NCBI GenBank assembly: GCA_020849655.1
Contig: JADLFU010000091.1
Coordinates: forward strand, 1-64,000
From: Polyangiaceae bacterium
GTDB lineage: Bacteria; Myxococcota_A; Polyangia; Polyangiales; Polyangiaceae
Direction of reading: 5' to 3'
DNA length: 64,000 bases
A program made the position numbers and the translations under genes. Numbering within the stretch: position 1 is the first letter of the stretch; every line of letters begins with the position of its first letter. Below the pieces are notes generated by a model. The model did no database searches, was not told where the DNA came from, and worked only from the letters and a program-made list of their open reading frames with translations. This document shows, piece by piece, positions 1-64,000 of the stretch.

Positions 1-66
1 CCGCGCCTCCCGCGCTCGAGCCTCCCGCGCCTCCCGCGCTCGAGCCTCCCGCGCCTCCCGCGCCCA
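1..66. repeat. 24-bp tandem repeat coding for GGAGGSSA units
   Basis: The unit CCTCCCGCGCTCGAG plus CCTCCCGCG recurs in phase at the left edge, at least two full copies within 1-66, and it continues outside the window. It lies in frame inside the minus-strand lipoprotein gene, so the copy number can change without breaking the frame. Confidence 0.7.
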
Positions 67-379
67 GGCCTCCCCCCGCGGCGGGTGGTGAAGCGGCGCC
101 GGCCGCGCCCCCGGCGGTGCCGGAGTGCGCCGCGCCTGCCGACCCGCTCCGCCCGGCGGCGCTCGAGTGGGCGCCCGCGGCGCCGGGCCCGACCTGGTAG
201 CCCGTGTCTCCGTCCGTCCTGTTCGGGGTGCCCTGGGATGCGCCGCCGCTCGCCTCGCCGCTCGTCTCGCCGCTCGCCGGATCGGCGCCGTCGACGTCGC
301 TCGTGGTCGACCCACCGCCGCAGGCGGCGAGGGCAGCGGTCCACAGGGTCAGGATCGCGAGGTTGGTTCGTGTTCGCAT
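1..379 (-). CDS. Gly/Ala/Ser-rich repeat lipoprotein, C-terminus cut by window edge
   Basis: The reading frame starts at ATG 379 on the minus strand and runs off the window, so only about 126 residues are visible. A strong GGAGGA ribosome site lies seven bases upstream. The N-terminus MRTRTNLAILTLWTAALAAC is a lipoprotein signal with lipobox LAAC, followed by Gly-Gly-Gly-Ser. The rest is low complexity (Gly, Ala, Ser, Thr) and ends in an 8-residue tandem repeat GGAGGSSA encoded by a 24-bp DNA repeat. Surface-exposed lipoproteins with Gly-rich linkers ahead of a folded domain are common in myxobacteria; the functional domain would lie outside the window. No function can be assigned. The lipoprotein call is secure; the product name is not. 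Confidence 0.75.
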   Translation of the reverse strand, partial: MRTRTNLAILTLWTAALAACGGGSTTSDVDGADPASGETSGEASGGASQGTPNRTDGDTGYQVGPGAAGAHSSAAGRSGSAGAAHSGTAGGAAGAASPPAAGGGLGAGGAGGSSAGGAGGSSAGGA

Positions 380-539
380 GGCTCGTCTCCTCCACGAGCG
401 ACATCGCAAGCCGCGCGCCACCGCGGATTTTCGGTCGACGAGCCCTCGACGTCGCGCCGACCACGCGGCGCGCGTGTCGTCGCTGGCACAGGGTGGCACG
501 CTTGCGCCGCGCCCGGAGTCGTGGGATCTGCGGCGCGCC

Positions 540-612
540 GCCCCCGTAGCTCAGGGGACAGAGCAGCGGTTTCCTAAACCGTTGGTCGCAAGTTCGATTC
601 TTGCCGGGGGCG
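540..612 (+). tRNA. tRNA-Arg(CCU)
   Basis: A full cloverleaf can be folded. The acceptor arms GCCCCCG (540-546) and CGGGGGC (605-611) pair perfectly. The D stem is GCTC/GAGC, the anticodon stem GCGGT/ACCGT with loop TTCCTAA, and the T stem GCAAG/CTTGC with loop TTCGATT. The anticodon is CCT, which reads AGG arginine codons. The discriminator base is G612 and CCA is not encoded. It stands alone between the divergent lipoprotein gene and the VIT/vWA gene. tRNA 3' ends are frequent integration sites, but no repeat of the 3' half or integrase is visible downstream. Confidence 0.95.
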
Positions 613-708
613 CCGCTTCGTGACCGGGGCGGCTGCGCGGCGCCGCGGGGCCTGTTAGTGGTCGGGATCGGGAACTCGCCGGGGGGGCTCCCACTCCAAG
701 AGGACCAC

Positions 709-3700
709 ATGCGAGCCCACGCGCTGCCACTCGTCGCCTTGCTCCTCTCGACCGCCGGCTGCCGCGAGCAGGCGCGGCCGCTCGCGCCGCGGGAGCGCAC
801 GTTCGCCGAGCTGCGGCTCGTGCGTCGCGGCGTGACCGTCACGCAGCCCGGCGAGGCCGCGCGCGCGCCGTTCGATCGCGAGCGCCTGTCCGACGGCGCG
901 ACGGTCGGGCTCGCGCCCGGCGCGCTCGCGTGGCTGCGGCGTGACGGAGGCGCGACGCTGCTCGTCTCCGGCCCCGCGTCGCTCGAGCTGCGCGAGTCGG
1001 GGATCGTGCTGCGGGAGGGGCGCGCGTTCGTCGACGCGCTCGGCCCCGTCGGCGCGGAGGTCACGGTGCCGCGCGGCGAGGCCGAGGAGGTGTGGCACCT
1101 CGCCGACGCGCGCGTGAGCGTCGAGGTCGCGAAGGGCGGCGCGACCCGCGCGTACGTGCTGCGAGGCGGGGCGCGCGTCGACGGCGGCGCGAGCGCGGGG
1201 CCGGGCGAGTCGCTGTCGATAGGCGCGGATGGCAAGGCCACGGTCGCGCCGGAGCTCGCGTGGGACGACTGGACGGGCGGCCTCGCGACCGTCGATCCCG
1301 CGGCGCAGCCCGCGCCCTTCGGCGTCGGCACCGTGGGCGCGCGCGAGCCCGGCGCGTCGGGATCTCCGCGGTTCCCGCTCGCGATCCAGAAGCTCGAGGT
1401 GCGCGTGACGATCGACGGCGATCTCGCGACGACCGAGGTCGACGAGGTCTTCTTCAACCCCACGGGCGCGACGGTGGAGGGGCTCTATCGGTTCCGGACG
1501 CCCGAGGGCGCGTCGCTGCACAGGTTCGGGGTCGACCGCGACGGAGAGCTCGTGTGGGGGCGGTCGAAGGAGCAGGCCGCCGCCGCCGCTCAGTACCAGT
1601 CGAACGTCTACGCGGGCTCGACCGAGGACCCCGCGCTGCTCGAGTGGGACGGGCCGGGCGTGTTCCGCGCGCGGCTGTACCCGATCGCGGGCGGCGCCTC
1701 GCGGCGGGTCGTCACGCGGTACGCCGAGTGGCTCGGCCGTCAGGGCGCGCGCGGCGAGCGCAGGCTCTACACCTACCCGATGGCGGCCGAGGGCGCGGAG
1801 GCCACGCTGCCGCGCATCGAGGAGCTCACCATCAAGGTCGATCTGCGCCGCGCCCACGCGACCGAGGTCCGCGCGGGGATGGACGGCGTGCGCGAGGGCT
1901 CGGTCGTCACGGTGCACAAGTGGGACACCGTGCCGCGGGCAGATTTCTCGCTCGAGCTGCTCGACGACGGGCCGAAGACGGCGACCCTCTTCCGCGCGAA
2001 GCACGCGATCGATCCCGAGACCCTCGCGCCGGAGGCCCGCGCGCCCGCGAAGGCCGACGCGAAGAAGGAGGCCGACTACATCCTCCTGCCCGTGCGCGCG
2101 ACGGAGGCGCCGCTGCCCGAGGGCGGCCTGGATCTCGCCATCGTCGTCGACGCGTCCGCCGCCACGTCCTCCGCGTCCTTCGAGCTCGCGCGGGAGACGA
2201 CGCGCGCCCTGCTCGCGCACCTCGGCGAAGAAGATCGCGTCGCCGTGTGGGCAGGAGACACCGGGCTGCGCGAGGTGGCCCCCGGCTCCGAGAAGCTCTC
2301 GAAGCTCGATGCTGCGCGCCGCACGGCGATCGTGAGCGGCCTCGCGAAGCTCGAGCGCAGCGGCGCGACCGATCTCGGCGGGCTGCTCACCGACGCGGCG
2401 CGCGCGCTCGATCCGAAGCGGCGGTCGGCGGTCGTCTACATCGGCGACGGCAGGCCGACCGTCGGCGAGCTCGCCCTGCCCGCGCTGCGCGCGCGCCTCG
2501 ATCGCCTCCCGCACCCGCTGCGGCTCTTCTCGATCGGCGCGGGTCACGAAGCCAACATGGCGGTGGTGCAGGGGCTGTCTCGGGGCGCGCTCTCGGTCCG
2601 CGTGACGGACGGCAGCGGCGCCGCGTCGACGGCGCTGCGCCTGCTCGAGGAGGCCGAGCGACCGGCGTGGCTCGGCGTGTCGGTGGAGCTGGGCGCCGGC
2701 GTCGAGCGCGTCGTCCCGAGCGAGCTCGGCGCGATCTCGCGGGGCGAGACGGCGCTCGTCGTCGGGAGGCTGACGGGCGCGCCGCCGAAGCAGGTGACGC
2801 TGAAGCGCGGCGGCGTGGACGTCGCGCTGCCGGTCGAGACGCGCGAGATCGAGGACGACGGAGATCTCGGTCGCCGATGGGCCGAGGGGCGCCTCGGACA
2901 GCTGCTCGTCGAGGGCGCCGGGCGCGCCGCCGTCGTCGAGGTCGGCACGCGCCACGGCGTCATCACGCCGTTCACCTCGCTCTATGTGCCGACGAAGCGC
3001 GAGCTGCGCGCCGAGCGCGCGCCCGAGGAGCAGGAGGAGGTCGACAAGGCCGACAACAAGGAGGGCGGCACGGGCACGCGCGCGAAGGGCGAGGAGGGCT
3101 CGATGGGCAACACGAACACCCGCCGCTACGCGGTGAAGGGCCCCGCGGACAACCCCGAGCTGGCGCGGCAGGCCGCGCTGCGAGACGCCGCGGAGTTCGG
3201 CGTGATCGGCCTCCTGAACAGCGGCGCCGGCGCCGAGCCGAAGGCGGCGGTCGCCGCCTCGGCTGCCCCACCGCCGCCGGCCGACAGAGAGGTCTCCCCG
3301 TCCGACGGGAAGTCCGCCTACGCGGGCGCCGGGAGCCCCTGGGGGCGCGACGATGTGGGAGACTCGTTCGGCGCGGGCGGCCTCGGGCTCAAGGGCGCTG
3401 GCGAGGGCGGCGGGGGGCGAGGTGAGGGCATCGGCCTCGGCAGCATCGGCTCGATCGGGCACGGCGCCGGGGTCGGGACGGGGCAGGGGTTCGGCTCGGG
3501 CGGTGGTCGCCTCGGCGGCGCGCACAAGGAGAAGCCCCCGACCGTGAGGCTGGGCGCGCCCAGCGTGAAGGGCCGCCTGCCGCCGGAGGTCGTCGCCCGC
3601 ATCGCACGCCAGAACGTCGGCCGGGTGCGGCTCTGCTACGAGAAGGGCCTCTCGTCGAACCCGTCCCTCGCGGGGCGCGTCTCGGTGGAGCTCGCGATCG

Positions 3701-5262
3701 CGACGGACGGCAGCGCGAAGGCGACCGCCGGCACCTCGTCCTTGCCTGACGCCGCGACGACCGCGTGCGTCGCGCGCGCGTTCGACGGGCTGTCCTTTCC
3801 GCAGCCCGAGGGCGGCGCGGTCACCGCCGAGCTCGGCGTGGAGCTCGCGCCTGGCGACGCGCCTGCGGTGGCCGCGGCGCCCGCGGTCACCATCCGCTTC
3901 GGAGACGTTGGCCACCAGGCGCGCCGGTGCGGCGCCGCGGCGGGCCTGCCGCTCGAGGAGCGCGTCATCCTCTGGCGAGAGCGGCTCGCGCGCGCAGGCG
4001 CGGAGCCCGAGCGGGTGCGCCAGGTGTACTCGGCCGCGCTCGACGCGTGTGAGGCGCTCGAGTGGCGCGACCGGACGCGCCTCCTCGGGCTGATGCTCGA
4101 CGCGCTCCCCGCCGTCGCCGCGCAGGTCAAGCTGTGGCGCGCGCTCGGGCCCGAGAGCATCGGCGGCGATCTCGCGTATCGGTTCATCCTCGCGCGCGCG
4201 CGCACGCCCGCGCAGCTGCGCGAGCTGCACGACGCGCTCGGCCTGCGTCGGATGGACCCGGCGGAGCTCGCGAAGATCGTCGCCGAGCCCGTCGCCACGG
4301 CGCGCGTGCGCGCGCTCACCGCGCAGGTCGCGAGGTGGCCCGACGACCACGAGCTCGCGCTCCGGCTGCTCGAGGCGCTCGAGGACGCCGGGGACGTGGC
4401 CGGCGGACGGGCGTTCGCGCGGAGGCTCCGCGCGCTGCCGCTCGCGACCGCGCGCGTGCGCACCGGCGTCGGAGAGTACTACCTGCGGCTCTCGAAGAAG
4501 GGCGGCACGGAGGCGGACGCAGCGGAGGCCCGGCGCGCGTTCGGGGAGATCGTGGAGTTCGCGCCGGACGATCCGGTCGCCCGTCGCCGCCTCGGCGATC
4601 TGCTGCGCGCGCACGGGTGGCACGAGGAGGCGCTCCGTCAGTACGAGACGCTCGCGCAGCTGACCCCGGACGACGCGACGGTGCCGATCTTGCTCGCGGC
4701 CGCCGCGCAGGGGATGGGCCGCGTCGAGGAGGCCGTCCGGTGGACGGAGAAGGCGAGCGCGGGCAGCGCGCCCGACGGACAGCGCGGCACGGGGCGCACG
4801 GCGCGCGCGTTCGCCGCCGTCTTCCTCGGGTGGGCGCGCCAGTCGGCGCTGGCGGCGGGCCGCGCGGACGACGCGAAGCACCTCCTCGAGCGCGCGACGC
4901 GGGTCGCCGGCGCGGACGCCGCGCGCTCGGGCGCGCGCGTGTTCGTCACCTGGTCCCACCCGGAGCTGCGCCCGACGCTGTGGTCGAGCGGCCCCGGAGG
5001 CATGATGCCCGCGCGCGACGGCGATCCGCAGCTCGGCATCGCCGAGGTGACGCTCACGCCGGGCAAGGAGCTCGAGGTGCGCCTCGATCCCGAGGACGCC
5101 GAGCACGCCGCGCGGCTGGGCGCGGAGGTCGTCGTGACGGCGCTGATCGACGAGGGCGGCGCGAACGCGCGGGCGGTGCGCCTGCCGATCACGTTCGCGA
5201 AGGACGACCGCGCGCGGCGCTTCCGCCTCGACGCGACGACGCTCGCCGAGGTGTCCCGATGA
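709..5262 (+). CDS. giant VIT / vWA / AgmX-type lipoprotein with C-terminal TPR region (1517 aa)
   Basis: The start ATG 709 has an AAGAGGA site just upstream and opens a lipoprotein signal with lipobox TAGC (Cys 18). Domains in order: FecR-like beta region (about 40-190); VIT domain (about 220-342); von Willebrand A domain (about 472-650); a Gly-rich linker; an AgmX/PglI-type C-terminal domain (about 957-1044, LPPEVVARIARQNVGRVRLC and a paired later Cys); then TPR-like helices (about 1247-1374). The vWA MIDAS reads DASAA instead of DxSxS, so one metal-binding Ser is lost, while the GATDLGG and YIGDG segments remain. It probably acts as a surface protein-interaction scaffold; AgmX/PglI domains are named after myxobacterial gliding proteins. 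The next gene overlaps by ATGA and is a paralogue. Exact role unknown. Confidence 0.85.
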   Translation: MRAHALPLVALLLSTAGCREQARPLAPRERTFAELRLVRRGVTVTQPGEAARAPFDRERLSDGATVGLAPGALAWLRRDGGATLLVSGPASLELRESGIVLREGRAFVDALGPVGAEVTVPRGEAEEVWHLADARVSVEVAKGGATRAYVLRGGARVDGGASAGPGESLSIGADGKATVAPELAWDDWTGGLATVDPAAQPAPFGVGTVGAREPGASGSPRFPLAIQKLEVRVTIDGDLATTEVDEVFFNPTGATVEGLYRFRTPEGASLHRFGVDRDGELVWGRSKEQAAAAAQYQSNVYAGSTEDPALLEWDGPGVFRARLYPIAGGASRRVVTRYAEWLGRQGARGERRLYTYPMAAEGAEATLPRIEELTIKVDLRRAHATEVRAGMDGVREGSVVTVHKWDTVPRADFSLELLDDGPKTATLFRAKHAIDPETLAPEARAPAKADAKKEADYILLPVRATEAPLPEGGLDLAIVVDASAATSSASFELARETTRALLAHLGEEDRVAVWAGDTGLREVAPGSEKLSKLDAARRTAIVSGLAKLERSGATDLGGLLTDAARALDPKRRSAVVYIGDGRPTVGELALPALRARLDRLPHPLRLFSIGAGHEANMAVVQGLSRGALSVRVTDGSGAASTALRLLEEAERPAWLGVSVELGAGVERVVPSELGAISRGETALVVGRLTGAPPKQVTLKRGGVDVALPVETREIEDDGDLGRRWAEGRLGQLLVEGAGRAAVVEVGTRHGVITPFTSLYVPTKRELRAERAPEEQEEVDKADNKEGGTGTRAKGEEGSMGNTNTRRYAVKGPADNPELARQAALRDAAEFGVIGLLNSGAGAEPKAAVAASAAPPPPADREVSPSDGKSAYAGAGSPWGRDDVGDSFGAGGLGLKGAGEGGGGRGEGIGLGSIGSIGHGAGVGTGQGFGSGGGRLGGAHKEKPPTVRLGAPSVKGRLPPEVVARIARQNVGRVRLCYEKGLSSNPSLAGRVSVELAIATDGSAKATAGTSSLPDAATTACVARAFDGLSFPQPEGGAVTAELGVELAPGDAPAVAAAPAVTIRFGDVGHQARRCGAAAGLPLEERVILWRERLARAGAEPERVRQVYSAALDACEALEWRDRTRLLGLMLDALPAVAAQVKLWRALGPESIGGDLAYRFILARARTPAQLRELHDALGLRRMDPAELAKIVAEPVATARVRALTAQVARWPDDHELALRLLEALEDAGDVAGGRAFARRLRALPLATARVRTGVGEYYLRLSKKGGTEADAAEARRAFGEIVEFAPDDPVARRRLGDLLRAHGWHEEALRQYETLAQLTPDDATVPILLAAAAQGMGRVEEAVRWTEKASAGSAPDGQRGTGRTARAFAAVFLGWARQSALAAGRADDAKHLLERATRVAGADAARSGARVFVTWSHPELRPTLWSSGPGGMMPARDGDPQLGIAEVTLTPGKELEVRLDPEDAEHAARLGAEVVVTALIDEGGANARAVRLPITFAKDDRARRFRLDATTLAEVSR

Positions 5263-8200
5263 AGCGCCTGCTCGAGCGCTGGCCGATCTGGGCGGCGCTC
5301 CTCTTCCATGTGCTCGCGATCGCGTTCGTGGTGCGCGACGCGCGAGGCCCGCGCGAGCGACGCGTGACGTTCTCGGCCGGCGATCTGCAGGTCGTGCACG
5401 CGCCCGTCTCGGTGGCGGGGCGGCCGGCGTCGGGCGTGCGGCGGTTCGGCGTCGGCGACGCGATCGAGACGGGGCGCGACGGGCGCGGGCGCGCGCGGCT
5501 CGACGAGGGCACGGTCCTCGTGCTCGACCGCGACACCCGCGTCGTCGTCGACGCGAAGGGGCCGCGCGTGGAGCGAGGGCGCGTGGTGGTCGAGGGCGCG
5601 GACGCGGGGCGCCCCACGGTCTCGGTCGCGGGCGCCGAGCTCGTCGTCACCGGCGCCACAGCCGCCGTCGACGCGGGCGCGAAGCGGGTGACCTGTTCGA
5701 AGGGAGAGCTCGTCGTCACGCAGGGCGGAGAGCACCGCGTGCACGCCGGCGAGGCCGCGACGCTCGGCGGCGAGGTGAAGGTCGTGCCCGAGACCGTCTT
5801 CCTCGACTGGACGGGCGGGATGACGACGCCGTGGGGCGCGGACGGTCCGCCGCGCGCCGCCATCGGAGAGCTCTGGGGCCGCACGGGCGCGGGCGACGAC
5901 GCGGGCTCGCCGCTCGCAATTCGCGCTCATGCGGTCGACGTCCGCGTCGACGGAGAGCTCGCGACCACGCGCGTCGCGACCACCTATTTCAACGCTGGGA
6001 ACGGCCGGGTCGTCGGCGATTTTCGGATGGCGCTCCCGCCCACGGCGCTCGTCTCTCGCTTCGCGGAGGAGTCGCGCGGCAAGACCCGTGAAGGTCACGT
6101 CGCCGTCGCGAAGGACGACGGGCCGAGCGCCGACTCGAAGCTCGAGTGGGCGGGCGACGGCTGGGTGCGCGCCCAGACGACGCCGCTCGACGCGGGCGCG
6201 ACGCTCACCGTGATCCTCGAGTACGTCGAGTGGCTGCCCGTGGACGGCGACACCGTCACGTACCGCTACCCGATGGTGGGCGCTCCACGCGGCGCGTCGA
6301 TGGGCGAGCTCCGCGTGCGCGTCGACGCGGGGCCGTCGAGCCCGGTCGCGATCCACGCGCCGCAGGGCGCGGACGTGCGGGGCGCGGTCATCGAGCTCAC
6401 GCGGGCGGACGCGCGCCCCGCGGCCGACTTCGTGGTCGAGCTGTCGCTCCCGCCGAGCACGCTGCGCGGCGCGCGGGCCTACGTGGCGCCGCCCCTCGCC
6501 GCCGATCCTGCGGGGCCCTACGTCTTCGTGCGCACGCGCGTGCCTCCCGCGCCGCCCGCAGCGGGCGTGACGCTCGCCGTCGTCGTCGACACGTCGCTGA
6601 GCGTCGGGCCGTCGCTGCTCGACGCGGAGCGCGCGCTCGTCGAGGCGCTGCTCCTCGGGCTCGGCGCCGACGCTCGGGTGATCGTGCTCGCGGCCGACCA
6701 GGACCAGCGCCCCGTCGGGCCGGCCACGATCGGCCCGGTCGACGCGAAGCGACGAGCAGAGGTCCTGGGCGCGCTCACTGCGCTCGCCCCCGCGGGCGCG
6801 ACCGATCTCGGCGCGGCGCTCGAGCGCGCCGCCGATGCGCTGCCGAAGGGCGCTCCCGACGCGATGGTGCTCTACGTCGGCGACGGCTGGGCGACGGCGG
6901 GTGAGACCACGATGGAAGCCGTCCGCGCGCGCCTCTCGCGTCGTCGTGGCGGCGTGCCGAGGCTCGGCGCGGTCGCGGTCGGCCCGATGGCGAACCGCTT
7001 CGGCCTGACGGCGCTCGTGCGCGGCTCCGGCCCGGTGCTCGAGATCGCCGACAGGCGCGGCGCGGCAGAGGTCGCCGTCTCGCTGCTCTCGCTCGCGCTC
7101 CGCCCGACGGTCGCCGGCGTCGAGCTCGATCTCGGGCCGCACATCGAGCGCGTGTACCCGCGCGGCGCGCGCGCGCACCAGGCCGGCGGATCGGCCTACG
7201 CCGTCGGGCGCCTGCGCGGCCCGATGCCCGCCTCGGTGAAGCTGCGGTTCCTCCGAGGCGACGTCTCGGTGGAGGAGCCGCGCATGCTGATCCAGACGCC
7301 GATGCCCCAGCTCGGCGACGTTCGCCGCAGGTGGGCCGAGGCGCGCGTGGAGGAGCTCGCGCTGCGCGGCGAGGGGCGCGAGGTGACCGTGGACGCGGCC
7401 CAGAAGACGCAGCTGCTGACGCCGTGGACGGCGTGGATCCTCGGCGGGCAGACGTACAATCCATCCCCCCTCGAGCTGCGCGTGCTCGATCTCGCGGCGA
7501 TGCGCGCGGCCCCGCTCTCCGCGCGCCTCGCGACGCCGCCGGCTGCGCAGGGGGCGCTCGCCGAGCCGCCGGGAGATCTCTCGTCGAAGGGCGCCGACGA
7601 GGACCTCGACCGCGCGACCATCGCGGCCGCGCGGCGGGCCATCGACGACGCCTCCGACTCCATCCGCGCCTGTCGCGACGCGCGCGCAGGGCTCAGGCCC
7701 GAGCTCTCGGGGCCGCTCCGCATCTCGATCAAGCTCGGCGGAGACGGCGCGCCGAAGAAGGTCACCGTGTCCGCCGCGAGCGCGCGCGACGACGATCCCG
7801 CGCTCGACCGCTGCGTCGAGCTGGTCGTCCGGGGGCTCACGTACTTCGAGTCCGGGCGGACCGCGGAGCTCGTGATCCTGCACGAGGTGAGGCTCCCGCC
7901 CGTGCGCCCGACCCGCGTCACGACGTGCTCGCGCGCGTCGACGTTGCCCCTCGGCGCCAGGCGCGGCGTGTGGCGTGATCGCCTCCGCCGCGCGCCCGCG
8001 GCCGACGCGTACGTCGCAGCCAAGCAGTCGTGCGAGCTGCCGACGTGGACGGATCGTCGCGCGCTCCTCGAGCTGCTCCTCGACGCCGTCCCGCGCGGCG
8101 TCGCGCGGGTGGAGCTGGCGCGCGCGCTCGTCGATCGCGGCGAGCAGGAGGCGGCGGATCTCGTGCGCCGCGAGGCGGTGCGGCGCGCCACCTCGCCCGC

Positions 8201-9194
8201 CGAGCTCCACCAGACCCGGTTCGCGCTGATCGGCGACGAGCGCCTCGCGCACGGCGCCTTCAAGAAGCAGTACGGCGACGCGCGTGGCGACGACGGACGG
8301 CTCGCGGTCACGCGGAGGTTCCTCGTGCTCGCGCCGCACGACGGCCTGGTGCTGGGGAGGCTGTTCGCGCTGCTCGAGCGCCGCGGCGACAAGGCGGGCC
8401 TCGTCGCGGAGATCGCGCGCGCGCGTCAGGATCCCTTCGTCGACGCAGCCGTGCTCGCCGATGGAGCGTCGGCGCTGCTCCGGCTCGGAGACGCGGCAGA
8501 GTCGCGCCGGGCGTTCGGTGAGCTGGTCGAGCGCGCCCCCGCGGATCCGTTCGCGCACGCCTTCCTCGGCGACAGGCTGAGGGCAGAGGGGCTCTTCGAC
8601 GCGGCGACCACCGCGTACACCACCCTCTCCGCCCTCGATCCGTCGGATCCGTCCACCACGCTGCGGCTCGCGCTCGCGCACGCCGGAGCGGGGCGGGTGG
8701 ACGTCGCGTCGAGGCTGCTCGCGCGCGTCGCGACGACGGGCGGCGCGCGCGCGGAACCGCGGCACGCGCTGCTCGCGAGCGCGCTGGGGATGGCCCTCCT
8801 GCAGGGCGCGCGGTCGAGCGCCTCCGAGGTCACGCGCGCCGTGCTCACGCGTCGCGAGGAGGCGCTGCCGCAGCCCGCCCTGGGGTACGTCCTCGTGCGC
8901 GGAGGATCGCTCGATCACGGCGTCGAGGCCCGGCTGCTCCGCGGCAAGGCAGGCGACGTGGAGGCCCCGTTCGACGCCAGCGCGACCGGGCTCGGGCTGC
9001 ACGTCGTGCGCGTCGAGGAGGGGGAGGGGAGGCTCAAGGTGCGGCTGCGGCGCGCGCCCGAGCTCGCTCCCAGCCGCGCGCTCCCGGTGCGGATCGACCT
9101 CGTCCGCGCGGGCCAGCCGCTCGTCACGAAGCAGATCGACCTCGCCGCCGACGGCGAGCCCGTCGATCTGCGCTGGGACGGCTCGTCCTGGTGA
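5259..9194 (+). CDS. membrane-anchored VIT / vWA / TPR protein, paralogue of upstream gene (1311 aa)
   Basis: ATG 5259 overlaps the upstream stop by four bases (ATGA). The N-terminus is an uncleaved anchor: a hydrophobic segment at about residues 9-25 follows MKRLLERWP. The order of parts matches the neighbour: FecR-like region (about 40-168), VIT domain (about 219-347), vWA domain (about 434-580), an AgmX-like paired-Cys segment (about 794-874), and TPR-like repeats (about 1067-1180). Here the MIDAS is intact (DTSLS, GATDLG, YVGDG), unlike the upstream copy. The two proteins therefore look like a duplicated and diverged pair, one lipidated and one TM-anchored, made together in similar amounts. 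A complex spanning the envelope is an inference. Function unknown. Confidence 0.85.
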   Translation: MKRLLERWPIWAALLFHVLAIAFVVRDARGPRERRVTFSAGDLQVVHAPVSVAGRPASGVRRFGVGDAIETGRDGRGRARLDEGTVLVLDRDTRVVVDAKGPRVERGRVVVEGADAGRPTVSVAGAELVVTGATAAVDAGAKRVTCSKGELVVTQGGEHRVHAGEAATLGGEVKVVPETVFLDWTGGMTTPWGADGPPRAAIGELWGRTGAGDDAGSPLAIRAHAVDVRVDGELATTRVATTYFNAGNGRVVGDFRMALPPTALVSRFAEESRGKTREGHVAVAKDDGPSADSKLEWAGDGWVRAQTTPLDAGATLTVILEYVEWLPVDGDTVTYRYPMVGAPRGASMGELRVRVDAGPSSPVAIHAPQGADVRGAVIELTRADARPAADFVVELSLPPSTLRGARAYVAPPLAADPAGPYVFVRTRVPPAPPAAGVTLAVVVDTSLSVGPSLLDAERALVEALLLGLGADARVIVLAADQDQRPVGPATIGPVDAKRRAEVLGALTALAPAGATDLGAALERAADALPKGAPDAMVLYVGDGWATAGETTMEAVRARLSRRRGGVPRLGAVAVGPMANRFGLTALVRGSGPVLEIADRRGAAEVAVSLLSLALRPTVAGVELDLGPHIERVYPRGARAHQAGGSAYAVGRLRGPMPASVKLRFLRGDVSVEEPRMLIQTPMPQLGDVRRRWAEARVEELALRGEGREVTVDAAQKTQLLTPWTAWILGGQTYNPSPLELRVLDLAAMRAAPLSARLATPPAAQGALAEPPGDLSSKGADEDLDRATIAAARRAIDDASDSIRACRDARAGLRPELSGPLRISIKLGGDGAPKKVTVSAASARDDDPALDRCVELVVRGLTYFESGRTAELVILHEVRLPPVRPTRVTTCSRASTLPLGARRGVWRDRLRRAPAADAYVAAKQSCELPTWTDRRALLELLLDAVPRGVARVELARALVDRGEQEAADLVRREAVRRATSPAELHQTRFALIGDERLAHGAFKKQYGDARGDDGRLAVTRRFLVLAPHDGLVLGRLFALLERRGDKAGLVAEIARARQDPFVDAAVLADGASALLRLGDAAESRRAFGELVERAPADPFAHAFLGDRLRAEGLFDAATTAYTTLSALDPSDPSTTLRLALAHAGAGRVDVASRLLARVATTGGARAEPRHALLASALGMALLQGARSSASEVTRAVLTRREEALPQPALGYVLVRGGSLDHGVEARLLRGKAGDVEAPFDASATGLGLHVVRVEEGEGRLKVRLRRAPELAPSRALPVRIDLVRAGQPLVTKQIDLAADGEPVDLRWDGSSW

Positions 9195-9287
9195 CGCGGC
9201 CGCGCTAGGGCTCCGCGCCGCCTCAGCCCAGTTCGGCTCGAATTCCGCTTCGGACTCCGACACCCGCTCCTTGGGCTCCCGAAATCC

Positions 9288-10826
9288 ATGCTGAGATCGC
9301 TCCTCGCCGTCCTCGCCGTCCTCTTCGTCACGTCGCTCTCCCGCGCCGGTGGGCCGGACCACGGCACGCCCCGCAAGACCGCGGAGGCCTTCGGCGCCGC
9401 GATGCGCGCGGGAGACGGCGCGCGCGCGGCGGACTGCCTCGATCTCCGCGATCTCCCCGCGGATCACCGCGCGCAGGAGGGGCCCGTGCTCGCGCGCCAG
9501 CTCGAGCGCGTGCTGCAGAAGGTCGCCCCGCTGCGCCCGGAGCGGCTCTCCGACGATCCCGCCGGCGACCCGATGGATGGCCCCGGCAGCGACGTCGTCG
9601 GGGGCGTGCCCGTCGGCGACGAGACGGTCACGGTGTCGCTCACCCGCGTGAAGCTCGACACCGGCGCGAGCGAGTGGAAATTCTCGCGCGCCACCGTCGC
9701 GGCGATCCCGTCGATGTACGCGGCGCACGGCGAGCCGTCGTGGGCCGCCTGGCTGCCGACCATGGTGGCGCGTCACCAGCTCGCGGGGCACCTCGGCTGG
9801 CAGTGGCTCGGCCTGCTCGGCTCGGCCCTCGGCGCGCTCGCGCTCGCGCAGCTCTTCGTCCGCGTCGCGGGCGCCGGCGTGCGGCGCGCCGCCGCGAGCT
9901 GGGGCTCGTCGTGGACGGGAGGGCTCGTCGACGCGTCGAAGGGCCTGCGCCTGCTCCTCGCGTGCGCGCTGTTCCGCTGGGCGTACCCGGCGCTCGCGCT
10001 CTCGCAGCGGGCGTCCGGCGTGCTCGACACGATCACGTTGACGTTGTTCATCTTCGCGGTCGCGGCCTTCGTCATCCGCGCCCTGAACGTGTCGGCGGAG
10101 GCGTACGAGGCGCGCCTGCCCGACGACACGTTCGGTGAGCAGCAGACCCGCGGCGTGCGCACGCAGATCGCGGTGGCGCGCAAGATCGCGTCGATCGTCG
10201 TCGCGTTTCTCGCGGGCGCGGTGGTGCTCCTGCAGTTCCAGGTCGTGCGCAACCTCGGCATGTCGCTGCTCGCGTCGGCCGGCGTGATGGGCGTCATCGT
10301 CGGCGTCGCGGCGCAGCGATCGCTCGGCAGCATGATCGCCGGCCTGCAGCTCAGCATCACGCAGCCCATCCGCATCGGGGACCTCGTCGTGATGGAGGGC
10401 GAGACCGGCGTCGTCGAGGACATCACCCTGACGTTCGTCGCCGTGCGCCTGCTCGACGAGCGCCGGCTCATCGTGCCGCTGACGCGCGTGATCGAGCAGC
10501 CCTTCCAGAACTGGACCAAGCCCGGGCCCCAGCTGCTGGTCACGGTGCAGCTGCTGGTGGACCTGTCGACGCCGGTCGCGCTCGTGCGCGACGCGCTGAC
10601 GCGGATCGTCGAGGAGCACGCCGCGTGGGACGAGCGGGTCGTCAGCCTCCAGGTCGTCGACTCGACCGACCGCGCGCTCGTCCTGAAGGCGACGATGTCC
10701 GTCGCGAGCGCGGCCGACTCGTTCGCGTTCAAGGCCGACGTGCGCGAGCGGCTGATCGCCTTCCTCCAGGCGGAGGAGGGCGGCCGGTACCTCTTCGCGC
10801 CGAAGCCCGCGGCGCCGGCGGCGTGA
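9288..10826 (+). CDS. MscS-family small-conductance mechanosensitive channel (512 aa)
   Basis: The protein opens with a signal-like hydrophobic stretch and a periplasmic region (about 20-165). Membrane segments follow at about 172-192, 218-238, 245-268 and 300-320. The pore-lining helix at about 330-350 (SLLASAGVMGVIVGVAAQ) is Gly/Ala-rich as in MscS TM3. Next comes the beta domain, with the family pattern IRIGDLVVMEGETGVVEDI, and a C-terminal alpha/beta domain. MscS channels release solutes when turgor stretches the inner membrane. A 93-base gap separates it from the VIT/vWA pair. At 512 residues it is longer than E. coli MscS (286), mainly because of its N-terminal periplasmic domain. Family membership is secure; the ion preference is not readable. 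Confidence 0.9.
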   Translation: MLRSLLAVLAVLFVTSLSRAGGPDHGTPRKTAEAFGAAMRAGDGARAADCLDLRDLPADHRAQEGPVLARQLERVLQKVAPLRPERLSDDPAGDPMDGPGSDVVGGVPVGDETVTVSLTRVKLDTGASEWKFSRATVAAIPSMYAAHGEPSWAAWLPTMVARHQLAGHLGWQWLGLLGSALGALALAQLFVRVAGAGVRRAAASWGSSWTGGLVDASKGLRLLLACALFRWAYPALALSQRASGVLDTITLTLFIFAVAAFVIRALNVSAEAYEARLPDDTFGEQQTRGVRTQIAVARKIASIVVAFLAGAVVLLQFQVVRNLGMSLLASAGVMGVIVGVAAQRSLGSMIAGLQLSITQPIRIGDLVVMEGETGVVEDITLTFVAVRLLDERRLIVPLTRVIEQPFQNWTKPGPQLLVTVQLLVDLSTPVALVRDALTRIVEEHAAWDERVVSLQVVDSTDRALVLKATMSVASAADSFAFKADVRERLIAFLQAEEGGRYLFAPKPAAPAA

Positions 10827-10848
10827 GCCGCGTGGTAGCTTGGCGGCG

Positions 10849-11337
10849 ATGATCACGAAGCCCACGTTCGCGCTCGGCCTCGCGCTCTCTGCCGCCGCGT
10901 GCTCGTCGCCGTCGACCGAGGATCTGACCGTCGACGCGACGATCCAGGACGCCAACCTCACCGTGAAGCAGGCGCCGGGCGGCCTCGCGACGACGTCGGT
11001 CGGCTCGTTCTTGCTGGTGCTGAAGCTCGGGCAGCTGGCGGCGTCGACGACAGACGTCGGGTGGCAGGCGGGCTTCGCGCTGCAGCGGTCGTCCGATCGC
11101 AAGGTGCTCGTCGCGAAGCTGCCGGCGCTGTCGTCGGCCCAGTCGACGAGCGTGGGCATCGGCAGCACGGTGAAGGTCGCGTTCTCGCTCGACGAGGCGG
11201 TGTCGCTCGGCGAAGCCGCCGCGAAGTCGGAGATCTGCACCGCCGGCCCGGTCATCATCTCGGGCCTCGTCACGGACAGCGCGCAGGGCAAGTCCGTGCC
11301 CGTCGAGAGCGCCGCGTTCACGCCCAGCTGCCCTTGA
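10849..11337 (+). CDS. small lipoprotein of unknown function (162 aa)
   Basis: ATG 10849 is preferred to the in-frame TTG at 10840 because it gives a clean lipoprotein signal ending AAAC (Cys 18) followed by Ser-Ser-Pro-Ser. The mature part is predicted beta-rich with alternating hydrophobic residues and one late Cys pair (EICTAGP and the C-terminal SCP). I recognise no family. The stop codon TGA (11335-11337) is overlapped by the TTG start of ruvC, so the two genes are probably co-translated although their functions look unrelated. Confidence 0.7.
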   Translation: MITKPTFALGLALSAAACSSPSTEDLTVDATIQDANLTVKQAPGGLATTSVGSFLLVLKLGQLAASTTDVGWQAGFALQRSSDRKVLVAKLPALSSAQSTSVGIGSTVKVAFSLDEAVSLGEAAAKSEICTAGPVIISGLVTDSAQGKSVPVESAAFTPSCP

Positions 11338-11831
11338 TCGTCCTCGGCGTGGATCCGGGCACGCGCCACCTCGGGTGGGGCGTCGTCGAGGCGCACGGCG
11401 CGCGCGTGCGGCACGTCGCGCACGGCGTGATCCACGCGGTGGGCGAGGGGGAGCTCGCGGCCCGGCTCGTGAAGATCGACGACGAGCTCGCCGCCGTGCT
11501 CGAGCGGCACGCGCCCGACGAGGCGGCCGTCGAGAGCCTGTTTTTTTCGCGTGATCCGCAGGCGGCGGCGAAGCTCGGGCACGCGCGCGGGGTCGTGCTC
11601 CTGCGCGTCGCGCGCGCCGGGGTCGCGCTCGCCGAGTACGCGCCCGCGGCCGTCAAGCGCGCGATCGTCGGCGGCGGCATGGCCGACAAGCGGCAGGTCG
11701 CGATGGTCGTGCGCGCGGCGCTCTCGCTCGCAGAGGCGCCGCCCTCCGACGCCGCCGACGCGCTCGCGATCGCGATCACGCACGCGCGCGCGTCGCGCCT
11801 CCCTCAGCTCATTCGACGGGCACGATCGTGA
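11334..11831 (+). CDS. ruvC: crossover junction endodeoxyribonuclease RuvC (165 aa)
   Basis: RuvC cleaves Holliday junctions during recombination and repair, normally with RuvAB. All four catalytic acids are in place: Asp7 (VLGVDPGT), Glu67 (AAVESLFF), Asp139 and Asp142 (PPSDAADALA). The family YAPAAVK segment is also present. The start must be TTG 11334, the codon directly before IVLGVDPG, because the frame upstream is non-homologous; it overlaps the preceding TGA as TTGA. The length is close to the usual 170-175 residues. ruvA and ruvB are not in the window. The last 23 bases overlap the convergent esterase gene. Confidence 0.95.
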   Translation: MIVLGVDPGTRHLGWGVVEAHGARVRHVAHGVIHAVGEGELAARLVKIDDELAAVLERHAPDEAAVESLFFSRDPQAAAKLGHARGVVLLRVARAGVALAEYAPAAVKRAIVGGGMADKRQVAMVVRAALSLAEAPPSDAADALAIAITHARASRLPQLIRRARS

Positions 11832-13284
11832 CGCGGTACGGCCCGGCCTGCGGCCCGCTCGCCGCGCTGAACGTGTCGACCGCGAGGTAGTGCGTCCCGG
11901 CGGCGAGGTCGGCCTCGACGTGGCGATCGTCGCGCGCGACGCACGCGCCCGGATCGGCGGCCGACAGCAGGTGGACGTCGACGTCGGCCCCGTCGCTCGA
12001 GAACACGCGCGCCGACACGCGCCGGGGCGCGGCGAGCGTGAAGCGGTAGAGCACCTCGCGCCCGCCCTCGTCCGCGGCCGAGCACGAGTACACGCCCCAG
12101 CCCGCCTGCCCGTCGGACTTCGTGTCGCCGTGGTGCACGAAGGGCAGCTGATCTACGACGAAGGGCGACGCGTGCGTCCCCTGGCCGTCGAGCGAGGGCG
12201 GCTCTGGATCGCTCGCCCCCGCGCCGCCGATCACCCGCCGCGCGCGATCGAGCGCCTCGAGCGTGATCAGGTTTCGCTGGTTGACGCCCTCCGACAGCGC
12301 CGCGTCGGTCAGCCAGCACGGGCGCGCGCCGCCCGAGACGTAGACCTGCGGATGGACGCCGTCGGCCGAGAGCCCGTACTCCGGCAGGGCGGCGAGCGTC
12401 TGCCAGTAGTCCATCATTGGCACGCCGCGCTCCTCGGCGACGGCGCGCACGACGGCGTTCATCTCGGGGACGAGCCGGTTCGCGTCGGCCTTGTCGCCGC
12501 GCGGCGGGATCGTCGAGAGGAGCGGCACGACGCCCGCGGCGAGCAGCTGATCGACGCCGAGGCGCAGGTACCGGTCGAGGATGGCGACGCCCTGCTCGTA
12601 CGTGTCGTTCGTGCCGAGCATGACGACCGCGTACGCGGGATCGATCGCCGCGACCTCCTGCTCTATCGGCGACGGCGATCCGCCGGCGGCCTTCGACACG
12701 CTCCAGCCGACGACCGCCGCGAGCGTCACGCGATCGAACGACGTCGCGGCCGCGGCCGCTGGCGTCTGCTTGAAGAACGCGACCGTCGGCGCGAGCGCGG
12801 CGTGCGCGCCGAGGTTCACGTCCGTCTTCGCGAAGCACGCGAGGAACCCCGGGTTCACCGTGATCGAGTCCCCCACCTTCGCGAAGACGTCGGCCCGCCC
12901 CGCGCCCTTCGCGCGGACGGCCTTCAGCCTCGTCACGATCGACGTCGTCAGAGGCGAGTGCCGCGCGCCGTACGGGTAGCGCGTCGCCGTGACGACAGGA
13001 GGCGCCGCGTCCTTCGGGGCGTCGGGCGCCGCGTCCTTCGGGGCGTCGGGCGCCGCGTCCTCCGGGGCGTCTGCGCCGGCGTCGGGGAGCGCGCCCCCCA
13101 CGCCGCCGCCTCCCTGGGCGAGCCCGCCGGCGCCGGCCCCCTCCGCGCCCCCGGTGCCCGCCGTCGCCGCGCCGGCGACGCCTGTCGTCACGAGCACGAC
13201 GGGGCGCTCGCGCGCGCTCTCGACGCCGCACGCGCCCGCCGCGCACAAGGCGAGCGACCAACCCACGACGGACCAGCGCCTCAC
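11809..13284 (-). CDS. GDSL/SGNH esterase lipoprotein with C-terminal PPC-like domain (491 aa)
   Basis: The start is GTG 13284, giving a lipoprotein-like signal (LALCAAGAC, Cys 19). A low-complexity linker follows, including Asp-Ala-Pro-Lys repeats encoded by a 24-bp tandem repeat. The catalytic domain has SGNH blocks: GDS at about residue 138, GTND at about 224 and DGVHP at about 310 (the catalytic Asp and His). The last 110 residues (VLYRFTLAAPRRVSA, then GTHYLAVDTF) resemble a bacterial pre-peptidase C-terminal beta domain. It is probably an exported carbohydrate or lipid esterase tethered to the outer membrane; substrate unknown. It is divergent from tetR, with a 72-base promoter region between them. 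Confidence 0.8.
   Translation of the reverse strand: MRRWSVVGWSLALCAAGACGVESARERPVVLVTTGVAGAATAGTGGAEGAGAGGLAQGGGGVGGALPDAGADAPEDAAPDAPKDAAPDAPKDAAPPVVTATRYPYGARHSPLTTSIVTRLKAVRAKGAGRADVFAKVGDSITVNPGFLACFAKTDVNLGAHAALAPTVAFFKQTPAAAAATSFDRVTLAAVVGWSVSKAAGGSPSPIEQEVAAIDPAYAVVMLGTNDTYEQGVAILDRYLRLGVDQLLAAGVVPLLSTIPPRGDKADANRLVPEMNAVVRAVAEERGVPMMDYWQTLAALPEYGLSADGVHPQVYVSGGARPCWLTDAALSEGVNQRNLITLEALDRARRVIGGAGASDPEPPSLDGQGTHASPFVVDQLPFVHHGDTKSDGQAGWGVYSCSAADEGGREVLYRFTLAAPRRVSARVFSSDGADVDVHLLSAADPGACVARDDRHVEADLAAGTHYLAVDTFSAASGPQAGPYRVTIVPVE
13001..13072. repeat. 24-bp tandem repeat, three copies, inside the esterase linker
   Basis: Units begin at 13001, 13025 and 13049; the third differs by one base. 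They encode an eight-residue Asp/Ala/Pro/Lys unit in the linker between the lipobox and the catalytic domain. Because the period is a multiple of three, expansion or loss changes linker length only. Confidence 0.8.
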
Positions 13285-13326
13285 AGCGACAGGATCGTAC
13301 CGCGCGAGAACGGGGTTGTCTTTCTG

Positions 13327-13342
13327 CTTACCGACTGGTAAG
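13327..13342. promoter_or_regulatory. palindromic operator candidate CTTACC-N4-GGTAAG
   Basis: A perfect 6-bp inverted repeat with a 4-bp spacer lies 15 bases before the tetR start, in the 72-base divergent region. A further TTACC occurs at 13350-13354. The position and the style (short arms, close to the start) suit TetR autoregulation. The repeat sits in the zone where a -35/-10 pair would be expected, but no strong promoter hexamers are visible. Confidence 0.55.
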
Positions 13343-13356
13343 CGAGTGTTTACCAG

Positions 13357-14061
13357 ATGGTCGCCCAGCGCCCCGCCCGCCCGCCGCGCCCCACGGACGA
13401 CGTCCGCCCGCGCGCGCTCGCGGCCGCGACGCGCCTGTTCGCGGCGCGCGGGTTCGAGGGCGCCTCGCTGCAGGACGTGGCGGGCGAGGTCGGCGTCACG
13501 AAGCAGGCGCTGCTCTACCACTTCGCGTCGAAGGAGGAGCTGCGGCGCGCGGTGCTCGGCGCGATGGTCACCCACTGGAACGAAGCCTTGCCTCGGGTGC
13601 TGCTCGCCGCGTCGGCGGCGGACGACCGGTTCGACGCCGTGGTCGGCGAGCTCCTGCGCTTCTTCGCGTCCGATCCTGACCGGGCGCGGCTGCTCGTGCG
13701 GCACCTGCTCGACAGGCCCGCGGAGAGCCGTGAGCTCATCGCGTCGCACGTCAAGGGCTACGTCGCCGCGATCTCGTCCTACATCGCGCGCGGCCGGGAG
13801 CGCGGCACGCACCGCGCCGACGTCGACCCCGAGGCGTACGTCGCGGCCGTCTTGCAGCTGCTCGTGGTCGGCGTCGCGAGCCTGCCCGTGCTCGACGTCG
13901 TGCTCGACGGCCCGCGCGCGAAGGCGGCGCCGCGCGTCATAGCCGAGCTGCGCCGCATCGCGCGCGTGGCGCTGTTCCCCGCTGAGGCGCCCGCGCCCGC
14001 CCCGCGGCGGCCGACGCGCACCCGCTCGACCGCGCGCACGGCGCGCCGAGGAGACCCATGA
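13357..14061 (+). CDS. TetR-family transcriptional regulator (234 aa)
   Basis: The N-terminal helix-turn-helix (about residues 20-65) has the TetR signature ASLQDVAGEVGVTKQALLYH followed by FASKEEL. The rest is the helical ligand-binding domain, ending in an Arg/Pro/Thr-rich tail that may be disordered. It overlaps the MaoC gene by ATGA (14058-14061), so it is the first gene of a four-gene acyl-CoA unit and most likely represses it, with an acyl-CoA or fatty acid as the natural guess for ligand. No clear ribosome site precedes ATG 13357. A palindromic operator candidate lies at 13327-13342. Confidence 0.9.
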   Translation: MVAQRPARPPRPTDDVRPRALAAATRLFAARGFEGASLQDVAGEVGVTKQALLYHFASKEELRRAVLGAMVTHWNEALPRVLLAASAADDRFDAVVGELLRFFASDPDRARLLVRHLLDRPAESRELIASHVKGYVAAISSYIARGRERGTHRADVDPEAYVAAVLQLLVVGVASLPVLDVVLDGPRAKAAPRVIAELRRIARVALFPAEAPAPAPRRPTRTRSTARTARRGDP

Positions 14062-14939
14062 CGATCGCGCACTTGATGGAGCAAGGTGACAACGTGGCGG
14101 CCCTGCTCGGCGCCGCGTGGAAGAGCCGCGAGAAGCGGCGCGCGCCGGCCGGCGCGAAGGCCGAGGTGCCCGGCCCGCTCATCTCCCGCGTCGTGCGGGC
14201 GCCGTCGCCGGCGCTCGTCCGCGACTACGTGCGCGCCGTGGGGGGCGATCCGAGGCACTACGCGGGCACGCTGCCGCCGCACCTGTTCCCGCAGTGGGCG
14301 TTCCCGCTCGCGGCCGAGGCGCTCGACGGGCTCCCGTTCCCGCTCACGCGCGTCGTCAACCTGGGCTGCCGCCTGACGTCGCACGTGCCGCTGCCGTCCG
14401 GCGCGCCGCTCGAGGTCTCGGCCCAGCTGTCGTCGGTCGACGACGACGGCGCGCGCGTCGTCTCGGAGGTGCGCGTCGTCACCGGCACCCGCGAGGTGCC
14501 CGTGTGCCTCGAGGCCCTCATGCGGACGTACATCCCGCTCGCGAAGCGCGCGGGCGCCCGGCGCGCGCGCGAGCCCGAGACCGTCCCCGCCGACGCCGTG
14601 GAGCTGTCGAGGCAGCGCGTGCGCGCCGGCGCGGGGCGTGAGTTCGCGTGGCTCACAGGCGACGTGAACCCCATTCACTGGGTGCCGAGCTACGCGCGCG
14701 CGGCGGGCTTTCGCGGCGTGATCCTGCACGGCTTCGGCACGCTCGCGCGCGCCTTCGAGGGGCTGGTGCAGGCGCGGCTCGGGCGGCCTCCGCGCCTCCG
14801 GGCGCTCGACGTCCGCTTCGCGCGCCCGCTCACGCTGCCCGCCGACGTCGGCCTCTATACGCGTGGTCATCAGGTGTTCGTCGCGGACGGGCGCGGGGTC
14901 CGTCCCTACCTCAGTGGAGACTTTCAGACCGATGAGTGA
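14058..14939 (+). CDS. MaoC-like 3-hydroxyacyl dehydratase, HtdX-like (293 aa)
   Basis: The C-terminal half carries the hydratase-2/MaoC motif FAWLTGDVNPIHW with catalytic Asp202 and His207, then GFRGVILHGFG. The N-terminal half is a second, degenerate hot-dog fold, as in the two-domain mycobacterial HtdX. The expected reaction is reversible dehydration of (R)-3-hydroxyacyl thioesters. It overlaps tetR upstream (ATGA) and the FabG4-type reductase downstream (8 bases). With reductase and thiolase next to it, the unit could run three steps of an acyl elongation or degradation cycle. Chain length and direction cannot be read from sequence. Confidence 0.85.
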   Translation: MTIAHLMEQGDNVAALLGAAWKSREKRRAPAGAKAEVPGPLISRVVRAPSPALVRDYVRAVGGDPRHYAGTLPPHLFPQWAFPLAAEALDGLPFPLTRVVNLGCRLTSHVPLPSGAPLEVSAQLSSVDDDGARVVSEVRVVTGTREVPVCLEALMRTYIPLAKRAGARRAREPETVPADAVELSRQRVRAGAGREFAWLTGDVNPIHWVPSYARAAGFRGVILHGFGTLARAFEGLVQARLGRPPRLRALDVRFARPLTLPADVGLYTRGHQVFVADGRGVRPYLSGDFQTDE

Positions 14940-16305
14940 TCTCTTGCTCGACCTCAGCCGCAGCCGCGGCCTCAAGAAGGCGCTCGGCGCCGCCGGCGTC
15001 TCGCTGCCCTTGCCCGAGCCGCTGCGCCGTCAGCCCGGCCCGATCTCGTCGCGGCCGCTCGAGGGGCGTGTCGTCGCCGTGGGCGTGCCCGGGGGCGCGC
15101 GCCTCTCGGCCGCGCTCGCCGAGGCGCTCCCCGCGCTCGGGGCCTCGATCGAGGTCGACGGTGACGCGGCGCCCTTCCGCGGCCCGGCGGAGGCGTTCGG
15201 GCGCGGCGTCTCGACCTCGGGCGCGGGCCCGCTCGACGGCCTCGTGCTCGACGCGACGGGCCTCGCCGCCCCCGACGAGCTCCTCGCGCTGCACACGTTC
15301 TTCCAGCCGCGGCTCGGGCGCCTCTCGCGCTCGGGCAAGGTGGTGATCATCGCGCGCCGCTCGGCGCCGATCGCGGCGCGCGCGGTCGTCGGGCTCGCGA
15401 AGAGCCTCGGCAAGGAGCTCGGCAAGAGCGGCGGGACGGCGAACGTGATCCTCGCGGAGGACGGCGCCGACGTGTCGGTCGCGGGGCCGCTCGGCTTCTT
15501 CCTCTCCTCGAAGAGCGCGTTCGTCTCGGGGCAGGTGGTCACCGTCAGGCCGGGCGGCGCGCCGTCCCGCCCGCGCAGCCTCGACGGCAAGGTGGCGGTG
15601 GTCACCGGCGCGGCGCGCGGCATCGGGCGCGACACCGTGCGCGCGCTCGCCGCCGAGGGCGCGTGGGTGCTCTGCGTCGACAGGCCCGACGACGACGCGG
15701 AGACCAGCCGGGTCGCGCGCGCGCTCGGCGGCGCGGCGCTCGGGCTCGACGTCACCGACCCCGCGGCGGGCGACAAGCTGCGGGCGGCGCTCGGGGATCG
15801 CTCCATCGACGTGCTCGTGCACAACGCCGGCGTCACGCGCGACAAGACGCTCGCGCGGATGAAGCCCGCCGATTTCTCCCTCGCCGTCGACGTCAGCCTC
15901 GGCGCCGTCGTCCGCATCACCGAGCGCGTGCTCGCCGAGGGGCGCCTGTCGAAGGGCGGCCGCGTGATCGCGCTCTCGTCGATCGCCGGCCTCGCCGGCA
16001 ACCTCGGGCAGACCAACTACGCGGCGGCGAAGGCGGGCGTCATCGGCTACGTCGAGTCCCTCGCGGCGCGGCTCGCGGAGCAGGAGATCACCGTCAACGC
16101 CATCGCGCCCGGGTTCATCGAGACGCGCATGACCGCCGCGGTGCCGCTCTTCATCCGCGAGGCGGGGCGGCGCCTGTCGAGCCTGGGGCAGGGGGGGCAG
16201 CCCTCGGACGTCGCCGACGCCATCACGTTCCTCGCGACGCCTGCCGCCGCGGGGATCACCGGGCAAGTGTTGAGAGTGTGTGGACAGTCGTTCCTGGGAG
16301 CCTGA
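14932..16305 (+). CDS. 3-oxoacyl-thioester reductase, high-molecular-weight FabG4 type (457 aa)
   Basis: ATG 14932 lies inside the end of the MaoC gene and is in frame with the domains. Residues about 1-205 form a degenerate flavodoxin-like N-terminal domain. The C-terminal half is a classical SDR: VAVVTGAARGIGRD (nucleotide site), HNAGVTRD, ALSSIAGLAGN and the YAAAKAG catalytic Tyr/Lys. The two-domain layout and 457-residue length match mycobacterial FabG4 (454 residues) rather than the ordinary 250-residue FabG. The expected reaction is NAD(P)H-dependent reduction of 3-oxoacyl thioesters. It sits between MaoC and thiolase, 7 bases before the latter. Confidence 0.88.
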   Translation: MSDLLLDLSRSRGLKKALGAAGVSLPLPEPLRRQPGPISSRPLEGRVVAVGVPGGARLSAALAEALPALGASIEVDGDAAPFRGPAEAFGRGVSTSGAGPLDGLVLDATGLAAPDELLALHTFFQPRLGRLSRSGKVVIIARRSAPIAARAVVGLAKSLGKELGKSGGTANVILAEDGADVSVAGPLGFFLSSKSAFVSGQVVTVRPGGAPSRPRSLDGKVAVVTGAARGIGRDTVRALAAEGAWVLCVDRPDDDAETSRVARALGGAALGLDVTDPAAGDKLRAALGDRSIDVLVHNAGVTRDKTLARMKPADFSLAVDVSLGAVVRITERVLAEGRLSKGGRVIALSSIAGLAGNLGQTNYAAAKAGVIGYVESLAARLAEQEITVNAIAPGFIETRMTAAVPLFIREAGRRLSSLGQGGQPSDVADAITFLATPAAAGITGQVLRVCGQSFLGA

Positions 16306-16312
16306 GCAGATC

Positions 16313-17635
16313 ATGTCGAACCGTCGTCGTTGTGTGGTGGTCGGGGGCGCGCGCACCCCGTTCGTCAAGGCGTTCACGAGCTTCACCGAGCTCGACAGCG
16401 TCGCGCTCGGCCGGCTCGCGGTCGCGGGCCTGCTCGCGCGGACGGGCGTCGCCCGCGGTGACATCCAGTCGATCGTGTGGGGCGGCGTCATCCTGCCGTC
16501 CGCGTCGCCGAACGTGGGCCGCGAGATCGCGCTCGATCTCTCGCTCATCGACGTCGAGGCCCAGACGGTGACGCGCGCGTGCGCGTCGAGCCTCTCGGCC
16601 ATCACCACGGCCGCCTCGGCGATCGAGCGCGGCGACTGCGACGTCGCGATCGCCGGCGGCTCCGACTCGACCAGCAACGCCGAGATCAAGCTGCCGCAGA
16701 AGGTCGTCCACGCGATGGCGCCGCTCGCGCTCGGTAAGCCGAAGCCTGCCGACTACCTCACCGCCGTCGGCAAGCTCGCGCCGTTCTCCGATGTGCTGCC
16801 GACGCGCCCGCGCATCGCCGAGCGCACGACGGGCGAGGTGATGGGCGAGGCCGCCGAGCGGATGGCGACGCGCAACGAGATCACCCGCGAGGCGCAGGAC
16901 GCGTTCGCCGCGCGCTCGCACCACCGCGCCGCCGCCGCAGCGGAGGCGGGGCTGCTCGCCGACGAGATCGTGCCCGTCGAGGCGCCCGGCGGCTGGGTGC
17001 ACCAGGACGGCATGATCCGCGGCGACACGACGGTCGACAAGCTCGCGAAGCTCCGCCCCGCGTTCGCGAAGGGCGGCACGATCACCGCCGGCAACGCGAG
17101 CGCGCTCACCGACGGCGCCGCGGCCGTCCTGCTGATGAGCGAGGAGCGCGCGAAGGCGCTCGGCTTCACCCCGAAGGCCGTCGTCTCCAGCTGGGCGTAC
17201 GCCGCGGTCGATCCGGCCGATCAGCTGCTCATCGGGCCCGCCATGGCCGTGCCGAGGGCGCTCGATCGCGCGGGGCTCTCGCTCGAGGACGCGGACCTCG
17301 TCGACTTCCACGAGGCGTTCGCCGCGCAGGTGCTGAGCGTCGAGAAGGCGCTCGCGAGCGACGCGTTCGCGAAGCTGCGGCTCGGCAGGGAGCGCGCGGT
17401 CGGCCGCATCGATCCCGCGCGCTTCAACGTCCACGGCGGCAGCCTCGCGCTTGGCCACCCGTTCGGCGCGACGGGCGCGCGCCTGGTGACGACGATGGCC
17501 AACGAGCTCGCGCGCACCGGCAAGCGCTCGGCGGTGCTCGGCATCTGCGCGGCGGGCGGGCTCGGCGCCGCGGCCGTGCTGACGCGTCCGTTAGAAATAT
17601 TAGATAACCTCGGCGCGCGCCAGCTCGCCGCGTAG
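16313..17635 (+). CDS. acetyl-CoA C-acyltransferase (thiolase), FadI/FadA2 type (440 aa)
   Basis: The catalytic residues are visible: Cys90 in TRACASSLSA, His382 in GHPFGATG and Cys412 in GICAAGGLG. ATG 16313 is chosen over an earlier in-frame codon inside the fabG4 stop region. Thiolase cleaves or forms 3-oxoacyl-CoA; with the two upstream genes it completes a beta-oxidation-like set lacking only an acyl-CoA dehydrogenase. The last 14 residues after VLTRP are unusual. They are read through an AT-rich patch (17591-17609) using TTA, ATA and TTA codons that are rare here, and both other forward frames of that patch contain stops. The natural end may be near 17592. Confidence 0.9.
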   Translation: MSNRRRCVVVGGARTPFVKAFTSFTELDSVALGRLAVAGLLARTGVARGDIQSIVWGGVILPSASPNVGREIALDLSLIDVEAQTVTRACASSLSAITTAASAIERGDCDVAIAGGSDSTSNAEIKLPQKVVHAMAPLALGKPKPADYLTAVGKLAPFSDVLPTRPRIAERTTGEVMGEAAERMATRNEITREAQDAFAARSHHRAAAAAEAGLLADEIVPVEAPGGWVHQDGMIRGDTTVDKLAKLRPAFAKGGTITAGNASALTDGAAAVLLMSEERAKALGFTPKAVVSSWAYAAVDPADQLLIGPAMAVPRALDRAGLSLEDADLVDFHEAFAAQVLSVEKALASDAFAKLRLGRERAVGRIDPARFNVHGGSLALGHPFGATGARLVTTMANELARTGKRSAVLGICAAGGLGAAAVLTRPLEILDNLGARQLAA

Positions 17636-18459
17636 CTGCTCGGCGAGCGCAGGTTCTCGAACAGCCTCCGCGTCGCCTGGCCGGCGTCGGCGCCGGCGCG
17701 CGGCGGGCCGAGCAAGCGCAGGCCGGGATCGGCGGGGTCAGCAGGCTCGCGCGCGATCGTCGACGGATCGACGCCGGCGAAGAGCGCGCGAGGATCGACG
17801 CGCAGCGAGAGCAGGCCGCCCTCCTCGGGCAGCACGGGCGCTCGCACGCTCACCGTGCGCAGCTCGGTCAGATCGTGGAGGTCGGGGCGCGCGGCGAGCC
17901 ACCCGGCGTCGAGCGTGAGCGCCCCCCGGAACCTCCCGTCGAACGGCCCGCCCGCGGGATCGTCGCCGCGCGCGCGGCCCTCGACGACGAGCGTCGGCGG
18001 CGGCGCGTCCGCGGCGCCCGGCGGAGGAGCGAAGAGGAGCCGCAGCGCGCTCGCTCGCTCGCTCGTCCCCGATCCGCGCGACGGGAACGTCACCGGCGAG
18101 CCCGACAGCAGATCCACCGTCACCTGCGAGAGCACCTCCGCGACGACGCGCGCGGACCCGACCTCGTGCGCGTGCGCGCGCCGGACACCGCGCGGCGAGA
18201 GGCGACGCCAGAGGCCCGCGTGCTCGCTCGCGTCGGCGTCGAGGTAGAGCGGCCCGAGGGTCAAGCTCGCGCGGGTGAGCGTGATGCTCGCCCCCCGCGC
18301 GTCGACGACGGTCAGCGCGCCGCCGTCCGCGTCGAGGGGGCCAGCGGCGACGGCGTCGAACGACACCCGCTCGTCGCCGGTCGGCGCGAGGCACGCGGGC
18401 GCGACGCCGAGCGCGACCGACGCGGCCGCGAGCGCGGCGCACCACCGCCCCGTCGTCAC
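17221..18459 (-). CDS. lipoprotein coupled to TonB receptor; end uncertain, frame runs antisense into thiolase (412 aa as read)
   Basis: The start GTG 18459 overlaps the stop of the TonB-dependent receptor (GTGA). The signal MTTGRWCAALAAASVALGVA leads to lipobox PAC (Cys 23). The mature region to about residue 285 is a beta-rich domain with alternating hydrophobics that I cannot name; adjacency suggests a partner of the receptor in metal or ligand uptake. No stop occurs where the protein should end: after about 17600 the frame crosses the AT-rich island and continues antisense to the thiolase until 17221. Those last 125 or so residues look like noise, so the true C-terminus is probably near 17600. 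Confidence 0.6.
   Translation of the reverse strand: MTTGRWCAALAAASVALGVAPACLAPTGDERVSFDAVAAGPLDADGGALTVVDARGASITLTRASLTLGPLYLDADASEHAGLWRRLSPRGVRRAHAHEVGSARVVAEVLSQVTVDLLSGSPVTFPSRGSGTSERASALRLLFAPPPGAADAPPPTLVVEGRARGDDPAGGPFDGRFRGALTLDAGWLAARPDLHDLTELRTVSVRAPVLPEEGGLLSLRVDPRALFAGVDPSTIAREPADPADPGLRLLGPPRAGADAGQATRRLFENLRSPSSYAASWRAPRLSNISNGRVSTAAAPSPPAAQMPSTAERLPVRASSLAIVVTRRAPVAPNGWPSARLPPWTLKRAGSMRPTARSLPSRSFANASLASAFSTLSTCAANASWKSTRSASSSESPARSSALGTAMAGPMSS
17591..17609. other. AT-rich island at a convergent gene junction
   Basis: TTAGAAATATTAGATAACC is the most AT-rich run in this part of a very G+C-rich window. It holds TAG and TAA in the two unused forward frames and TAA in one reverse frame, yet both the thiolase (plus) and the lipoprotein (minus) read through it in open frames. 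Its position suggests an intergenic spacer or terminator region that has become coding by a small indel. Confidence 0.5.
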
Positions 18460-20912
18460 GGCGCGTCCTCCAGCCGCGCGGAGATCGAGACGAACACGGC
18501 GCGCGGCTCCCCCGCGACGAAGTGACGCGCGGGCACGAGCGTCGGGTACGAGGCGCCGCGAAAGTCGGACGTGTAATTGTACTCGGCCTGGCGGTACCTG
18601 CGACCGAGCAGGTTCGTGCCGGTGACGCCAAGCTCCCAGGTGCCCCACCCGAGCCGCGCGGCGCCGTCGAGCAGCGCGAACGGGCTCGCGACCTCGCCGA
18701 GCGGCAGCGGGCGCGGGCCGACGACCGACAGCCCCGACGCGAGCGACCCTGTCAGCTGGTGCCCGGCGATCGTGACGGGCAGCTCGCCGCGCAGCACAGC
18801 GTCGGTGCGGTGCACGAGCGGCGGCGCGTACGGGACGAGGTCGCCCGTCGCGTCGAACGTGGCCCGCACGAGCGTCACGCTGCTCGACGCCTCGAGCGCC
18901 CGCCACGACGCGCGCGCGTAGCCCGACCACCCCGCGCGCGTCGTGCCGCCGGTGAGCAGCCCGCGCCCCTCCGTCTGGCTGAAGACGACGTCGCGCGCGA
19001 CGCGCGTGTGGAAGAAGGTCGAGCGCGCCGAGAGCGCGGCGTCGCCGTGCGTCTTCGCGTACGCCACGCCGCCCTCGGTCGCGGTGATCTTCGCGTACGG
19101 GGTCGCGCCTCCCTGGGTGACGTACTGCGGATCGACGTTGCGCGCTCCCTCTCCGCGGCTGACGCTGACGGTGAACCCCTGGAAGGGCCCGAGCAGCGCG
19201 GAGGCGCGCGTCTGCGTGAGCACCGATCCGGTGGTGACGCGCGGGGCGAGGCCGCCCGCGCCGTCGATCGCGCACGCCGCGTCGGCGTCGGCCGCCTCGC
19301 CCGGGGGGCGCGCGCAGCGATCGAGGACGTCGTAGTGGAAGTAGTCGCCCCGCACGCCGCCGCGCACGGCGAGCCACCTCGTCAACCGCAGGCTGGCGTC
19401 CGCGTACATCGCGAGGTTGGAGAGCGCGGACTCGAGCGACAGATCGGTGCGGTAGGGCGCCCCGGTGCCCGCCGCGAGGCGCCGCTGCTCGCTGTCGACC
19501 GAGTCGGTCCGCCCGAGGAACCCCACCTCGAGCGCCTGCTGCAGCGCGCCCACGGTCGTCGTCGTCCTGGCGCTGCCCCGCGCGCCGAGCGTGGTCGTCC
19601 GGGAGGTCTCGTCGATGAGATCGCCGCGCGCGGCGTCCTCGAGGTACCCCGTGTAGTTCGCGCGCAGCCGGAACCCTCGGCGCACGACGAACACCTGCTG
19701 CACGAGCGTCGTGTGCCCGGCCTGCTCCTCGAACCGCGCCGAGACGGAGTGGCGGGTCGAGTCTCCGCCCTGTCGATCGTCGTAGGTGCCGTAGAAGCCG
19801 ACGCGCCCGGCGCGCACGTCGTCGTCGCGCAGCACGCCCGCCTGTCCGTAGTGCGCCGCGTACGAGGTCGCGAGGACGTGCACCCGCGCCGCCTTGCCGA
19901 GCGACGCCTCGTAGCCCGCCATCGCGGTCGCGCGCGAGCTCTTGCGGTTCGCGCCGTAGCCGTCGCTCCTCGCGACCTCCACCCCGCCGAACGTGTGCGC
20001 GCCGTGGCTCTCGGGGCCCCAGAGCGCGAGCGCGCGCTCGGTGCCGAACGATCCTCGCGTGAGCTTCACGGTCACGCCGCGCTCCGCGAGGCCGAGCTCG
20101 TACGCGGCGCTGCCCGCGACCGCGAAGTTGCCCTGCCGCGGATCGAACGGGCCCTCCATCACGCGCACCTGCTCGACGAGCTCCGGGATGATGAAGTGCG
20201 TGTCGGCGAGCCCGTTGCCGTGGACGTTGCCGACGTCGTTCACGGGCACCCCGTTGGCGGTGAACTCGAGATCCTGCCCCTCGCGCGCGTCGAAGCCGCG
20301 CAGGTACACCTGGTACGGGTGCCCCTGGCCCCCCTCGTTCGCCAGAAAGATGCCGGGCGCGAGCGTGAGCAGCTGCGCGGCATCGCGCCGAGGCACCCGG
20401 CCGAGCGCGCCCACGCGGAGCTTGAAATCGCCGGCGCCGCGCGCTGGGGGATCCAGGTGGCCGAGCACCGTGACCTCTGACGAGCGCGAGCGCAGATCCG
20501 CATCCGCGACCGGGGGAGGCGAGGTGGACGTCGCGGCGTGCGCAGGCGTCGAGGGAGCGGCGCGCGGCTCCAGGTCTCCGAAGGCGGGGAAGCCCACGAC
20601 GACACGGATTCGACTGTCGATCGCGCGGTCACCGCGCCGCGCCGGAGAGAACGTCCACCCCGCGACGGCCTCGGCCGCCGCCACGTCGAACACCCGCCCG
20701 CCGGACGTCGCCACCTCCGTCTTCGTCACGTGCCCGTGCTTGTCGACGGTGACGAGCAGCGTGACCTCCACCGCCTTCGCGTCGTGCGGCGCGCCCTCCG
20801 GATACGCAGGCGCCACCCGCGAGACCACCTCGGGCGGCACCAGCGGCTCGCCCGCGCGCGCCTGCGCCGCGACGAGCGCGACCGCGAGGACGAGCCTGCG
20901 ACCGGAGGGCAT
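18456..20912 (-). CDS. TonB-dependent outer-membrane receptor with N-terminal TonB-like domain (818 aa)
   Basis: ATG 20912 begins a Sec signal (MPSGRRLVLAVALVAAQARA). Residues about 28-110 form a TonB C-terminal-type domain (APAYPEGAPHDAKAVEVTLL and GWTFSPARRGDR). Plug domain follows from about 165 to 285, with the conserved VYLRGFDAREGQDLEF and ITELVEQVRV-like segments. The remainder is a 22-strand type barrel. Such receptors import scarce ligands (iron or zinc chelates, cobalamin, sugars) using ExbB/ExbD energy. A TonB-like domain in the same chain is unusual and may let it self-couple or bind another plug. A perfect 7-1-7 palindrome 20 bases before the start points to control by a Fur/Zur-type repressor. 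A lipoprotein is coupled downstream by GTGA. Confidence 0.88.
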   Translation of the reverse strand: MPSGRRLVLAVALVAAQARAGEPLVPPEVVSRVAPAYPEGAPHDAKAVEVTLLVTVDKHGHVTKTEVATSGGRVFDVAAAEAVAGWTFSPARRGDRAIDSRIRVVVGFPAFGDLEPRAAPSTPAHAATSTSPPPVADADLRSRSSEVTVLGHLDPPARGAGDFKLRVGALGRVPRRDAAQLLTLAPGIFLANEGGQGHPYQVYLRGFDAREGQDLEFTANGVPVNDVGNVHGNGLADTHFIIPELVEQVRVMEGPFDPRQGNFAVAGSAAYELGLAERGVTVKLTRGSFGTERALALWGPESHGAHTFGGVEVARSDGYGANRKSSRATAMAGYEASLGKAARVHVLATSYAAHYGQAGVLRDDDVRAGRVGFYGTYDDRQGGDSTRHSVSARFEEQAGHTTLVQQVFVVRRGFRLRANYTGYLEDAARGDLIDETSRTTTLGARGSARTTTTVGALQQALEVGFLGRTDSVDSEQRRLAAGTGAPYRTDLSLESALSNLAMYADASLRLTRWLAVRGGVRGDYFHYDVLDRCARPPGEAADADAACAIDGAGGLAPRVTTGSVLTQTRASALLGPFQGFTVSVSRGEGARNVDPQYVTQGGATPYAKITATEGGVAYAKTHGDAALSARSTFFHTRVARDVVFSQTEGRGLLTGGTTRAGWSGYARASWRALEASSSVTLVRATFDATGDLVPYAPPLVHRTDAVLRGELPVTIAGHQLTGSLASGLSVVGPRPLPLGEVASPFALLDGAARLGWGTWELGVTGTNLLGRRYRQAEYNYTSDFRGASYPTLVPARHFVAGEPRAVFVSISARLEDAP

Positions 20913-20931
20913 CGTCCCGCAGTAGATCTCA

Positions 20932-20946
20932 TGCAATCTGATTGCA
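20932..20946. promoter_or_regulatory. 7-1-7 palindrome, Fur/Zur-type operator candidate
   Basis: TGCAATCTGATTGCA is a perfect inverted repeat (arms TGCAATC and GATTGCA around a single T) lying 20-34 bases upstream of the TonB receptor start. The 7-1-7 geometry is the form used by Fur-family repressors such as Zur. The metal cannot be told from the sequence alone. Confidence 0.6.
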
Positions 20947-20985
20947 ACTGAGAGCCGCGGCGTCGCCGGGGCCCGCGGGGGCGCG

Positions 20986-22275
20986 TCACCGACCGCGCGG
21001 CTGATCGAGCGCGCGGAGCGGCACGGCGAGGTCGTGCCCGCGCGCGTCGTGCGTGACGATCCGCTGGCCGGAGTACAGGCCCCGCTTGCCCATCAGCAGC
21101 GTCGCGGCGATGCACACGAGCAGCACGTGCGGCATCGCCGCCACGCCGAGCAGCTCGACCGCCAACATGGAGAGCGCGAGCGGCGTGCCCGACGCGGCCG
21201 CGAAGAGCGCCGCCATGCCGACGCCCGCGCCGAGATCGACGGGCAGGCCGAGCCCCCGCGCGAGCGCGCCGCCGAGCGTGGCGCCGACGAAGAACAGCGG
21301 CGTCACCTCTCCGCCGAGGAACCCCGCGCCGAGCGTGACCGCGGTGAACACGAGCTTCCACGCCCACTCGCCCGCGCCTGGCCCCGGCGGCTCGAACGCC
21401 GCGAGGATCGTCGGCACGCCGAGGCCGAGGTACGCGTCGGTGCCCGCGAGCCTCCACAGCGCGACGACGGCGATCGCGCCCGCGCACATCCGCAGCGGCA
21501 GCCTCGGGAGCAGCCGCGCGCCCGCCCGCGCGAGCGCGCCCCGGAGCTCGAGGAACAGCGCCGCCGCCGCCGCGACCACCGCCGCGAACACGGCCCACCG
21601 CTCGAGCGCGCGCGCGTCGAGCAGGAGGGGCGCGACCGCCGGGTACGCCGCGTGGGTGATCCCGAGCCGCCGCGTGACCCAGTCTCCGACGAGCGACGCG
21701 ACGAGCGCCGGCACGATCGCCCGGACGCGCAGCCGCCGCCGCACGACGATCTCCAGGCCGAAGATCGCGCCCGCGAGCGGCGTCCCGAACACCGAGCCGA
21801 ACCCGCCCGCCACGCCGGCGACCAGCAGCTGTCGGCGCAGCGCGGGGGTCGCCCGAGCCCGGTGCGCGATCGAGTCCGCGAGCGCCGCGCCCGCCTGCAC
21901 CGCCGCGCCCTCGCGCCCAGCGCTGCCTCCGAAGAGGTGGGTCGCGACCGATCCGAGCAGCACCACGGGCGCCATCGCCACGGGCACCTGGGCGCCGCCG
22001 TCGTGCGCGCGATCGAGGATGAGGCTCGTCCCGCCCTCGACCGATGGACCGAGCCGCTCGAGCGCCGCGCCGAGCGCGAGCCCCGCGATCGGCAGCGCCC
22101 ACACCCACGCGTCGTGTGCGCGCCGCGTCGACGTCACGAGCTCGAGCAGCCAGAGGAACGACGCCGACGAGCACCCGCACGCCGCGCCCACGACCGCGCC
22201 GAGCGCGATCCACCGCAGGATCAGCCGACCGGCGGGCGACGTTGCGGCTCGAGCCTCGCTCACGTGGAGAGGCAT
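20986..22275 (-). CDS. CLC-family anion channel/antiporter, possibly fluoride-type (429 aa)
   Basis: About ten hydrophobic helices are present. The anion-path motifs read GGSAGREGAAVQ (gating Glu), GSVFGTPLAGAIFGLE and a late GGEVTPLFFVGA. The run APVVLLGSVATHLFGGSAGR resembles the bacterial CLC-F group, which exports fluoride in exchange for protons, but the group's usual GNN near residue 80 is GGT here, so the specificity is unsure. ATG 22275 is the first plausible start, 104 bases from the divergent gltB start. The TonB receptor follows on the same strand after 73 bases that contain its own operator candidate. Confidence 0.85.
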   Translation of the reverse strand: MPLHVSEARAATSPAGRLILRWIALGAVVGAACGCSSASFLWLLELVTSTRRAHDAWVWALPIAGLALGAALERLGPSVEGGTSLILDRAHDGGAQVPVAMAPVVLLGSVATHLFGGSAGREGAAVQAGAALADSIAHRARATPALRRQLLVAGVAGGFGSVFGTPLAGAIFGLEIVVRRRLRVRAIVPALVASLVGDWVTRRLGITHAAYPAVAPLLLDARALERWAVFAAVVAAAAALFLELRGALARAGARLLPRLPLRMCAGAIAVVALWRLAGTDAYLGLGVPTILAAFEPPGPGAGEWAWKLVFTAVTLGAGFLGGEVTPLFFVGATLGGALARGLGLPVDLGAGVGMAALFAAASGTPLALSMLAVELLGVAAMPHVLLVCIAATLLMGKRGLYSGQRIVTHDARGHDLAVPLRALDQPRGR

Positions 22276-22379
22276 CCGGCGTCCACGCCCTCATGGCGTC
22301 AAGCCCGCCAGGATGCCGCGACCACGCGACGCGTCAAAATTGCTTTACGCCCGTCAAGAAAGCGTCATTCTGTGGCTCG
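22276..22379. promoter_or_regulatory. divergent CLC / gltB control region with GTCA direct repeats
   Basis: This 104-base gap is richer in AT than its surroundings near 22332-22370. Direct copies of GTCAA start at 22333 and 22353, and a GTCA starts at 22364; the spacings of 20 and 11 bases place them on one face of the helix. TTGCTT at 22340-22345 could be a -35 element. No convincing sigma-54 pair is present. Only a weak ribosome site precedes gltB. Confidence 0.35.
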
Positions 22380-26943
<4,564 letters not shown>

Positions 26944-26951
<8 letters not shown>

Positions 26952-28368
26952 TCCGCGAGGGTTCCTGCAGATCGGTCGGAAGAAGGGCGCGTCGCGCGAC
27001 GTCGCCGCGCGGGTGGGCGACTTCCGCGAGTTCGAGGCGACGCTGCCGGAGGACGCGCTCCGCGAGCAGGCGTCGCGGTGCATGGACTGCGGCATCCCGT
27101 TCTGTCACAAGGGCTGCCCCCTCGGGAACCTCATCCCCGAGTGGAACGATCACGTCTACCGCGGCCGGATGGAAGACGCGTTCGAGGCGCTGCTCGCGAC
27201 GAACAACTTCCCCGAGGTGACGGGCCGGGTGTGCCCCGCGCCGTGCGAGGCCGCGTGCGTGCTCAACATCGAGAAGCAGCCGGTCACGATCAAGGAGGTC
27301 GAGCGGTTCCTCGGGGAGCGCATCAACTGCGGCGAGGCGCTCGCGCCCCGTCCCGCCGCCCTGCGCAAGCAGGCGCGCGTCGCGGTCGTCGGGTCCGGGC
27401 CCGCGGGCCTCGCCGCTGCGCAGCAGCTGGCGCGCAAGGGGTACGAGGTCACGGTGTTCGAGCGCAGCGACCGCATCGGGGGCCTCCTCCGCTACGGCAT
27501 CCCGGACTTCAAGCTCGAGAAGGACGTCATCGATCGCAGGATCGGGCAGATGCAGGCCGAGGGGGTCGCGTTCCGCGCGGGCGTGGAGGCGGGCGTGCAC
27601 GTGACGGCGCGCGAGCTGCGCCAGGAGCACGACGCCATCCTGCTCGCGGTCGGCGCGTCGGAGCCGCGCGATCTGACGGTCGAGGGGCGGCACCTGCGCG
27701 GCGTGCACCCCGCGATGGAGTTCCTCACCCAGGCGAACAAGAAGGCCGCGGGCGACGCGGTGCTCGGCCAGATCGTCGCCACCGGGAAGAACGTGATCAT
27801 CCTCGGCGGCGGCGACACCGGCAGCGACTGCCTCGGCACGTCGCACCGTCAGCGCGCGAAGAGCGTCACGCAGCTCGAGCTGATGCCCGCGCCGCCGGGC
27901 GAGCGCGCGCCGTCGAACCCCTGGCCCGAGTGGCCGCTCGTCTTCCGCACGAGCTCGTCCCAGGAGGAGGGCGGCGTGCGCGACTTCGCCGTGCAGACGA
28001 AGCGGCTCCTCGGCGACGATCGCGGCCAGGTGCGCGCCCTCGAGGCCGCGCGGGTGGAGCTGCGGGCCGGGCGGCTCGTGGAGATCGAGGGCTCGACGTT
28101 CGCGATCCCGTGCGAGCTCGTGCTGCTCGCGATGGGCTTCACCGGCGTCGAGAAGAAGCACCCGCTGCTCGCGCAGCTCGGCGTCGCGCTCGACGCGCGC
28201 ACGAACGTGGCGCACAGCGCGTTCGCGACCGGCGTCGAGGGCGTGTTCGTCGCCGGGGACGCCGCGCGCGGGGCGTCGCTCGTCGTGTGGGCGATCGCGG
28301 AGGGCAGGCGGGCCGCGGACGAGATCGACCGCTACCTCTCCTGCGAGCGCGAGCGCGCGGCCGAGTGA
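26944..28368 (+). CDS. gltD: glutamate synthase small subunit, NADPH type (474 aa)
   Basis: GltD oxidises NADPH and passes electrons through FAD and iron-sulphur clusters to GltB. The N-terminus binds two 4Fe-4S clusters (CMDCGIPFCHKGCPLGN, then CPAPCEAACV). The FAD fold is VAVVGSGPAGLAAAQQLA, the NADPH fold is VIILGGGDTGSDCLG, and the final FAD contact is GVFVAGDAARGASLV. It overlaps gltB by eight bases, so the two subunits are co-translated. Length and motifs are complete. Confidence 0.96.
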
Positions 28369-28384
28369 CGCGCCAGGCGCGGCG

Positions 28385-29341
28385 TCACGCCTCGTCGAGC
28401 ATCGTCGAGAGCGCGGCGCCGTCGCTCGTGACCATCACCGCGTCGAGCGCGCCGGCGGGGCGGCGACCGGAGCGCGCGACGAGGCGCGTCGTGCCGCTCT
28501 CGTCGCGGAAGATCCAGACGTGGGTCGACGTCAGCTCGCGCACGGTGTCCTTCGGGAAGGCCTTCGTCGGGTGCTCGGGTCCGACGTCGCCCGCCGAGAG
28601 CATCATCGTCGGCGCGTCGAGATCGTCGGAGAACGTGGGCGCCGCGTGCTCCTCCGTCGGCGTCGGCATCGGCCCACGCGGCGCGGGCGTCGCGGTCGCG
28701 TCGGCGCCTCGCGCGCCGATGCTGCCCACGGGGCGACCGCCGACCGGCCTCGCGGCCTGCGCGACGGGGGCCGGCTTCACCGCGCCCGGCACCGGCGTCG
28801 CCGTGGCCCCCTGCGCGGCGACGCCCGGCAACGGCGTCGTGGTGGCGGGCCTCCCGGTGGCCGGGGCGGGGGCCTTCGCCGCGGGCTTCACGGCGGGAGG
28901 CGCGGGGGTCCCCGTCGACGGGCGCGCGGGCGCGGGCGCAGGCGTCGCGGGGGAGGGGGCCGCGGGCTTCGCGGCGGTCGCGACCGGCGGTCGGGCAGCG
29001 GGGGCCACCGATCCAGATCCTCTCGCGGGAGGAGGCGGGGCGACGCGCGCCGTCGGGGCGGGCGCGGGCGCAGCGGGCGACGGTGCAGGCGCAGGGGCGG
29101 CGGGCGGCGGCGGCACGGTGAGCGCGCCCGTCGCCTCCTTCAGCTCTGCGGCCGCGCGCGCGAGCGTGAACGCGCGATCGTCGTCGCCCGCGTCAGCGGC
29201 GCTGTCGGACGCGCGTTTCACCCATCGGATGGCCTCGGCGTGATCGCCTCGCTTCCACATCGCCTGGCCGGTCGAGAGCGCCCAGGACACCTCCTCGGCG
29301 TCGGAGTCTGCGGGCTCGGGGAACGTCGCGGCGCTGGTCAT
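28385..29341 (-). CDS. Pro/Ala-rich linker protein of unknown function (318 aa)
   Basis: From ATG 29341, residues about 1-68 form a helical, TPR-like segment (WALSTGQAMWKRGDHAEAI). Residues 70-230 are a disordered Pro/Ala/Thr linker. The last 85 residues form a small alpha/beta tail (ELTSTHVWIFRDESGTTRLV). No signal peptide is seen, so it is probably cytoplasmic. The gene points away from the OmpA-like unit, with 54 bases between the starts, and its stop lies 14 bases beyond gltD in convergent orientation. I do not recognise a named family; the arrangement of one helical domain plus a long linker resembles many myxobacterial scaffold proteins. Confidence 0.65.
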   Translation of the reverse strand: MTSAATFPEPADSDAEEVSWALSTGQAMWKRGDHAEAIRWVKRASDSAADAGDDDRAFTLARAAAELKEATGALTVPPPPAAPAPAPSPAAPAPAPTARVAPPPPARGSGSVAPAARPPVATAAKPAAPSPATPAPAPARPSTGTPAPPAVKPAAKAPAPATGRPATTTPLPGVAAQGATATPVPGAVKPAPVAQAARPVGGRPVGSIGARGADATATPAPRGPMPTPTEEHAAPTFSDDLDAPTMMLSAGDVGPEHPTKAFPKDTVRELTSTHVWIFRDESGTTRLVARSGRRPAGALDAVMVTSDGAALSTMLDEA

Positions 29342-29395
29342 GGGCGACGAAAGTAGACCCCATTTCCGCGCCTTGGGCGTAGAAAGCGACCGCGC

Positions 29396-30007
29396 ATGGG
29401 AAGCGGAGCGATGAAGACCATCACCGGCTCGCTGCTCGTCGGCAGCGGCGTCGCGCTCGTCCTGTTCGCGATCGATTCGCACGGTCACGGCGCGCGACGC
29501 GACGCCGCGAGCGCCGCGGTCGCGCCCACCTGTCCTCCCGCGAAGTCCGTCGAGTGCCCTGCCTGCCCCGCCGCGCCTCGACTCGCCGCGACCTCGGCGT
29601 CGCCGAGCGCGTCCGCGGCGCCGAGCGCGTCGGCCGCGCCGAGCGCGTCGGCGTCCTCCGCCGCGCCGAGCGCGTCGGCGTCCTCCGCCGCGCCCACCAC
29701 GGGCGCCGAGTCGTTCCGCTTCGTCGCCGGCGACATCGCGCTCGCGAAGGGCGAGGTCGCGCGGCTCGCCGCCTACTCCGCGGAGCTGCGAAAGTCGGGG
29801 AGCAAGATCCTCGTCGAGGGGTTCGCCGACGCGGCCGGCACGGACGACAAGACGCTCTCCCTGGCGCGTCGGCGCGGCGTGCTCGCGCGCCAGCTGCTCT
29901 CGGAGATCGGGCTCGATCCGGAGCGCCTCGTCGTGGTCGCGGGCGACGTCTCGTCCGACCCCGAGCAGGCCGGCCAGGTGCGCATCCGCGCGAAGGAGGG
30001 CCGGTGA
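29396..30007 (+). CDS. TM-anchored OmpA-like peptidoglycan-binding protein (203 aa)
   Basis: An N-terminal hydrophobic segment (about residues 9-26) is followed by a Cys pair and an Ala/Ser/Pro linker built of repeated ASAAPS-type units. The C-terminal OmpA-like domain runs from about 105 to 203: ILVEGFADAAGTDDKTLSLA and ARRRGVLARQLL are the usual peptidoglycan-binding strand and helix, with a loose NxxLSxxRA pattern. It probably tethers the envelope to the wall. An alternative start at ATG 29411 lies closer to a GGAG and would shorten it by five residues. It is coupled by GTGA to the coiled-coil gene. Confidence 0.7.
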   Translation: MGSGAMKTITGSLLVGSGVALVLFAIDSHGHGARRDAASAAVAPTCPPAKSVECPACPAAPRLAATSASPSASAAPSASAAPSASASSAAPSASASSAAPTTGAESFRFVAGDIALAKGEVARLAAYSAELRKSGSKILVEGFADAAGTDDKTLSLARRRGVLARQLLSEIGLDPERLVVVAGDVSSDPEQAGQVRIRAKEGR

Positions 30008-30774
30008 TCTTCGACCCGATCACGTGGGCGCTCGCGCTCTCGGGCGCTGGGCTGCTCATCGCCGGCGGCGCGGTCTTGCGCGGCGGCTCCTCCGCGGGTG
30101 ACGCCGCCGCCCCGCGCGTCGGCGAGCTCGAGGCCGAGGCCGAGCGCTGGCGCGTGCTCGCCGAGCGCGCGGGCTTCGACGCGCAGCGCGAGACGGAGCA
30201 GGCCCTCGAGCGGGCCTCTGACGCGGAGCGGGAGCTCGCGACGGCGTGTGACCTCCTCGAGGCCGCGCGGCAGGACCTCGCGGCGGAGCGTGAGTCGCAG
30301 CAAGGGTTGCAGCGAGAGCTGGCGGCCGAGCGCGCGCTCGCCGCGAGCGTCGAGGCCACGGCGACGGAGCTGCGGACGAAATTGAGGGAGGCCGAGGAGG
30401 CAGCGAAGGCGGCGAGCCCCCCCGCGGTGCAAATCAATAAAACTAACACTGTCCCGCCGCCCCCCGACGCCGCGCTCCGGCGCGAGGTCGATCAGCTGAA
30501 GAGCCAGCTCGCGTCGGTCTCGGGCGATCGCGACGCCGAGAAGCAGCGCGCGCTCGCGCTGCTCGGTGAGCGAGACGCGGCCGTGCTCGCGCTGTCCACC
30601 GAGCGCGCGCGCGCCGCCGCCGCCGGCCCGTCGGTCGCGGCCGTCACGGCCGAGCGCGACGCCGCGCGCGAGAAGGTCGAGGCCCTCGAGCGCCTGGTCG
30701 ATGGCGTGCGCGCCCGCTCGCGCGAGCTGACGGCGGAGCTGCGAGAGCTGAAGGCGAAGCTCCCCCCGGCGTGA
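30004..30774 (+). CDS. single-pass membrane coiled-coil protein (256 aa)
   Basis: GTG 30004 overlaps the stop of the OmpA-like gene (GTGA). Residues 2-22 are a membrane anchor and two long heptad-rich coiled coils follow (about 38-138 and 158-252), rich in Ala, Glu and Arg. Between them lies QINKTNTVPPPP, encoded by an AT-rich patch (30431-30451) of codons such as AAT, AAA and ACT that are otherwise scarce here; TAA occurs twice in one other frame of that patch. Together with its neighbour it may form a cell-envelope scaffold. The next gene again overlaps by GTGA. Confidence 0.65.
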   Translation: MIFDPITWALALSGAGLLIAGGAVLRGGSSAGDAAAPRVGELEAEAERWRVLAERAGFDAQRETEQALERASDAERELATACDLLEAARQDLAAERESQQGLQRELAAERALAASVEATATELRTKLREAEEAAKAASPPAVQINKTNTVPPPPDAALRREVDQLKSQLASVSGDRDAEKQRALALLGERDAAVLALSTERARAAAAGPSVAAVTAERDAAREKVEALERLVDGVRARSRELTAELRELKAKLPPA

Positions 30775-31634
30775 GCGCGCACCTGCGTGCGGCGGTCGCG
30801 GCGCGCCTCGAGCGGGGCGGGGGCGGCGCCGCGCTCTCCCTCGCGTGGGAGGCGCTCGCGGAGCAGAGGTGGCGTCCCGGCGCGCCGCGGAGCGCCCGCC
30901 CGCGGATCGTCGCGGTCGCGGGGTCGAGGCTCGGAGGCTCGCAGGCCACCCCGACGGCGCTCGCCCTCGCGCTGGCGCTCGGGGCGCGGGGGGCCGAGGT
31001 CGCGGTGGTGACGCGCGCGATGGGCGCCGGCATCACCCGGCCGACGGACGTCGCGCCCGACGACGATCCTCGCGCGGTCGGCGACGAGGGGCTGTGGCTC
31101 GCGCGTGCGTCGTCCGCGCGAGTGGTGGTCGCGCGCCGGTTGGAGGAAGGCGTCACGGCGGCGTCGTCGCGCGCGGAGCTCGTGATCGTCGACGGGCGCG
31201 TCGCCGCGCACGAGCGGCTGCTCTGCCACGATCCCGACGGGCCGCTCCGCTGCCCCCCGGCGGGCGATCTGCGCGCGCCGCTCCACGTCCTGCGAGCGTG
31301 GGCCACCGCGGTGCGCGTCTCGAGCGCAGCGACGCTGCGGGTGGAGCTCCCGGCGCTGCCAGGACCGGCGCTGCTCGCGACCGCGATCGCGCGGCCCCAC
31401 CGCGTGCGCGAGGCGCTCGGAGGCCTCCCGATCGTCGAGCACCTCGCGTACCCCGATCATGGCGGGCCGCGGTTTCGCGCGGCGGTGGCGCGCGCGGTCG
31501 CCCGGCTCGGCGTCGACTGGGTCGTGTGCACCGAGAAGTGCGCGACGTGGCTGCCGGCGCGCGTCGCGGGGGCGCGCGTCGTCCCCGTCGTGGCGCGCGC
31601 GCTCGTCGACGAGGCGCTCGTCGACTCGTTGTAG
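30771..31634 (+). CDS. LpxK-like protein with degenerate kinase motifs (287 aa)
   Basis: The fold matches tetraacyldisaccharide 4'-kinase, the enzyme that phosphorylates lipid A precursors. Recognisable landmarks are GARGAEVAVVTRAMGA, VGDEGLWLA, a late ARPHRVREAL, AYPDHGG and CTEK. Key catalytic features are lost: the Walker A GGTGKTP reads GGSQATP (Lys replaced by Ala), the DDGLQH segment is absent, and TEKDAVK has become TEKCATW. It is therefore probably a non-catalytic LpxK relative. The start GTG 30771 overlaps the coiled-coil gene (GTGA). Some Sorangiineae are known to lack ordinary LPS, which would fit decay or reuse of the gene. Confidence 0.65.
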   Translation: MSAHLRAAVAARLERGGGGAALSLAWEALAEQRWRPGAPRSARPRIVAVAGSRLGGSQATPTALALALALGARGAEVAVVTRAMGAGITRPTDVAPDDDPRAVGDEGLWLARASSARVVVARRLEEGVTAASSRAELVIVDGRVAAHERLLCHDPDGPLRCPPAGDLRAPLHVLRAWATAVRVSSAATLRVELPALPGPALLATAIARPHRVREALGGLPIVEHLAYPDHGGPRFRAAVARAVARLGVDWVVCTEKCATWLPARVAGARVVPVVARALVDEALVDSL

Positions 31635-31645
31635 CCTCACGTCGA

Positions 31646-32995
31646 ATGTCGGACGACGCCGCTCCTCCGCACGACGTGGTCGTCATCGGCGCCGGGCTCT
31701 CCGGGCTCACGGCGGCGCGCGCGCTCGTCGAGCGCGGCCTCGACGTCGTCGTGCTCGAGGCGCGCGACAGGGTCGGCGGTCGCACCTGGTCGCAGCCCGT
31801 CGGCGCCGCGACGTTCGATCTCGGGGGCCAGTGGATCGGCGCGGAGCAGCCGCGCGTCGCGGCGCTGGCGCGCGAGCTCGGCCTGACGACCTTCCCGTCG
31901 TACCACCGGGGCAAGAAGGTGCTGCTGACGCGCGACGGCCGGCGACAGTACGCCGGCACGATCCCGGACGTGTCGCCGCTCGTGCTGCTCGATCTGGAGA
32001 AGTCCCTGCGCACGATCGACTGGCTGATGAAGAAGGTGCCGCTCGGCGCGCCCCTCGACTCGCGCCTCGGGCCGTCGCTCGACGCCGTCAGCGTCGGCGC
32101 GCTCATCTCGCGGTTCATGCCGTCGCGCACGGCCCGCCGCCTCGTCGCCGCCGCCGTCCGCGTGGTGTTCGGGGCCGAGCCCGCGGAGGTCTCGCTGCTG
32201 CATTTCCTCTTCTACGCGCGGAGCGGCGGCGGCTTCTTGAGGCTCATCGAGATCGAGCAGGGCGCGCAGCAAGACCGCCTCGTCGAGGGCGCGCAGGCGC
32301 TCAGCGCCGGGCTCGCTCGCCTGCTCGGGGATCGCGTGCGGCTCGGCGCGCCGGTCGCCGCGATCCGTCACGACGAGCGCGGCGTCACGGTCGTGACCCC
32401 GGCCGGCCTCGTGCGCGCGCGGCACGCCATCGTGGCCGTGCCCCCGCAGCTCGCGCAGCGGATCGACTGGAGCCCGCCGCTGCCGCCCCGCAAGGAGCAG
32501 CTGCTCACCCGCTTCTCGATGGGCGCGACGGTGAAGTGCTTCGCCCTCTACGATCGCGCGTTCTGGCGCGACGACGGGTGCTCGGGGGAGGTCGTGACGA
32601 CCGATCACGAGGTCAGCGTCGTGTTCGACAACACCTCGCACGACGGCAAGCAGCCGTGCCTGCTCGCGTTCGTGGTCGGCGACGCCGCGCGCCGCTGGAG
32701 CGAGCGGCCGGCGGACGAGCGCCGCGCCGTCGTCCTCGACGCGCTCGCCCGGGCGTTCGGCGAGCGCGCGCGGGCCGTCTGCGGCTACGTCGAGCAAGAC
32801 TGGAGCGTCGAGCCGTGGTCGCGCGGCTGCCCCGTCGGAGTCCTGCCTCCCGGCGCGTACTCCACCCTCGGCGACTCCGTGCGCGATCCGGTCGGCCGCG
32901 TGCGCTTCGCGGGGACGGAGACCTCGACCGTCTGGTGCGGCTACATGGAGGGCGCGATCTTCGCGGGGCTGCGCGCCGCCTCCGAGATCGAGTAG
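31646..32995 (+). CDS. FAD-dependent amine oxidase (449 aa)
   Basis: A complete flavin amine-oxidase layout is seen: the dinucleotide site VVVIGAGLSGLTAARALVER and VVLEARDRVGGRTW at the N-terminus, GGQWIGAEQPRV, a substrate domain in the middle, and the C-terminal FAD-contact motif FAGTETSTVWCGYMEGAI. The usual WxGYMEGA appears as WCGYMEGA. These flavoproteins oxidise amines or amino acids, giving aldehyde, ammonia and peroxide; the substrate is not readable. No signal peptide is present. ATG 31646 lies 12 bases after the LpxK-like gene and 11 bases before meaB, so it could be in the same transcript. Confidence 0.88.
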   Translation: MSDDAAPPHDVVVIGAGLSGLTAARALVERGLDVVVLEARDRVGGRTWSQPVGAATFDLGGQWIGAEQPRVAALARELGLTTFPSYHRGKKVLLTRDGRRQYAGTIPDVSPLVLLDLEKSLRTIDWLMKKVPLGAPLDSRLGPSLDAVSVGALISRFMPSRTARRLVAAAVRVVFGAEPAEVSLLHFLFYARSGGGFLRLIEIEQGAQQDRLVEGAQALSAGLARLLGDRVRLGAPVAAIRHDERGVTVVTPAGLVRARHAIVAVPPQLAQRIDWSPPLPPRKEQLLTRFSMGATVKCFALYDRAFWRDDGCSGEVVTTDHEVSVVFDNTSHDGKQPCLLAFVVGDAARRWSERPADERRAVVLDALARAFGERARAVCGYVEQDWSVEPWSRGCPVGVLPPGAYSTLGDSVRDPVGRVRFAGTETSTVWCGYMEGAIFAGLRAASEIE

Positions 32996-33006
32996 CTCGC
33001 ACGGCG

Positions 33007-34020
33007 ATGCACCCCCTCGCCCAGGCAGTGCTCGCGGGTGACGTCCGCAAGACGGCGCGCGCGTGCCGCGTCTGCGACGATCGCCTGCCCGGACACCTCG
33101 AGCTGCTGCGCGATCTCTACCCCCACACAGGGCGCGCGTACGTGCTCGGCGTGACGGGCAACCCAGGCGCGGGCAAGAGCACGGTCACCAACCAGCTCAT
33201 CGGCGCCTACCGCGAGCGCGGCCAGAAGGTCGCTGTCGTGGCGATCGATCCGTCGAGCCCGTTCTCCGGGGGCGCCATCCTCGGCGATCGCATCCGCATG
33301 CAGCGGCACTTCGAGGACCCCTCGGTCTTCATCCGCAGCGTCGCGACGCGCGGGGCGCTCGGCGGGCTCTCGCGCTCGTCGCTCGACGTCGCGCGCGTCC
33401 TCGCGGCGTGGGGCGCCGACGTCGTCATCATCGAGACCGTCGGCGTCGGCCAGGACGAGCTCGAGATCGTCAAGGCGGCGCACACCGTGCTCGTCGTGGC
33501 GGCCCCCGGCCTCGGCGACGAGATCCAGGCGATCAAGGCCGGCCTCCTCGAGTGCGCGGACGTGTTCGCGGTCAACAAGGCCGATCGCGACGGCGCGGAC
33601 GCGACCGCGCGCGATCTCGAGCTGATGATCGCGCTGTCGGGCGAGGTGAAGTCCGCTGGCGCGCACTCGCGACGCCACGCGGCCGGGCACCTCGATCTTG
33701 CGAAGCAGACGGTCGCTCACGCCGACGGCGCGTGGGTGCCGCGCGTCGTGAAGTGCGTCGCGTCGAAGGGCGAGGGGACGGCCGCCCTGCTCGCGAGCCT
33801 GGACGCGCACCGCGCGTGGCTCGCGTCCCCCGAGGGCGTCACGCGCGCCGCCGCCCGCCAGGTGGAGCTGCTGCGGGCCTCCCTGAAGGACGCCATCCTC
33901 GACGCCGCGGCGCTCGCCCTCGACGCCGAGATCGAGCGGATGTCAGCGCGCGTCGCCGCGCGCGAGCTCGATCCGTACTCGGCGGTCGAGGAGCTCGTCC
34001 GCGCGTTCAGGCGCGGCTGA
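33007..34020 (+). CDS. meaB: MeaB-type G3E GTPase, methylmalonyl-CoA mutase chaperone (337 aa)
   Basis: MeaB loads and protects adenosylcobalamin in methylmalonyl-CoA mutase. The GTPase motifs are clear: VTGNPGAGKSTVTNQLI (P-loop), DPSSPFSGGAILGDRIRM, IIETVGVGQDELE and NKAD. The C-terminal helical dimerisation arm is present and the length is standard. Its mutase partner is not in the window. A stem-loop followed by TTTT (34030-34052) lies just after the stop. Confidence 0.93.
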   Translation: MHPLAQAVLAGDVRKTARACRVCDDRLPGHLELLRDLYPHTGRAYVLGVTGNPGAGKSTVTNQLIGAYRERGQKVAVVAIDPSSPFSGGAILGDRIRMQRHFEDPSVFIRSVATRGALGGLSRSSLDVARVLAAWGADVVIIETVGVGQDELEIVKAAHTVLVVAAPGLGDEIQAIKAGLLECADVFAVNKADRDGADATARDLELMIALSGEVKSAGAHSRRHAAGHLDLAKQTVAHADGAWVPRVVKCVASKGEGTAALLASLDAHRAWLASPEGVTRAAARQVELLRASLKDAILDAAALALDAEIERMSARVAARELDPYSAVEELVRAFRRG

Positions 34021-35468
34021 CCCCCTCTGAAAAGCCTGTTGAACAGGGTTTTCTCCGCGCCCGCGGCGCCCCGTGCGCTATCTCCGTCCTCGAGGTGTCG
34101 GCGCCCCGCCGACCCGTGGAGCGACGAGACGCCATGAAGGGCCATCCGCAGATCATCGATCTCTTGAACGACGTCATCACCGCCGAGCTGACGGCGATCA
34201 ACCAGTACTTCTTGCACGCGAAGATGCTGCAGAACTGGGGCTACCACCGCCTCGCGAAGCACGTCCGACACGAGAGCATCGACGAGATGAAGCACGCCGA
34301 CGAGCTCATCGAGCGCGTGCTCTTCCTCGAGGGAGTCCCGAACCTGCAGCGCCTGTCGAAGCTCATGATCGGCGAGACGGTGAGGGAGCAGCTCGAGAAC
34401 GATCTCAAGCTCGAGTACGACGCGCACGCGCGGCTCAACGCGGGGCTCAAGCTCACCCGCGATCTCGGCGACGGCGGCACCGAGGATCTCATCCGCAGGA
34501 TCCTCGTGTCCGAGGAGTCGCACGTCGACTGGCTCGAGACGCAGCTCGGCCTGATGAAGCAGCTCGGCGAGCAGGCGTACCTCGCGGAGCAGCTCGGCGA
34601 GTAACGCGCCGGCGGGCCCGACGCGCAGCTGGACGAGCGGGCGCAGATCGACGCGGCATGTGTGCCCGCCGTGCCGCGGGATGGTGCGCGTCAAGCTGTA
34701 CTTCAGGCCGAAGACCGACGCGATGCCGGACTGGTACTGGCCGAAGATGCCGCAGTGGACGTTGCCCCAGCCGGGCGCCGTGTACCAGGGGCACGCGGTG
34801 CCCTCGAGGTAGCCGGTGTTCGCCGCGCCGTCGGTCGCGTGCCAGTGCTCGGGGTTCACGCGGAACACGTACTCGCCCATGCGCAGCACCTCGATCGCGC
34901 TGCCGGGGTGGTCGGGCAGCGCGAGGGCGCGCTTCAGGGCGCTGGCGTACCTCGCGCCTCCCTCGAAGCAGATCTTGCCGAGCAGCGCGTTCGCGCCCGG
35001 GAGCGTCCGCGGGAGCTCCTCCGTGAGCGCGATCAAGGTCTCGCCGAGGTGGGTCGTCAGCTCCTCCCAGCGCTCGCGCGACGACAGCGGCGCGATCCAG
35101 CGGAGCGCGCGCGCGTGGTCGCGGGCCGAGCGCGGCGCGCCGCCGACCTCGGCGAGGATGAACGCCCCGCGCGGCCGCAGCGCCGAGAGCGAGAGCGCGC
35201 CCATCACGAGGCCGACCGCCCGCGGCTCGTCGTCCACCGACGGCAGGTGGGGGTGCGCCTGACGCAGCAGCTCGTACCGCCGACGGAACGCGCGCGCGGT
35301 CGCGCGGGCGAGCAGCTGCTCGGCGGCGCGAGGCCCGCCCGCGTGCGGCGCGAGGCCGGCGCGGAGCATCCGGTAGTAGCTCGCGAGGCCGTCGGCAGCG
35401 AGCCAGTGGAGCGCCGCGCTCGGCACGAGCTCCCGGCGAAACGTCTCTCGGAGCGCGCGGGTCAACAT
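33717..35468 (-). CDS. conserved protein of unknown function; frame runs antisense through bfr (583 aa as read)
   Basis: The convincing part runs from ATG 35468 to about 34630 (about 280 residues). It is helical at first (MLTRALRETFRRELVPSAAL), and the second half has conserved-looking blocks: LLGKICFEGGARY, IEVLRMGEYVFRVNPEHW, GYLEGTACPWYTAPGW and TRTIPRHGGHTCRVDL. The Cys and His content suggests a small-ligand or metal site like those of V4R-type domains, but I cannot name the family. No in-frame stop appears after the expected end; the frame continues antisense through bfr into meaB until 33717. That tail is unlikely to be a real domain. It is the last gene of the cyclase group, 47 bases after the cyclase stop. 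Confidence 0.6.
   Translation of the reverse strand: MLTRALRETFRRELVPSAALHWLAADGLASYYRMLRAGLAPHAGGPRAAEQLLARATARAFRRRYELLRQAHPHLPSVDDEPRAVGLVMGALSLSALRPRGAFILAEVGGAPRSARDHARALRWIAPLSSRERWEELTTHLGETLIALTEELPRTLPGANALLGKICFEGGARYASALKRALALPDHPGSAIEVLRMGEYVFRVNPEHWHATDGAANTGYLEGTACPWYTAPGWGNVHCGIFGQYQSGIASVFGLKYSLTRTIPRHGGHTCRVDLRPLVQLRVGPAGALLAELLREVRLLAELLHQAELRLEPVDVRLLGHEDPADEILGAAVAEIAGELEPRVEPRVRVVLELEIVLELLPHRLADHELRQALQVRDSLEEEHALDELVGVLHLVDALVSDVLREAVVAPVLQHLRVQEVLVDRRQLGGDDVVQEIDDLRMALHGVSSLHGSAGRRHLEDGDSARGAAGAEKTLFNRLFRGGQPRLNARTSSSTAEYGSSSRAATRADIRSISASRASAAASRMASFREARSSSTWRAAARVTPSGDASHARCASRLASRAAVPSPFDATHFTTRGTHAPSA
34030..34052 (+). terminator. stem-loop with T-run after meaB
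   Basis: AAAAGCCTGT-TGA-ACAGGGTTTT forms a 5-bp core stem (CCTGT/ACAGG) with a three-base loop, flanked by AAAA and TTTT that can extend it past a G/G mismatch. The T-run gives an intrinsic-terminator look. Because it is symmetrical it might instead be an operator for bfr, which starts 82 bases downstream. Confidence 0.5.
34134..34604 (+). CDS. bfr: bacterioferritin (156 aa)
   Basis: Bacterioferritin stores iron in a 24-subunit haem-containing shell. All diiron ferroxidase ligands are at the standard positions: Glu18, Glu51, His54, Glu94, Glu127 and His130. The haem-binding Met52 is also present. Length is normal. It appears to be a single gene with its own promoter after the meaB stem-loop. 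The minus-strand gene from 35468 stays open through its whole antisense strand. Confidence 0.96.
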   Translation: MKGHPQIIDLLNDVITAELTAINQYFLHAKMLQNWGYHRLAKHVRHESIDEMKHADELIERVLFLEGVPNLQRLSKLMIGETVREQLENDLKLEYDAHARLNAGLKLTRDLGDGGTEDLIRRILVSEESHVDWLETQLGLMKQLGEQAYLAEQLGE

Positions 35469-35515
35469 GCGGTGATGCTCGCCGCTCCCTCCTCGCCGCG
35501 CAACCGGGGCGCGCG

Positions 35516-36790
35516 TCAGCGCAGCAGGATCTTCGGCTGACTCTCGCCCGGCCCGAGCACGTCGAATTGCTCGGTGGGCCCGAGCTCCTCGCGCGTGGAC
35601 GGGCTCACGCGCACGCGCCCCGCGACGCCGCTGCTCTCCATCGCCTTCGCGAGCTCGACCGCCTCGCCCCAGAGATCGTACGCGAAGCGCGTGCGGCCGA
35701 TGACTCCGGCGACCGCCGCGCCGGAGGCGACCCCGACCCGCACGTCGATCGGGTGGCCCGTCTCGTCGGCGAGCGCCCGCACCCGCGCCGGCAGCTCCCG
35801 CGCGAAGCGCGTCGCCCGCGCCGCGTGATCGTCGACCGGGGAGGGGACGCCCGCCGCGCCGATCCATGCGTCGCCGAGCGTCTTGATCGTCTCGACGCCG
35901 TGCCGCGCGGCGAGCTCGTCGAGCGTCGCGAAGAGCCTGCCGAGCAGCCCGGCGAGCTCCTCGGGCGGGAGGCGCTCCGCGAGCGGCGTGAAGCCCACGA
36001 CGTCGGCGACCACGACCGTGACGGCCTCGTGGCGCTCCGCGAGCGAGCGCTGGGCGCGCGTGAGGCTCGCGTCGGGGGCGCGCAGCTGCTCGGCGATCTC
36101 CCTCGGCAGCACGCTCTCCAGGAGCGCGAGCGATCTCGCCTCCTCGCGCGCGAGCGCCTCGCGACGGAGGAACTCCTGCCGCGACAGGCGCTCGAGCGTG
36201 CGGCTGGTCGCCGCGCCCGCGACGTGGACGGCGACCGCGAAGCCCGCGACCGCGTACCAGAGCGCGCCGGAGGACCAGTGCGTCCGCGTGAGCAGCAGGA
36301 ACCCCGCCGCCGTCGCGCACACCCCGAGCGTCGTCGCGTACACGAAGCGCATCGGCGTGAAGCCGTACAGGAAGCTCAGCGTGATCAGCATCCCGAGCGT
36401 CCCCACCAGCAGCTGCTGCGGCGAGGCGCGAGGCGCGGTCGCCGCGCCCATCGCGAGGATGCCGCCCGTCGCCACGAACCCGAGATAGAAGAGGATCTGC
36501 TGCGCCCGCGCCTGGAACACGCGCTCGAGCCGCCGGGAGAGCACGAAGGGCGTCGAGACGAGCATCAGCGGCAGCGCGACCCCGTATCGGATGACGTGGA
36601 GGGTCGCGCGCGCCTCGGGGAACACCGCGTGATCGAGCGCGCCGAACGCGGCGTACAGCGCGACGAGGAGCACGACGCCGACGCGCAGGTAGCCGCGGCG
36701 CTCGGCGACGAACGCGCGCGCGTAGCTCGCCTCCTGCTCGGACGAGCGGAAGCGCAGCGTGAGCGGGTGGAGCTCGGCGTCGGGCCTCAC
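35516..36790 (-). CDS. six-TM class III adenylyl cyclase subunit, C1-like (424 aa)
   Basis: The start GTG 36790 follows GGAGGGG by five bases and overlaps the stop of the neighbour (GTGA). Six hydrophobic helices occupy about residues 33-195, then a linker leads to the catalytic domain (about 253-410). Both metal aspartates are present, Asp263 in VVVADVVGFT and Asp307 in KTLGDAWIG. The transition-state pair is not: where active homodimers have Asn and Arg, the sequence AYDLWGEAVELAKAME has Glu379 and Ala383. This is the residue pattern of the C1 domain of animal adenylyl cyclases, and the segment resembles FDVW...VTLANHMEAGG of C1. It should need the adjacent C2-like protein to make cyclic AMP. 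No Gly-Gly-Asp-Glu-Phe motif. Confidence 0.9.
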   Translation of the reverse strand: MRPDAELHPLTLRFRSSEQEASYARAFVAERRGYLRVGVVLLVALYAAFGALDHAVFPEARATLHVIRYGVALPLMLVSTPFVLSRRLERVFQARAQQILFYLGFVATGGILAMGAATAPRASPQQLLVGTLGMLITLSFLYGFTPMRFVYATTLGVCATAAGFLLLTRTHWSSGALWYAVAGFAVAVHVAGAATSRTLERLSRQEFLRREALAREEARSLALLESVLPREIAEQLRAPDASLTRAQRSLAERHEAVTVVVADVVGFTPLAERLPPEELAGLLGRLFATLDELAARHGVETIKTLGDAWIGAAGVPSPVDDHAARATRFARELPARVRALADETGHPIDVRVGVASGAAVAGVIGRTRFAYDLWGEAVELAKAMESSGVAGRVRVSPSTREELGPTEQFDVLGPGESQPKILLR

Positions 36791-38082
36791 GCGAGCCCCT
36801 CCAGCCACGCGGTCTCGACGTCGCCCTTGCCCTTCAGCCGCACCTGGCCTCGGGGGCGCACGCGCGCGCCAGGGGGCAAGGCGTCGGCGAGCGCGAGCGA
36901 GATCTGGATCGCGTCCGGCGCGCCGTGGGTGTCGAGCCGCGCCGCGAGGTTCGCCGTGTCCCCCCAGCAGTCGAACGCAATTCTTCGTGTCCCGAGGACG
37001 CCCGCCACGATCGGACCGCGCGCGATCCCGACCCGCAGCGCGATCGGCAGCGCCCGATCGCGCGAGAACGCGCGGGCCGCCTCGCGCAGCGCGAGGGCCA
37101 CGGTCGCGGCGATCGTCGCGTCGTCGGCGCCGTCCTCGTCGAGGCCCGCCGCGGCCATGTACGTCGCGCCGACCGTCTTGATGCGCACGCCGCCGGCCCC
37201 CACGGTCACCTCGTCGAACCGGCTGACGATCCGGTCGAGCAGCTGCACGGCCTCGACCGGCGACAGGCGCGCCGTCGCGTCGTCGAAGCCCGTGAGCGTC
37301 GCGAACACGATCGACGCGCGGGCGCGACGGGCGATGACGTCGCCGTCGCGCGCCTTCAACGCCTCGACGTGCGACGCCGGGACGACGTTGAGCAGCAAGG
37401 CCTCGGTCCGCCGCCTGGCGTCCTCGAGCCTTCGACGCTGCACGAACCCGCGCCGCGCCGCGCCCTCGAGCGAGAACGACACGCCGAGGCCGATGAGGTT
37501 CTGCCCCGCGAGGAAGGCCCCGGCGATGGCCGCCTCATTCGCCGAGCGGACGTGCGCGTACGCGAGCGCCGCCAGCGCCACCGAGCCGCCGACGCCGACG
37601 AGCGCCGCGTACGACGCCCGGATGCCCGACACGAAGTAGAGGCAGAGGAGCGTGAACATGCTCGCCATCAAGGCCAGCATCCGCTCCGACTCATCGAACC
37701 GCGCGAGGGTGAGCCACCCCATGACCAGCAGCGAGCCCACGCCGACGACCGCCTGGTAGAGCAGGATCTCGTGCGCGTGCCGCGCGAGGTGGCGGTCGCT
37801 GCCCCGGCCGAACACGAGCGGTCCCGTGGGGAGCAGCAGCGCGAGCATCACCGCTCGGGCGGGCAGCAGCGTGGCGCGCACCTCCGTGAACACGAACGCG
37901 TCGACGAGCCCGAACAGCGCGCTGAACGCGAACAGGAGCCCGACGGCGCCGCGGATCATCGGCGCGCGCTCCAGGGCCTGCTCTCGCAAGAACTCGCGCT
38001 CCAGCGCCCGGTCCTCGAACCCGAGCCCGAGCCGACGCAGGCGCGGCGCAGGGTGCGTCGGCAGGGTCACGGGCGGTCGCAT
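36787..38082 (-). CDS. six-TM class III adenylyl cyclase subunit, C2-like (431 aa)
   Basis: Six hydrophobic helices at about residues 42-205 precede the cyclase domain (about 255-431). The metal positions are lost: Thr262 in VFATLTGF and Ala306 in IKTVGATYMAAAGL. The substrate and transition-state residues are kept: Lys302, Asp371, Asn378 and Arg382 (FDCWGDTANLAARLD), plus the phosphate-binding segment RLKGKGDVETAW at the C-terminus. This is the pattern of mammalian C2 domains, where the same places read KTIGSTYMAASG and KGKGD. Alone it should be inactive. It overlaps the C1-like gene by GTGA and lies 12 bases after a serine hydrolase gene, so the three are probably one transcript. Confidence 0.9.
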   Translation of the reverse strand: MRPPVTLPTHPAPRLRRLGLGFEDRALEREFLREQALERAPMIRGAVGLLFAFSALFGLVDAFVFTEVRATLLPARAVMLALLLPTGPLVFGRGSDRHLARHAHEILLYQAVVGVGSLLVMGWLTLARFDESERMLALMASMFTLLCLYFVSGIRASYAALVGVGGSVALAALAYAHVRSANEAAIAGAFLAGQNLIGLGVSFSLEGAARRGFVQRRRLEDARRRTEALLLNVVPASHVEALKARDGDVIARRARASIVFATLTGFDDATARLSPVEAVQLLDRIVSRFDEVTVGAGGVRIKTVGATYMAAAGLDEDGADDATIAATVALALREAARAFSRDRALPIALRVGIARGPIVAGVLGTRRIAFDCWGDTANLAARLDTHGAPDAIQISLALADALPPGARVRPRGQVRLKGKGDVETAWLEGLA

Positions 38083-38094
38083 CCGCGGCGCGCG

Positions 38095-39336
38095 CTACTT
38101 CGAGGTGACCCGCGCGATCGTGCGCGCGACGTTGAGCCAGCGCACCTGCCCGGGGGTCACGAAGGGCTTGCCGCTCGTCAGGAGCGCCGCCGACAGCTCG
38201 CGCGCCGGGTCCGCCCAGGCGACGACGTTCGTGAACCCGAGGTGGCCGAACGCGCGCTCGGTGTCCGCGCCGTACAGGCTGAGGCGCCTCGCGCCCAGCA
38301 TGAACCCCGTGCCGTACCGCATCGGGAGCCCCAGCGTCTGGTCGAGCTCGAGGTAGCTGGTCTCGGCGACCGCGCGCCGGATCGTCCGCGGCTCGAGCAC
38401 CCGCGCGCCGTCGAGCTCCCCCTCGCGCCGCAGCGCCTCGAACAGCCTGCAGGCGTCGTCGGCGGTCGCGAAGAGGTTCCCCGAGGGCACGACCGCGCCC
38501 AGCCACGAGGGGCGGTTCGAGATCTCGACGGCCTGGCGCAGCGGGATGCCCAGCGAGCGCTCGAGCATCCACGCCATCGGGGGCAGCGGCATGAGCCCGG
38601 TGAAGGAGTTCTCGGCGTGCAACGCGCCCTCGCCCTCTCCCGCGCCGAACCGCACCGACATGAGCCCGAGCGGCGCGGTCACCCACTCGCGCAGCAGCTC
38701 GCCGAGCGGCTTGCCCGTCACGGTCTGCAGCACCTCTCCGAGCAGGAACCCGCCCGTCAGCGCGTGGTACGCGAGCCGCGTCCCCGGCCTCGTCAGCGGC
38801 CGCGCGTCGCAGAGCAGCCCGAGGATGGCGCTCCAGTCGGTGAGCGTGCGCTCGTCGATCTTCGCGTCGCCGAGCGACGGCAGCCCCGCGCGGTGGGTCA
38901 TCAGCTGCCGCAGCGTGATCGCGTCCTTGCCGTGGCGACCGAACGCGGGGAGGTACTCCGCGACGCGATCGTCGAGGTGCAACAGGCCGCGCTCGTCCGC
39001 GCGGTGCACGAGCACGGCCGTCACGGCCTTCGACGCCGAGAACAGGCAAAATGGCGTGTCGGGCGTCGCGACGATCTTCACCCCCTCGGGCGCGGGCGAG
39101 TTGCCGCGCGCGTGCCCGATCGTCCTGTCGAGCACGACCCGGCCTCGTCGTCGCAGGCAGAGCGCGACAGCGGGGTGGAGGCCCGACGCGTACAGCCCCT
39201 CGACCGCCGCCCAGATCTCGTCGACGTCTCTCCGCGTGAGCCCCGCCTCCGCCGGCGGCGCCTCGGCGCCCGGGCGCGCGCGCGTGACCTCGTGGAGCGG
39301 CGCGGGGCGCACCGAGAGCGAGAGTCGAGCCAGCAT
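38095..39336 (-). CDS. serine hydrolase of the class C beta-lactamase family (413 aa)
   Basis: The penicillin-binding-type SxxK motif is SASK (FCLFSASKAVTAV). The second motif, usually YxN, reads YHA in RLAYHALTGGFLLGEVL. A GHLGFTN segment replaces the KTG/HxG motif near the C-terminus. These features fit the esterase/D-aminopeptidase branch of the family rather than a true antibiotic-resistance enzyme. No clear signal peptide is visible, so it is probably cytoplasmic. ATG 39336 is 62 bases from the divergent clpS start. It is the first gene of the cyclase group and may modify a signal or substrate connected with it; that link is inferred from position only. Confidence 0.8.
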   Translation of the reverse strand: MLARLSLSVRPAPLHEVTRARPGAEAPPAEAGLTRRDVDEIWAAVEGLYASGLHPAVALCLRRRGRVVLDRTIGHARGNSPAPEGVKIVATPDTPFCLFSASKAVTAVLVHRADERGLLHLDDRVAEYLPAFGRHGKDAITLRQLMTHRAGLPSLGDAKIDERTLTDWSAILGLLCDARPLTRPGTRLAYHALTGGFLLGEVLQTVTGKPLGELLREWVTAPLGLMSVRFGAGEGEGALHAENSFTGLMPLPPMAWMLERSLGIPLRQAVEISNRPSWLGAVVPSGNLFATADDACRLFEALRREGELDGARVLEPRTIRRAVAETSYLELDQTLGLPMRYGTGFMLGARRLSLYGADTERAFGHLGFTNVVAWADPARELSAALLTSGKPFVTPGQVRWLNVARTIARVTSK

Positions 39337-39398
39337 CTCGCGCCATCCTACTTGCCCTTCGAGGCTTCGCGATTAGCTTGTCTGGTACTTTCGAGATC

Positions 39399-39725
39399 AT
39401 GGCGACGGCACCCAGGCGCGGCGCGCCCGAGCGCGAAGGCGAGACGGCCACGAAGGAGCGACCGAAGGCCGACAGGCCGCGACGCTACAAGGTGCTCTTC
39501 CACAACGACGACTACACGACGATGGAGTTCGTCATCCTCGTGCTGATGCGGTTCTTCCACAAAGAGGAGAGCGAGGCCTACCACCTGATGCTGACCGTCC
39601 ACCACAAGGGCCTGGCCGTCGTCGGCTCGTACACCCGCGACGTCGCCGAGACGAAGGCCGCGCAGGCGACCGATTTCGCCCGAGAGAGCGGCTACCCGCT
39701 CCTGATCACCTCCGAGCCCGAGTGA
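39399..39725 (+). CDS. clpS: ATP-dependent Clp protease adaptor ClpS (108 aa)
   Basis: ClpS delivers N-degron proteins to ClpAP. The core motif VLFHNDDYTTMEFVILVL carries the Asn-Asp-Asp residues that hold the substrate's N-terminal amine. A basic, flexible N-terminal extension (about 28 residues) precedes it, as usual. ATG 39399 is chosen over an upstream in-frame codon because the homologous region starts later. clpA begins seven bases after the stop. Confidence 0.95.
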   Translation: MATAPRRGAPEREGETATKERPKADRPRRYKVLFHNDDYTTMEFVILVLMRFFHKEESEAYHLMLTVHHKGLAVVGSYTRDVAETKAAQATDFARESGYPLLITSEPE

Positions 39726-39732
39726 CCCCACG

Positions 39733-42021
<2,289 letters not shown>

Positions 42022-42109
42022 TCCTGGGGCTGCGCGCCCACGAGCCTCGCGCGTGCGCCGCGAGGAACTTGACGCGAGGCATGTTTGTTTGGTGTCCTCC
42101 GCGCCTCGC

Positions 42110-42838
42110 ATGCAAAAGCGCCCCATCTCCCTCGCCCTGATCGGCGCCGTCTCTGGCGCAGCGCTCGTCGCGGCCTGCGGCGGCTCGTCGCCCGCGCCCG
42201 AGGTCCCGCCCGCGCCGTCGGCCACCGCGCCCGCCCCGACGGCGCCTCCGCCCGCGAGCACGGCCGCCGTCACGCCGCCTCCGCCCGCCTCGAGCGCGCC
42301 GGAGACGCCGCCGCCGCCCGCGAAGAAGGCGATGCCCGAGGTCGCGGCGAGCAAGCTCGCGGACGATCTGAAGGCCATCGGGCTCGACATCGCGAAGCTC
42401 CCGAAGATGTCAGCGCTGAAGGCCGACCAGCGCAGCAAGGTGATGCCCCTCCTGAAGAAGGCGACGGGCATGGACTGCAAGGACTGCCACGCCGACAAGG
42501 ACTTCAAGAAGGAGACGCCTCACAAGGCCATCGCCCGCAAGATGTGGGACGAGTTCGTCGTCCCGATGAAGCTCGCGAGCGGCCCGGTGTTCTGCGACTC
42601 CTGCCACCAGGGCGGCAACCACTTCCTCGACCGCAAGGACAAGGACGCGGTGGGCGGCTACATGGACGCGCAGTTCGTGAAGAAGCTCGCGCGGAAGGAC
42701 GGCAAGGAGGTCAAGTGCGAGACCTGCCACGTCGACATGGAGATGAAGATCTTCGAGAAGCTGTGGAAGACGAAGATGCAGCACGCGTCGTCGAGCGACG
42801 TCGAAGAGGCGCGATCGTTCGTCCTCGGCATGCGCTGA
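42110..42838 (+). CDS. tri-haem c-type cytochrome-like lipoprotein (242 aa)
   Basis: MQKRPISLALIGAVSGAALV leads to lipobox AAC (Cys 23), then a Pro/Ala/Ser linker to about residue 75. The C-terminal domain has exactly three CxxCH haem-binding motifs: CKDCH (123-127), CDSCH (162-166) and CETCH (203-207), among many Lys residues. It is probably an outer-membrane or periplasmic electron carrier. TTGACG at 42069-42074 might be a -35 element for its own promoter, although no good -10 is apparent. It lies 88 bases after clpA and no partner oxidoreductase is adjacent. Confidence 0.85.
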   Translation: MQKRPISLALIGAVSGAALVAACGGSSPAPEVPPAPSATAPAPTAPPPASTAAVTPPPPASSAPETPPPPAKKAMPEVAASKLADDLKAIGLDIAKLPKMSALKADQRSKVMPLLKKATGMDCKDCHADKDFKKETPHKAIARKMWDEFVVPMKLASGPVFCDSCHQGGNHFLDRKDKDAVGGYMDAQFVKKLARKDGKEVKCETCHVDMEMKIFEKLWKTKMQHASSSDVEEARSFVLGMR

Positions 42839-42919
42839 CTGGGGCCCGCGCCTCTGGCGTGGTCCGCGCGGCGCCGCGCTCCCTCGCGGGGTGCGGCGCC
42901 GCTGCTCTTCGCGCGCGGC

Positions 42920-43195
42920 TCACGCGGCCCGCACGAGCTTCGAGCGGGTGGGGCGGCGGAGCTTCGCGAGGCCCACGCCGCGCAGCGACGCCCCGACCGT
43001 GAAGCCGACGAGCGTCAGCCGCATCGTCGTCGCGTCGAGGAACCCCTGCGCGTGCAGGCGAGACACCACCGCGCGCACGTCGACCTTGCGGACCCCGAGC
43101 GCCTCGACGAGCGACGCGAGGGTCATCGGGCGGCGGCGCTGCTGCGCGTGGGCGAGCGTGCGGAGGATGTGAGCGGCGAGGGTGTTGGTGTTCAT
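42920..43195 (-). CDS. small winged-helix DNA-binding protein, LexA-box promoter (91 aa)
   Basis: ATG 43195 is preceded by AGGAG at nine bases. The N-terminal half (TLAAHILRTLAHAQQRRRPM, SLVEALGVRKVDVRAVVSRL) is a winged-helix fold with a recognition helix around residues 38-52. The C-terminus is short and basic (RRPTRSKLVRAA). Nothing indicates a ligand domain. A LexA-type box (43219-43234) and a wider inverted repeat lie in its promoter, so it may belong to the DNA-damage response. It resembles small single-domain regulators; no target is known. Confidence 0.7.
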   Translation of the reverse strand: MNTNTLAAHILRTLAHAQQRRRPMTLASLVEALGVRKVDVRAVVSRLHAQGFLDATTMRLTLVGFTVGASLRGVGLAKLRRPTRSKLVRAA

Positions 43196-43210
43196 GAGGG
43201 TTGCTCCTAC

Positions 43211-43242
43211 GCCACAACCTGAACGCCTGTACAGTTTGTGGC
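43211..43242. promoter_or_regulatory. inverted repeat GCCACAA...TTGTGGC around the LexA-type box
   Basis: Seven-base arms at 43211-43217 and 43236-43242 enclose 18 bases that contain the LexA-type box. It could be a second operator for the small winged-helix protein itself, overlapping SOS control, or a hairpin in the 5' leader. Confidence 0.45.
43219..43234 (-). promoter_or_regulatory. LexA (SOS) box candidate
   Basis: Read on the minus strand, CTGTACAGGCGTTCAG keeps the CTG-N10-CAG frame of LexA boxes. It matches the Myxococcus xanthus consensus I recall (CTRHAMRYBYGTTCAGS) at all but one position. It lies 24-39 bases upstream of the winged-helix gene start, where a repressor would block transcription. 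Confidence 0.55.
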
Positions 43243-43490
43243 AGCGATTTTTTTCGAAGACGGCAGTTCGATAAGTGGGACAGCGCGTTCAGGGGTAGTC
43301 AGCCTCGCCTACATTGGCCCACTTTTCTGCGTCGATTTTCTCTAAATCCTTGAAACTACGAGGATATTCCGCCTGAACGGCGCTCACCGAAATTTGGTGT
43401 CGGGAGAACAATCCAGCCAGGGCGCCACGTCGTCCACTGAACACGCAGCGCTTTCCTTGTTGGGACGCTGCGCGAAGCCTGCTACTTCCT
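43243..43490. other. low-G+C patch between the SOS-box gene and the MCE gene
   Basis: This stretch has T-runs (GATTTTTTTC), CGAAATTTGGTG and many TAA/TTA-like triplets, clearly lower in G+C than its flanks. It contains one protein-like minus-strand frame (described separately) and no RNA fold that I can support. It may be foreign DNA or a long promoter region for the MCE gene. Confidence 0.5.
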
Positions 43491-43519
43491 GGTCCGCAGA
43501 TGTCGGAGTGGACCCGCAC
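43289..43519 (-). CDS. possible gene remnant in low-G+C patch (76 aa frame)
   Basis: The last 35 residues (EYPRSFKDLEKIDAEKWANV and the tail GEADYP before the stop) read like a real, charged, helical protein end with codons unlike the neighbours (TTA, GTA, ATA-poor but A/T-ended). The N-terminal half is less protein-like and overlaps the MCE gene start by 20 bases. Family unknown. It may be the 3' end of a decayed acquired gene. No ribosome site supports translation. Confidence 0.3.
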   Translation of the reverse strand: MRVHSDICGPGSSRLRAASQQGKRCVFSGRRGALAGLFSRHQISVSAVQAEYPRSFKDLEKIDAEKWANVGEADYP

Positions 43520-44972
43520 CGCGAAGGTCGGAGCGTTCTCGCTCGTGCTCCTCGCCGCGGCCGGAGGGCTCTACGGGCTCGTCGGCAAGAGCCGGGTCGG
43601 CAAGCAAGGGATCACCGTCTACGCGACGTTCCGCGACGCGACGGGGCTCGCGCCGCTCTCGCGCGTGCAGATGGCCGGCATCGCGGTGGGCAACATCGCC
43701 GCCATCCGGCTGACGCCCGAGGGGCGCGCGCGGGTCGAGATCAAGATCGACAAGGGCGTCGTCCTGCACGACGACGCGACGGTCGCGAAGCAGACGGCCA
43801 CGCTGCTGTCGGAGCCCTTCCTCGCGCTCACGCCCGGCGCGATGGGGGCCCCGGAGCTCGCGGACGGCGCGGAGATCCGCAACACGATCGAGCCCTACTC
43901 GACCGACCAGATCCTGCAGAAGGTCGGCGACATCACGACCGACGTCCGGCAGGTCACGAACAAGCTCGCGCGCACGTTCGGCAGCGACGAGGGCGAGGCG
44001 CAGATGAAGAGCATCCTGCGCAACATCGACGCCGCTACCGCGACGCTCGCGTCGATCGCAGCGGAGAACCGCGTCAGCATCCGCCGCACCCTGCAGAACG
44101 TCGAGGGCATCACGGCCGACGCGCGCCCGAAGACCAAGAAGGTGCTGTCGAACGTCGACGACGCGACCGACCGGCTCGCGACGATCCTCCGCGACAACCA
44201 GCCCGACGTGCGCGCGACGGTGCGCTCGACGCGCGAGACGATGGAGCGCGCGACGCGCATCACCGCGCGGCTCGACAGCGCGATGGGGCACGTCGACAGC
44301 ATCACCGGGCGCATCGATCGCGGCGAGGGCACCGTCGGCCGGCTCACGAAGGACGACGCCCTGATCGACGAGGTGCAGGGCGCGGCGGAGGGCGTCAACG
44401 AGCTCGTCGGCTCGATCGCGCGGCTGCAGACGATCGTCGGCCTCCGCAGCGACTACAACTTCCTCTCGAACAGCATCAAGAACTACCTCGAGGTCCGCAT
44501 CCAGCCGCGCGAGGACAAGTACTACCTCATCGAGCTCGTCAACGATCCGCGCGGCCGCACGACGTTCCAGCAGATCGACGAGTCGACGACCGATCCGACG
44601 AGGCCCGCGCACTCGCGCACCGTGCGCTACGTGACCGAGAACTCGCTCCGGTTCTCCATCCAGTTCGCGCGGCGCCTCGGGCCGTTCACCGGCAGGTTCG
44701 GCCTGAAGGAGTCGACGGGCGGCGTCGGGCTCATCTTCCACGCGCTCGACGACAGGTTCGAGGTCCAGCAGGATCTGTTCGGCTTCGGCGAGCAGCTCAT
44801 CCCGCGGTACCGCGTGTCGTTCACGTACGAGTTCGTGCGGCGCCTGTGGCTGCTCGGCGGCGTCGACAACCTCTTCGATCGCGATCGCCGCGACTACTTC
44901 GTCGGGCTGAACCTCAGGTTCACCGACGACGATCTGAAGGCCTTCCTCTTCTTCGCGCCGAAGCCCACGTGA
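43500..44972 (+). CDS. MCE-domain lipid-transport protein, MlaD-like (490 aa)
   Basis: One N-terminal membrane anchor (about 10-30) is followed by an MCE domain (about 36-115; LAPLSRVQMAGIAVGNI, LTPGAMGAPELADGAEI). A long helical needle region with recurring 20-40 residue helices runs to about 310. The C-terminal 170 residues look like beta strands of an outer-membrane contact domain. MCE proteins bridge the envelope for phospholipid transport with an MlaE/MlaF-type ABC transporter, which is not present here. It overlaps the downstream exonuclease gene by GTGA. Confidence 0.85.
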   Translation: MSEWTRTAKVGAFSLVLLAAAGGLYGLVGKSRVGKQGITVYATFRDATGLAPLSRVQMAGIAVGNIAAIRLTPEGRARVEIKIDKGVVLHDDATVAKQTATLLSEPFLALTPGAMGAPELADGAEIRNTIEPYSTDQILQKVGDITTDVRQVTNKLARTFGSDEGEAQMKSILRNIDAATATLASIAAENRVSIRRTLQNVEGITADARPKTKKVLSNVDDATDRLATILRDNQPDVRATVRSTRETMERATRITARLDSAMGHVDSITGRIDRGEGTVGRLTKDDALIDEVQGAAEGVNELVGSIARLQTIVGLRSDYNFLSNSIKNYLEVRIQPREDKYYLIELVNDPRGRTTFQQIDESTTDPTRPAHSRTVRYVTENSLRFSIQFARRLGPFTGRFGLKESTGGVGLIFHALDDRFEVQQDLFGFGEQLIPRYRVSFTYEFVRRLWLLGGVDNLFDRDRRDYFVGLNLRFTDDDLKAFLFFAPKPT

Positions 44973-46636
44973 GCCCGGGCGCCGATGTGTGGGCGCTCGG
45001 CGTCGACGACGCGCCGCTCTGCTTCGTCGACCTCGAGCTCACGTCGCTCGACCCCGAGGCGGGCGAGATCTGCGAGCTGTGCCTCATCCGCGCGCGGGGC
45101 AGGGAGGAGCGGGAGGCGCTCGTGTCGCTCGTGCGCCCGTCGAGGGGCGTGGGCGAGAGCCGCGCGTACCACGGGCTCGACGACGAGGCGCTCGCCCGTG
45201 CGCCCAGCTTCGCCGCGCTCGCGCCCCGCGTCGCGTCGCTGCTCGACGGCGCCGTCCTCGTGGGGCACGCGGTGGGGCACGACGCGGAGTTCCTGCGGGT
45301 GGAGCTCGGTCGGGCGGGGCTCACGGCCTCGGCAGAGGGCGAGATCGACACGCTCGCGCTCGCGCGGCGCGCCTTCGGGTTTCGATCGAACAAGCTCGGC
45401 GCGCTCGCCGCGGAGCTCGGCATCCCGCACGCGCGCGCGCACCGCGCCGAGGACGACGCGCGCGCGACGATGGCGCTCTTCTTCCGGCTCGTCGCCGAGC
45501 TCGAGCCCGCGACGCTGGGGGATCTCTCGGCCGTGAAGGTAGGCGGGCGCGCGGCGCGGCCCGACGTGGTCGACGCGTGCAGGGCGGCCGTCGGCGCGGC
45601 GCCGCTCGCGCTGCGCTACCGTCGCTCGGGGCGGTCGGCCGAGGAGCTGCGCTTCGTGGTCACCGCGGTCGAGATCGCCGACTCCGGCGCGACGGTCGTC
45701 GGGTACACCTTGCCTGGGCGCGCGCGCCGCGTGCTGCTCGCCCACCGCATCGTCGCGGTCGGGCCCGCTGGCCTGGCATTAGGTTTCGTTCATCCTCGAA
45801 CTGTCCGCGGGCGGCGCGCCTCCGACGAGGGCATGGTCGGGACCGCGTCGATGGGTGCACCGCATAGCAAGATCCCTGGAGCGCCCGCGCGCCTCTCGTC
45901 CGACCCTGCCGCGCTGCTCGCGCGGGCCGCGGGAGGGCGCGATGTCGCCCTAGGGAAGCTCGCGCGGCTCGCGCGCGGCCTCTCGGCGTACGCCCTCGGC
46001 GCCGACGTCGAGGAGAAGCTGCTGCGCCTGAGGGCGCTCGGCGTCATCGACGCCTCGCCGACGTCCACGCAGCTCGCCGTCGGCAGCGTCGACATGCTGC
46101 GCTTCTGGATCAACCCGGCCGCGGCCGATTACTACGAGGCCCGCGGGATCAATTACGCGTTCCACCAGGTGCTGAGGTTCCTCGACGAGCCGGCGTCGCT
46201 CCTCGATCCCATCGGCCTGTTCAGCACGGAGGACGGCGTCATCGGGCACCTGATGCAGGTCGTCCACGCGAACCCTGTCTACGATCTGCAGCTCCTCTCG
46301 CTGTTCGACACGGGGCACGAGAACCTCGAGCGGCAGCTGCGCGACATGGTCGCGGGCACGCACCCACGCGCGGTGTCGATCTCCGCCATCGTGGAGGAGG
46401 CCGACTACCACGCCCGGCTGCTCGAGTTCGTCGTCGCGTGGCGTCGCGATCCGAGCGTCCCGCCGCTCGTGCGCAGCAACGTGGCGGCGAGGGAGGAGCT
46501 GTCGGCCCTCGACCGGACGTTCGGCTCGCTGACGACGTCGATGCGCTATTTCTCACGCCTCCCGACGACGCCGCTCGGCGGCGCGCGCCACCTGCTCTCG
46601 ACGCGGCGGTTCCCCGCGCACCTCGGCGAGCCCTGA
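44969..46636 (+). CDS. DnaQ-type 3'-5' exonuclease fused to a conserved unknown domain (555 aa)
   Basis: GTG 44969 overlaps the MCE stop. Residues about 15-175 form a DEDDh exonuclease: Asp21/Glu23 (FVDLELTSLD), GHAVGHDAEF and HRAEDDARATM. A short beta domain follows to about 265. The C-terminal part (about 300-555) is a separate conserved domain with LRFWINPAAADYYEARGINY, AFHQVLRFLDEP and HANPVYDLQLLSLFD; similar stand-alone proteins of unknown function occur in myxobacteria. The join (45770-45860) is richer in AT, has TAG out of frame, and has two in-frame ATGs (45833, 45851) that could start a second gene. Either a true fusion or two genes merged by a small indel. Confidence 0.7.
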   Translation: MSPGADVWALGVDDAPLCFVDLELTSLDPEAGEICELCLIRARGREEREALVSLVRPSRGVGESRAYHGLDDEALARAPSFAALAPRVASLLDGAVLVGHAVGHDAEFLRVELGRAGLTASAEGEIDTLALARRAFGFRSNKLGALAAELGIPHARAHRAEDDARATMALFFRLVAELEPATLGDLSAVKVGGRAARPDVVDACRAAVGAAPLALRYRRSGRSAEELRFVVTAVEIADSGATVVGYTLPGRARRVLLAHRIVAVGPAGLALGFVHPRTVRGRRASDEGMVGTASMGAPHSKIPGAPARLSSDPAALLARAAGGRDVALGKLARLARGLSAYALGADVEEKLLRLRALGVIDASPTSTQLAVGSVDMLRFWINPAAADYYEARGINYAFHQVLRFLDEPASLLDPIGLFSTEDGVIGHLMQVVHANPVYDLQLLSLFDTGHENLERQLRDMVAGTHPRAVSISAIVEEADYHARLLEFVVAWRRDPSVPPLVRSNVAAREELSALDRTFGSLTTSMRYFSRLPTTPLGGARHLLSTRRFPAHLGEP

Positions 46637-46683
46637 GGAGCGCGCGGCTTGCGCCGGGGCGCCCGCTCCTCGATGCTGCCGCG

Positions 46684-47523
46684 ATGAGCACGCTCCAGAG
46701 GGACGGCGCCCCGTCGCTCGACTTCGAGATCCACTCTCCGACCGGCGCCACGGTGGGCGGCGTCGTCCTCACGCACGGGTACGCGGAGCACCGTCGGCGC
46801 TACGGAGAGGTCACGAAGGCGCTCGTCGCGCGGGGGCTCGTGGTCGCCAGCTACGATCTGCGCGGGCACGGCCGGAGCCTCGGCCCGCGAGGGCACATCT
46901 CCGCGTTCTCCGAGTACCTCGACGATCTGTTCGCGCTCCGCTCGGCGCTCCGCAAGGAGCCGGCGTTCTCCGGGGTGGAGCGGCCGGTGCTCGTGGGCCA
47001 CAGCCTCGGAGGGCTCATCACGTTCCATGCGCTGCTCCGCGACGAGGCCGCGTGGCGCGGCGCGCTGCTCTCGTGCCCGTTCTTCGGGCTGAAGCTCGAG
47101 GTGCCCGCGGTCAAGCGCTGGGCGGCCGTCGCGATGGCGAGGATCGTGCCGACGTTCGGGCTGCCGTCGGGCCTGCGCGGCGTGGACGTCACGCACGATC
47201 TCGACAAGGCGCGCGAGTACGACGAGGATCCAGAGAACCTCAAGAAGGCGACGGCGCGGTGGTTCACCGAGACGATGGCGGCGCAGCAGCGGGCGCTGTC
47301 GGACGCGCACCTGGTCACCGTTCCGCTCGTCGTGCATCACGGCGCGGAGGATCCGATCGCCGCGCCGGACGCGTCGCGCCGCGTGTTCGAGCGGGTCGGA
47401 TCGAAGGACAAGAAGTACGAGCTGCTCGACGGCCAGCGGCACGAGATCTGGAACGAGATCGAGCGCGCGCGCTGGATCGCGCTGGCGGCCGACGAGGTCG
47501 CGCGGCTCGCGCGCGCCTCCTGA
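46684..47523 (+). CDS. alpha/beta hydrolase, monoacylglycerol-lipase-like (279 aa)
   Basis: The nucleophile elbow is GHSLGG, and the oxyanion region VLTHGYAEHRRRYGEV matches the serine aminopeptidase S33 / monoglyceride lipase group. The acid is in HHGAEDPIAAP and the catalytic His in GQRHEIWNE. No signal peptide, so it is cytoplasmic. It is expected to hydrolyse monoacylglycerols or similar esters. It starts 47 bases after the exonuclease fusion gene, and 54 bases separate it from the next gene. Confidence 0.88.
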   Translation: MSTLQRDGAPSLDFEIHSPTGATVGGVVLTHGYAEHRRRYGEVTKALVARGLVVASYDLRGHGRSLGPRGHISAFSEYLDDLFALRSALRKEPAFSGVERPVLVGHSLGGLITFHALLRDEAAWRGALLSCPFFGLKLEVPAVKRWAAVAMARIVPTFGLPSGLRGVDVTHDLDKAREYDEDPENLKKATARWFTETMAAQQRALSDAHLVTVPLVVHHGAEDPIAAPDASRRVFERVGSKDKKYELLDGQRHEIWNEIERARWIALAADEVARLARAS

Positions 47524-47577
47524 CCCCCGCGGGCGCGCCCGGTTGACGGCGCGCGGGCGACCCTCCACGGTTCGCTC

Positions 47578-48417
47578 ATGGGTGACGACGGGCGCTCGGG
47601 ACCGCAGCTCGTGCTCGGCGTCGTCTCGGGCGACGCGTCCGCGCGCGCGTCCGCGGAGCTCCTGTGCGCGGAGCTCGGCGCCGCGGCAGGCGCGTCGATC
47701 TCGTCGCGCCTGTTCCCGAGCTATGTCGCGCTGACGGACGCCGCCGCGTCGGGGGCCGCCGCGATCGTGTGGGCCCCGCCGCTCGTCGCGCTCGAGCTCG
47801 AGGCGCGCGGCGCGGCGACGGTGGTCGCGTGCTCCCGGCGACGCTCCGGCTCGACGTACCACGCGGCCCTGTTCACCCGCCGCGAGCTGCGCCTCTCGTC
47901 GCTCGCCGAGCTCCGCGGGCGCTCGATCGGGTGGGTCTCGCGGCAGAGCCTCTCGGGGCACATCGTCCCGCGCGCGTACCTGATCGCGAACGGCGTCGAT
48001 CCCGATCTGGTGTGCGGGGCGCAGCGCTTCTACGAGAACCACTCCGCGGTGGTGCGGGCGGTCGCCGGCGGCGCGTGCGACGTGGGCGCGACGTTCGCGA
48101 ACCTCGATCCGTCCACGCGCGCGATCCGTGACGCCGGGTGGAACGACGTCGGCGTGCGGGTCGACGCGTTCGAGGTGCTCGGCGTGACGGGCGCCATCCC
48201 GGCGGACGCGATGGCGCTCTCGACCCGGCTCCCCGAGCGGGTGCGCGCGGCCGTGACGGGCGCGCTCATCGGGCTTCCGGTGACGGCCCGCGGGGCGCTC
48301 CGCGCGCTCTTGCACGCCGACGCGCTCGAGCGGCCGACGGCCGAGTGGCGCCGGGCGTTCGACGCGCTCCGAGGGCTGCCGGCCCGCATCCACGCGTCGT
48401 CGCGTCCCCCCGCGTGA
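47578..48417 (+). CDS. PhnD-like periplasmic-binding-fold protein without signal peptide (279 aa)
   Basis: The two-lobed substrate-binding fold of the PhnD/phosphonate family is recognisable: LVLGVVSGDASARASAELLC, AIVWAPPLVALEL, LRGRSIGWVSRQSLSGHIVP and FYENHSAVVRAVAGGACDVG. Members usually serve ABC importers, but no signal peptide, lipobox or transporter gene is visible, so it probably binds a ligand in the cytoplasm or has been recruited as a sensor. Which ligand is not readable. It is 28 bases before the beta-propeller gene. Confidence 0.75.
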   Translation: MGDDGRSGPQLVLGVVSGDASARASAELLCAELGAAAGASISSRLFPSYVALTDAAASGAAAIVWAPPLVALELEARGAATVVACSRRRSGSTYHAALFTRRELRLSSLAELRGRSIGWVSRQSLSGHIVPRAYLIANGVDPDLVCGAQRFYENHSAVVRAVAGGACDVGATFANLDPSTRAIRDAGWNDVGVRVDAFEVLGVTGAIPADAMALSTRLPERVRAAVTGALIGLPVTARGALRALLHADALERPTAEWRRAFDALRGLPARIHASSRPPA

Positions 48418-48445
48418 GCGCGCCGCGCCGTGATACCGTGGCTCC

Positions 48446-49513
48446 GTGCGTGGTGTGACTCGCGGCGCGGTCGGGCTCGGGCTGATGGCCATCGGCGCCG
48501 TCGTCGCGCTGCGGGCTCGGTCGACGGCGCCGGGAGGCGCTCCCGCGCAGACGCCGGCGAGCAAGCCGCCGAGCTCCGTCACCGCGCGGCGCCCCGTCCC
48601 GCCTCGTCCGCCGCTCCCTGCGGCCCGCCCCTCCGTGTCCGGCGGCGCGGTCGTGTTCGGCGCCGCGTGGGGGAGCGGGCCGTCGGAGCTCGGTCGCAGC
48701 GCCGCGCGCGAGTCGTCGCCGATGGCGCCGATGAGCTTCGTGCCCGGTCCGGCGGGGCAAGCGCTCGTGCTCGATCAGGTCAACCAGCGCGTGCAGCTCG
48801 TGGAGGGCGGCCGGGTGGTGCGATCGATCCCGCTGCCGTCCGAGACGTTCGACGACGTGGCAAGGCTCGCAGGCGGGCGCGTCGCGGCGCTCGATCGCCT
48901 GGTCGCGCGCAGCGTCGCCGTCGTCGGGCCGTCGGGCGAGGTCGAGCGGGAGATCTCGCTCGCGGGCGGCGAGATCGAGCGGGCAGGGGACGTGACCTCC
49001 CTCCACGCGCGCGCCGACGGACTGTGGGTCGAGGTCGACCATGATAGACTCGTCAGGATCGCAGACGGGGCCGGCGCGCCCGCCGAGTCGCGGAGCGTCG
49101 TGCCAGGCCGCTTCTCGGCCGACGGCGCCTCATGGCTCCGCGCGCGCGTCGACGCCGATCGGGGGGTGACCGTGACGTCCACCCCGCGCGCCGGCGGGCC
49201 CCCTGAGCAGGCGCGGGTGGTGTTCGCGCTCCCGGTGCTCTCGGTAGCGGCGCTGGAGAGCGACGCCACGGGGCGCGTCCTGCTCGTCGCGACGACGATC
49301 GACGAGGCTCCCGTCGCGCCGTACGACGTGCTCCGCGTCGAGGAGACGCTCGTCGTGCTCGACCGCCAGCTCGCGGAGCTGCGCCGGATCGCGCTCCCTG
49401 CGAAGACGACGCCCGAGGAGCAGCTCGTGCGGTATCGCGTCGGGCCGGACGGCGCGCTCTACTCTCTCTCGCTCGACGACCAGGGCGCCACCCTGCGGAG
49501 GATCGACCCATGA
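48446..49513 (+). CDS. anchored beta-propeller-like protein (355 aa)
   Basis: GTG 48446 begins a short anchor (about residues 8-22), then a Pro/Ala linker to about 65. The rest (70-355) shows repeated four-strand blades typical of NHL/SMP-type propellers, such as [20 protein letters not shown] and [17 protein letters not shown]. It probably sits on the envelope surface and binds a partner. Its stop overlaps the NlpC/P60-type gene by ATGA, so all three downstream genes form a likely operon concerned with the cell surface. No enzyme motif is visible. Confidence 0.7.
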
Positions 49514-51099
49514 TGAAGTCCGCCCACGCAGCCTGGATCGGGGCGACGCTCGGCGTCGCGGCGCTCACCCTGGCGGGGGACGTCGCGGCGCTGCAGCCGC
49601 TCAGCCGCGACGAGATCATCGCCCGCGCGAAGACGGTCGTCGGCTACTCCTACTGGTGGGGGCACGGCAAGTGGCGCACCGACGGCGCGCAGCACGGCTC
49701 GTGCTCGGGCAGCTGCCCCAGCTGCTCGCACTCCGGCAGCTACGGCGCCGACTGCTCCGGGTTCGTCGGCAAGGCCTGGCAGGTCCCGTCGCCGAGCCCC
49801 GTCACGCAGGAGCAGTCGCCGCACTACACGACGTGGAGCTACGCGGGCTCGTCGTCGATGTGGGGGCCGATCTCGAAGACCGCGGGCAAGCGCGGCGACG
49901 CGTACGTCTACAACTCGGGCGGCGCGGGCCACATCTTCCTCTTCGAGGGCACCACCAACTGGAGCTACGTGAAGGCGTACGAGTGCAAGGGGTGCTCGTA
50001 CGGCTGTGTCTACGGCACGCGTGAGCTCTCGGCCGTGTACTCCGGGCGCCGCCGCGCCGCCGTCACCGACGTCGTCGACACGGACGGCGACGGGGTGCCC
50101 GACGACAAGGACAATTGCGACACCGTCGACAACAAGGACCAGAAGGACACCGACGGCGACAAGAAGGGCGACGCCTGCGACACCGACGACGACGGCGACG
50201 GCGATCTCGACACGAAGGACAACTGTCCGCTCGCCAAGAACCCCGACCAGATCGACACCGACAAGGACAAGAAGGGCGACGCGTGCGACACGGACGACGA
50301 CGGCGACGGCGTCCTCGACGCGAAGGACGTCTGCCCGCTCGTCGCTGACAAGTCCCAGCAGGACACCGACAAGGACAAGCAGGGCGACGCCTGCGACGAC
50401 GACGACGACGGCGACGGCGTCAAGGACGCCGCGGACAACTGCCCGGTCGTCGCCAACAAGGACCAGGCCGACAGCGACGGGGACGGGCGGGGCAACGCGT
50501 GCGACGGCGACGACGACGGCGATGGGTTCCCCGACGCTACGGACAACTGCCCCAAGGTCGCCAACAAGGACCAGGCCGATCTCGACGCCGACCAGCTCGG
50601 CGACGCGTGCGACGACGACCGGGACGGGGACGGCGCGCCCGACGCCAAGGACAACTGCCCCGACGATCCCAACAAGGACCAGGCCGACGCGAACCACGAC
50701 GGCGTCGGCGACGCGTGCGAGGGCGATCTCGATGGGGACGGCGTGCCCAATGATCGCGACAGCTGCCCCGCCGCCGCGAACCCCGGTCAGGAGGACGACG
50801 ACGGCGACGGCGCGGGCGACGCGTGCGACGACGATCGCGACGGCGACGGCGTGTCGAACGCGAAGGACAACTGCCCCGACTACCCCAACGCCGGCCAGGA
50901 GGACGTCTGCCACGACGGGGACAGCGGGCTCGACCCGACCGGCGGCAAGGATCTCGAGCTGACCCTCGCGCCCACCGCCAGCGAGGAGGCCGGAGGCTGC
51001 GGGGTGTCGCCGCCCGGCGGATCGCGCGACAGCGGCCTCGGGCTGATGGGCCTCGGGTTGCTGCTGGTGCTCGGCGGGCGAAGGGAGCGTCGCTCGTGA
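49510..51099 (+). CDS. secreted NlpC/P60-type hydrolase with TSP3 repeats and MYXO-CTERM (529 aa)
   Basis: A signal peptide is followed by a cysteine-peptidase-like domain (about 35-175). Its [14 protein letters not shown] holds the catalytic Cys and [10 protein letters not shown] the His, as in NlpC/P60 peptidoglycan endopeptidases; an extra Cys cluster ([10 protein letters not shown]) lies between. Eight thrombospondin type 3 calcium-binding repeats (DGDGVPDxxDNCP) fill about 194-475. The C-terminus GGCGVSPP, hydrophobic stretch and GGRRERRS tail form a MYXO-CTERM signal that directs proteolytic anchoring. It overlaps the propeller gene (ATGA) and the SpoIID-like gene (GTGA). It likely trims peptidoglycan at the surface. 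Confidence 0.85.
50086..50905. repeat. TSP3 calcium-binding repeat block, first gene
   Basis: Eight tandem degenerate units of about 75-110 bases, each encoding an aspartate-rich loop and an Asn/Asp-Cys-Pro. The DNA motif GACGGCGACGG and GGCGACGC(G)TGCGAC recur in every unit, so this block and the one in the next gene could recombine. Confidence 0.75.
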
Positions 51100-52724
51100 G
51101 GCGGGCGCTCGCGGCGTCGGCCGTCTCGCTCTCGCTGCTCGCCGCGTGCGGCGCGGGCGACGGGGCCGACGACGAGGTCACGGACGAGGTCGCGCTCCCG
51201 CTCGCCGCCCACTGCAGCGTCAACGTCGTGGGCAAGGGAACGAAGGACGTCGAGTCCGACTACCTGCCGCACGTGGTGCACTGTGAGAACGGCGGCGCGC
51301 CGTTCGAGGCGCTGAAGGCGCAGGCCATCGCGGCGCGCACCTACCTGTACTACAAACTGAAGAAGGGCACGTCCATCACGGACGGTCAGGGCGACCAGGT
51401 CTACTCGTGCGGCAGCGGCCCCACGGCGGCGCAGATCAAGGCCGTGAAGGACACCGCGGGGCAGGTGCTGCAGTACCAGGGCACGACGATCGCAGGGTTC
51501 TTCGTCGCCGGCGCGCAGCAGAGCCCTCCGTCGTGCAAGGGCAAGACGGGCGCCGCGACCGAGAAGTACGTCACCTACAACGAGGGCCTCACGGGCTCGA
51601 AGGTGCACCAGACCTCGCTCGGCTGGATCAGCCCGACCAACAAGGAGAACCGCGGCTGCATGTCGCAGTGGGGCGCGCGCTGCCTGGACGCCGCGGGGCG
51701 CACGTCGACGAGCATCCTGAAGTTCTACTACGGCGCTGACATCTCCATCGTCACCGCGAGCGGCAGCTGCGTGGGCGGCGACAAGGACGGCGACGGGGTC
51801 GCGGACGCGAAGGACAACTGCCCGAGCGCCGCGAACGCGAGCCAGCTGGACACCGACAAGGACAAGAAGGGCGACGCGTGCGACGACGACGACGACGGAG
51901 ACGGCGACGAGGACGGCGCCGACAACTGCTCGCTCGTGAAGAACGCGGACCAGGCGGACCTCGACAAGGACAAGAAGGGCGACGCGTGCGACAGCGACGA
52001 CGACGGGGACGGCGTGCCCGACGCCAGCGACAACTGCCCGCGCAACACCAACCAGTCGCAGCTCGACTCTGACAAGGACAAGAAGGGCGACGCGTGCGAC
52101 GACGACGACGACGGGGACGGCGTGCCCGACGCCAGCGACAATTGCCCGCTCACGAAGAACGCCGACCAGGCCGACGCCGACAAGGACGGGAAGGGCGACG
52201 CCTGCGAGACCGACGACGACGGGGACGGCGTGCCCGACGCCGCCGACGTCTGCCCGAAGGTCGCCGACCCAGACCAGGCCGACGCCGACAAGGACAAGAA
52301 GGGCGACGCGTGCGACGACGACGACGACGGGGACGGCGCGCCCGACGCCACCGACAACTGCCCGGCGCTCGCGAACGCTGATCAGGCCGACGACAACGAA
52401 GACGGCACGGGCGACGCTTGTCAGCTCGACGAGGACGGCGACGGCGAGCCGGACGTCAGCGACAACTGCCCCGGCGTGGAGAACCCCGATCAGTCCGACA
52501 GCGACGGGGACGGCCGCGGCGACGCGTGCGACGCGCCGCCAGCGAAGCCGCCGATCGACGACGACCGCGAGCCGGCGGGCGGGCAGGGGGTCGTCGTCAC
52601 TGTCACGCCGAACGAGACGGAGGCGTCGGGCGGCTGCGGCGTCTCGCGCGGCAGCGGGGGCGCGGGCGCCCTCTCGCTGGTCGCGGTCGCGTGGCTCGCC
52701 TCCCGCCGTCGCCGCCGGGCCTGA
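51096..52724 (+). CDS. SpoIID/LytB-like lipoprotein with TSP3 repeats and MYXO-CTERM (542 aa)
   Basis: GTG 51096 overlaps the previous stop. The N-terminus carries a lipobox (LLAAC, Cys 18). The SpoIID-type domain (about 45-215) has [18 protein letters not shown], the family hallmark, and a later [12 protein letters not shown]. SpoIID-like proteins act as lytic transglycosylases on peptidoglycan lacking stem peptides. Seven TSP3 calcium-binding repeats (about 228-480) and a C-terminal GGCGVSRG, hydrophobic stretch and RRRRRA form a MYXO-CTERM. It therefore has two sorting signals. It pairs with the NlpC/P60-type neighbour, which cuts the peptide side. Confidence 0.82.
51781..52530. repeat. 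TSP3 calcium-binding repeat block, second gene
   Basis: Seven tandem units similar to those of the upstream gene; GACAAGGACAAGAAGGGCGA recurs several times in both genes. The period is a multiple of three, so unequal exchange keeps the frame. Confidence 0.75.
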
Positions 52725-52727
52725 CGG

Positions 52728-53014
52728 TCACTCCTCGGGCAGCGGCTGCAGCGTCACCTCGAGCGCGATGGGCTCGTCGCCCGCGGTGACGACGCGGTCC
52801 CACGGGAAGTACCCTGCGCGCTCGACGGAGACGTGGTGGGGGCCCTTCGTCAGCTTGAGGCCGTACCGCGACACCAGGCCGAGATCGCCGACCACGATGT
52901 CGTCGACGATCACGGTCGCGTCCCGGGGCGCGCCGACCAGCTTGACCTTGCCCGTCGTCGGTCGCGCCCCGGCGCAGCCCGCGAGGAGCAGGAGCGAGAG
53001 GGTGAGCGCGCGCG

Positions 53015-53018
<4 letters not shown>
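52728..53018 (-). CDS. PEGA-domain lipoprotein (96 aa)
   Basis: GTG 53018 overlaps the guaA stop (GTGA) and begins a short lipoprotein signal ([12 protein letters not shown], Cys about 13). The mature part is one PEGA beta-sandwich domain: [42 protein letters not shown] domains are thought to bind cell-surface carbohydrate or protein. It ends three bases from the convergent SpoIID-like gene. Coupling to guaA is probably incidental to function. Confidence 0.8.
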
Positions 53019-54565
<1,547 letters not shown>

Positions 54566-54615
54566 GGCGCGCGGCTATCACGGCGGGGATGAAGCGGGTA
54601 CCGCGAGCGCCGCGC

Positions 54616-56166
54616 TCACGCGAGCGGGCCGGTGGCGCGCTCGACCGCGCCGAGGAGCGCGCCCGACGCGACGAGCCCGCGCACCGCCTCGATGTCTCGG
54701 TAGAGCGGGCGGTCGTCCTCGTACGGCGCGACGAGCTCGCGCACGAGCGACACTGCGGCGCGGACGCCAGCGGACGGCGACAGCGGCGCGCGCTGGTCGA
54801 CGCCGGCGGCGGCGGTCATCACCTCGATCGCGAGGGCGCGCTCGACGTTGGCGAGCACCTGGGAGAGCTTGCGCGCGCTGATGCTGCCCATGGAGACGTG
54901 GTCCTCCTTGCCGGCCGACGACGGGATGCTGTCGATGCTGGCGGGGTGGCAGAGCACCTTGTTCTCGCTGACGAGCGAGGCGCTCGCGACCTGGGCGATC
55001 ATGAACCCCGAGTGCAGCCCGCTGTCCTTCGCGAGGAAGGGCGAGAGACCGCTCGACAGCGCGGGGTTCACCAGCTGCTCGACCCTGCGCTCGGAGACGT
55101 TGGCGAGCTCGGCGGTCGCCATCGCGGCGAGATCGAGCGCGAACGCGAGCGGCTGGCCGTGGAAGTTGCCGCCCGAGACGAGGTCGGCCGCGCCCTCGTC
55201 GTCGAGGAACACGAGCGGGTTGTCGGTCACGCTGTTGATCTCGGTGAGCAGCACCGCGTGCGCCCACGCGAGCGCGTCGCGGCTGGCGCCGTGCACCTGC
55301 GGCATGCAGCGGAACGAGTAGGCGTCCTGCACGCGCGCGCAGTCCCTGTGGCTCTCCATGATCGCGCTGTCGGCGAGCAGCGCGCGGAGGTTCCTCGCGG
55401 TGGCGAGCGCGCCCGGGTGCGGCCGCAGCCCCACGATCCGCTCGTCGAACGGCCGCGCGGATCCCTTGTTGGCCTCGAGGCTCATCGCGCCCGAGATGTC
55501 CGCGACCGTCGCCAGCCGCTCGGCCGCGAGCACCGACAGCGAGCCGAGCGCGGCCATCAGCTGCGTGCCGTTGATCAGCGACAGGCCCTCCTTCGCCTGG
55601 AGGCAGAGCGGCGTGAGCCCGGCCTGGCGGAGCGCCGCGCCTCCGTCGACGTAGCCCGCGGGGGTGAGCACCTCGCCCTCGCCGGTGAGCACGAGCGCGA
55701 GGTGCGCGAGCGGCGCGAGATCGCCCGACGCCCCGACGCTGCCCTGGCCCGGCACGCGCGGGGTCACGCCGCGGTTGAGCAGCTCGATCAACAAATCTAT
55801 CACGGCCTCGCGCACGCCCGACGCGCCGAGCGCGAGCACCTGCGCGCGCAGCAGCATCATCGCGCGCACCTCGCCGCGCGACAGATCGGGCCCCACGCCC
55901 GCGGCGTGGCTCCGCACGAGGTTCTGCTGCAGCGCGCGGACGTCGCCCTCGTCGATGCGCGTCTCGGAGAGGAACCCGAACCCCGTGTTGACGCCGTACA
56001 CGCGCGGCGCGGCGTCGCCCGCGTCGGCGACGGCGTCGATGGCCTGGCGCGCGGCGCGCACCCGCGCCCTCGCGTCGCCGTCGAGCCGCACCGGGCGGTC
56101 GCGCAGGGCGACGTCCTCGAGATCTCGGAGGGTGATCGGGCGGCCCACCTCGACGTGCGTGCTCAT
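54616..56166 (-). CDS. hutH: histidine ammonia-lyase (516 aa)
   Basis: HutH removes ammonia from histidine to give urocanate, the first step of histidine catabolism. The self-forming MIO cofactor triad Ala-Ser-Gly is at 146-148 (GSVGASGDLAPLAH). Tyr57 (YGVNTGFG) is the conserved base. The Gln-rich substrate loop and NPLVFLDDE segment are present. Start ATG 56166 is chosen over ATG 56184, six codons upstream, for match to the family length. It is 80 bases from the divergent glpD. No other hut genes are visible. Confidence 0.93.
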   Translation of the reverse strand: MSTHVEVGRPITLRDLEDVALRDRPVRLDGDARARVRAARQAIDAVADAGDAAPRVYGVNTGFGFLSETRIDEGDVRALQQNLVRSHAAGVGPDLSRGEVRAMMLLRAQVLALGASGVREAVIDLLIELLNRGVTPRVPGQGSVGASGDLAPLAHLALVLTGEGEVLTPAGYVDGGAALRQAGLTPLCLQAKEGLSLINGTQLMAALGSLSVLAAERLATVADISGAMSLEANKGSARPFDERIVGLRPHPGALATARNLRALLADSAIMESHRDCARVQDAYSFRCMPQVHGASRDALAWAHAVLLTEINSVTDNPLVFLDDEGAADLVSGGNFHGQPLAFALDLAAMATAELANVSERRVEQLVNPALSSGLSPFLAKDSGLHSGFMIAQVASASLVSENKVLCHPASIDSIPSSAGKEDHVSMGSISARKLSQVLANVERALAIEVMTAAAGVDQRAPLSPSAGVRAAVSLVRELVAPYEDDRPLYRDIEAVRGLVASGALLGAVERATGPLA

Positions 56167-56246
56167 CGCGCGCGGCTGTACCATGACGCCGCGCGGGGCG
56201 TGGACGCTGCAAATTCCTCGGTGTGGTAGAGCGCGCGCGACAGCCC

Positions 56247-57866
56247 ATGAAGCTCCGCGAGACCAACGTCGCCCGCCTCTCGTCGCGCCCGTTCGACGTG
56301 CTCGTGGTGGGCGGCGGCATCAACGGCGCGGTGGCCGCGGCGTGCCTCGCGGCGCGCGGCGCGAAGGTCGCGCTGATCGACAAGGGCGACTTCGCGTCGT
56401 CGACGAGCCAGGAGTCGTCGAACCTCGCGTGGGGCGGCATCAAGTACCTGGAGACGCTCGAGGTCGGCCTCGTGCGCAAGCTCTGCCTCTCGCGCAACCA
56501 CCTCGTGCGCAGCTACCCGTCGACGGTGCAGGAGATCCGCTTCTACGTCACCTTGGCGCGCGGGTTCCGGCACGGGCGCTGGGCGCTGTTCCTCGGAACG
56601 CTCTTCTACTGGCTGCTCGGCGGCCTGGCGACGCGCGCGCCGCGGCTGCTCGGCACGCGGCAGATGGGCGACGACGAGCCCGCGCTCTTGCTCGACGAGA
56701 GCCAGGGCGGCGTCGAGTACTCGGACGCGTACCTGCACGACAACGACGCGCGGTTCGTGTGGAACTTCATCCGCTCCGCGCTCGATCACGGCGCCGCGTG
56801 CGCGAACTACGTCGAGTCGACGGCAGCGCGGCGCGGCGGCGCGGGCTGGCTCGTCGACGCGCGCGATCTCTCCACGGGCGCGGCGCTCACGGTCGAGGCG
56901 CGCGTGCTCGTCAACGCGTGCGGGCCGCTCGTCGATCGCTACAACGAGGTCGTCGGGCAACAGACGGCGCACCGGCACCTGCTCTCGAAGGGCATCCACC
57001 TCATCGTGCCGCGGGTGAGCAAGAACCACCGCGTGCTCAGCTTCTTCGCCGACGACGGCCGCCTGTTCTTCGTCATCCCGATGGGCCCCCGCACCTGCAT
57101 CGGCACGACCGACACGCGCGTCGACGATCCCGGCGTGCGGATCACGAGCGACGATCGGCGCTTCGTGCTCGACAACATCAACAAGCGCCTGCGCTTGCCG
57201 CGCCCGCTCACCGAGGCGGACGTGATCGCCGAGCGCTGCGGCGTCCGGCCGCTCGCCGTCCCGCGCGGCGCGTCGAGCGGCAAGGATTTCCTCCAGCTCT
57301 CCAGGAAGCACGCGCTCGACGTCGATCGCGACGCGCGGCACGTCAGCGTCTTCGGCGGCAAGCTCACCGACTGCCTCAACGTCGGCGAGGAGATCGCCTC
57401 GACCGTCGCGTCGATGGGCGTCTCCTTGCCGCACCCTGCGCGGCGCTGGTACGGCGAGCCCGGCGACGACGTGCGCGACGAGTTCTTCCACCAGGCGCGC
57501 CTGATGGAGCTCGACGCCCTGACGTCGCCGTCGTCGAGCGAGCAGCTCTCGACGCGCCTCTGGCGCCGCTACGCCGCCGCCGCGCTGCCGATGCTCGAGG
57601 AGATCCGGCGCGACCCCGCGATGGCAGAGCTCCTGATCGAGGGCGCCGAGTACGTCCGCTGCGAGATCGAGCACGCGGCGCGGCGCGAGATGATCGAGCG
57701 GCTCGACGATTTTCTCCGCAGGCGCTCGAAGATCGCGCTCGTCACCCGGCGCGACGACATCCTCTCGGCGCCGGGGCTGCGTGAGGCTTGTGAGATCCTC
57801 TTCGGCGACGACGCCGAGGCCAGGCTCGCCGAGTACCGCGAGGCTACGCGCGCGGCGGGGGCGTGA
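56247..57866 (+). CDS. glpD: aerobic glycerol-3-phosphate dehydrogenase (539 aa)
   Basis: GlpD oxidises glycerol-3-phosphate to dihydroxyacetone phosphate and passes electrons to quinone at the inner membrane. The FAD fold VLVVGGGINGAVAAACLAAR is followed by DFASSTSQESSNLAWGGIKY, as in the family. VSVFGGKLTD and RCGVRPL are also conserved. ATG 56247 is used rather than a GTG eight codons upstream, which has no better ribosome site. Its last 23 bases overlap the convergent NifU-like gene. Confidence 0.92.
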   Translation: MKLRETNVARLSSRPFDVLVVGGGINGAVAAACLAARGAKVALIDKGDFASSTSQESSNLAWGGIKYLETLEVGLVRKLCLSRNHLVRSYPSTVQEIRFYVTLARGFRHGRWALFLGTLFYWLLGGLATRAPRLLGTRQMGDDEPALLLDESQGGVEYSDAYLHDNDARFVWNFIRSALDHGAACANYVESTAARRGGAGWLVDARDLSTGAALTVEARVLVNACGPLVDRYNEVVGQQTAHRHLLSKGIHLIVPRVSKNHRVLSFFADDGRLFFVIPMGPRTCIGTTDTRVDDPGVRITSDDRRFVLDNINKRLRLPRPLTEADVIAERCGVRPLAVPRGASSGKDFLQLSRKHALDVDRDARHVSVFGGKLTDCLNVGEEIASTVASMGVSLPHPARRWYGEPGDDVRDEFFHQARLMELDALTSPSSSEQLSTRLWRRYAAAALPMLEEIRRDPAMAELLIEGAEYVRCEIEHAARREMIERLDDFLRRRSKIALVTRRDDILSAPGLREACEILFGDDAEARLAEYREATRAAGA

Positions 57867-58152
57867 CGCGCGCGGCGCCGGGCGGGACGAGCGCGCCCGA
57901 GCTGACGACGACGCGCGCGCCGGGACACGCCGCGCGCACCGCGGGCTCGATCACGCCACGGGTCGTCAGCGTCGCGCCAGGGCAGCCGGAGCAGCACCCC
58001 GCGAGGTGCAGGCGCACGTCGTCGCCCTCCACGGCCACCAGGTACAGCTCGCCGCCGTCGACCTCGACCATCGGGGCGACGACCGTCGACAGCGCTGTGA
58101 GGACGGCTTGGCGATCGGCCACGTTGAGGGCGGCGACCGTACCACGGCGCAC
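57844..58152 (-). CDS. NifU-like iron-sulphur scaffold domain protein (102 aa)
   Basis: It matches the C-terminal domain of NifU: PMVEVDGGELYLVAVEGDDV and the cluster-binding CSGCPGA (CxxC). It is a single-domain scaffold like NfuA's C-terminal part, lacking the A-type N-terminal domain. It carries 4Fe-4S clusters to target enzymes. GTG 58152 is the first start; a second GTG 11 codons later is also possible. It is divergent from accA with 73 bases between. Confidence 0.88.
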   Translation of the reverse strand: MRRGTVAALNVADRQAVLTALSTVVAPMVEVDGGELYLVAVEGDDVRLHLAGCCSGCPGATLTTRGVIEPAVRAACPGARVVVSSGALVPPGAARVTPPPRA

Positions 58153-58225
58153 CGCGTGAACCCAACATCGGGGCGTCGAGCGGCTATCTTTCTCGGCCCG
58201 CGGGCTCTATGTCGACGGGGCTCCC

Positions 58226-59185
58226 GTGGCGAACTTCGTGCTGCCGTTCGAGGCTCCCTTCGTCGATCTCCAGGACCGCGTGCGCGAGCTGCGCGCCGCG
58301 GCCGAGCGCGATCCGTCGCTGCTCGGCCAGCTCGCGGCACTCGAGGAGAGCGCGGCCGTCCTCGCGCGCGACGTGTTCACCAAGCTCTCACCGATCGAGA
58401 AGGTGCAGCTCGCGCGGCACCCGATGCGCCCCTACATGGGCGACTACGTCTCGCGCCTGTGCGGCGATCTCGTCGAGCTGTCGGGCGACCGGCGCTTCGC
58501 CGACGACGCGTCGATCGTCGCCGGGCTGGCGACGCTCCGCGGCCGCAGCGTCGCCGTCGTCGGCCAGCAGAAGGGCCGCAACACGAAGGAGAACGTCCGC
58601 CGCAACTTCGGCATGCCGAACCCGGAGGGCTACCGCAAGGCCGACCGCGTGTACCAGCTCGCCGATCGCTTCGGCCTGCCGATCGTCACGTTCATCGACA
58701 CGCCCGGCGCGTACCCGGGCATCGGCGGAGAGGAGCGCGGGCAGGGCGAGGCCATCGGCGCGTGCATCCACACGCTGTCGCGCGTGCGGGTGCCGGTCGT
58801 GGCGGTCGTCATCGGCGAGGGCGGCTCGGGCGGCGCGCTCGCGCTCGGCGTCGCGAACCGCGTGATGATGCTCGAGTACGCGTGGTACTCGGTCATCTCG
58901 CCGGAGGGGGGCGCGGCGATCCTGTGGAAGGACGGCGGCCGCGCGGCCGACGCGGCGACCCAGCTGAAGCTCACCGCGCCCGATCTGCTCCAGCTCGGCG
59001 TCGTCGAGCGCGTGATCGAGGAGCCGCCTGGCGGCGCGCACCAGGACCACGCGCGCGCCGCGGCGCTCGTCGGTGACGCGGTGTCCTCGGCGCTCGACGA
59101 GCTGTCCTCGCTGTCGCCGGACGCGCTGCGCGAGGACAGGTACGCCCGCTTCCGCAGGCTGGGCGACGCCGCGATCGCGGGCTGA
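58226..59185 (+). CDS. accA: acetyl-CoA carboxylase carboxyltransferase subunit alpha (319 aa)
   Basis: AccA with AccD moves the carboxyl group from biotin to acetyl-CoA, giving malonyl-CoA for fatty acid synthesis. The length (319) and motifs match: DREFADDASI-like ELSGDRRFADDASI, GQQKGRNTKENVRRNFGM, FIDTPGAYPGIGGEERGQ and GEGGSGGALALGVAN. GTG 58226 is the start; the alternative ATG upstream is out of frame. accD is elsewhere. Confidence 0.96.
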   Translation: MANFVLPFEAPFVDLQDRVRELRAAAERDPSLLGQLAALEESAAVLARDVFTKLSPIEKVQLARHPMRPYMGDYVSRLCGDLVELSGDRRFADDASIVAGLATLRGRSVAVVGQQKGRNTKENVRRNFGMPNPEGYRKADRVYQLADRFGLPIVTFIDTPGAYPGIGGEERGQGEAIGACIHTLSRVRVPVVAVVIGEGGSGGALALGVANRVMMLEYAWYSVISPEGGAAILWKDGGRAADAATQLKLTAPDLLQLGVVERVIEEPPGGAHQDHARAAALVGDAVSSALDELSSLSPDALREDRYARFRRLGDAAIAG

Positions 59186-59221
59186 CTTGCCTCGCCGCGC
59201 GCGCGGCCTACGATCGCGAGG

Positions 59222-59746
59222 ATGGCGCGCGACTCCAGGCCTCCCGGGTACGACATGGCCTACCAGCCCGCGCGACCCCGCCGCTTCGGCCGCTCGTGGC
59301 GCGCGTGCCTGCCGGCGTACGGCTACCTCGCGGCGTGCGTCGCCTTCGCCGCCTTCGTCGCGCACGGTCACACGGCCGCGCCGGGCACGATCGCGCACAC
59401 CTGGGTCATCGAGGCGAGCGCCGGCCGCGCGCTGCCGTCCGCGACGTTCGCGCTCGTCGTCGTGCTCGCGGGCGTCGCCGCCGTCGTGCAGGCGCACCTC
59501 TGCGGCGTCACGGTGCGCCCCGACGGCATCGAGACGCTCGACACGGCGTTCCTCGGGTTCCCGCGGGTGCGCCACTACGCGTGGCCCGTGATCGACAGGC
59601 TCCGCTTCGATCTGTCGCCCAGGCTGGTGGGCGTCGAGCTGTGGGACCGCACGCGCGACTTCCTGCCCGAGGTCGAGGACAAGCAGGCGCTCGTCGAGGC
59701 GCTGACCGAGGTCGCAGAGGCGCGCGCGATCCCGTACCGGGGCTGA
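59222..59746 (+). CDS. two-TM membrane protein with PH-like tail (174 aa)
   Basis: Two hydrophobic segments (about 30-50 and 72-96) follow a basic N-terminus. The rest has the feel of a small bacterial PH domain: GVTVRPDGIETLDTAFLGFP, then RHYAWPVIDRLRF. Such proteins sit in the inner membrane and are poorly understood. It has no helix-turn-helix and so is not an antitoxin for the HipA-like gene further on. It is 59 bases before the DUF262 gene. Confidence 0.65.
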   Translation: MARDSRPPGYDMAYQPARPRRFGRSWRACLPAYGYLAACVAFAAFVAHGHTAAPGTIAHTWVIEASAGRALPSATFALVVVLAGVAAVVQAHLCGVTVRPDGIETLDTAFLGFPRVRHYAWPVIDRLRFDLSPRLVGVELWDRTRDFLPEVEDKQALVEALTEVAEARAIPYRG

Positions 59747-59805
59747 CGCCGCCGCGCCCGCGCCGCCGGCTTGCGTCGCGCCGCGCCCGAGCGATACGGT
59801 GGCCC

Positions 59806-61467
59806 ATGGCCGGCGCCCGCGACGACACCCGCCGCGCGCCCGCGCCCGCCCCCACGCTGCTCCGGCGGAGGGCCGAGGCCCGGGCCGAGACCGTCGAGGA
59901 GCTGGTCGAGCGGTTCGTCCGCGGGCGCGTGCGGGTCCCCTCGTTTCAGCGGGGGCTGCGCTGGGGCGCGAGCGACGTCACGGATCTCTTCGACAGCGTC
60001 TACCGCGGCTACCCCATCGGTTCACTGTTGCTGTGGCAGCGGCGCGCCCCGGCCGCCAGGGTGACGGCGGGGCCGCTCTCGATCGACGCGCCCGAGACGG
60101 AGGCGTGGTGGGTCGTCGACGGCCAGCAGCGCCTGACCGCCCTCGCGGCCAGCCTCGCCCGCCCGCTCCCGCTCCCGGCGCACCCGGCCGATCCCTACGT
60201 GGTGTACTTCGACCCTGCTGGCCAGCGCTTCCTGTCGCCCGAGAAGGGCCGCGCGCCGCCGTCCGAGTGGGTGCCCGCGCCGCTGTTGCTCGACGCGTCG
60301 AGGCTGAGCGAGTGGATCGTCGCGTGGCCTCACTTCGCGGACGCGGCGCTCCGGTCGGCGGTGTTCGACGCCGGGCGACGCCTGCGCGAGTACTCGGTGC
60401 CGCTGTACGTCGTGGACACAGACGACGAGGGCGTGCTCCGGGAGATCTTCTACCGCGTCAACAGCGCCGGCAAGCGCCTGAAATGGGCCGAGGTGCACGA
60501 CGCGCTGTTCGGTCAGCCGGACGCGCGGCCTGGATCACTTGCGGAGCTGTCGACCGAGATCGCCAAGCTTCACATGGGCACGCTCGACCACGCGACCCTG
60601 CTCTCGTGCCTGCTCGCGCTCCGGGGGATGGATGTGACCCGCACCCTCGCGGAGCACCGGCGCCGTGATCCCGCGGCGCTCGACGGCGCGGTGGCCGCGT
60701 GTCTCCCGGTGCTGGCGAGGGTGTTGAGCTTCCTCCGCGAGAGCGCCGACATCTCTCACGTGCGCCTGCTCCCGCGCGCGCTGCCGCTCGCCCCGCTCAC
60801 TCGCTTCTTCGCGCTGCACCCCGAGCCGAAGGCCCGCACCCGGCAGCTGCTCACGCGGTTCTGCTGGCGGTTGTTCCTCGGCGACGGCGGCCTCGACGAG
60901 CGCGTCGTCGCGCGCCGGGGGGTGACAGTGATCGAGCCGGGCACGGAGGAGGTGAGCGCGCAGCGCCTGCTGTCACTCGCGCCCGCGCAGCCAGCCTTCG
61001 TGGTGCCGGAGGCGGTCGACGCGCGCGCCGCTGGCACCCGGGTCGCGATGGTCGCGCTCTCGCTCGCCGCGCCGAGGCACCTCGGCACGGGCGAGGTCAT
61101 CGACGTCGCATCCCTCCTCGAGGCAGAGGCGGGGAGGGCGCTGCGATCCGTGATCGAAGGCGAGCGCAGCCCCGGCGCTCGCTCGCCCGCCGGGCGCGCG
61201 CTGCACCCATCCGTCCGCGCGTTGCCTGGGGTGTTGCGGGGGCGGTGCGCAGAGGCGCGCGCCGCGCGCGAGCTCCTCGACAGCCACCTCGTCGGCGCGG
61301 CCGCGGCCCGGGCGCTGGCGCGGGGCGACACCGACGGGTTCCTTGCCGCGCGTCGGCGAGATCTCTCGAGGGCGGTGGACGATCTCGGAGACCGCCTCGC
61401 CGCGTGGGGCCGCTCCTCGCGGGTCTCCGTCGACGGGCTCCTCCGGTGGCCGAGCGGGGGCCCGTGA
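59806..61467 (+). CDS. DUF262 (ParB/Srx-fold) protein without HNH domain (553 aa)
   Basis: The DUF262 domain has all landmark motifs: FQRGLRW (47-53), YPIGSLLLW (69-77), WWVVDGQQRLTAL (101-113) and YRVNSAGKRL (216-225). In GmrSD-type restriction enzymes and many defence proteins, DUF262 hydrolyses nucleotides or helps cut modified DNA, usually with an HNH (DUF1524) domain. Here the C-terminus ends in DSHLVGAAAARALARGD and FLAARRRDL without the His-His/Asn catalytic set. ATG 59806 is the start. It overlaps the HipA-like gene by GTGA, which suggests they work as a pair. Activity is uncertain. Confidence 0.82.
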   Translation: MAGARDDTRRAPAPAPTLLRRRAEARAETVEELVERFVRGRVRVPSFQRGLRWGASDVTDLFDSVYRGYPIGSLLLWQRRAPAARVTAGPLSIDAPETEAWWVVDGQQRLTALAASLARPLPLPAHPADPYVVYFDPAGQRFLSPEKGRAPPSEWVPAPLLLDASRLSEWIVAWPHFADAALRSAVFDAGRRLREYSVPLYVVDTDDEGVLREIFYRVNSAGKRLKWAEVHDALFGQPDARPGSLAELSTEIAKLHMGTLDHATLLSCLLALRGMDVTRTLAEHRRRDPAALDGAVAACLPVLARVLSFLRESADISHVRLLPRALPLAPLTRFFALHPEPKARTRQLLTRFCWRLFLGDGGLDERVVARRGVTVIEPGTEEVSAQRLLSLAPAQPAFVVPEAVDARAAGTRVAMVALSLAAPRHLGTGEVIDVASLLEAEAGRALRSVIEGERSPGARSPAGRALHPSVRALPGVLRGRCAEARAARELLDSHLVGAAAARALARGDTDGFLAARRRDLSRAVDDLGDRLAAWGRSSRVSVDGLLRWPSGGP

Positions 61468-62741
61468 CCCGTACGCTGGGTGTGTTCCTCGGGGGTGTGG
61501 ACGTGGGGCGGCTCAGCCGTCGGGAGCCGCGAGGCGCTGAGTTTCGCCTCGGCGCCGCGTACAAGCGGCTGCCCCGGCGCCCGGTGCTCGGGCAGCGCTT
61601 CGAGGACGATCTCGACCAGGTGTCGCGGGGCAAGCGCGGCGCGCTCCCGCCCTTCTTCGCGAACCTGCTGCCCGAAGGGCCGCTGCGCGCGCTGCTCGAG
61701 GCGCGCCTGTCGCTCACCCGGGCGGACGATTTCGCGCTCCTCGACGCGGTCGGGACGGACCTGCCGGGCGCGCTCACGCTGCGCTTCGTCGACGACGGCC
61801 CGGAGGAGCCCGCCGCGCCGGTCGACGGGCTGGCGGAGCCGCTCCTTCCAGCGTCGCCGCGGGGCGCGGACGAGGGGCTCCGGTTCTCGCTCGCGGGCGT
61901 GCAGCTGAAGTTCTCGATGCTGCGCGACGGCGTCCGCTTGACCCTCCCTGCGCGCGACGAGGCCGGCCGGTGGATAGTGAAGGTCGGGTCTGCCCAGTGG
62001 CCAGGCCTGTGCGAGAACGAGTACTCGATGATGGAGTGGGCGCGCGCGTGCGGGCTCGACGTGCCCGAGTGTCGCCTCCACTCCATCCGCGACGTCGCGG
62101 GCCTGCCGGCGGCGTGCCTCGCGGGAGGCGAGCTCGTCCTCGCGGTCCGCCGCTTCGACCGTGTCGACGGGGGCCGGGTGCACCAGGAGGACTTCGCGCA
62201 GGCGGTCGGCCTCGCGCCCGAGCACAAGTACGACCACCTCAGCTACGCGGACATCGCGAGGCTGAGCGTCGCCTTCACGGACTCGGACGCGGCCTTCGAC
62301 GAGGTCGTGCGGCGGGTGGCGTTCGTCGTCGCCAGCGGCAACAACGACGCGCACATGAAGAACTGGTCGCTCGTCTACCCTGACGGCGTGTCAGCCCGGC
62401 TCGCGCCGCTCTACGACCAGGTGAGCACGGTGGCCTGGCCGGCGCTCGACCGCCGCCTCGCCCTCGCGCTCGCGCACAAGAAGCGCTTCGCCGAGGTGGG
62501 CGAGGAGGAGTTTCGGGCGCTCGCCGTTCACTGTGAACAGTCGCCCGACCGCGCAGCGCGCGTGCTCGCGGAGGCGCTCGTGAGCTTCCGCGAGGCGTTC
62601 GAGACCTGCTCGCGCGATCTGCCGCTGCCGGAGGATCACCGCCGCGCGCTCCGGGAGCACTGGGCCTCCGTCCCGCTGCTTCGCGCGCACGGCTACGCGC
62701 CGTCGGGCGCTCGCGCGACCGGGCGACGACGGCGCCGGTGA
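61464..62741 (+). CDS. HipA-family serine/threonine kinase (425 aa)
   Basis: GTG 61464 overlaps the DUF262 stop. The N-terminal HipA subdomain and C-terminal kinase fold are both present. Landmarks: FSLAGVQLKFSM, WIVKVGSAQW (ATP lysine Lys173), RFDRVDGGRVHQEDF, the catalytic loop SGNNDAHMKNW (Asp295) and LYDQVSTVAW (metal Asp318). E. coli HipA phosphorylates glutamyl-tRNA synthetase to induce dormancy and is held by the HipB repressor encoded upstream. No HipB-like gene is near; the DUF262 protein occupies its place. Whether it is a toxin or a defence kinase is unknown, though the active-site residues are intact. Confidence 0.88.
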   Translation: MTRTLGVFLGGVDVGRLSRREPRGAEFRLGAAYKRLPRRPVLGQRFEDDLDQVSRGKRGALPPFFANLLPEGPLRALLEARLSLTRADDFALLDAVGTDLPGALTLRFVDDGPEEPAAPVDGLAEPLLPASPRGADEGLRFSLAGVQLKFSMLRDGVRLTLPARDEAGRWIVKVGSAQWPGLCENEYSMMEWARACGLDVPECRLHSIRDVAGLPAACLAGGELVLAVRRFDRVDGGRVHQEDFAQAVGLAPEHKYDHLSYADIARLSVAFTDSDAAFDEVVRRVAFVVASGNNDAHMKNWSLVYPDGVSARLAPLYDQVSTVAWPALDRRLALALAHKKRFAEVGEEEFRALAVHCEQSPDRAARVLAEALVSFREAFETCSRDLPLPEDHRRALREHWASVPLLRAHGYAPSGARATGRRRRR

Positions 62742-62786
62742 CCGGGCCGGGCTTGCGGGCTCGCGGCCCGTCGTTACCGATGTGCG

Positions 62787-63464
62787 GTGCTGCCGCTCTC
62801 CGCGCCCGCCGTCCGTGCGCGCCCCCTCGTCACGTGGGGCCTGCTCGCCGCCAACGTGCTCGCCTACTCCTCGAGCGCGGGCGCGGCGCAGGCGTGGGGG
62901 TTCGTGCCGGCGAGGTTCGTCGCGGAGCCGCTCGCCGCGCTGCCGACGATCTTCACCTCGATGTTCCTGCACGGCGGCCTGTTGCACCTGCTCGGCAACC
63001 TGTGGTTCCTGTACCTGTTCGGCGGCGCCGTCGAGGCGGCGCTCGGCCGCGCGCGCTTCCTCGCCTTCTACCTCTCGGCGGGCCTGGTCGCGGCGCTCGC
63101 GCAGCTCGTCAGCGATCCGTCGTCGGCGGTGCCGATGATCGGCGCGTCGGGCGCGATCGCGGGGGTGCTCGGCGGCTTCGCGCTCAGGTACCCGCGCGCG
63201 CCGGTCGCGATCATCACGCCGCTCCTGTTCTCGATCGAGCTGCCGGCCTTCGTGGTGGTCGGCGGGTGGTTCGCGATCCAGGTGCTGCTCGGGATCTCGT
63301 CGCTCGGCGAGCAGGCGGGCGTCGCGTTCTTCGCGCACGTCGGCGGGCTCGTGGCGGGCGTCGCGATGATGGCGCTCACGCCGCGCGAGCGACCGCGCGC
63401 CGTCTACGTGCTGCGGGGCACGCTCGACGACTGGACGCCGCCGTCACGCCGCGCGCCCCGCTGA
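62787..63464 (+). CDS. rhomboid-family intramembrane serine protease (225 aa)
   Basis: Six hydrophobic helices are predicted. The catalytic serine is in GASGAIAG and the partner histidine in FFAHVGGLV. The L1 loop motif is HGGLLHLLGNLWFLYLFG. Such proteases cut membrane protein substrates within the bilayer. GTG 62787 begins just before the first helix, 45 bases after the HipA-like gene. No substrate is inferred. Confidence 0.9.
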   Translation: MLPLSAPAVRARPLVTWGLLAANVLAYSSSAGAAQAWGFVPARFVAEPLAALPTIFTSMFLHGGLLHLLGNLWFLYLFGGAVEAALGRARFLAFYLSAGLVAALAQLVSDPSSAVPMIGASGAIAGVLGGFALRYPRAPVAIITPLLFSIELPAFVVVGGWFAIQVLLGISSLGEQAGVAFFAHVGGLVAGVAMMALTPRERPRAVYVLRGTLDDWTPPSRRAPR

Positions 63465-63506
63465 GCGCCGTCGCGCCGCGGGGGCCGTGGTACGTGCGCG
63501 CGCACG

Positions 63507-64000
63507 ATGACCCAGGTCGCCCCCGCACGTCACCTCGGCGCCGTCCGCTACGAGATCCGCGGCCCGCTGGCCCGCCGCGCGCTCGAGCTCGAGAAGCAAG
63601 GCTACGAGATCATCAAGCTCAACATCGGCAACCCGGCCGCGTTCGGGTTCCGCACGCCGGAGTCGATGCGCCTCGCGCTCATCGAGAACCTCGCGCAGTC
63701 GGAGGGCTACTGCCACCAGAAGGGCATCTTCCCCGCCCGCGAGGCCGTGGTGATGGAGACGCAGAGCAAGGGCATCCGCGGCGTGACGGCGGAGGACGTG
63801 TTCCTCGGCAACGGCGTGAGCGAGCTCATCCTGATGACCATGGAGGCGCTGCTCGAGCCGGGCGACGAGGTGCTCCTGCCCGCGCCCGACTACCCGCTCT
63901 GGACGGCCGCGGTGGTCATCACCGGCGCCACGCCCGTCTACTACTCGTGCCGCCCCGACGCCGCGTGCGTGCCGGATCCCGACGAGCTCGCGCTGCTCGT
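63507..64000 (+). CDS. class I/II aminotransferase, AlaA-like, 3' end outside window
   Basis: The first 164 residues are visible. MTQVAPARHLGAVRYEIRGP, KLNIGNPAAFGFRTPESMR, GYCHQKGIFPAREAVV and FLGNGVSELILMTMEALL match the glutamate-pyruvate aminotransferase AlaA group, which interconverts alanine and pyruvate with glutamate. PDYPLWTAAV is a known substrate-side motif. The PLP lysine lies beyond the edge. ATG 63507 has no strong ribosome site. Confidence 0.85.
   Translation, partial: MTQVAPARHLGAVRYEIRGPLARRALELEKQGYEIIKLNIGNPAAFGFRTPESMRLALIENLAQSEGYCHQKGIFPAREAVVMETQSKGIRGVTAEDVFLGNGVSELILMTMEALLEPGDEVLLPAPDYPLWTAAVVITGATPVYYSCRPDAACVPDPDELALL

Follow-up and report, generated by a model that had tools for sequence, protein, structure and literature searches.

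Two families of peptidoglycan-cutting enzymes offer the closest described comparisons for the locus considered here. The RipA/RipB-type NlpC/P60 D,L-endopeptidases of Mycobacterium tuberculosis are exported proteins with a DCSG motif and a Cys-His-Glu catalytic triad (PMC12067865), and Photobacterium damselae subsp. piscicida secretes an NlpC/P60 endopeptidase reported to cleave the peptidoglycan of potentially competing bacteria (PMC7860986). Glycan strands are cut by SpoIID, which is teamed with a peptide cutter in the SpoIID-SpoIIP (DMP) machine; SpoIID of Bacillus subtilis acts on peptide-stripped strands and that of Clostridioides difficile needs SpoIIP first. On the side of surface display, TraA and MtsC carry the C-terminal Cys-TM-Arg tail of MYXO-CTERM proteins, which undergo cleavage and display on the cell surface and are proposed to be lipidated (PMC11980579). 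The current study describes a myxobacterial locus in which both types of wall-cutting domain are predicted on proteins with such tails, and in which the constant companion of the NlpC/P60 protein is a putative membrane-anchored propeller.

Results

The three genes, termed C, A and B, form a unit with successive stop/start overlaps in the genome of a Polyangiaceae bacterium (contig JADLFU010000091.1) and all lie on the forward strand of the window, i.e. the whole 64,000-nucleotide stretch that was analyzed. Gene C (48446-49513) has a GTG start and encodes 355 aa; its stop overlaps the start of A in an ATGA (49510-49513). Gene A (49510-51099) runs from an ATG at 49510 to a TGA ending at 51099 and encodes 529 aa, whereas gene B (51096-52724) begins with a GTG at 51096 within a GTGA shared with the stop of A (51096-51099) and encodes 542 aa. 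A previous sequence-only reading had placed A and B correctly, GTGA coupling included, and its outline of their shared design was borne out, as both combine a wall-cutting domain, seven (A) or eight (B) TSP3 stretches and a GGCGV-type tail. It treated the locus as two genes only, however, and thus missed the coupled gene C together with the main conserved association of A. A promoter scan of the locus, which is uninformative at such G+C, found none, and a link to defence systems, sought with PADLOC, gave no match.

Family-level profiles place A among the NlpC/P60 cysteine peptidases, as a divergent member in which Cys82, His141 and Glu158 are all intact (domain at 49591-50064). Pfam and NCBIfam scans of A alone gave no NlpC/P60 match, and tests were therefore applied to the family. 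NLPC_P60 (PF00877) was matched by 25 of 35 aligned A-family members (best E 5.4e-5), one more relative scored 25.1 bits against the cut-off of 23, and hhalign aligned the A family with canonical NlpC domains at 95.3% (E 2.1e-8). Throughout the alignment of 35 sequences, C82 (within DCSG), H141 and E158 are invariant. An AlphaFold model of the domain built from three sequences (those of the window, L002 and L010) reached a pLDDT of only 30.5, so the fold assignment rests on the profiles. Like RipA and RipB, A combines the Cys-His-Glu set and the DCSG motif with predicted export, and a weak profile match to RipA structures was also obtained. It differs from them in a conserved Cys/His-rich insert ahead of the catalytic Cys, in its TSP3 repeats and MYXO-CTERM tail, in its NHL propeller partner and in lacking the regulatory prodomain of RipA. 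The Photobacterium enzyme is similar as a secreted NlpC/P60 protein acting on peptidoglycan, although the title and the start of the abstract of that report mention neither a propeller partner nor a surface anchor, unlike the case of A. A plasmid collection yielded a single weak match, from Streptomyces, and a viral collection one match, in a 338-kb contig that is possibly host DNA and has no C within 3 kb.

Protein B opens with a signal peptide whose lipobox (LLAA-C18, 51096-51149) is common in its family and confirms what had been proposed. On the basis of profile scores and a modelled fold, it is a SpoIID-type lytic transglycosylase (51207-51770) with a conserved catalytic Glu64. PF08486 scored 49.8 bits (cut-off 23) and TIGR02669 83.9 bits (cut-off 83.3), whereas the sporulation equivalog TIGR02870 gave 47.5 bits, below 234.75, so that B is SpoIID-like rather than a sporulation orthologue. 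The AlphaFold model of the domain (pLDDT 93.3) matched SpoIID of C. difficile (5i1t; Z 17.4, rmsd 2.8 over 157), SpoIID of Bacillus (Z 14.6) and SleC (9h68; Z 17.3, rmsd 1.8 over 149). E64 is invariant in the family alignment, and its aligned counterpart in C. difficile SpoIID is E101 (E88 in B. subtilis), mutation of which inactivates the C. difficile enzyme (PMC6221140). The outcome named in the earlier reading as refuting it, loss of catalytic residues or membership of non-hydrolase families, was thus looked for in both domains and not found. Compared with SpoIID and SleC, with which it shares fold and catalytic Glu, B is a Cys-rich variant on a lipobox-TSP3-MYXO-CTERM protein, and its GHGVG motif is changed to ENRGC. 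The Zn-ligand Cys pair (C140 and C146 in C. difficile) is replaced by T and D, though kept in most relatives; Bacillus SpoIID 4rwr likewise lacks it, which indicates that the family as a whole does not require the Zn ligands. Neither a SpoIIP-type amidase nor SpoIIM was identified among the neighbours of B.

Read from their sequences, both proteins have parts expected of MYXO-CTERM proteins, namely an N-terminal signal peptide and a tail (A, 50986-51093, C497; B, 52626-52718, C514) in which GGCGV is followed by a hydrophobic TM stretch and an Arg-rich end. As profile matches, however, these tails are marginal. TIGR03901 barely exceeded its cut-off of 20 in a six-frame search (A, 20.1 bits; B, 20.2 bits), and in the whole-protein scan A scored 14.5 bits, below the cut-off, and B was not listed. 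Within the host genome, 42 ORFs exceed the MYXO-CTERM cut-off, compared with 0 in 14 control genomes. Its nearest myxosortase candidate (NF040593) reached 141 bits, below the cut-off of 180, over positions 45-236 of 238, and CPBP-family matches number seven in all. A and B differ from TraA and MtsC in their wall-cutting domains and, for B, in the additional lipobox. The proposal that B may be tethered at both ends holds insofar as a tail signal and an extra N-terminal lipobox are both present; this is not special to B, as 7 of 38 other MYXO-CTERM ORFs of the host genome also have a lipobox, and double anchoring as a unique property of B was rejected. The TSP3 repeats (PF02412) occupy 50077-50925 in A (219 bits, 7 stretches) and 51777-52534 in B (208 bits, 8 stretches). 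It is from this part that the two proteins resemble MtsC, itself a TSP3-bearing MYXO-CTERM protein, with NF047638 scores of 286 and 309 bits, below the cut-off of 350. Across both families, TSP3 is an optional linker, occurring in 12 of 63 B relatives and at about 14 of 69 A loci, and was rejected as a defining part.

Protein C is predicted from its family profile to be an N-terminally membrane-anchored NHL beta-propeller. A hydrophobic anchor followed by a Pro/Ala-rich linker (48446-48637) is matched by a TM anchor or lipobox at the same place in homologues, and the conserved aligned region that follows (48638-49510) would form the propeller. C alone has no Pfam match; NHL was matched by 15 of 29 C-family members (best E 8e-4), and the family profile matched NHL/Pizza propellers in the PDB with a best E of 6.7e-26. 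NHL propellers serve many jobs, and that C binds A is something we infer.

The link between C and A is the most consistent feature of the loci. Among 76 A genes, 65 have C within 4 kb; of these pairs, 46 share a strand, 19 are divergent and none is convergent. C is encoded in 51 of 56 A-bearing genomes (p 4e-56), and a more sensitive search located it at 66 of 69 A loci. The loci cover three orders of the genes and two architectures of A. Where the NlpC domain of A is N-terminal, C, if present, is always upstream (38/38), while with C-terminal NlpC types it is mostly divergent or downstream, so that the link survives rearrangement. Furthermore, linked copies of A and C co-diverge (r 0.494), a value reached in 0 of 2000 shuffles of partners within genomes, which gave 0.323 (sd 0.039). 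No other neighbour common to all C-A loci was found. The couple is named by no Pfam, NCBIfam or PADLOC model, and a full-text literature search returned no paper on it and none combining NHL repeat, NlpC and peptidoglycan; it therefore appears to be undescribed, though all of its domains come from known families.

It is C, rather than B, that is the constant companion of A. When other Myxococcota were searched for the A-B arrangement, which had been put forward as a lytic pair, adjacency was found in only three genomes (the host, KLAP97 and G281), with GTGA coupling in the host and KLAP97, and co-occurrence across 377 Myxococcota genomes was not significant (Fisher p = 0.054). A conserved A-B pair as a general rule was rejected on these grounds, and joint action is likely only in genomes where the two are linked. 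In two genomes, G115 and G249, B and A are fused, which ties the two activities together, and C adjoins both fusions.

Discussion

Based upon these features, we propose that C, A and B form a single operon, coupled in translation, that provides outward-facing digestion of peptidoglycan and in which C would guard, fold or direct A during export; to this overall reading we give an even chance. A would act as a RipA-like Cys-His-Glu peptidase on stem peptides and B as a SpoIID-type lytic transglycosylase on the glycan strand, and the two should cut the wall at different bonds. The requirement of SpoIID for stripped strands, or for prior SpoIIP action, makes a peptide cutter and a SpoIID enzyme a chemically sensible pair. 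Such a pair would parallel the DMP machine, its members being linked here through overlapping genes and, in two genomes, through fusion, except that the peptide cutter is NlpC/P60 rather than SpoIIP and the module bears outward-sorting signals. Both enzymes would be exported, lipidated and cleaved at the MYXO-CTERM Cys, and kept on the outer surface by calcium-binding TSP3 spacers, with B perhaps held by its N-terminus too.

In the same scheme, C would be an anchored propeller facing the periplasm and a dedicated partner binding A. Most simply, it would shield the cell's own wall from A, or aid the folding of A prior to export by the type II system; taken alone, this guard or foldase role is possible though doubtful. 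Lipase-specific foldases (Lif) are likewise membrane-anchored, have a Pro/Ala-rich linker and are encoded next to the exported enzyme that they partner. Their fold is unrelated to that of C, and a Lif-like foldase role for C is putative and would be an analogy of working only.

C could instead be a targeting or sensing partner, its propeller recognizing a wall or surface ligand and recruiting A or switching it on. The C family profile matches the propeller of the kinase PknD in the PDB (E 1.1e-10), an analogous NHL domain that is thought to be a sensor, and a membrane anchor and constant link to A would suit such a role; since C carries no fused kinase or other output domain, and a guard or foldase equally explains the constant partner of an exported wall hydrolase, we consider it rather unlikely. 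A and B might also remodel the cell's own wall from the periplasm, e.g. in division or fruiting-body development, with their tails serving as membrane anchors instead of surface signals. Precedents exist in the SpoIID-type enzymes that act at the septum of non-sporulating Chlamydiales (PMC6635528) and in NlpC/P60 enzymes such as RipA, which act in cell separation (PMC6628586), and the marginal tail scores would fit. Tails of the MYXO-CTERM type nevertheless send proteins to the surface (PMC11980579), and many relatives lack A and B (62 and 121 of 377 genomes), as would hardly be expected for a core function in division; we consider this explanation unlikely.

The original suggestion, that A and B are a dedicated and conserved surface lytic pair for predation with C incidental, draws on the GTGA coupling in the host and KLAP97, on the two fusions and on the predicted surface sorting of both proteins. 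It is now quite improbable, given the three adjacencies, the non-significant co-occurrence and the presence of C beside A almost always, even at both fusions. Least probable of all, and in our estimation very much so, is that the domains are inactive and that A and B, much like the MtsC cohesion protein, are TSP3-stalked adhesins that bind the wall. The altered motifs of B and the MtsC-like scores of the TSP3 part point in that direction, whereas dozens of diverged relatives keep every catalytic residue of A, and the catalytic Glu of B, without variation, and most relatives have no TSP3 at all.

Returning to the proposed outward-facing operon, a secreted wall hydrolase and an anchored propeller are linked almost constantly and irrespective of gene arrangement, which offers a lead on the way in which myxobacteria deal with their own wall-cutters during export. 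We tentatively raise the possibility, itself a doubtful one, that C is the first member of a class of NHL-propeller inhibitors or foldases which act in the periplasm and allow a Cys-rich NlpC/P60 hydrolase to be exported safely. If so, this class would so far be found only in Myxococcota, and C-A would be a module of self-protection and enzyme to which myxobacteria add exchangeable display parts, namely stalks of TSP3 or other kinds that bear MYXO-CTERM tails, an SH3 domain, or a SpoIID glycan cutter joined by fusion. As for B, a full-text literature search found no paper combining SpoIID, NlpC and Myxococc-. Under strict patterns, a lipobox and a MYXO-CTERM-like tail occur together in 32 of 63 SpoIID-type B-family proteins, which poses for myxosortase work the question of whether one protein can be lipidated at both ends.

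A propeller gene accompanies the NlpC/P60-type gene

Three ORFs on the plus strand constitute the locus: C (48446-49513), encoding an N-terminally anchored, NHL-type beta-propeller protein, A (49510-51099), encoding an NlpC/P60-type domain with TSP3 repeats, and B (51096-52724), encoding a SpoIID-type domain with TSP3 repeats. In the ORF reading of the window, the C stop codon lies inside an ATGA that also starts A, while A and B overlap by GTGA; due to these overlaps and the shared strand, C-A-B constitutes a unit of overlapping genes. The sequence-only reading had already placed A, B, and their overlap correctly. The contig spans 115.7 kb of a 6.56 Mb draft genome (307 contigs, 97% completeness, 4% contamination), and the relatives in named genomes point to the Myxococcota, many of them belonging to the Polyangiaceae. 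Directly 5' of C is a gene for a PhnD-type phosphonate/phosphate periplasmic binding protein (47578-48417, plus strand), which is absent from the neighborhood of other C-A loci. Beyond B lie a small convergent ORF (52728-53216, minus strand) with a weak, below cut-off PEGA-domain match and, next on the minus strand, a GMP synthase-like ORF (53015-54565).

C was omitted from the sequence-only reading, and it is the most conserved part of the feature: of 76 A matches, 65 have C at a distance of 4 kb or less, and 64 of 70 C matches have A equally close. The genome sets nearly coincide (56 with A, 52 with C, 51 with both; p = 4e-56), and a sensitive search found C missing nearby at only 3 of 69 loci, two of these genomes having C on another contig. 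The arrangement follows the architecture of A. Where its NlpC domain is N-terminal with a long extension, C is upstream on the same strand in 38/38 loci having C; where NlpC is C-terminal (SH3-bearing in the two proteins scanned), C is divergent in 18 cases, downstream in 9, and upstream in 1. Linked copies of A and C also co-diverge (r = 0.494 versus 0.323 for within-genome shuffles; 0/2000 as high), which by itself would also follow from linkage. Taken together, a linkage retained across rearrangements and this co-divergence speak for a functional coupling of the two genes and against synteny by chance. No other neighbor common to all C-A loci was found. An A-family gene also occurs on a 338 kb contig filed as viral (L181, IMGVR_UViG_3300005326_000040), with 68% identity to L059 and no C within 3 kb; this is possibly a misfiled host contig.

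Pfam yielded no match for C alone, whereas 15 of 29 family members match NHL repeats and the family retrieves NHL/Pizza propellers (E 6.7e-26) and the PknD propeller (E 1.1e-10) from the PDB. At the N-terminus, its homologues carry either one hydrophobic anchor or a lipobox, and a stretch rich in Pro and Ala usually comes next.

Predicted catalytic domains of A and B

For A alone, Pfam detects seven TSP3 stretches and nothing else, and its N-terminal domain was consequently assessed through its family (a single query finds relatives in 62 of 377 Myxococcota genomes, a profile in 71). Examined for lost catalytic residues or a non-hydrolase affiliation, A exhibited neither: C82 (the DCSG cysteine), H141, and E158 are invariant among 35 aligned sequences, 25 of which match NLPC_P60, and one additional relative exceeds that cut-off (25.1 versus 23). 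RipA and RipB likewise use a Cys-His-Glu set (PMC12067865). When the profile of the A family was compared with that of eight canonical NlpC/P60 domains, taken from the same bacterial family, the probability reached 95.3% and the alignment paired both the Cys and the His motif. RipA, MepS/Spr, and PcsB were the top, albeit weak, PDB matches (E 0.013 and worse). An NlpC/P60 fold is thereby suggested. Immediately before the catalytic Cys, a conserved insert, GxCxxxCPxCxH (49702-49731, residues 65-74), marks the subfamily and is lacking from the canonical domains compared here; a zinc site and disulfides are candidate readings.

B exceeds the cut-offs of both the SpoIID and SpoIID_LytB models and is the only SpoIID-domain match in this genome. 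An AlphaFold model of its domain (47 sequences, pLDDT 93.3) matches Clostridioides difficile SpoIID (Z 17.4) and SleC, on which it superposes to 1.8 A over 149 residues (Z 17.3); a Bacillus SpoIID follows at Z 14.6, and the next rows are far lower at about 5. E64 is invariant in 47/47 sequences and aligns with the C. difficile catalytic glutamate E101, whose mutant is inactive (PMC6221140), and the C. difficile zinc-ligand Cys pair is replaced by T and D, as in the Bacillus protein. Sporulation SpoIID proper is ruled out (47.5 bits versus 234.75); B is SpoIID-like.

Sorting signals

MYXO-CTERM tails are cut by myxosortase and the proteins displayed via the T2SS, with Cys lipidation proposed (PMC11980579). 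The tails of A and B are marginal, scoring 20.1 and 20.2 in the genome search (cut-off 20) and not exceeding the cut-off in the whole-protein scan. In this genome, 42 ORFs exceed the cut-off versus none in 14 control genomes, which indicates that the sorting system is in use. The best myxosortase candidate scores 141, under the MrtX cut-off of 180, and there are seven CPBP-type matches. B additionally carries a lipobox. By pattern matching, its family has a lipobox in 50/69, a MYXO-CTERM-like tail in 42/63, and both in 32/63; among further MYXO-CTERM ORFs in the genome, 7 of 38 carry a lipobox, although the slightly different patterns do not warrant a fine comparison. None of 36 A relatives has one. 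Elsewhere in this genome, a 710 aa protein (L201, G000:C240:8500-10900) combines a lipobox with about eight TSP3-like units and ends in a MYXO-CTERM tail of the GGC type.

Pairing of A with B and the role of C

The sequence-only reading was correct regarding location and domains, but over-read A and B as a conserved lytic pair. B has many relatives, present in 121 of 377 genomes and, among named genomes, at 48 loci, whereas A adjoins B in three genomes only (this one, KLAP97 (L002), and G281/L010), and genome-level co-occurrence is weak (observed 16, expected 11, p = 0.054). In G115 and G249, both domain types are fused in one ORF directly downstream of C. Since B. subtilis SpoIID acts on stripped strands (PMC6635528), combining it with a peptide cutter is chemically sensible; such teaming is occasional, not general.

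Based upon these features, A would cut stem peptides and B glycan strands, both presumably displayed outward on calcium-binding TSP3 spacers, with C binding A before export; the wall attacked may be that of prey or kin, or debris. T2SS clients are recognized once folded (PMC11980579), and an endopeptidase already folded and active while still in the periplasm would endanger the producer's own wall. An anchored inhibitor or foldase would therefore be the most economical reason for such a constant companion, and we tentatively favor C as one dedicated to A, while regarding this as rather doubtful. That C instead recruits or senses is nearly as likely.

Single ORFs in which a SpoIID-type and an NlpC-type domain are fused are L120 (about 6528-7787, minus strand) and L121 (6764-8050, plus strand). 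Both end in a Cys-rich module, CSSCAxxVCxxDxxCC...WDxxC, and a similar module terminates several other A proteins (L221, L223, L225, L227).
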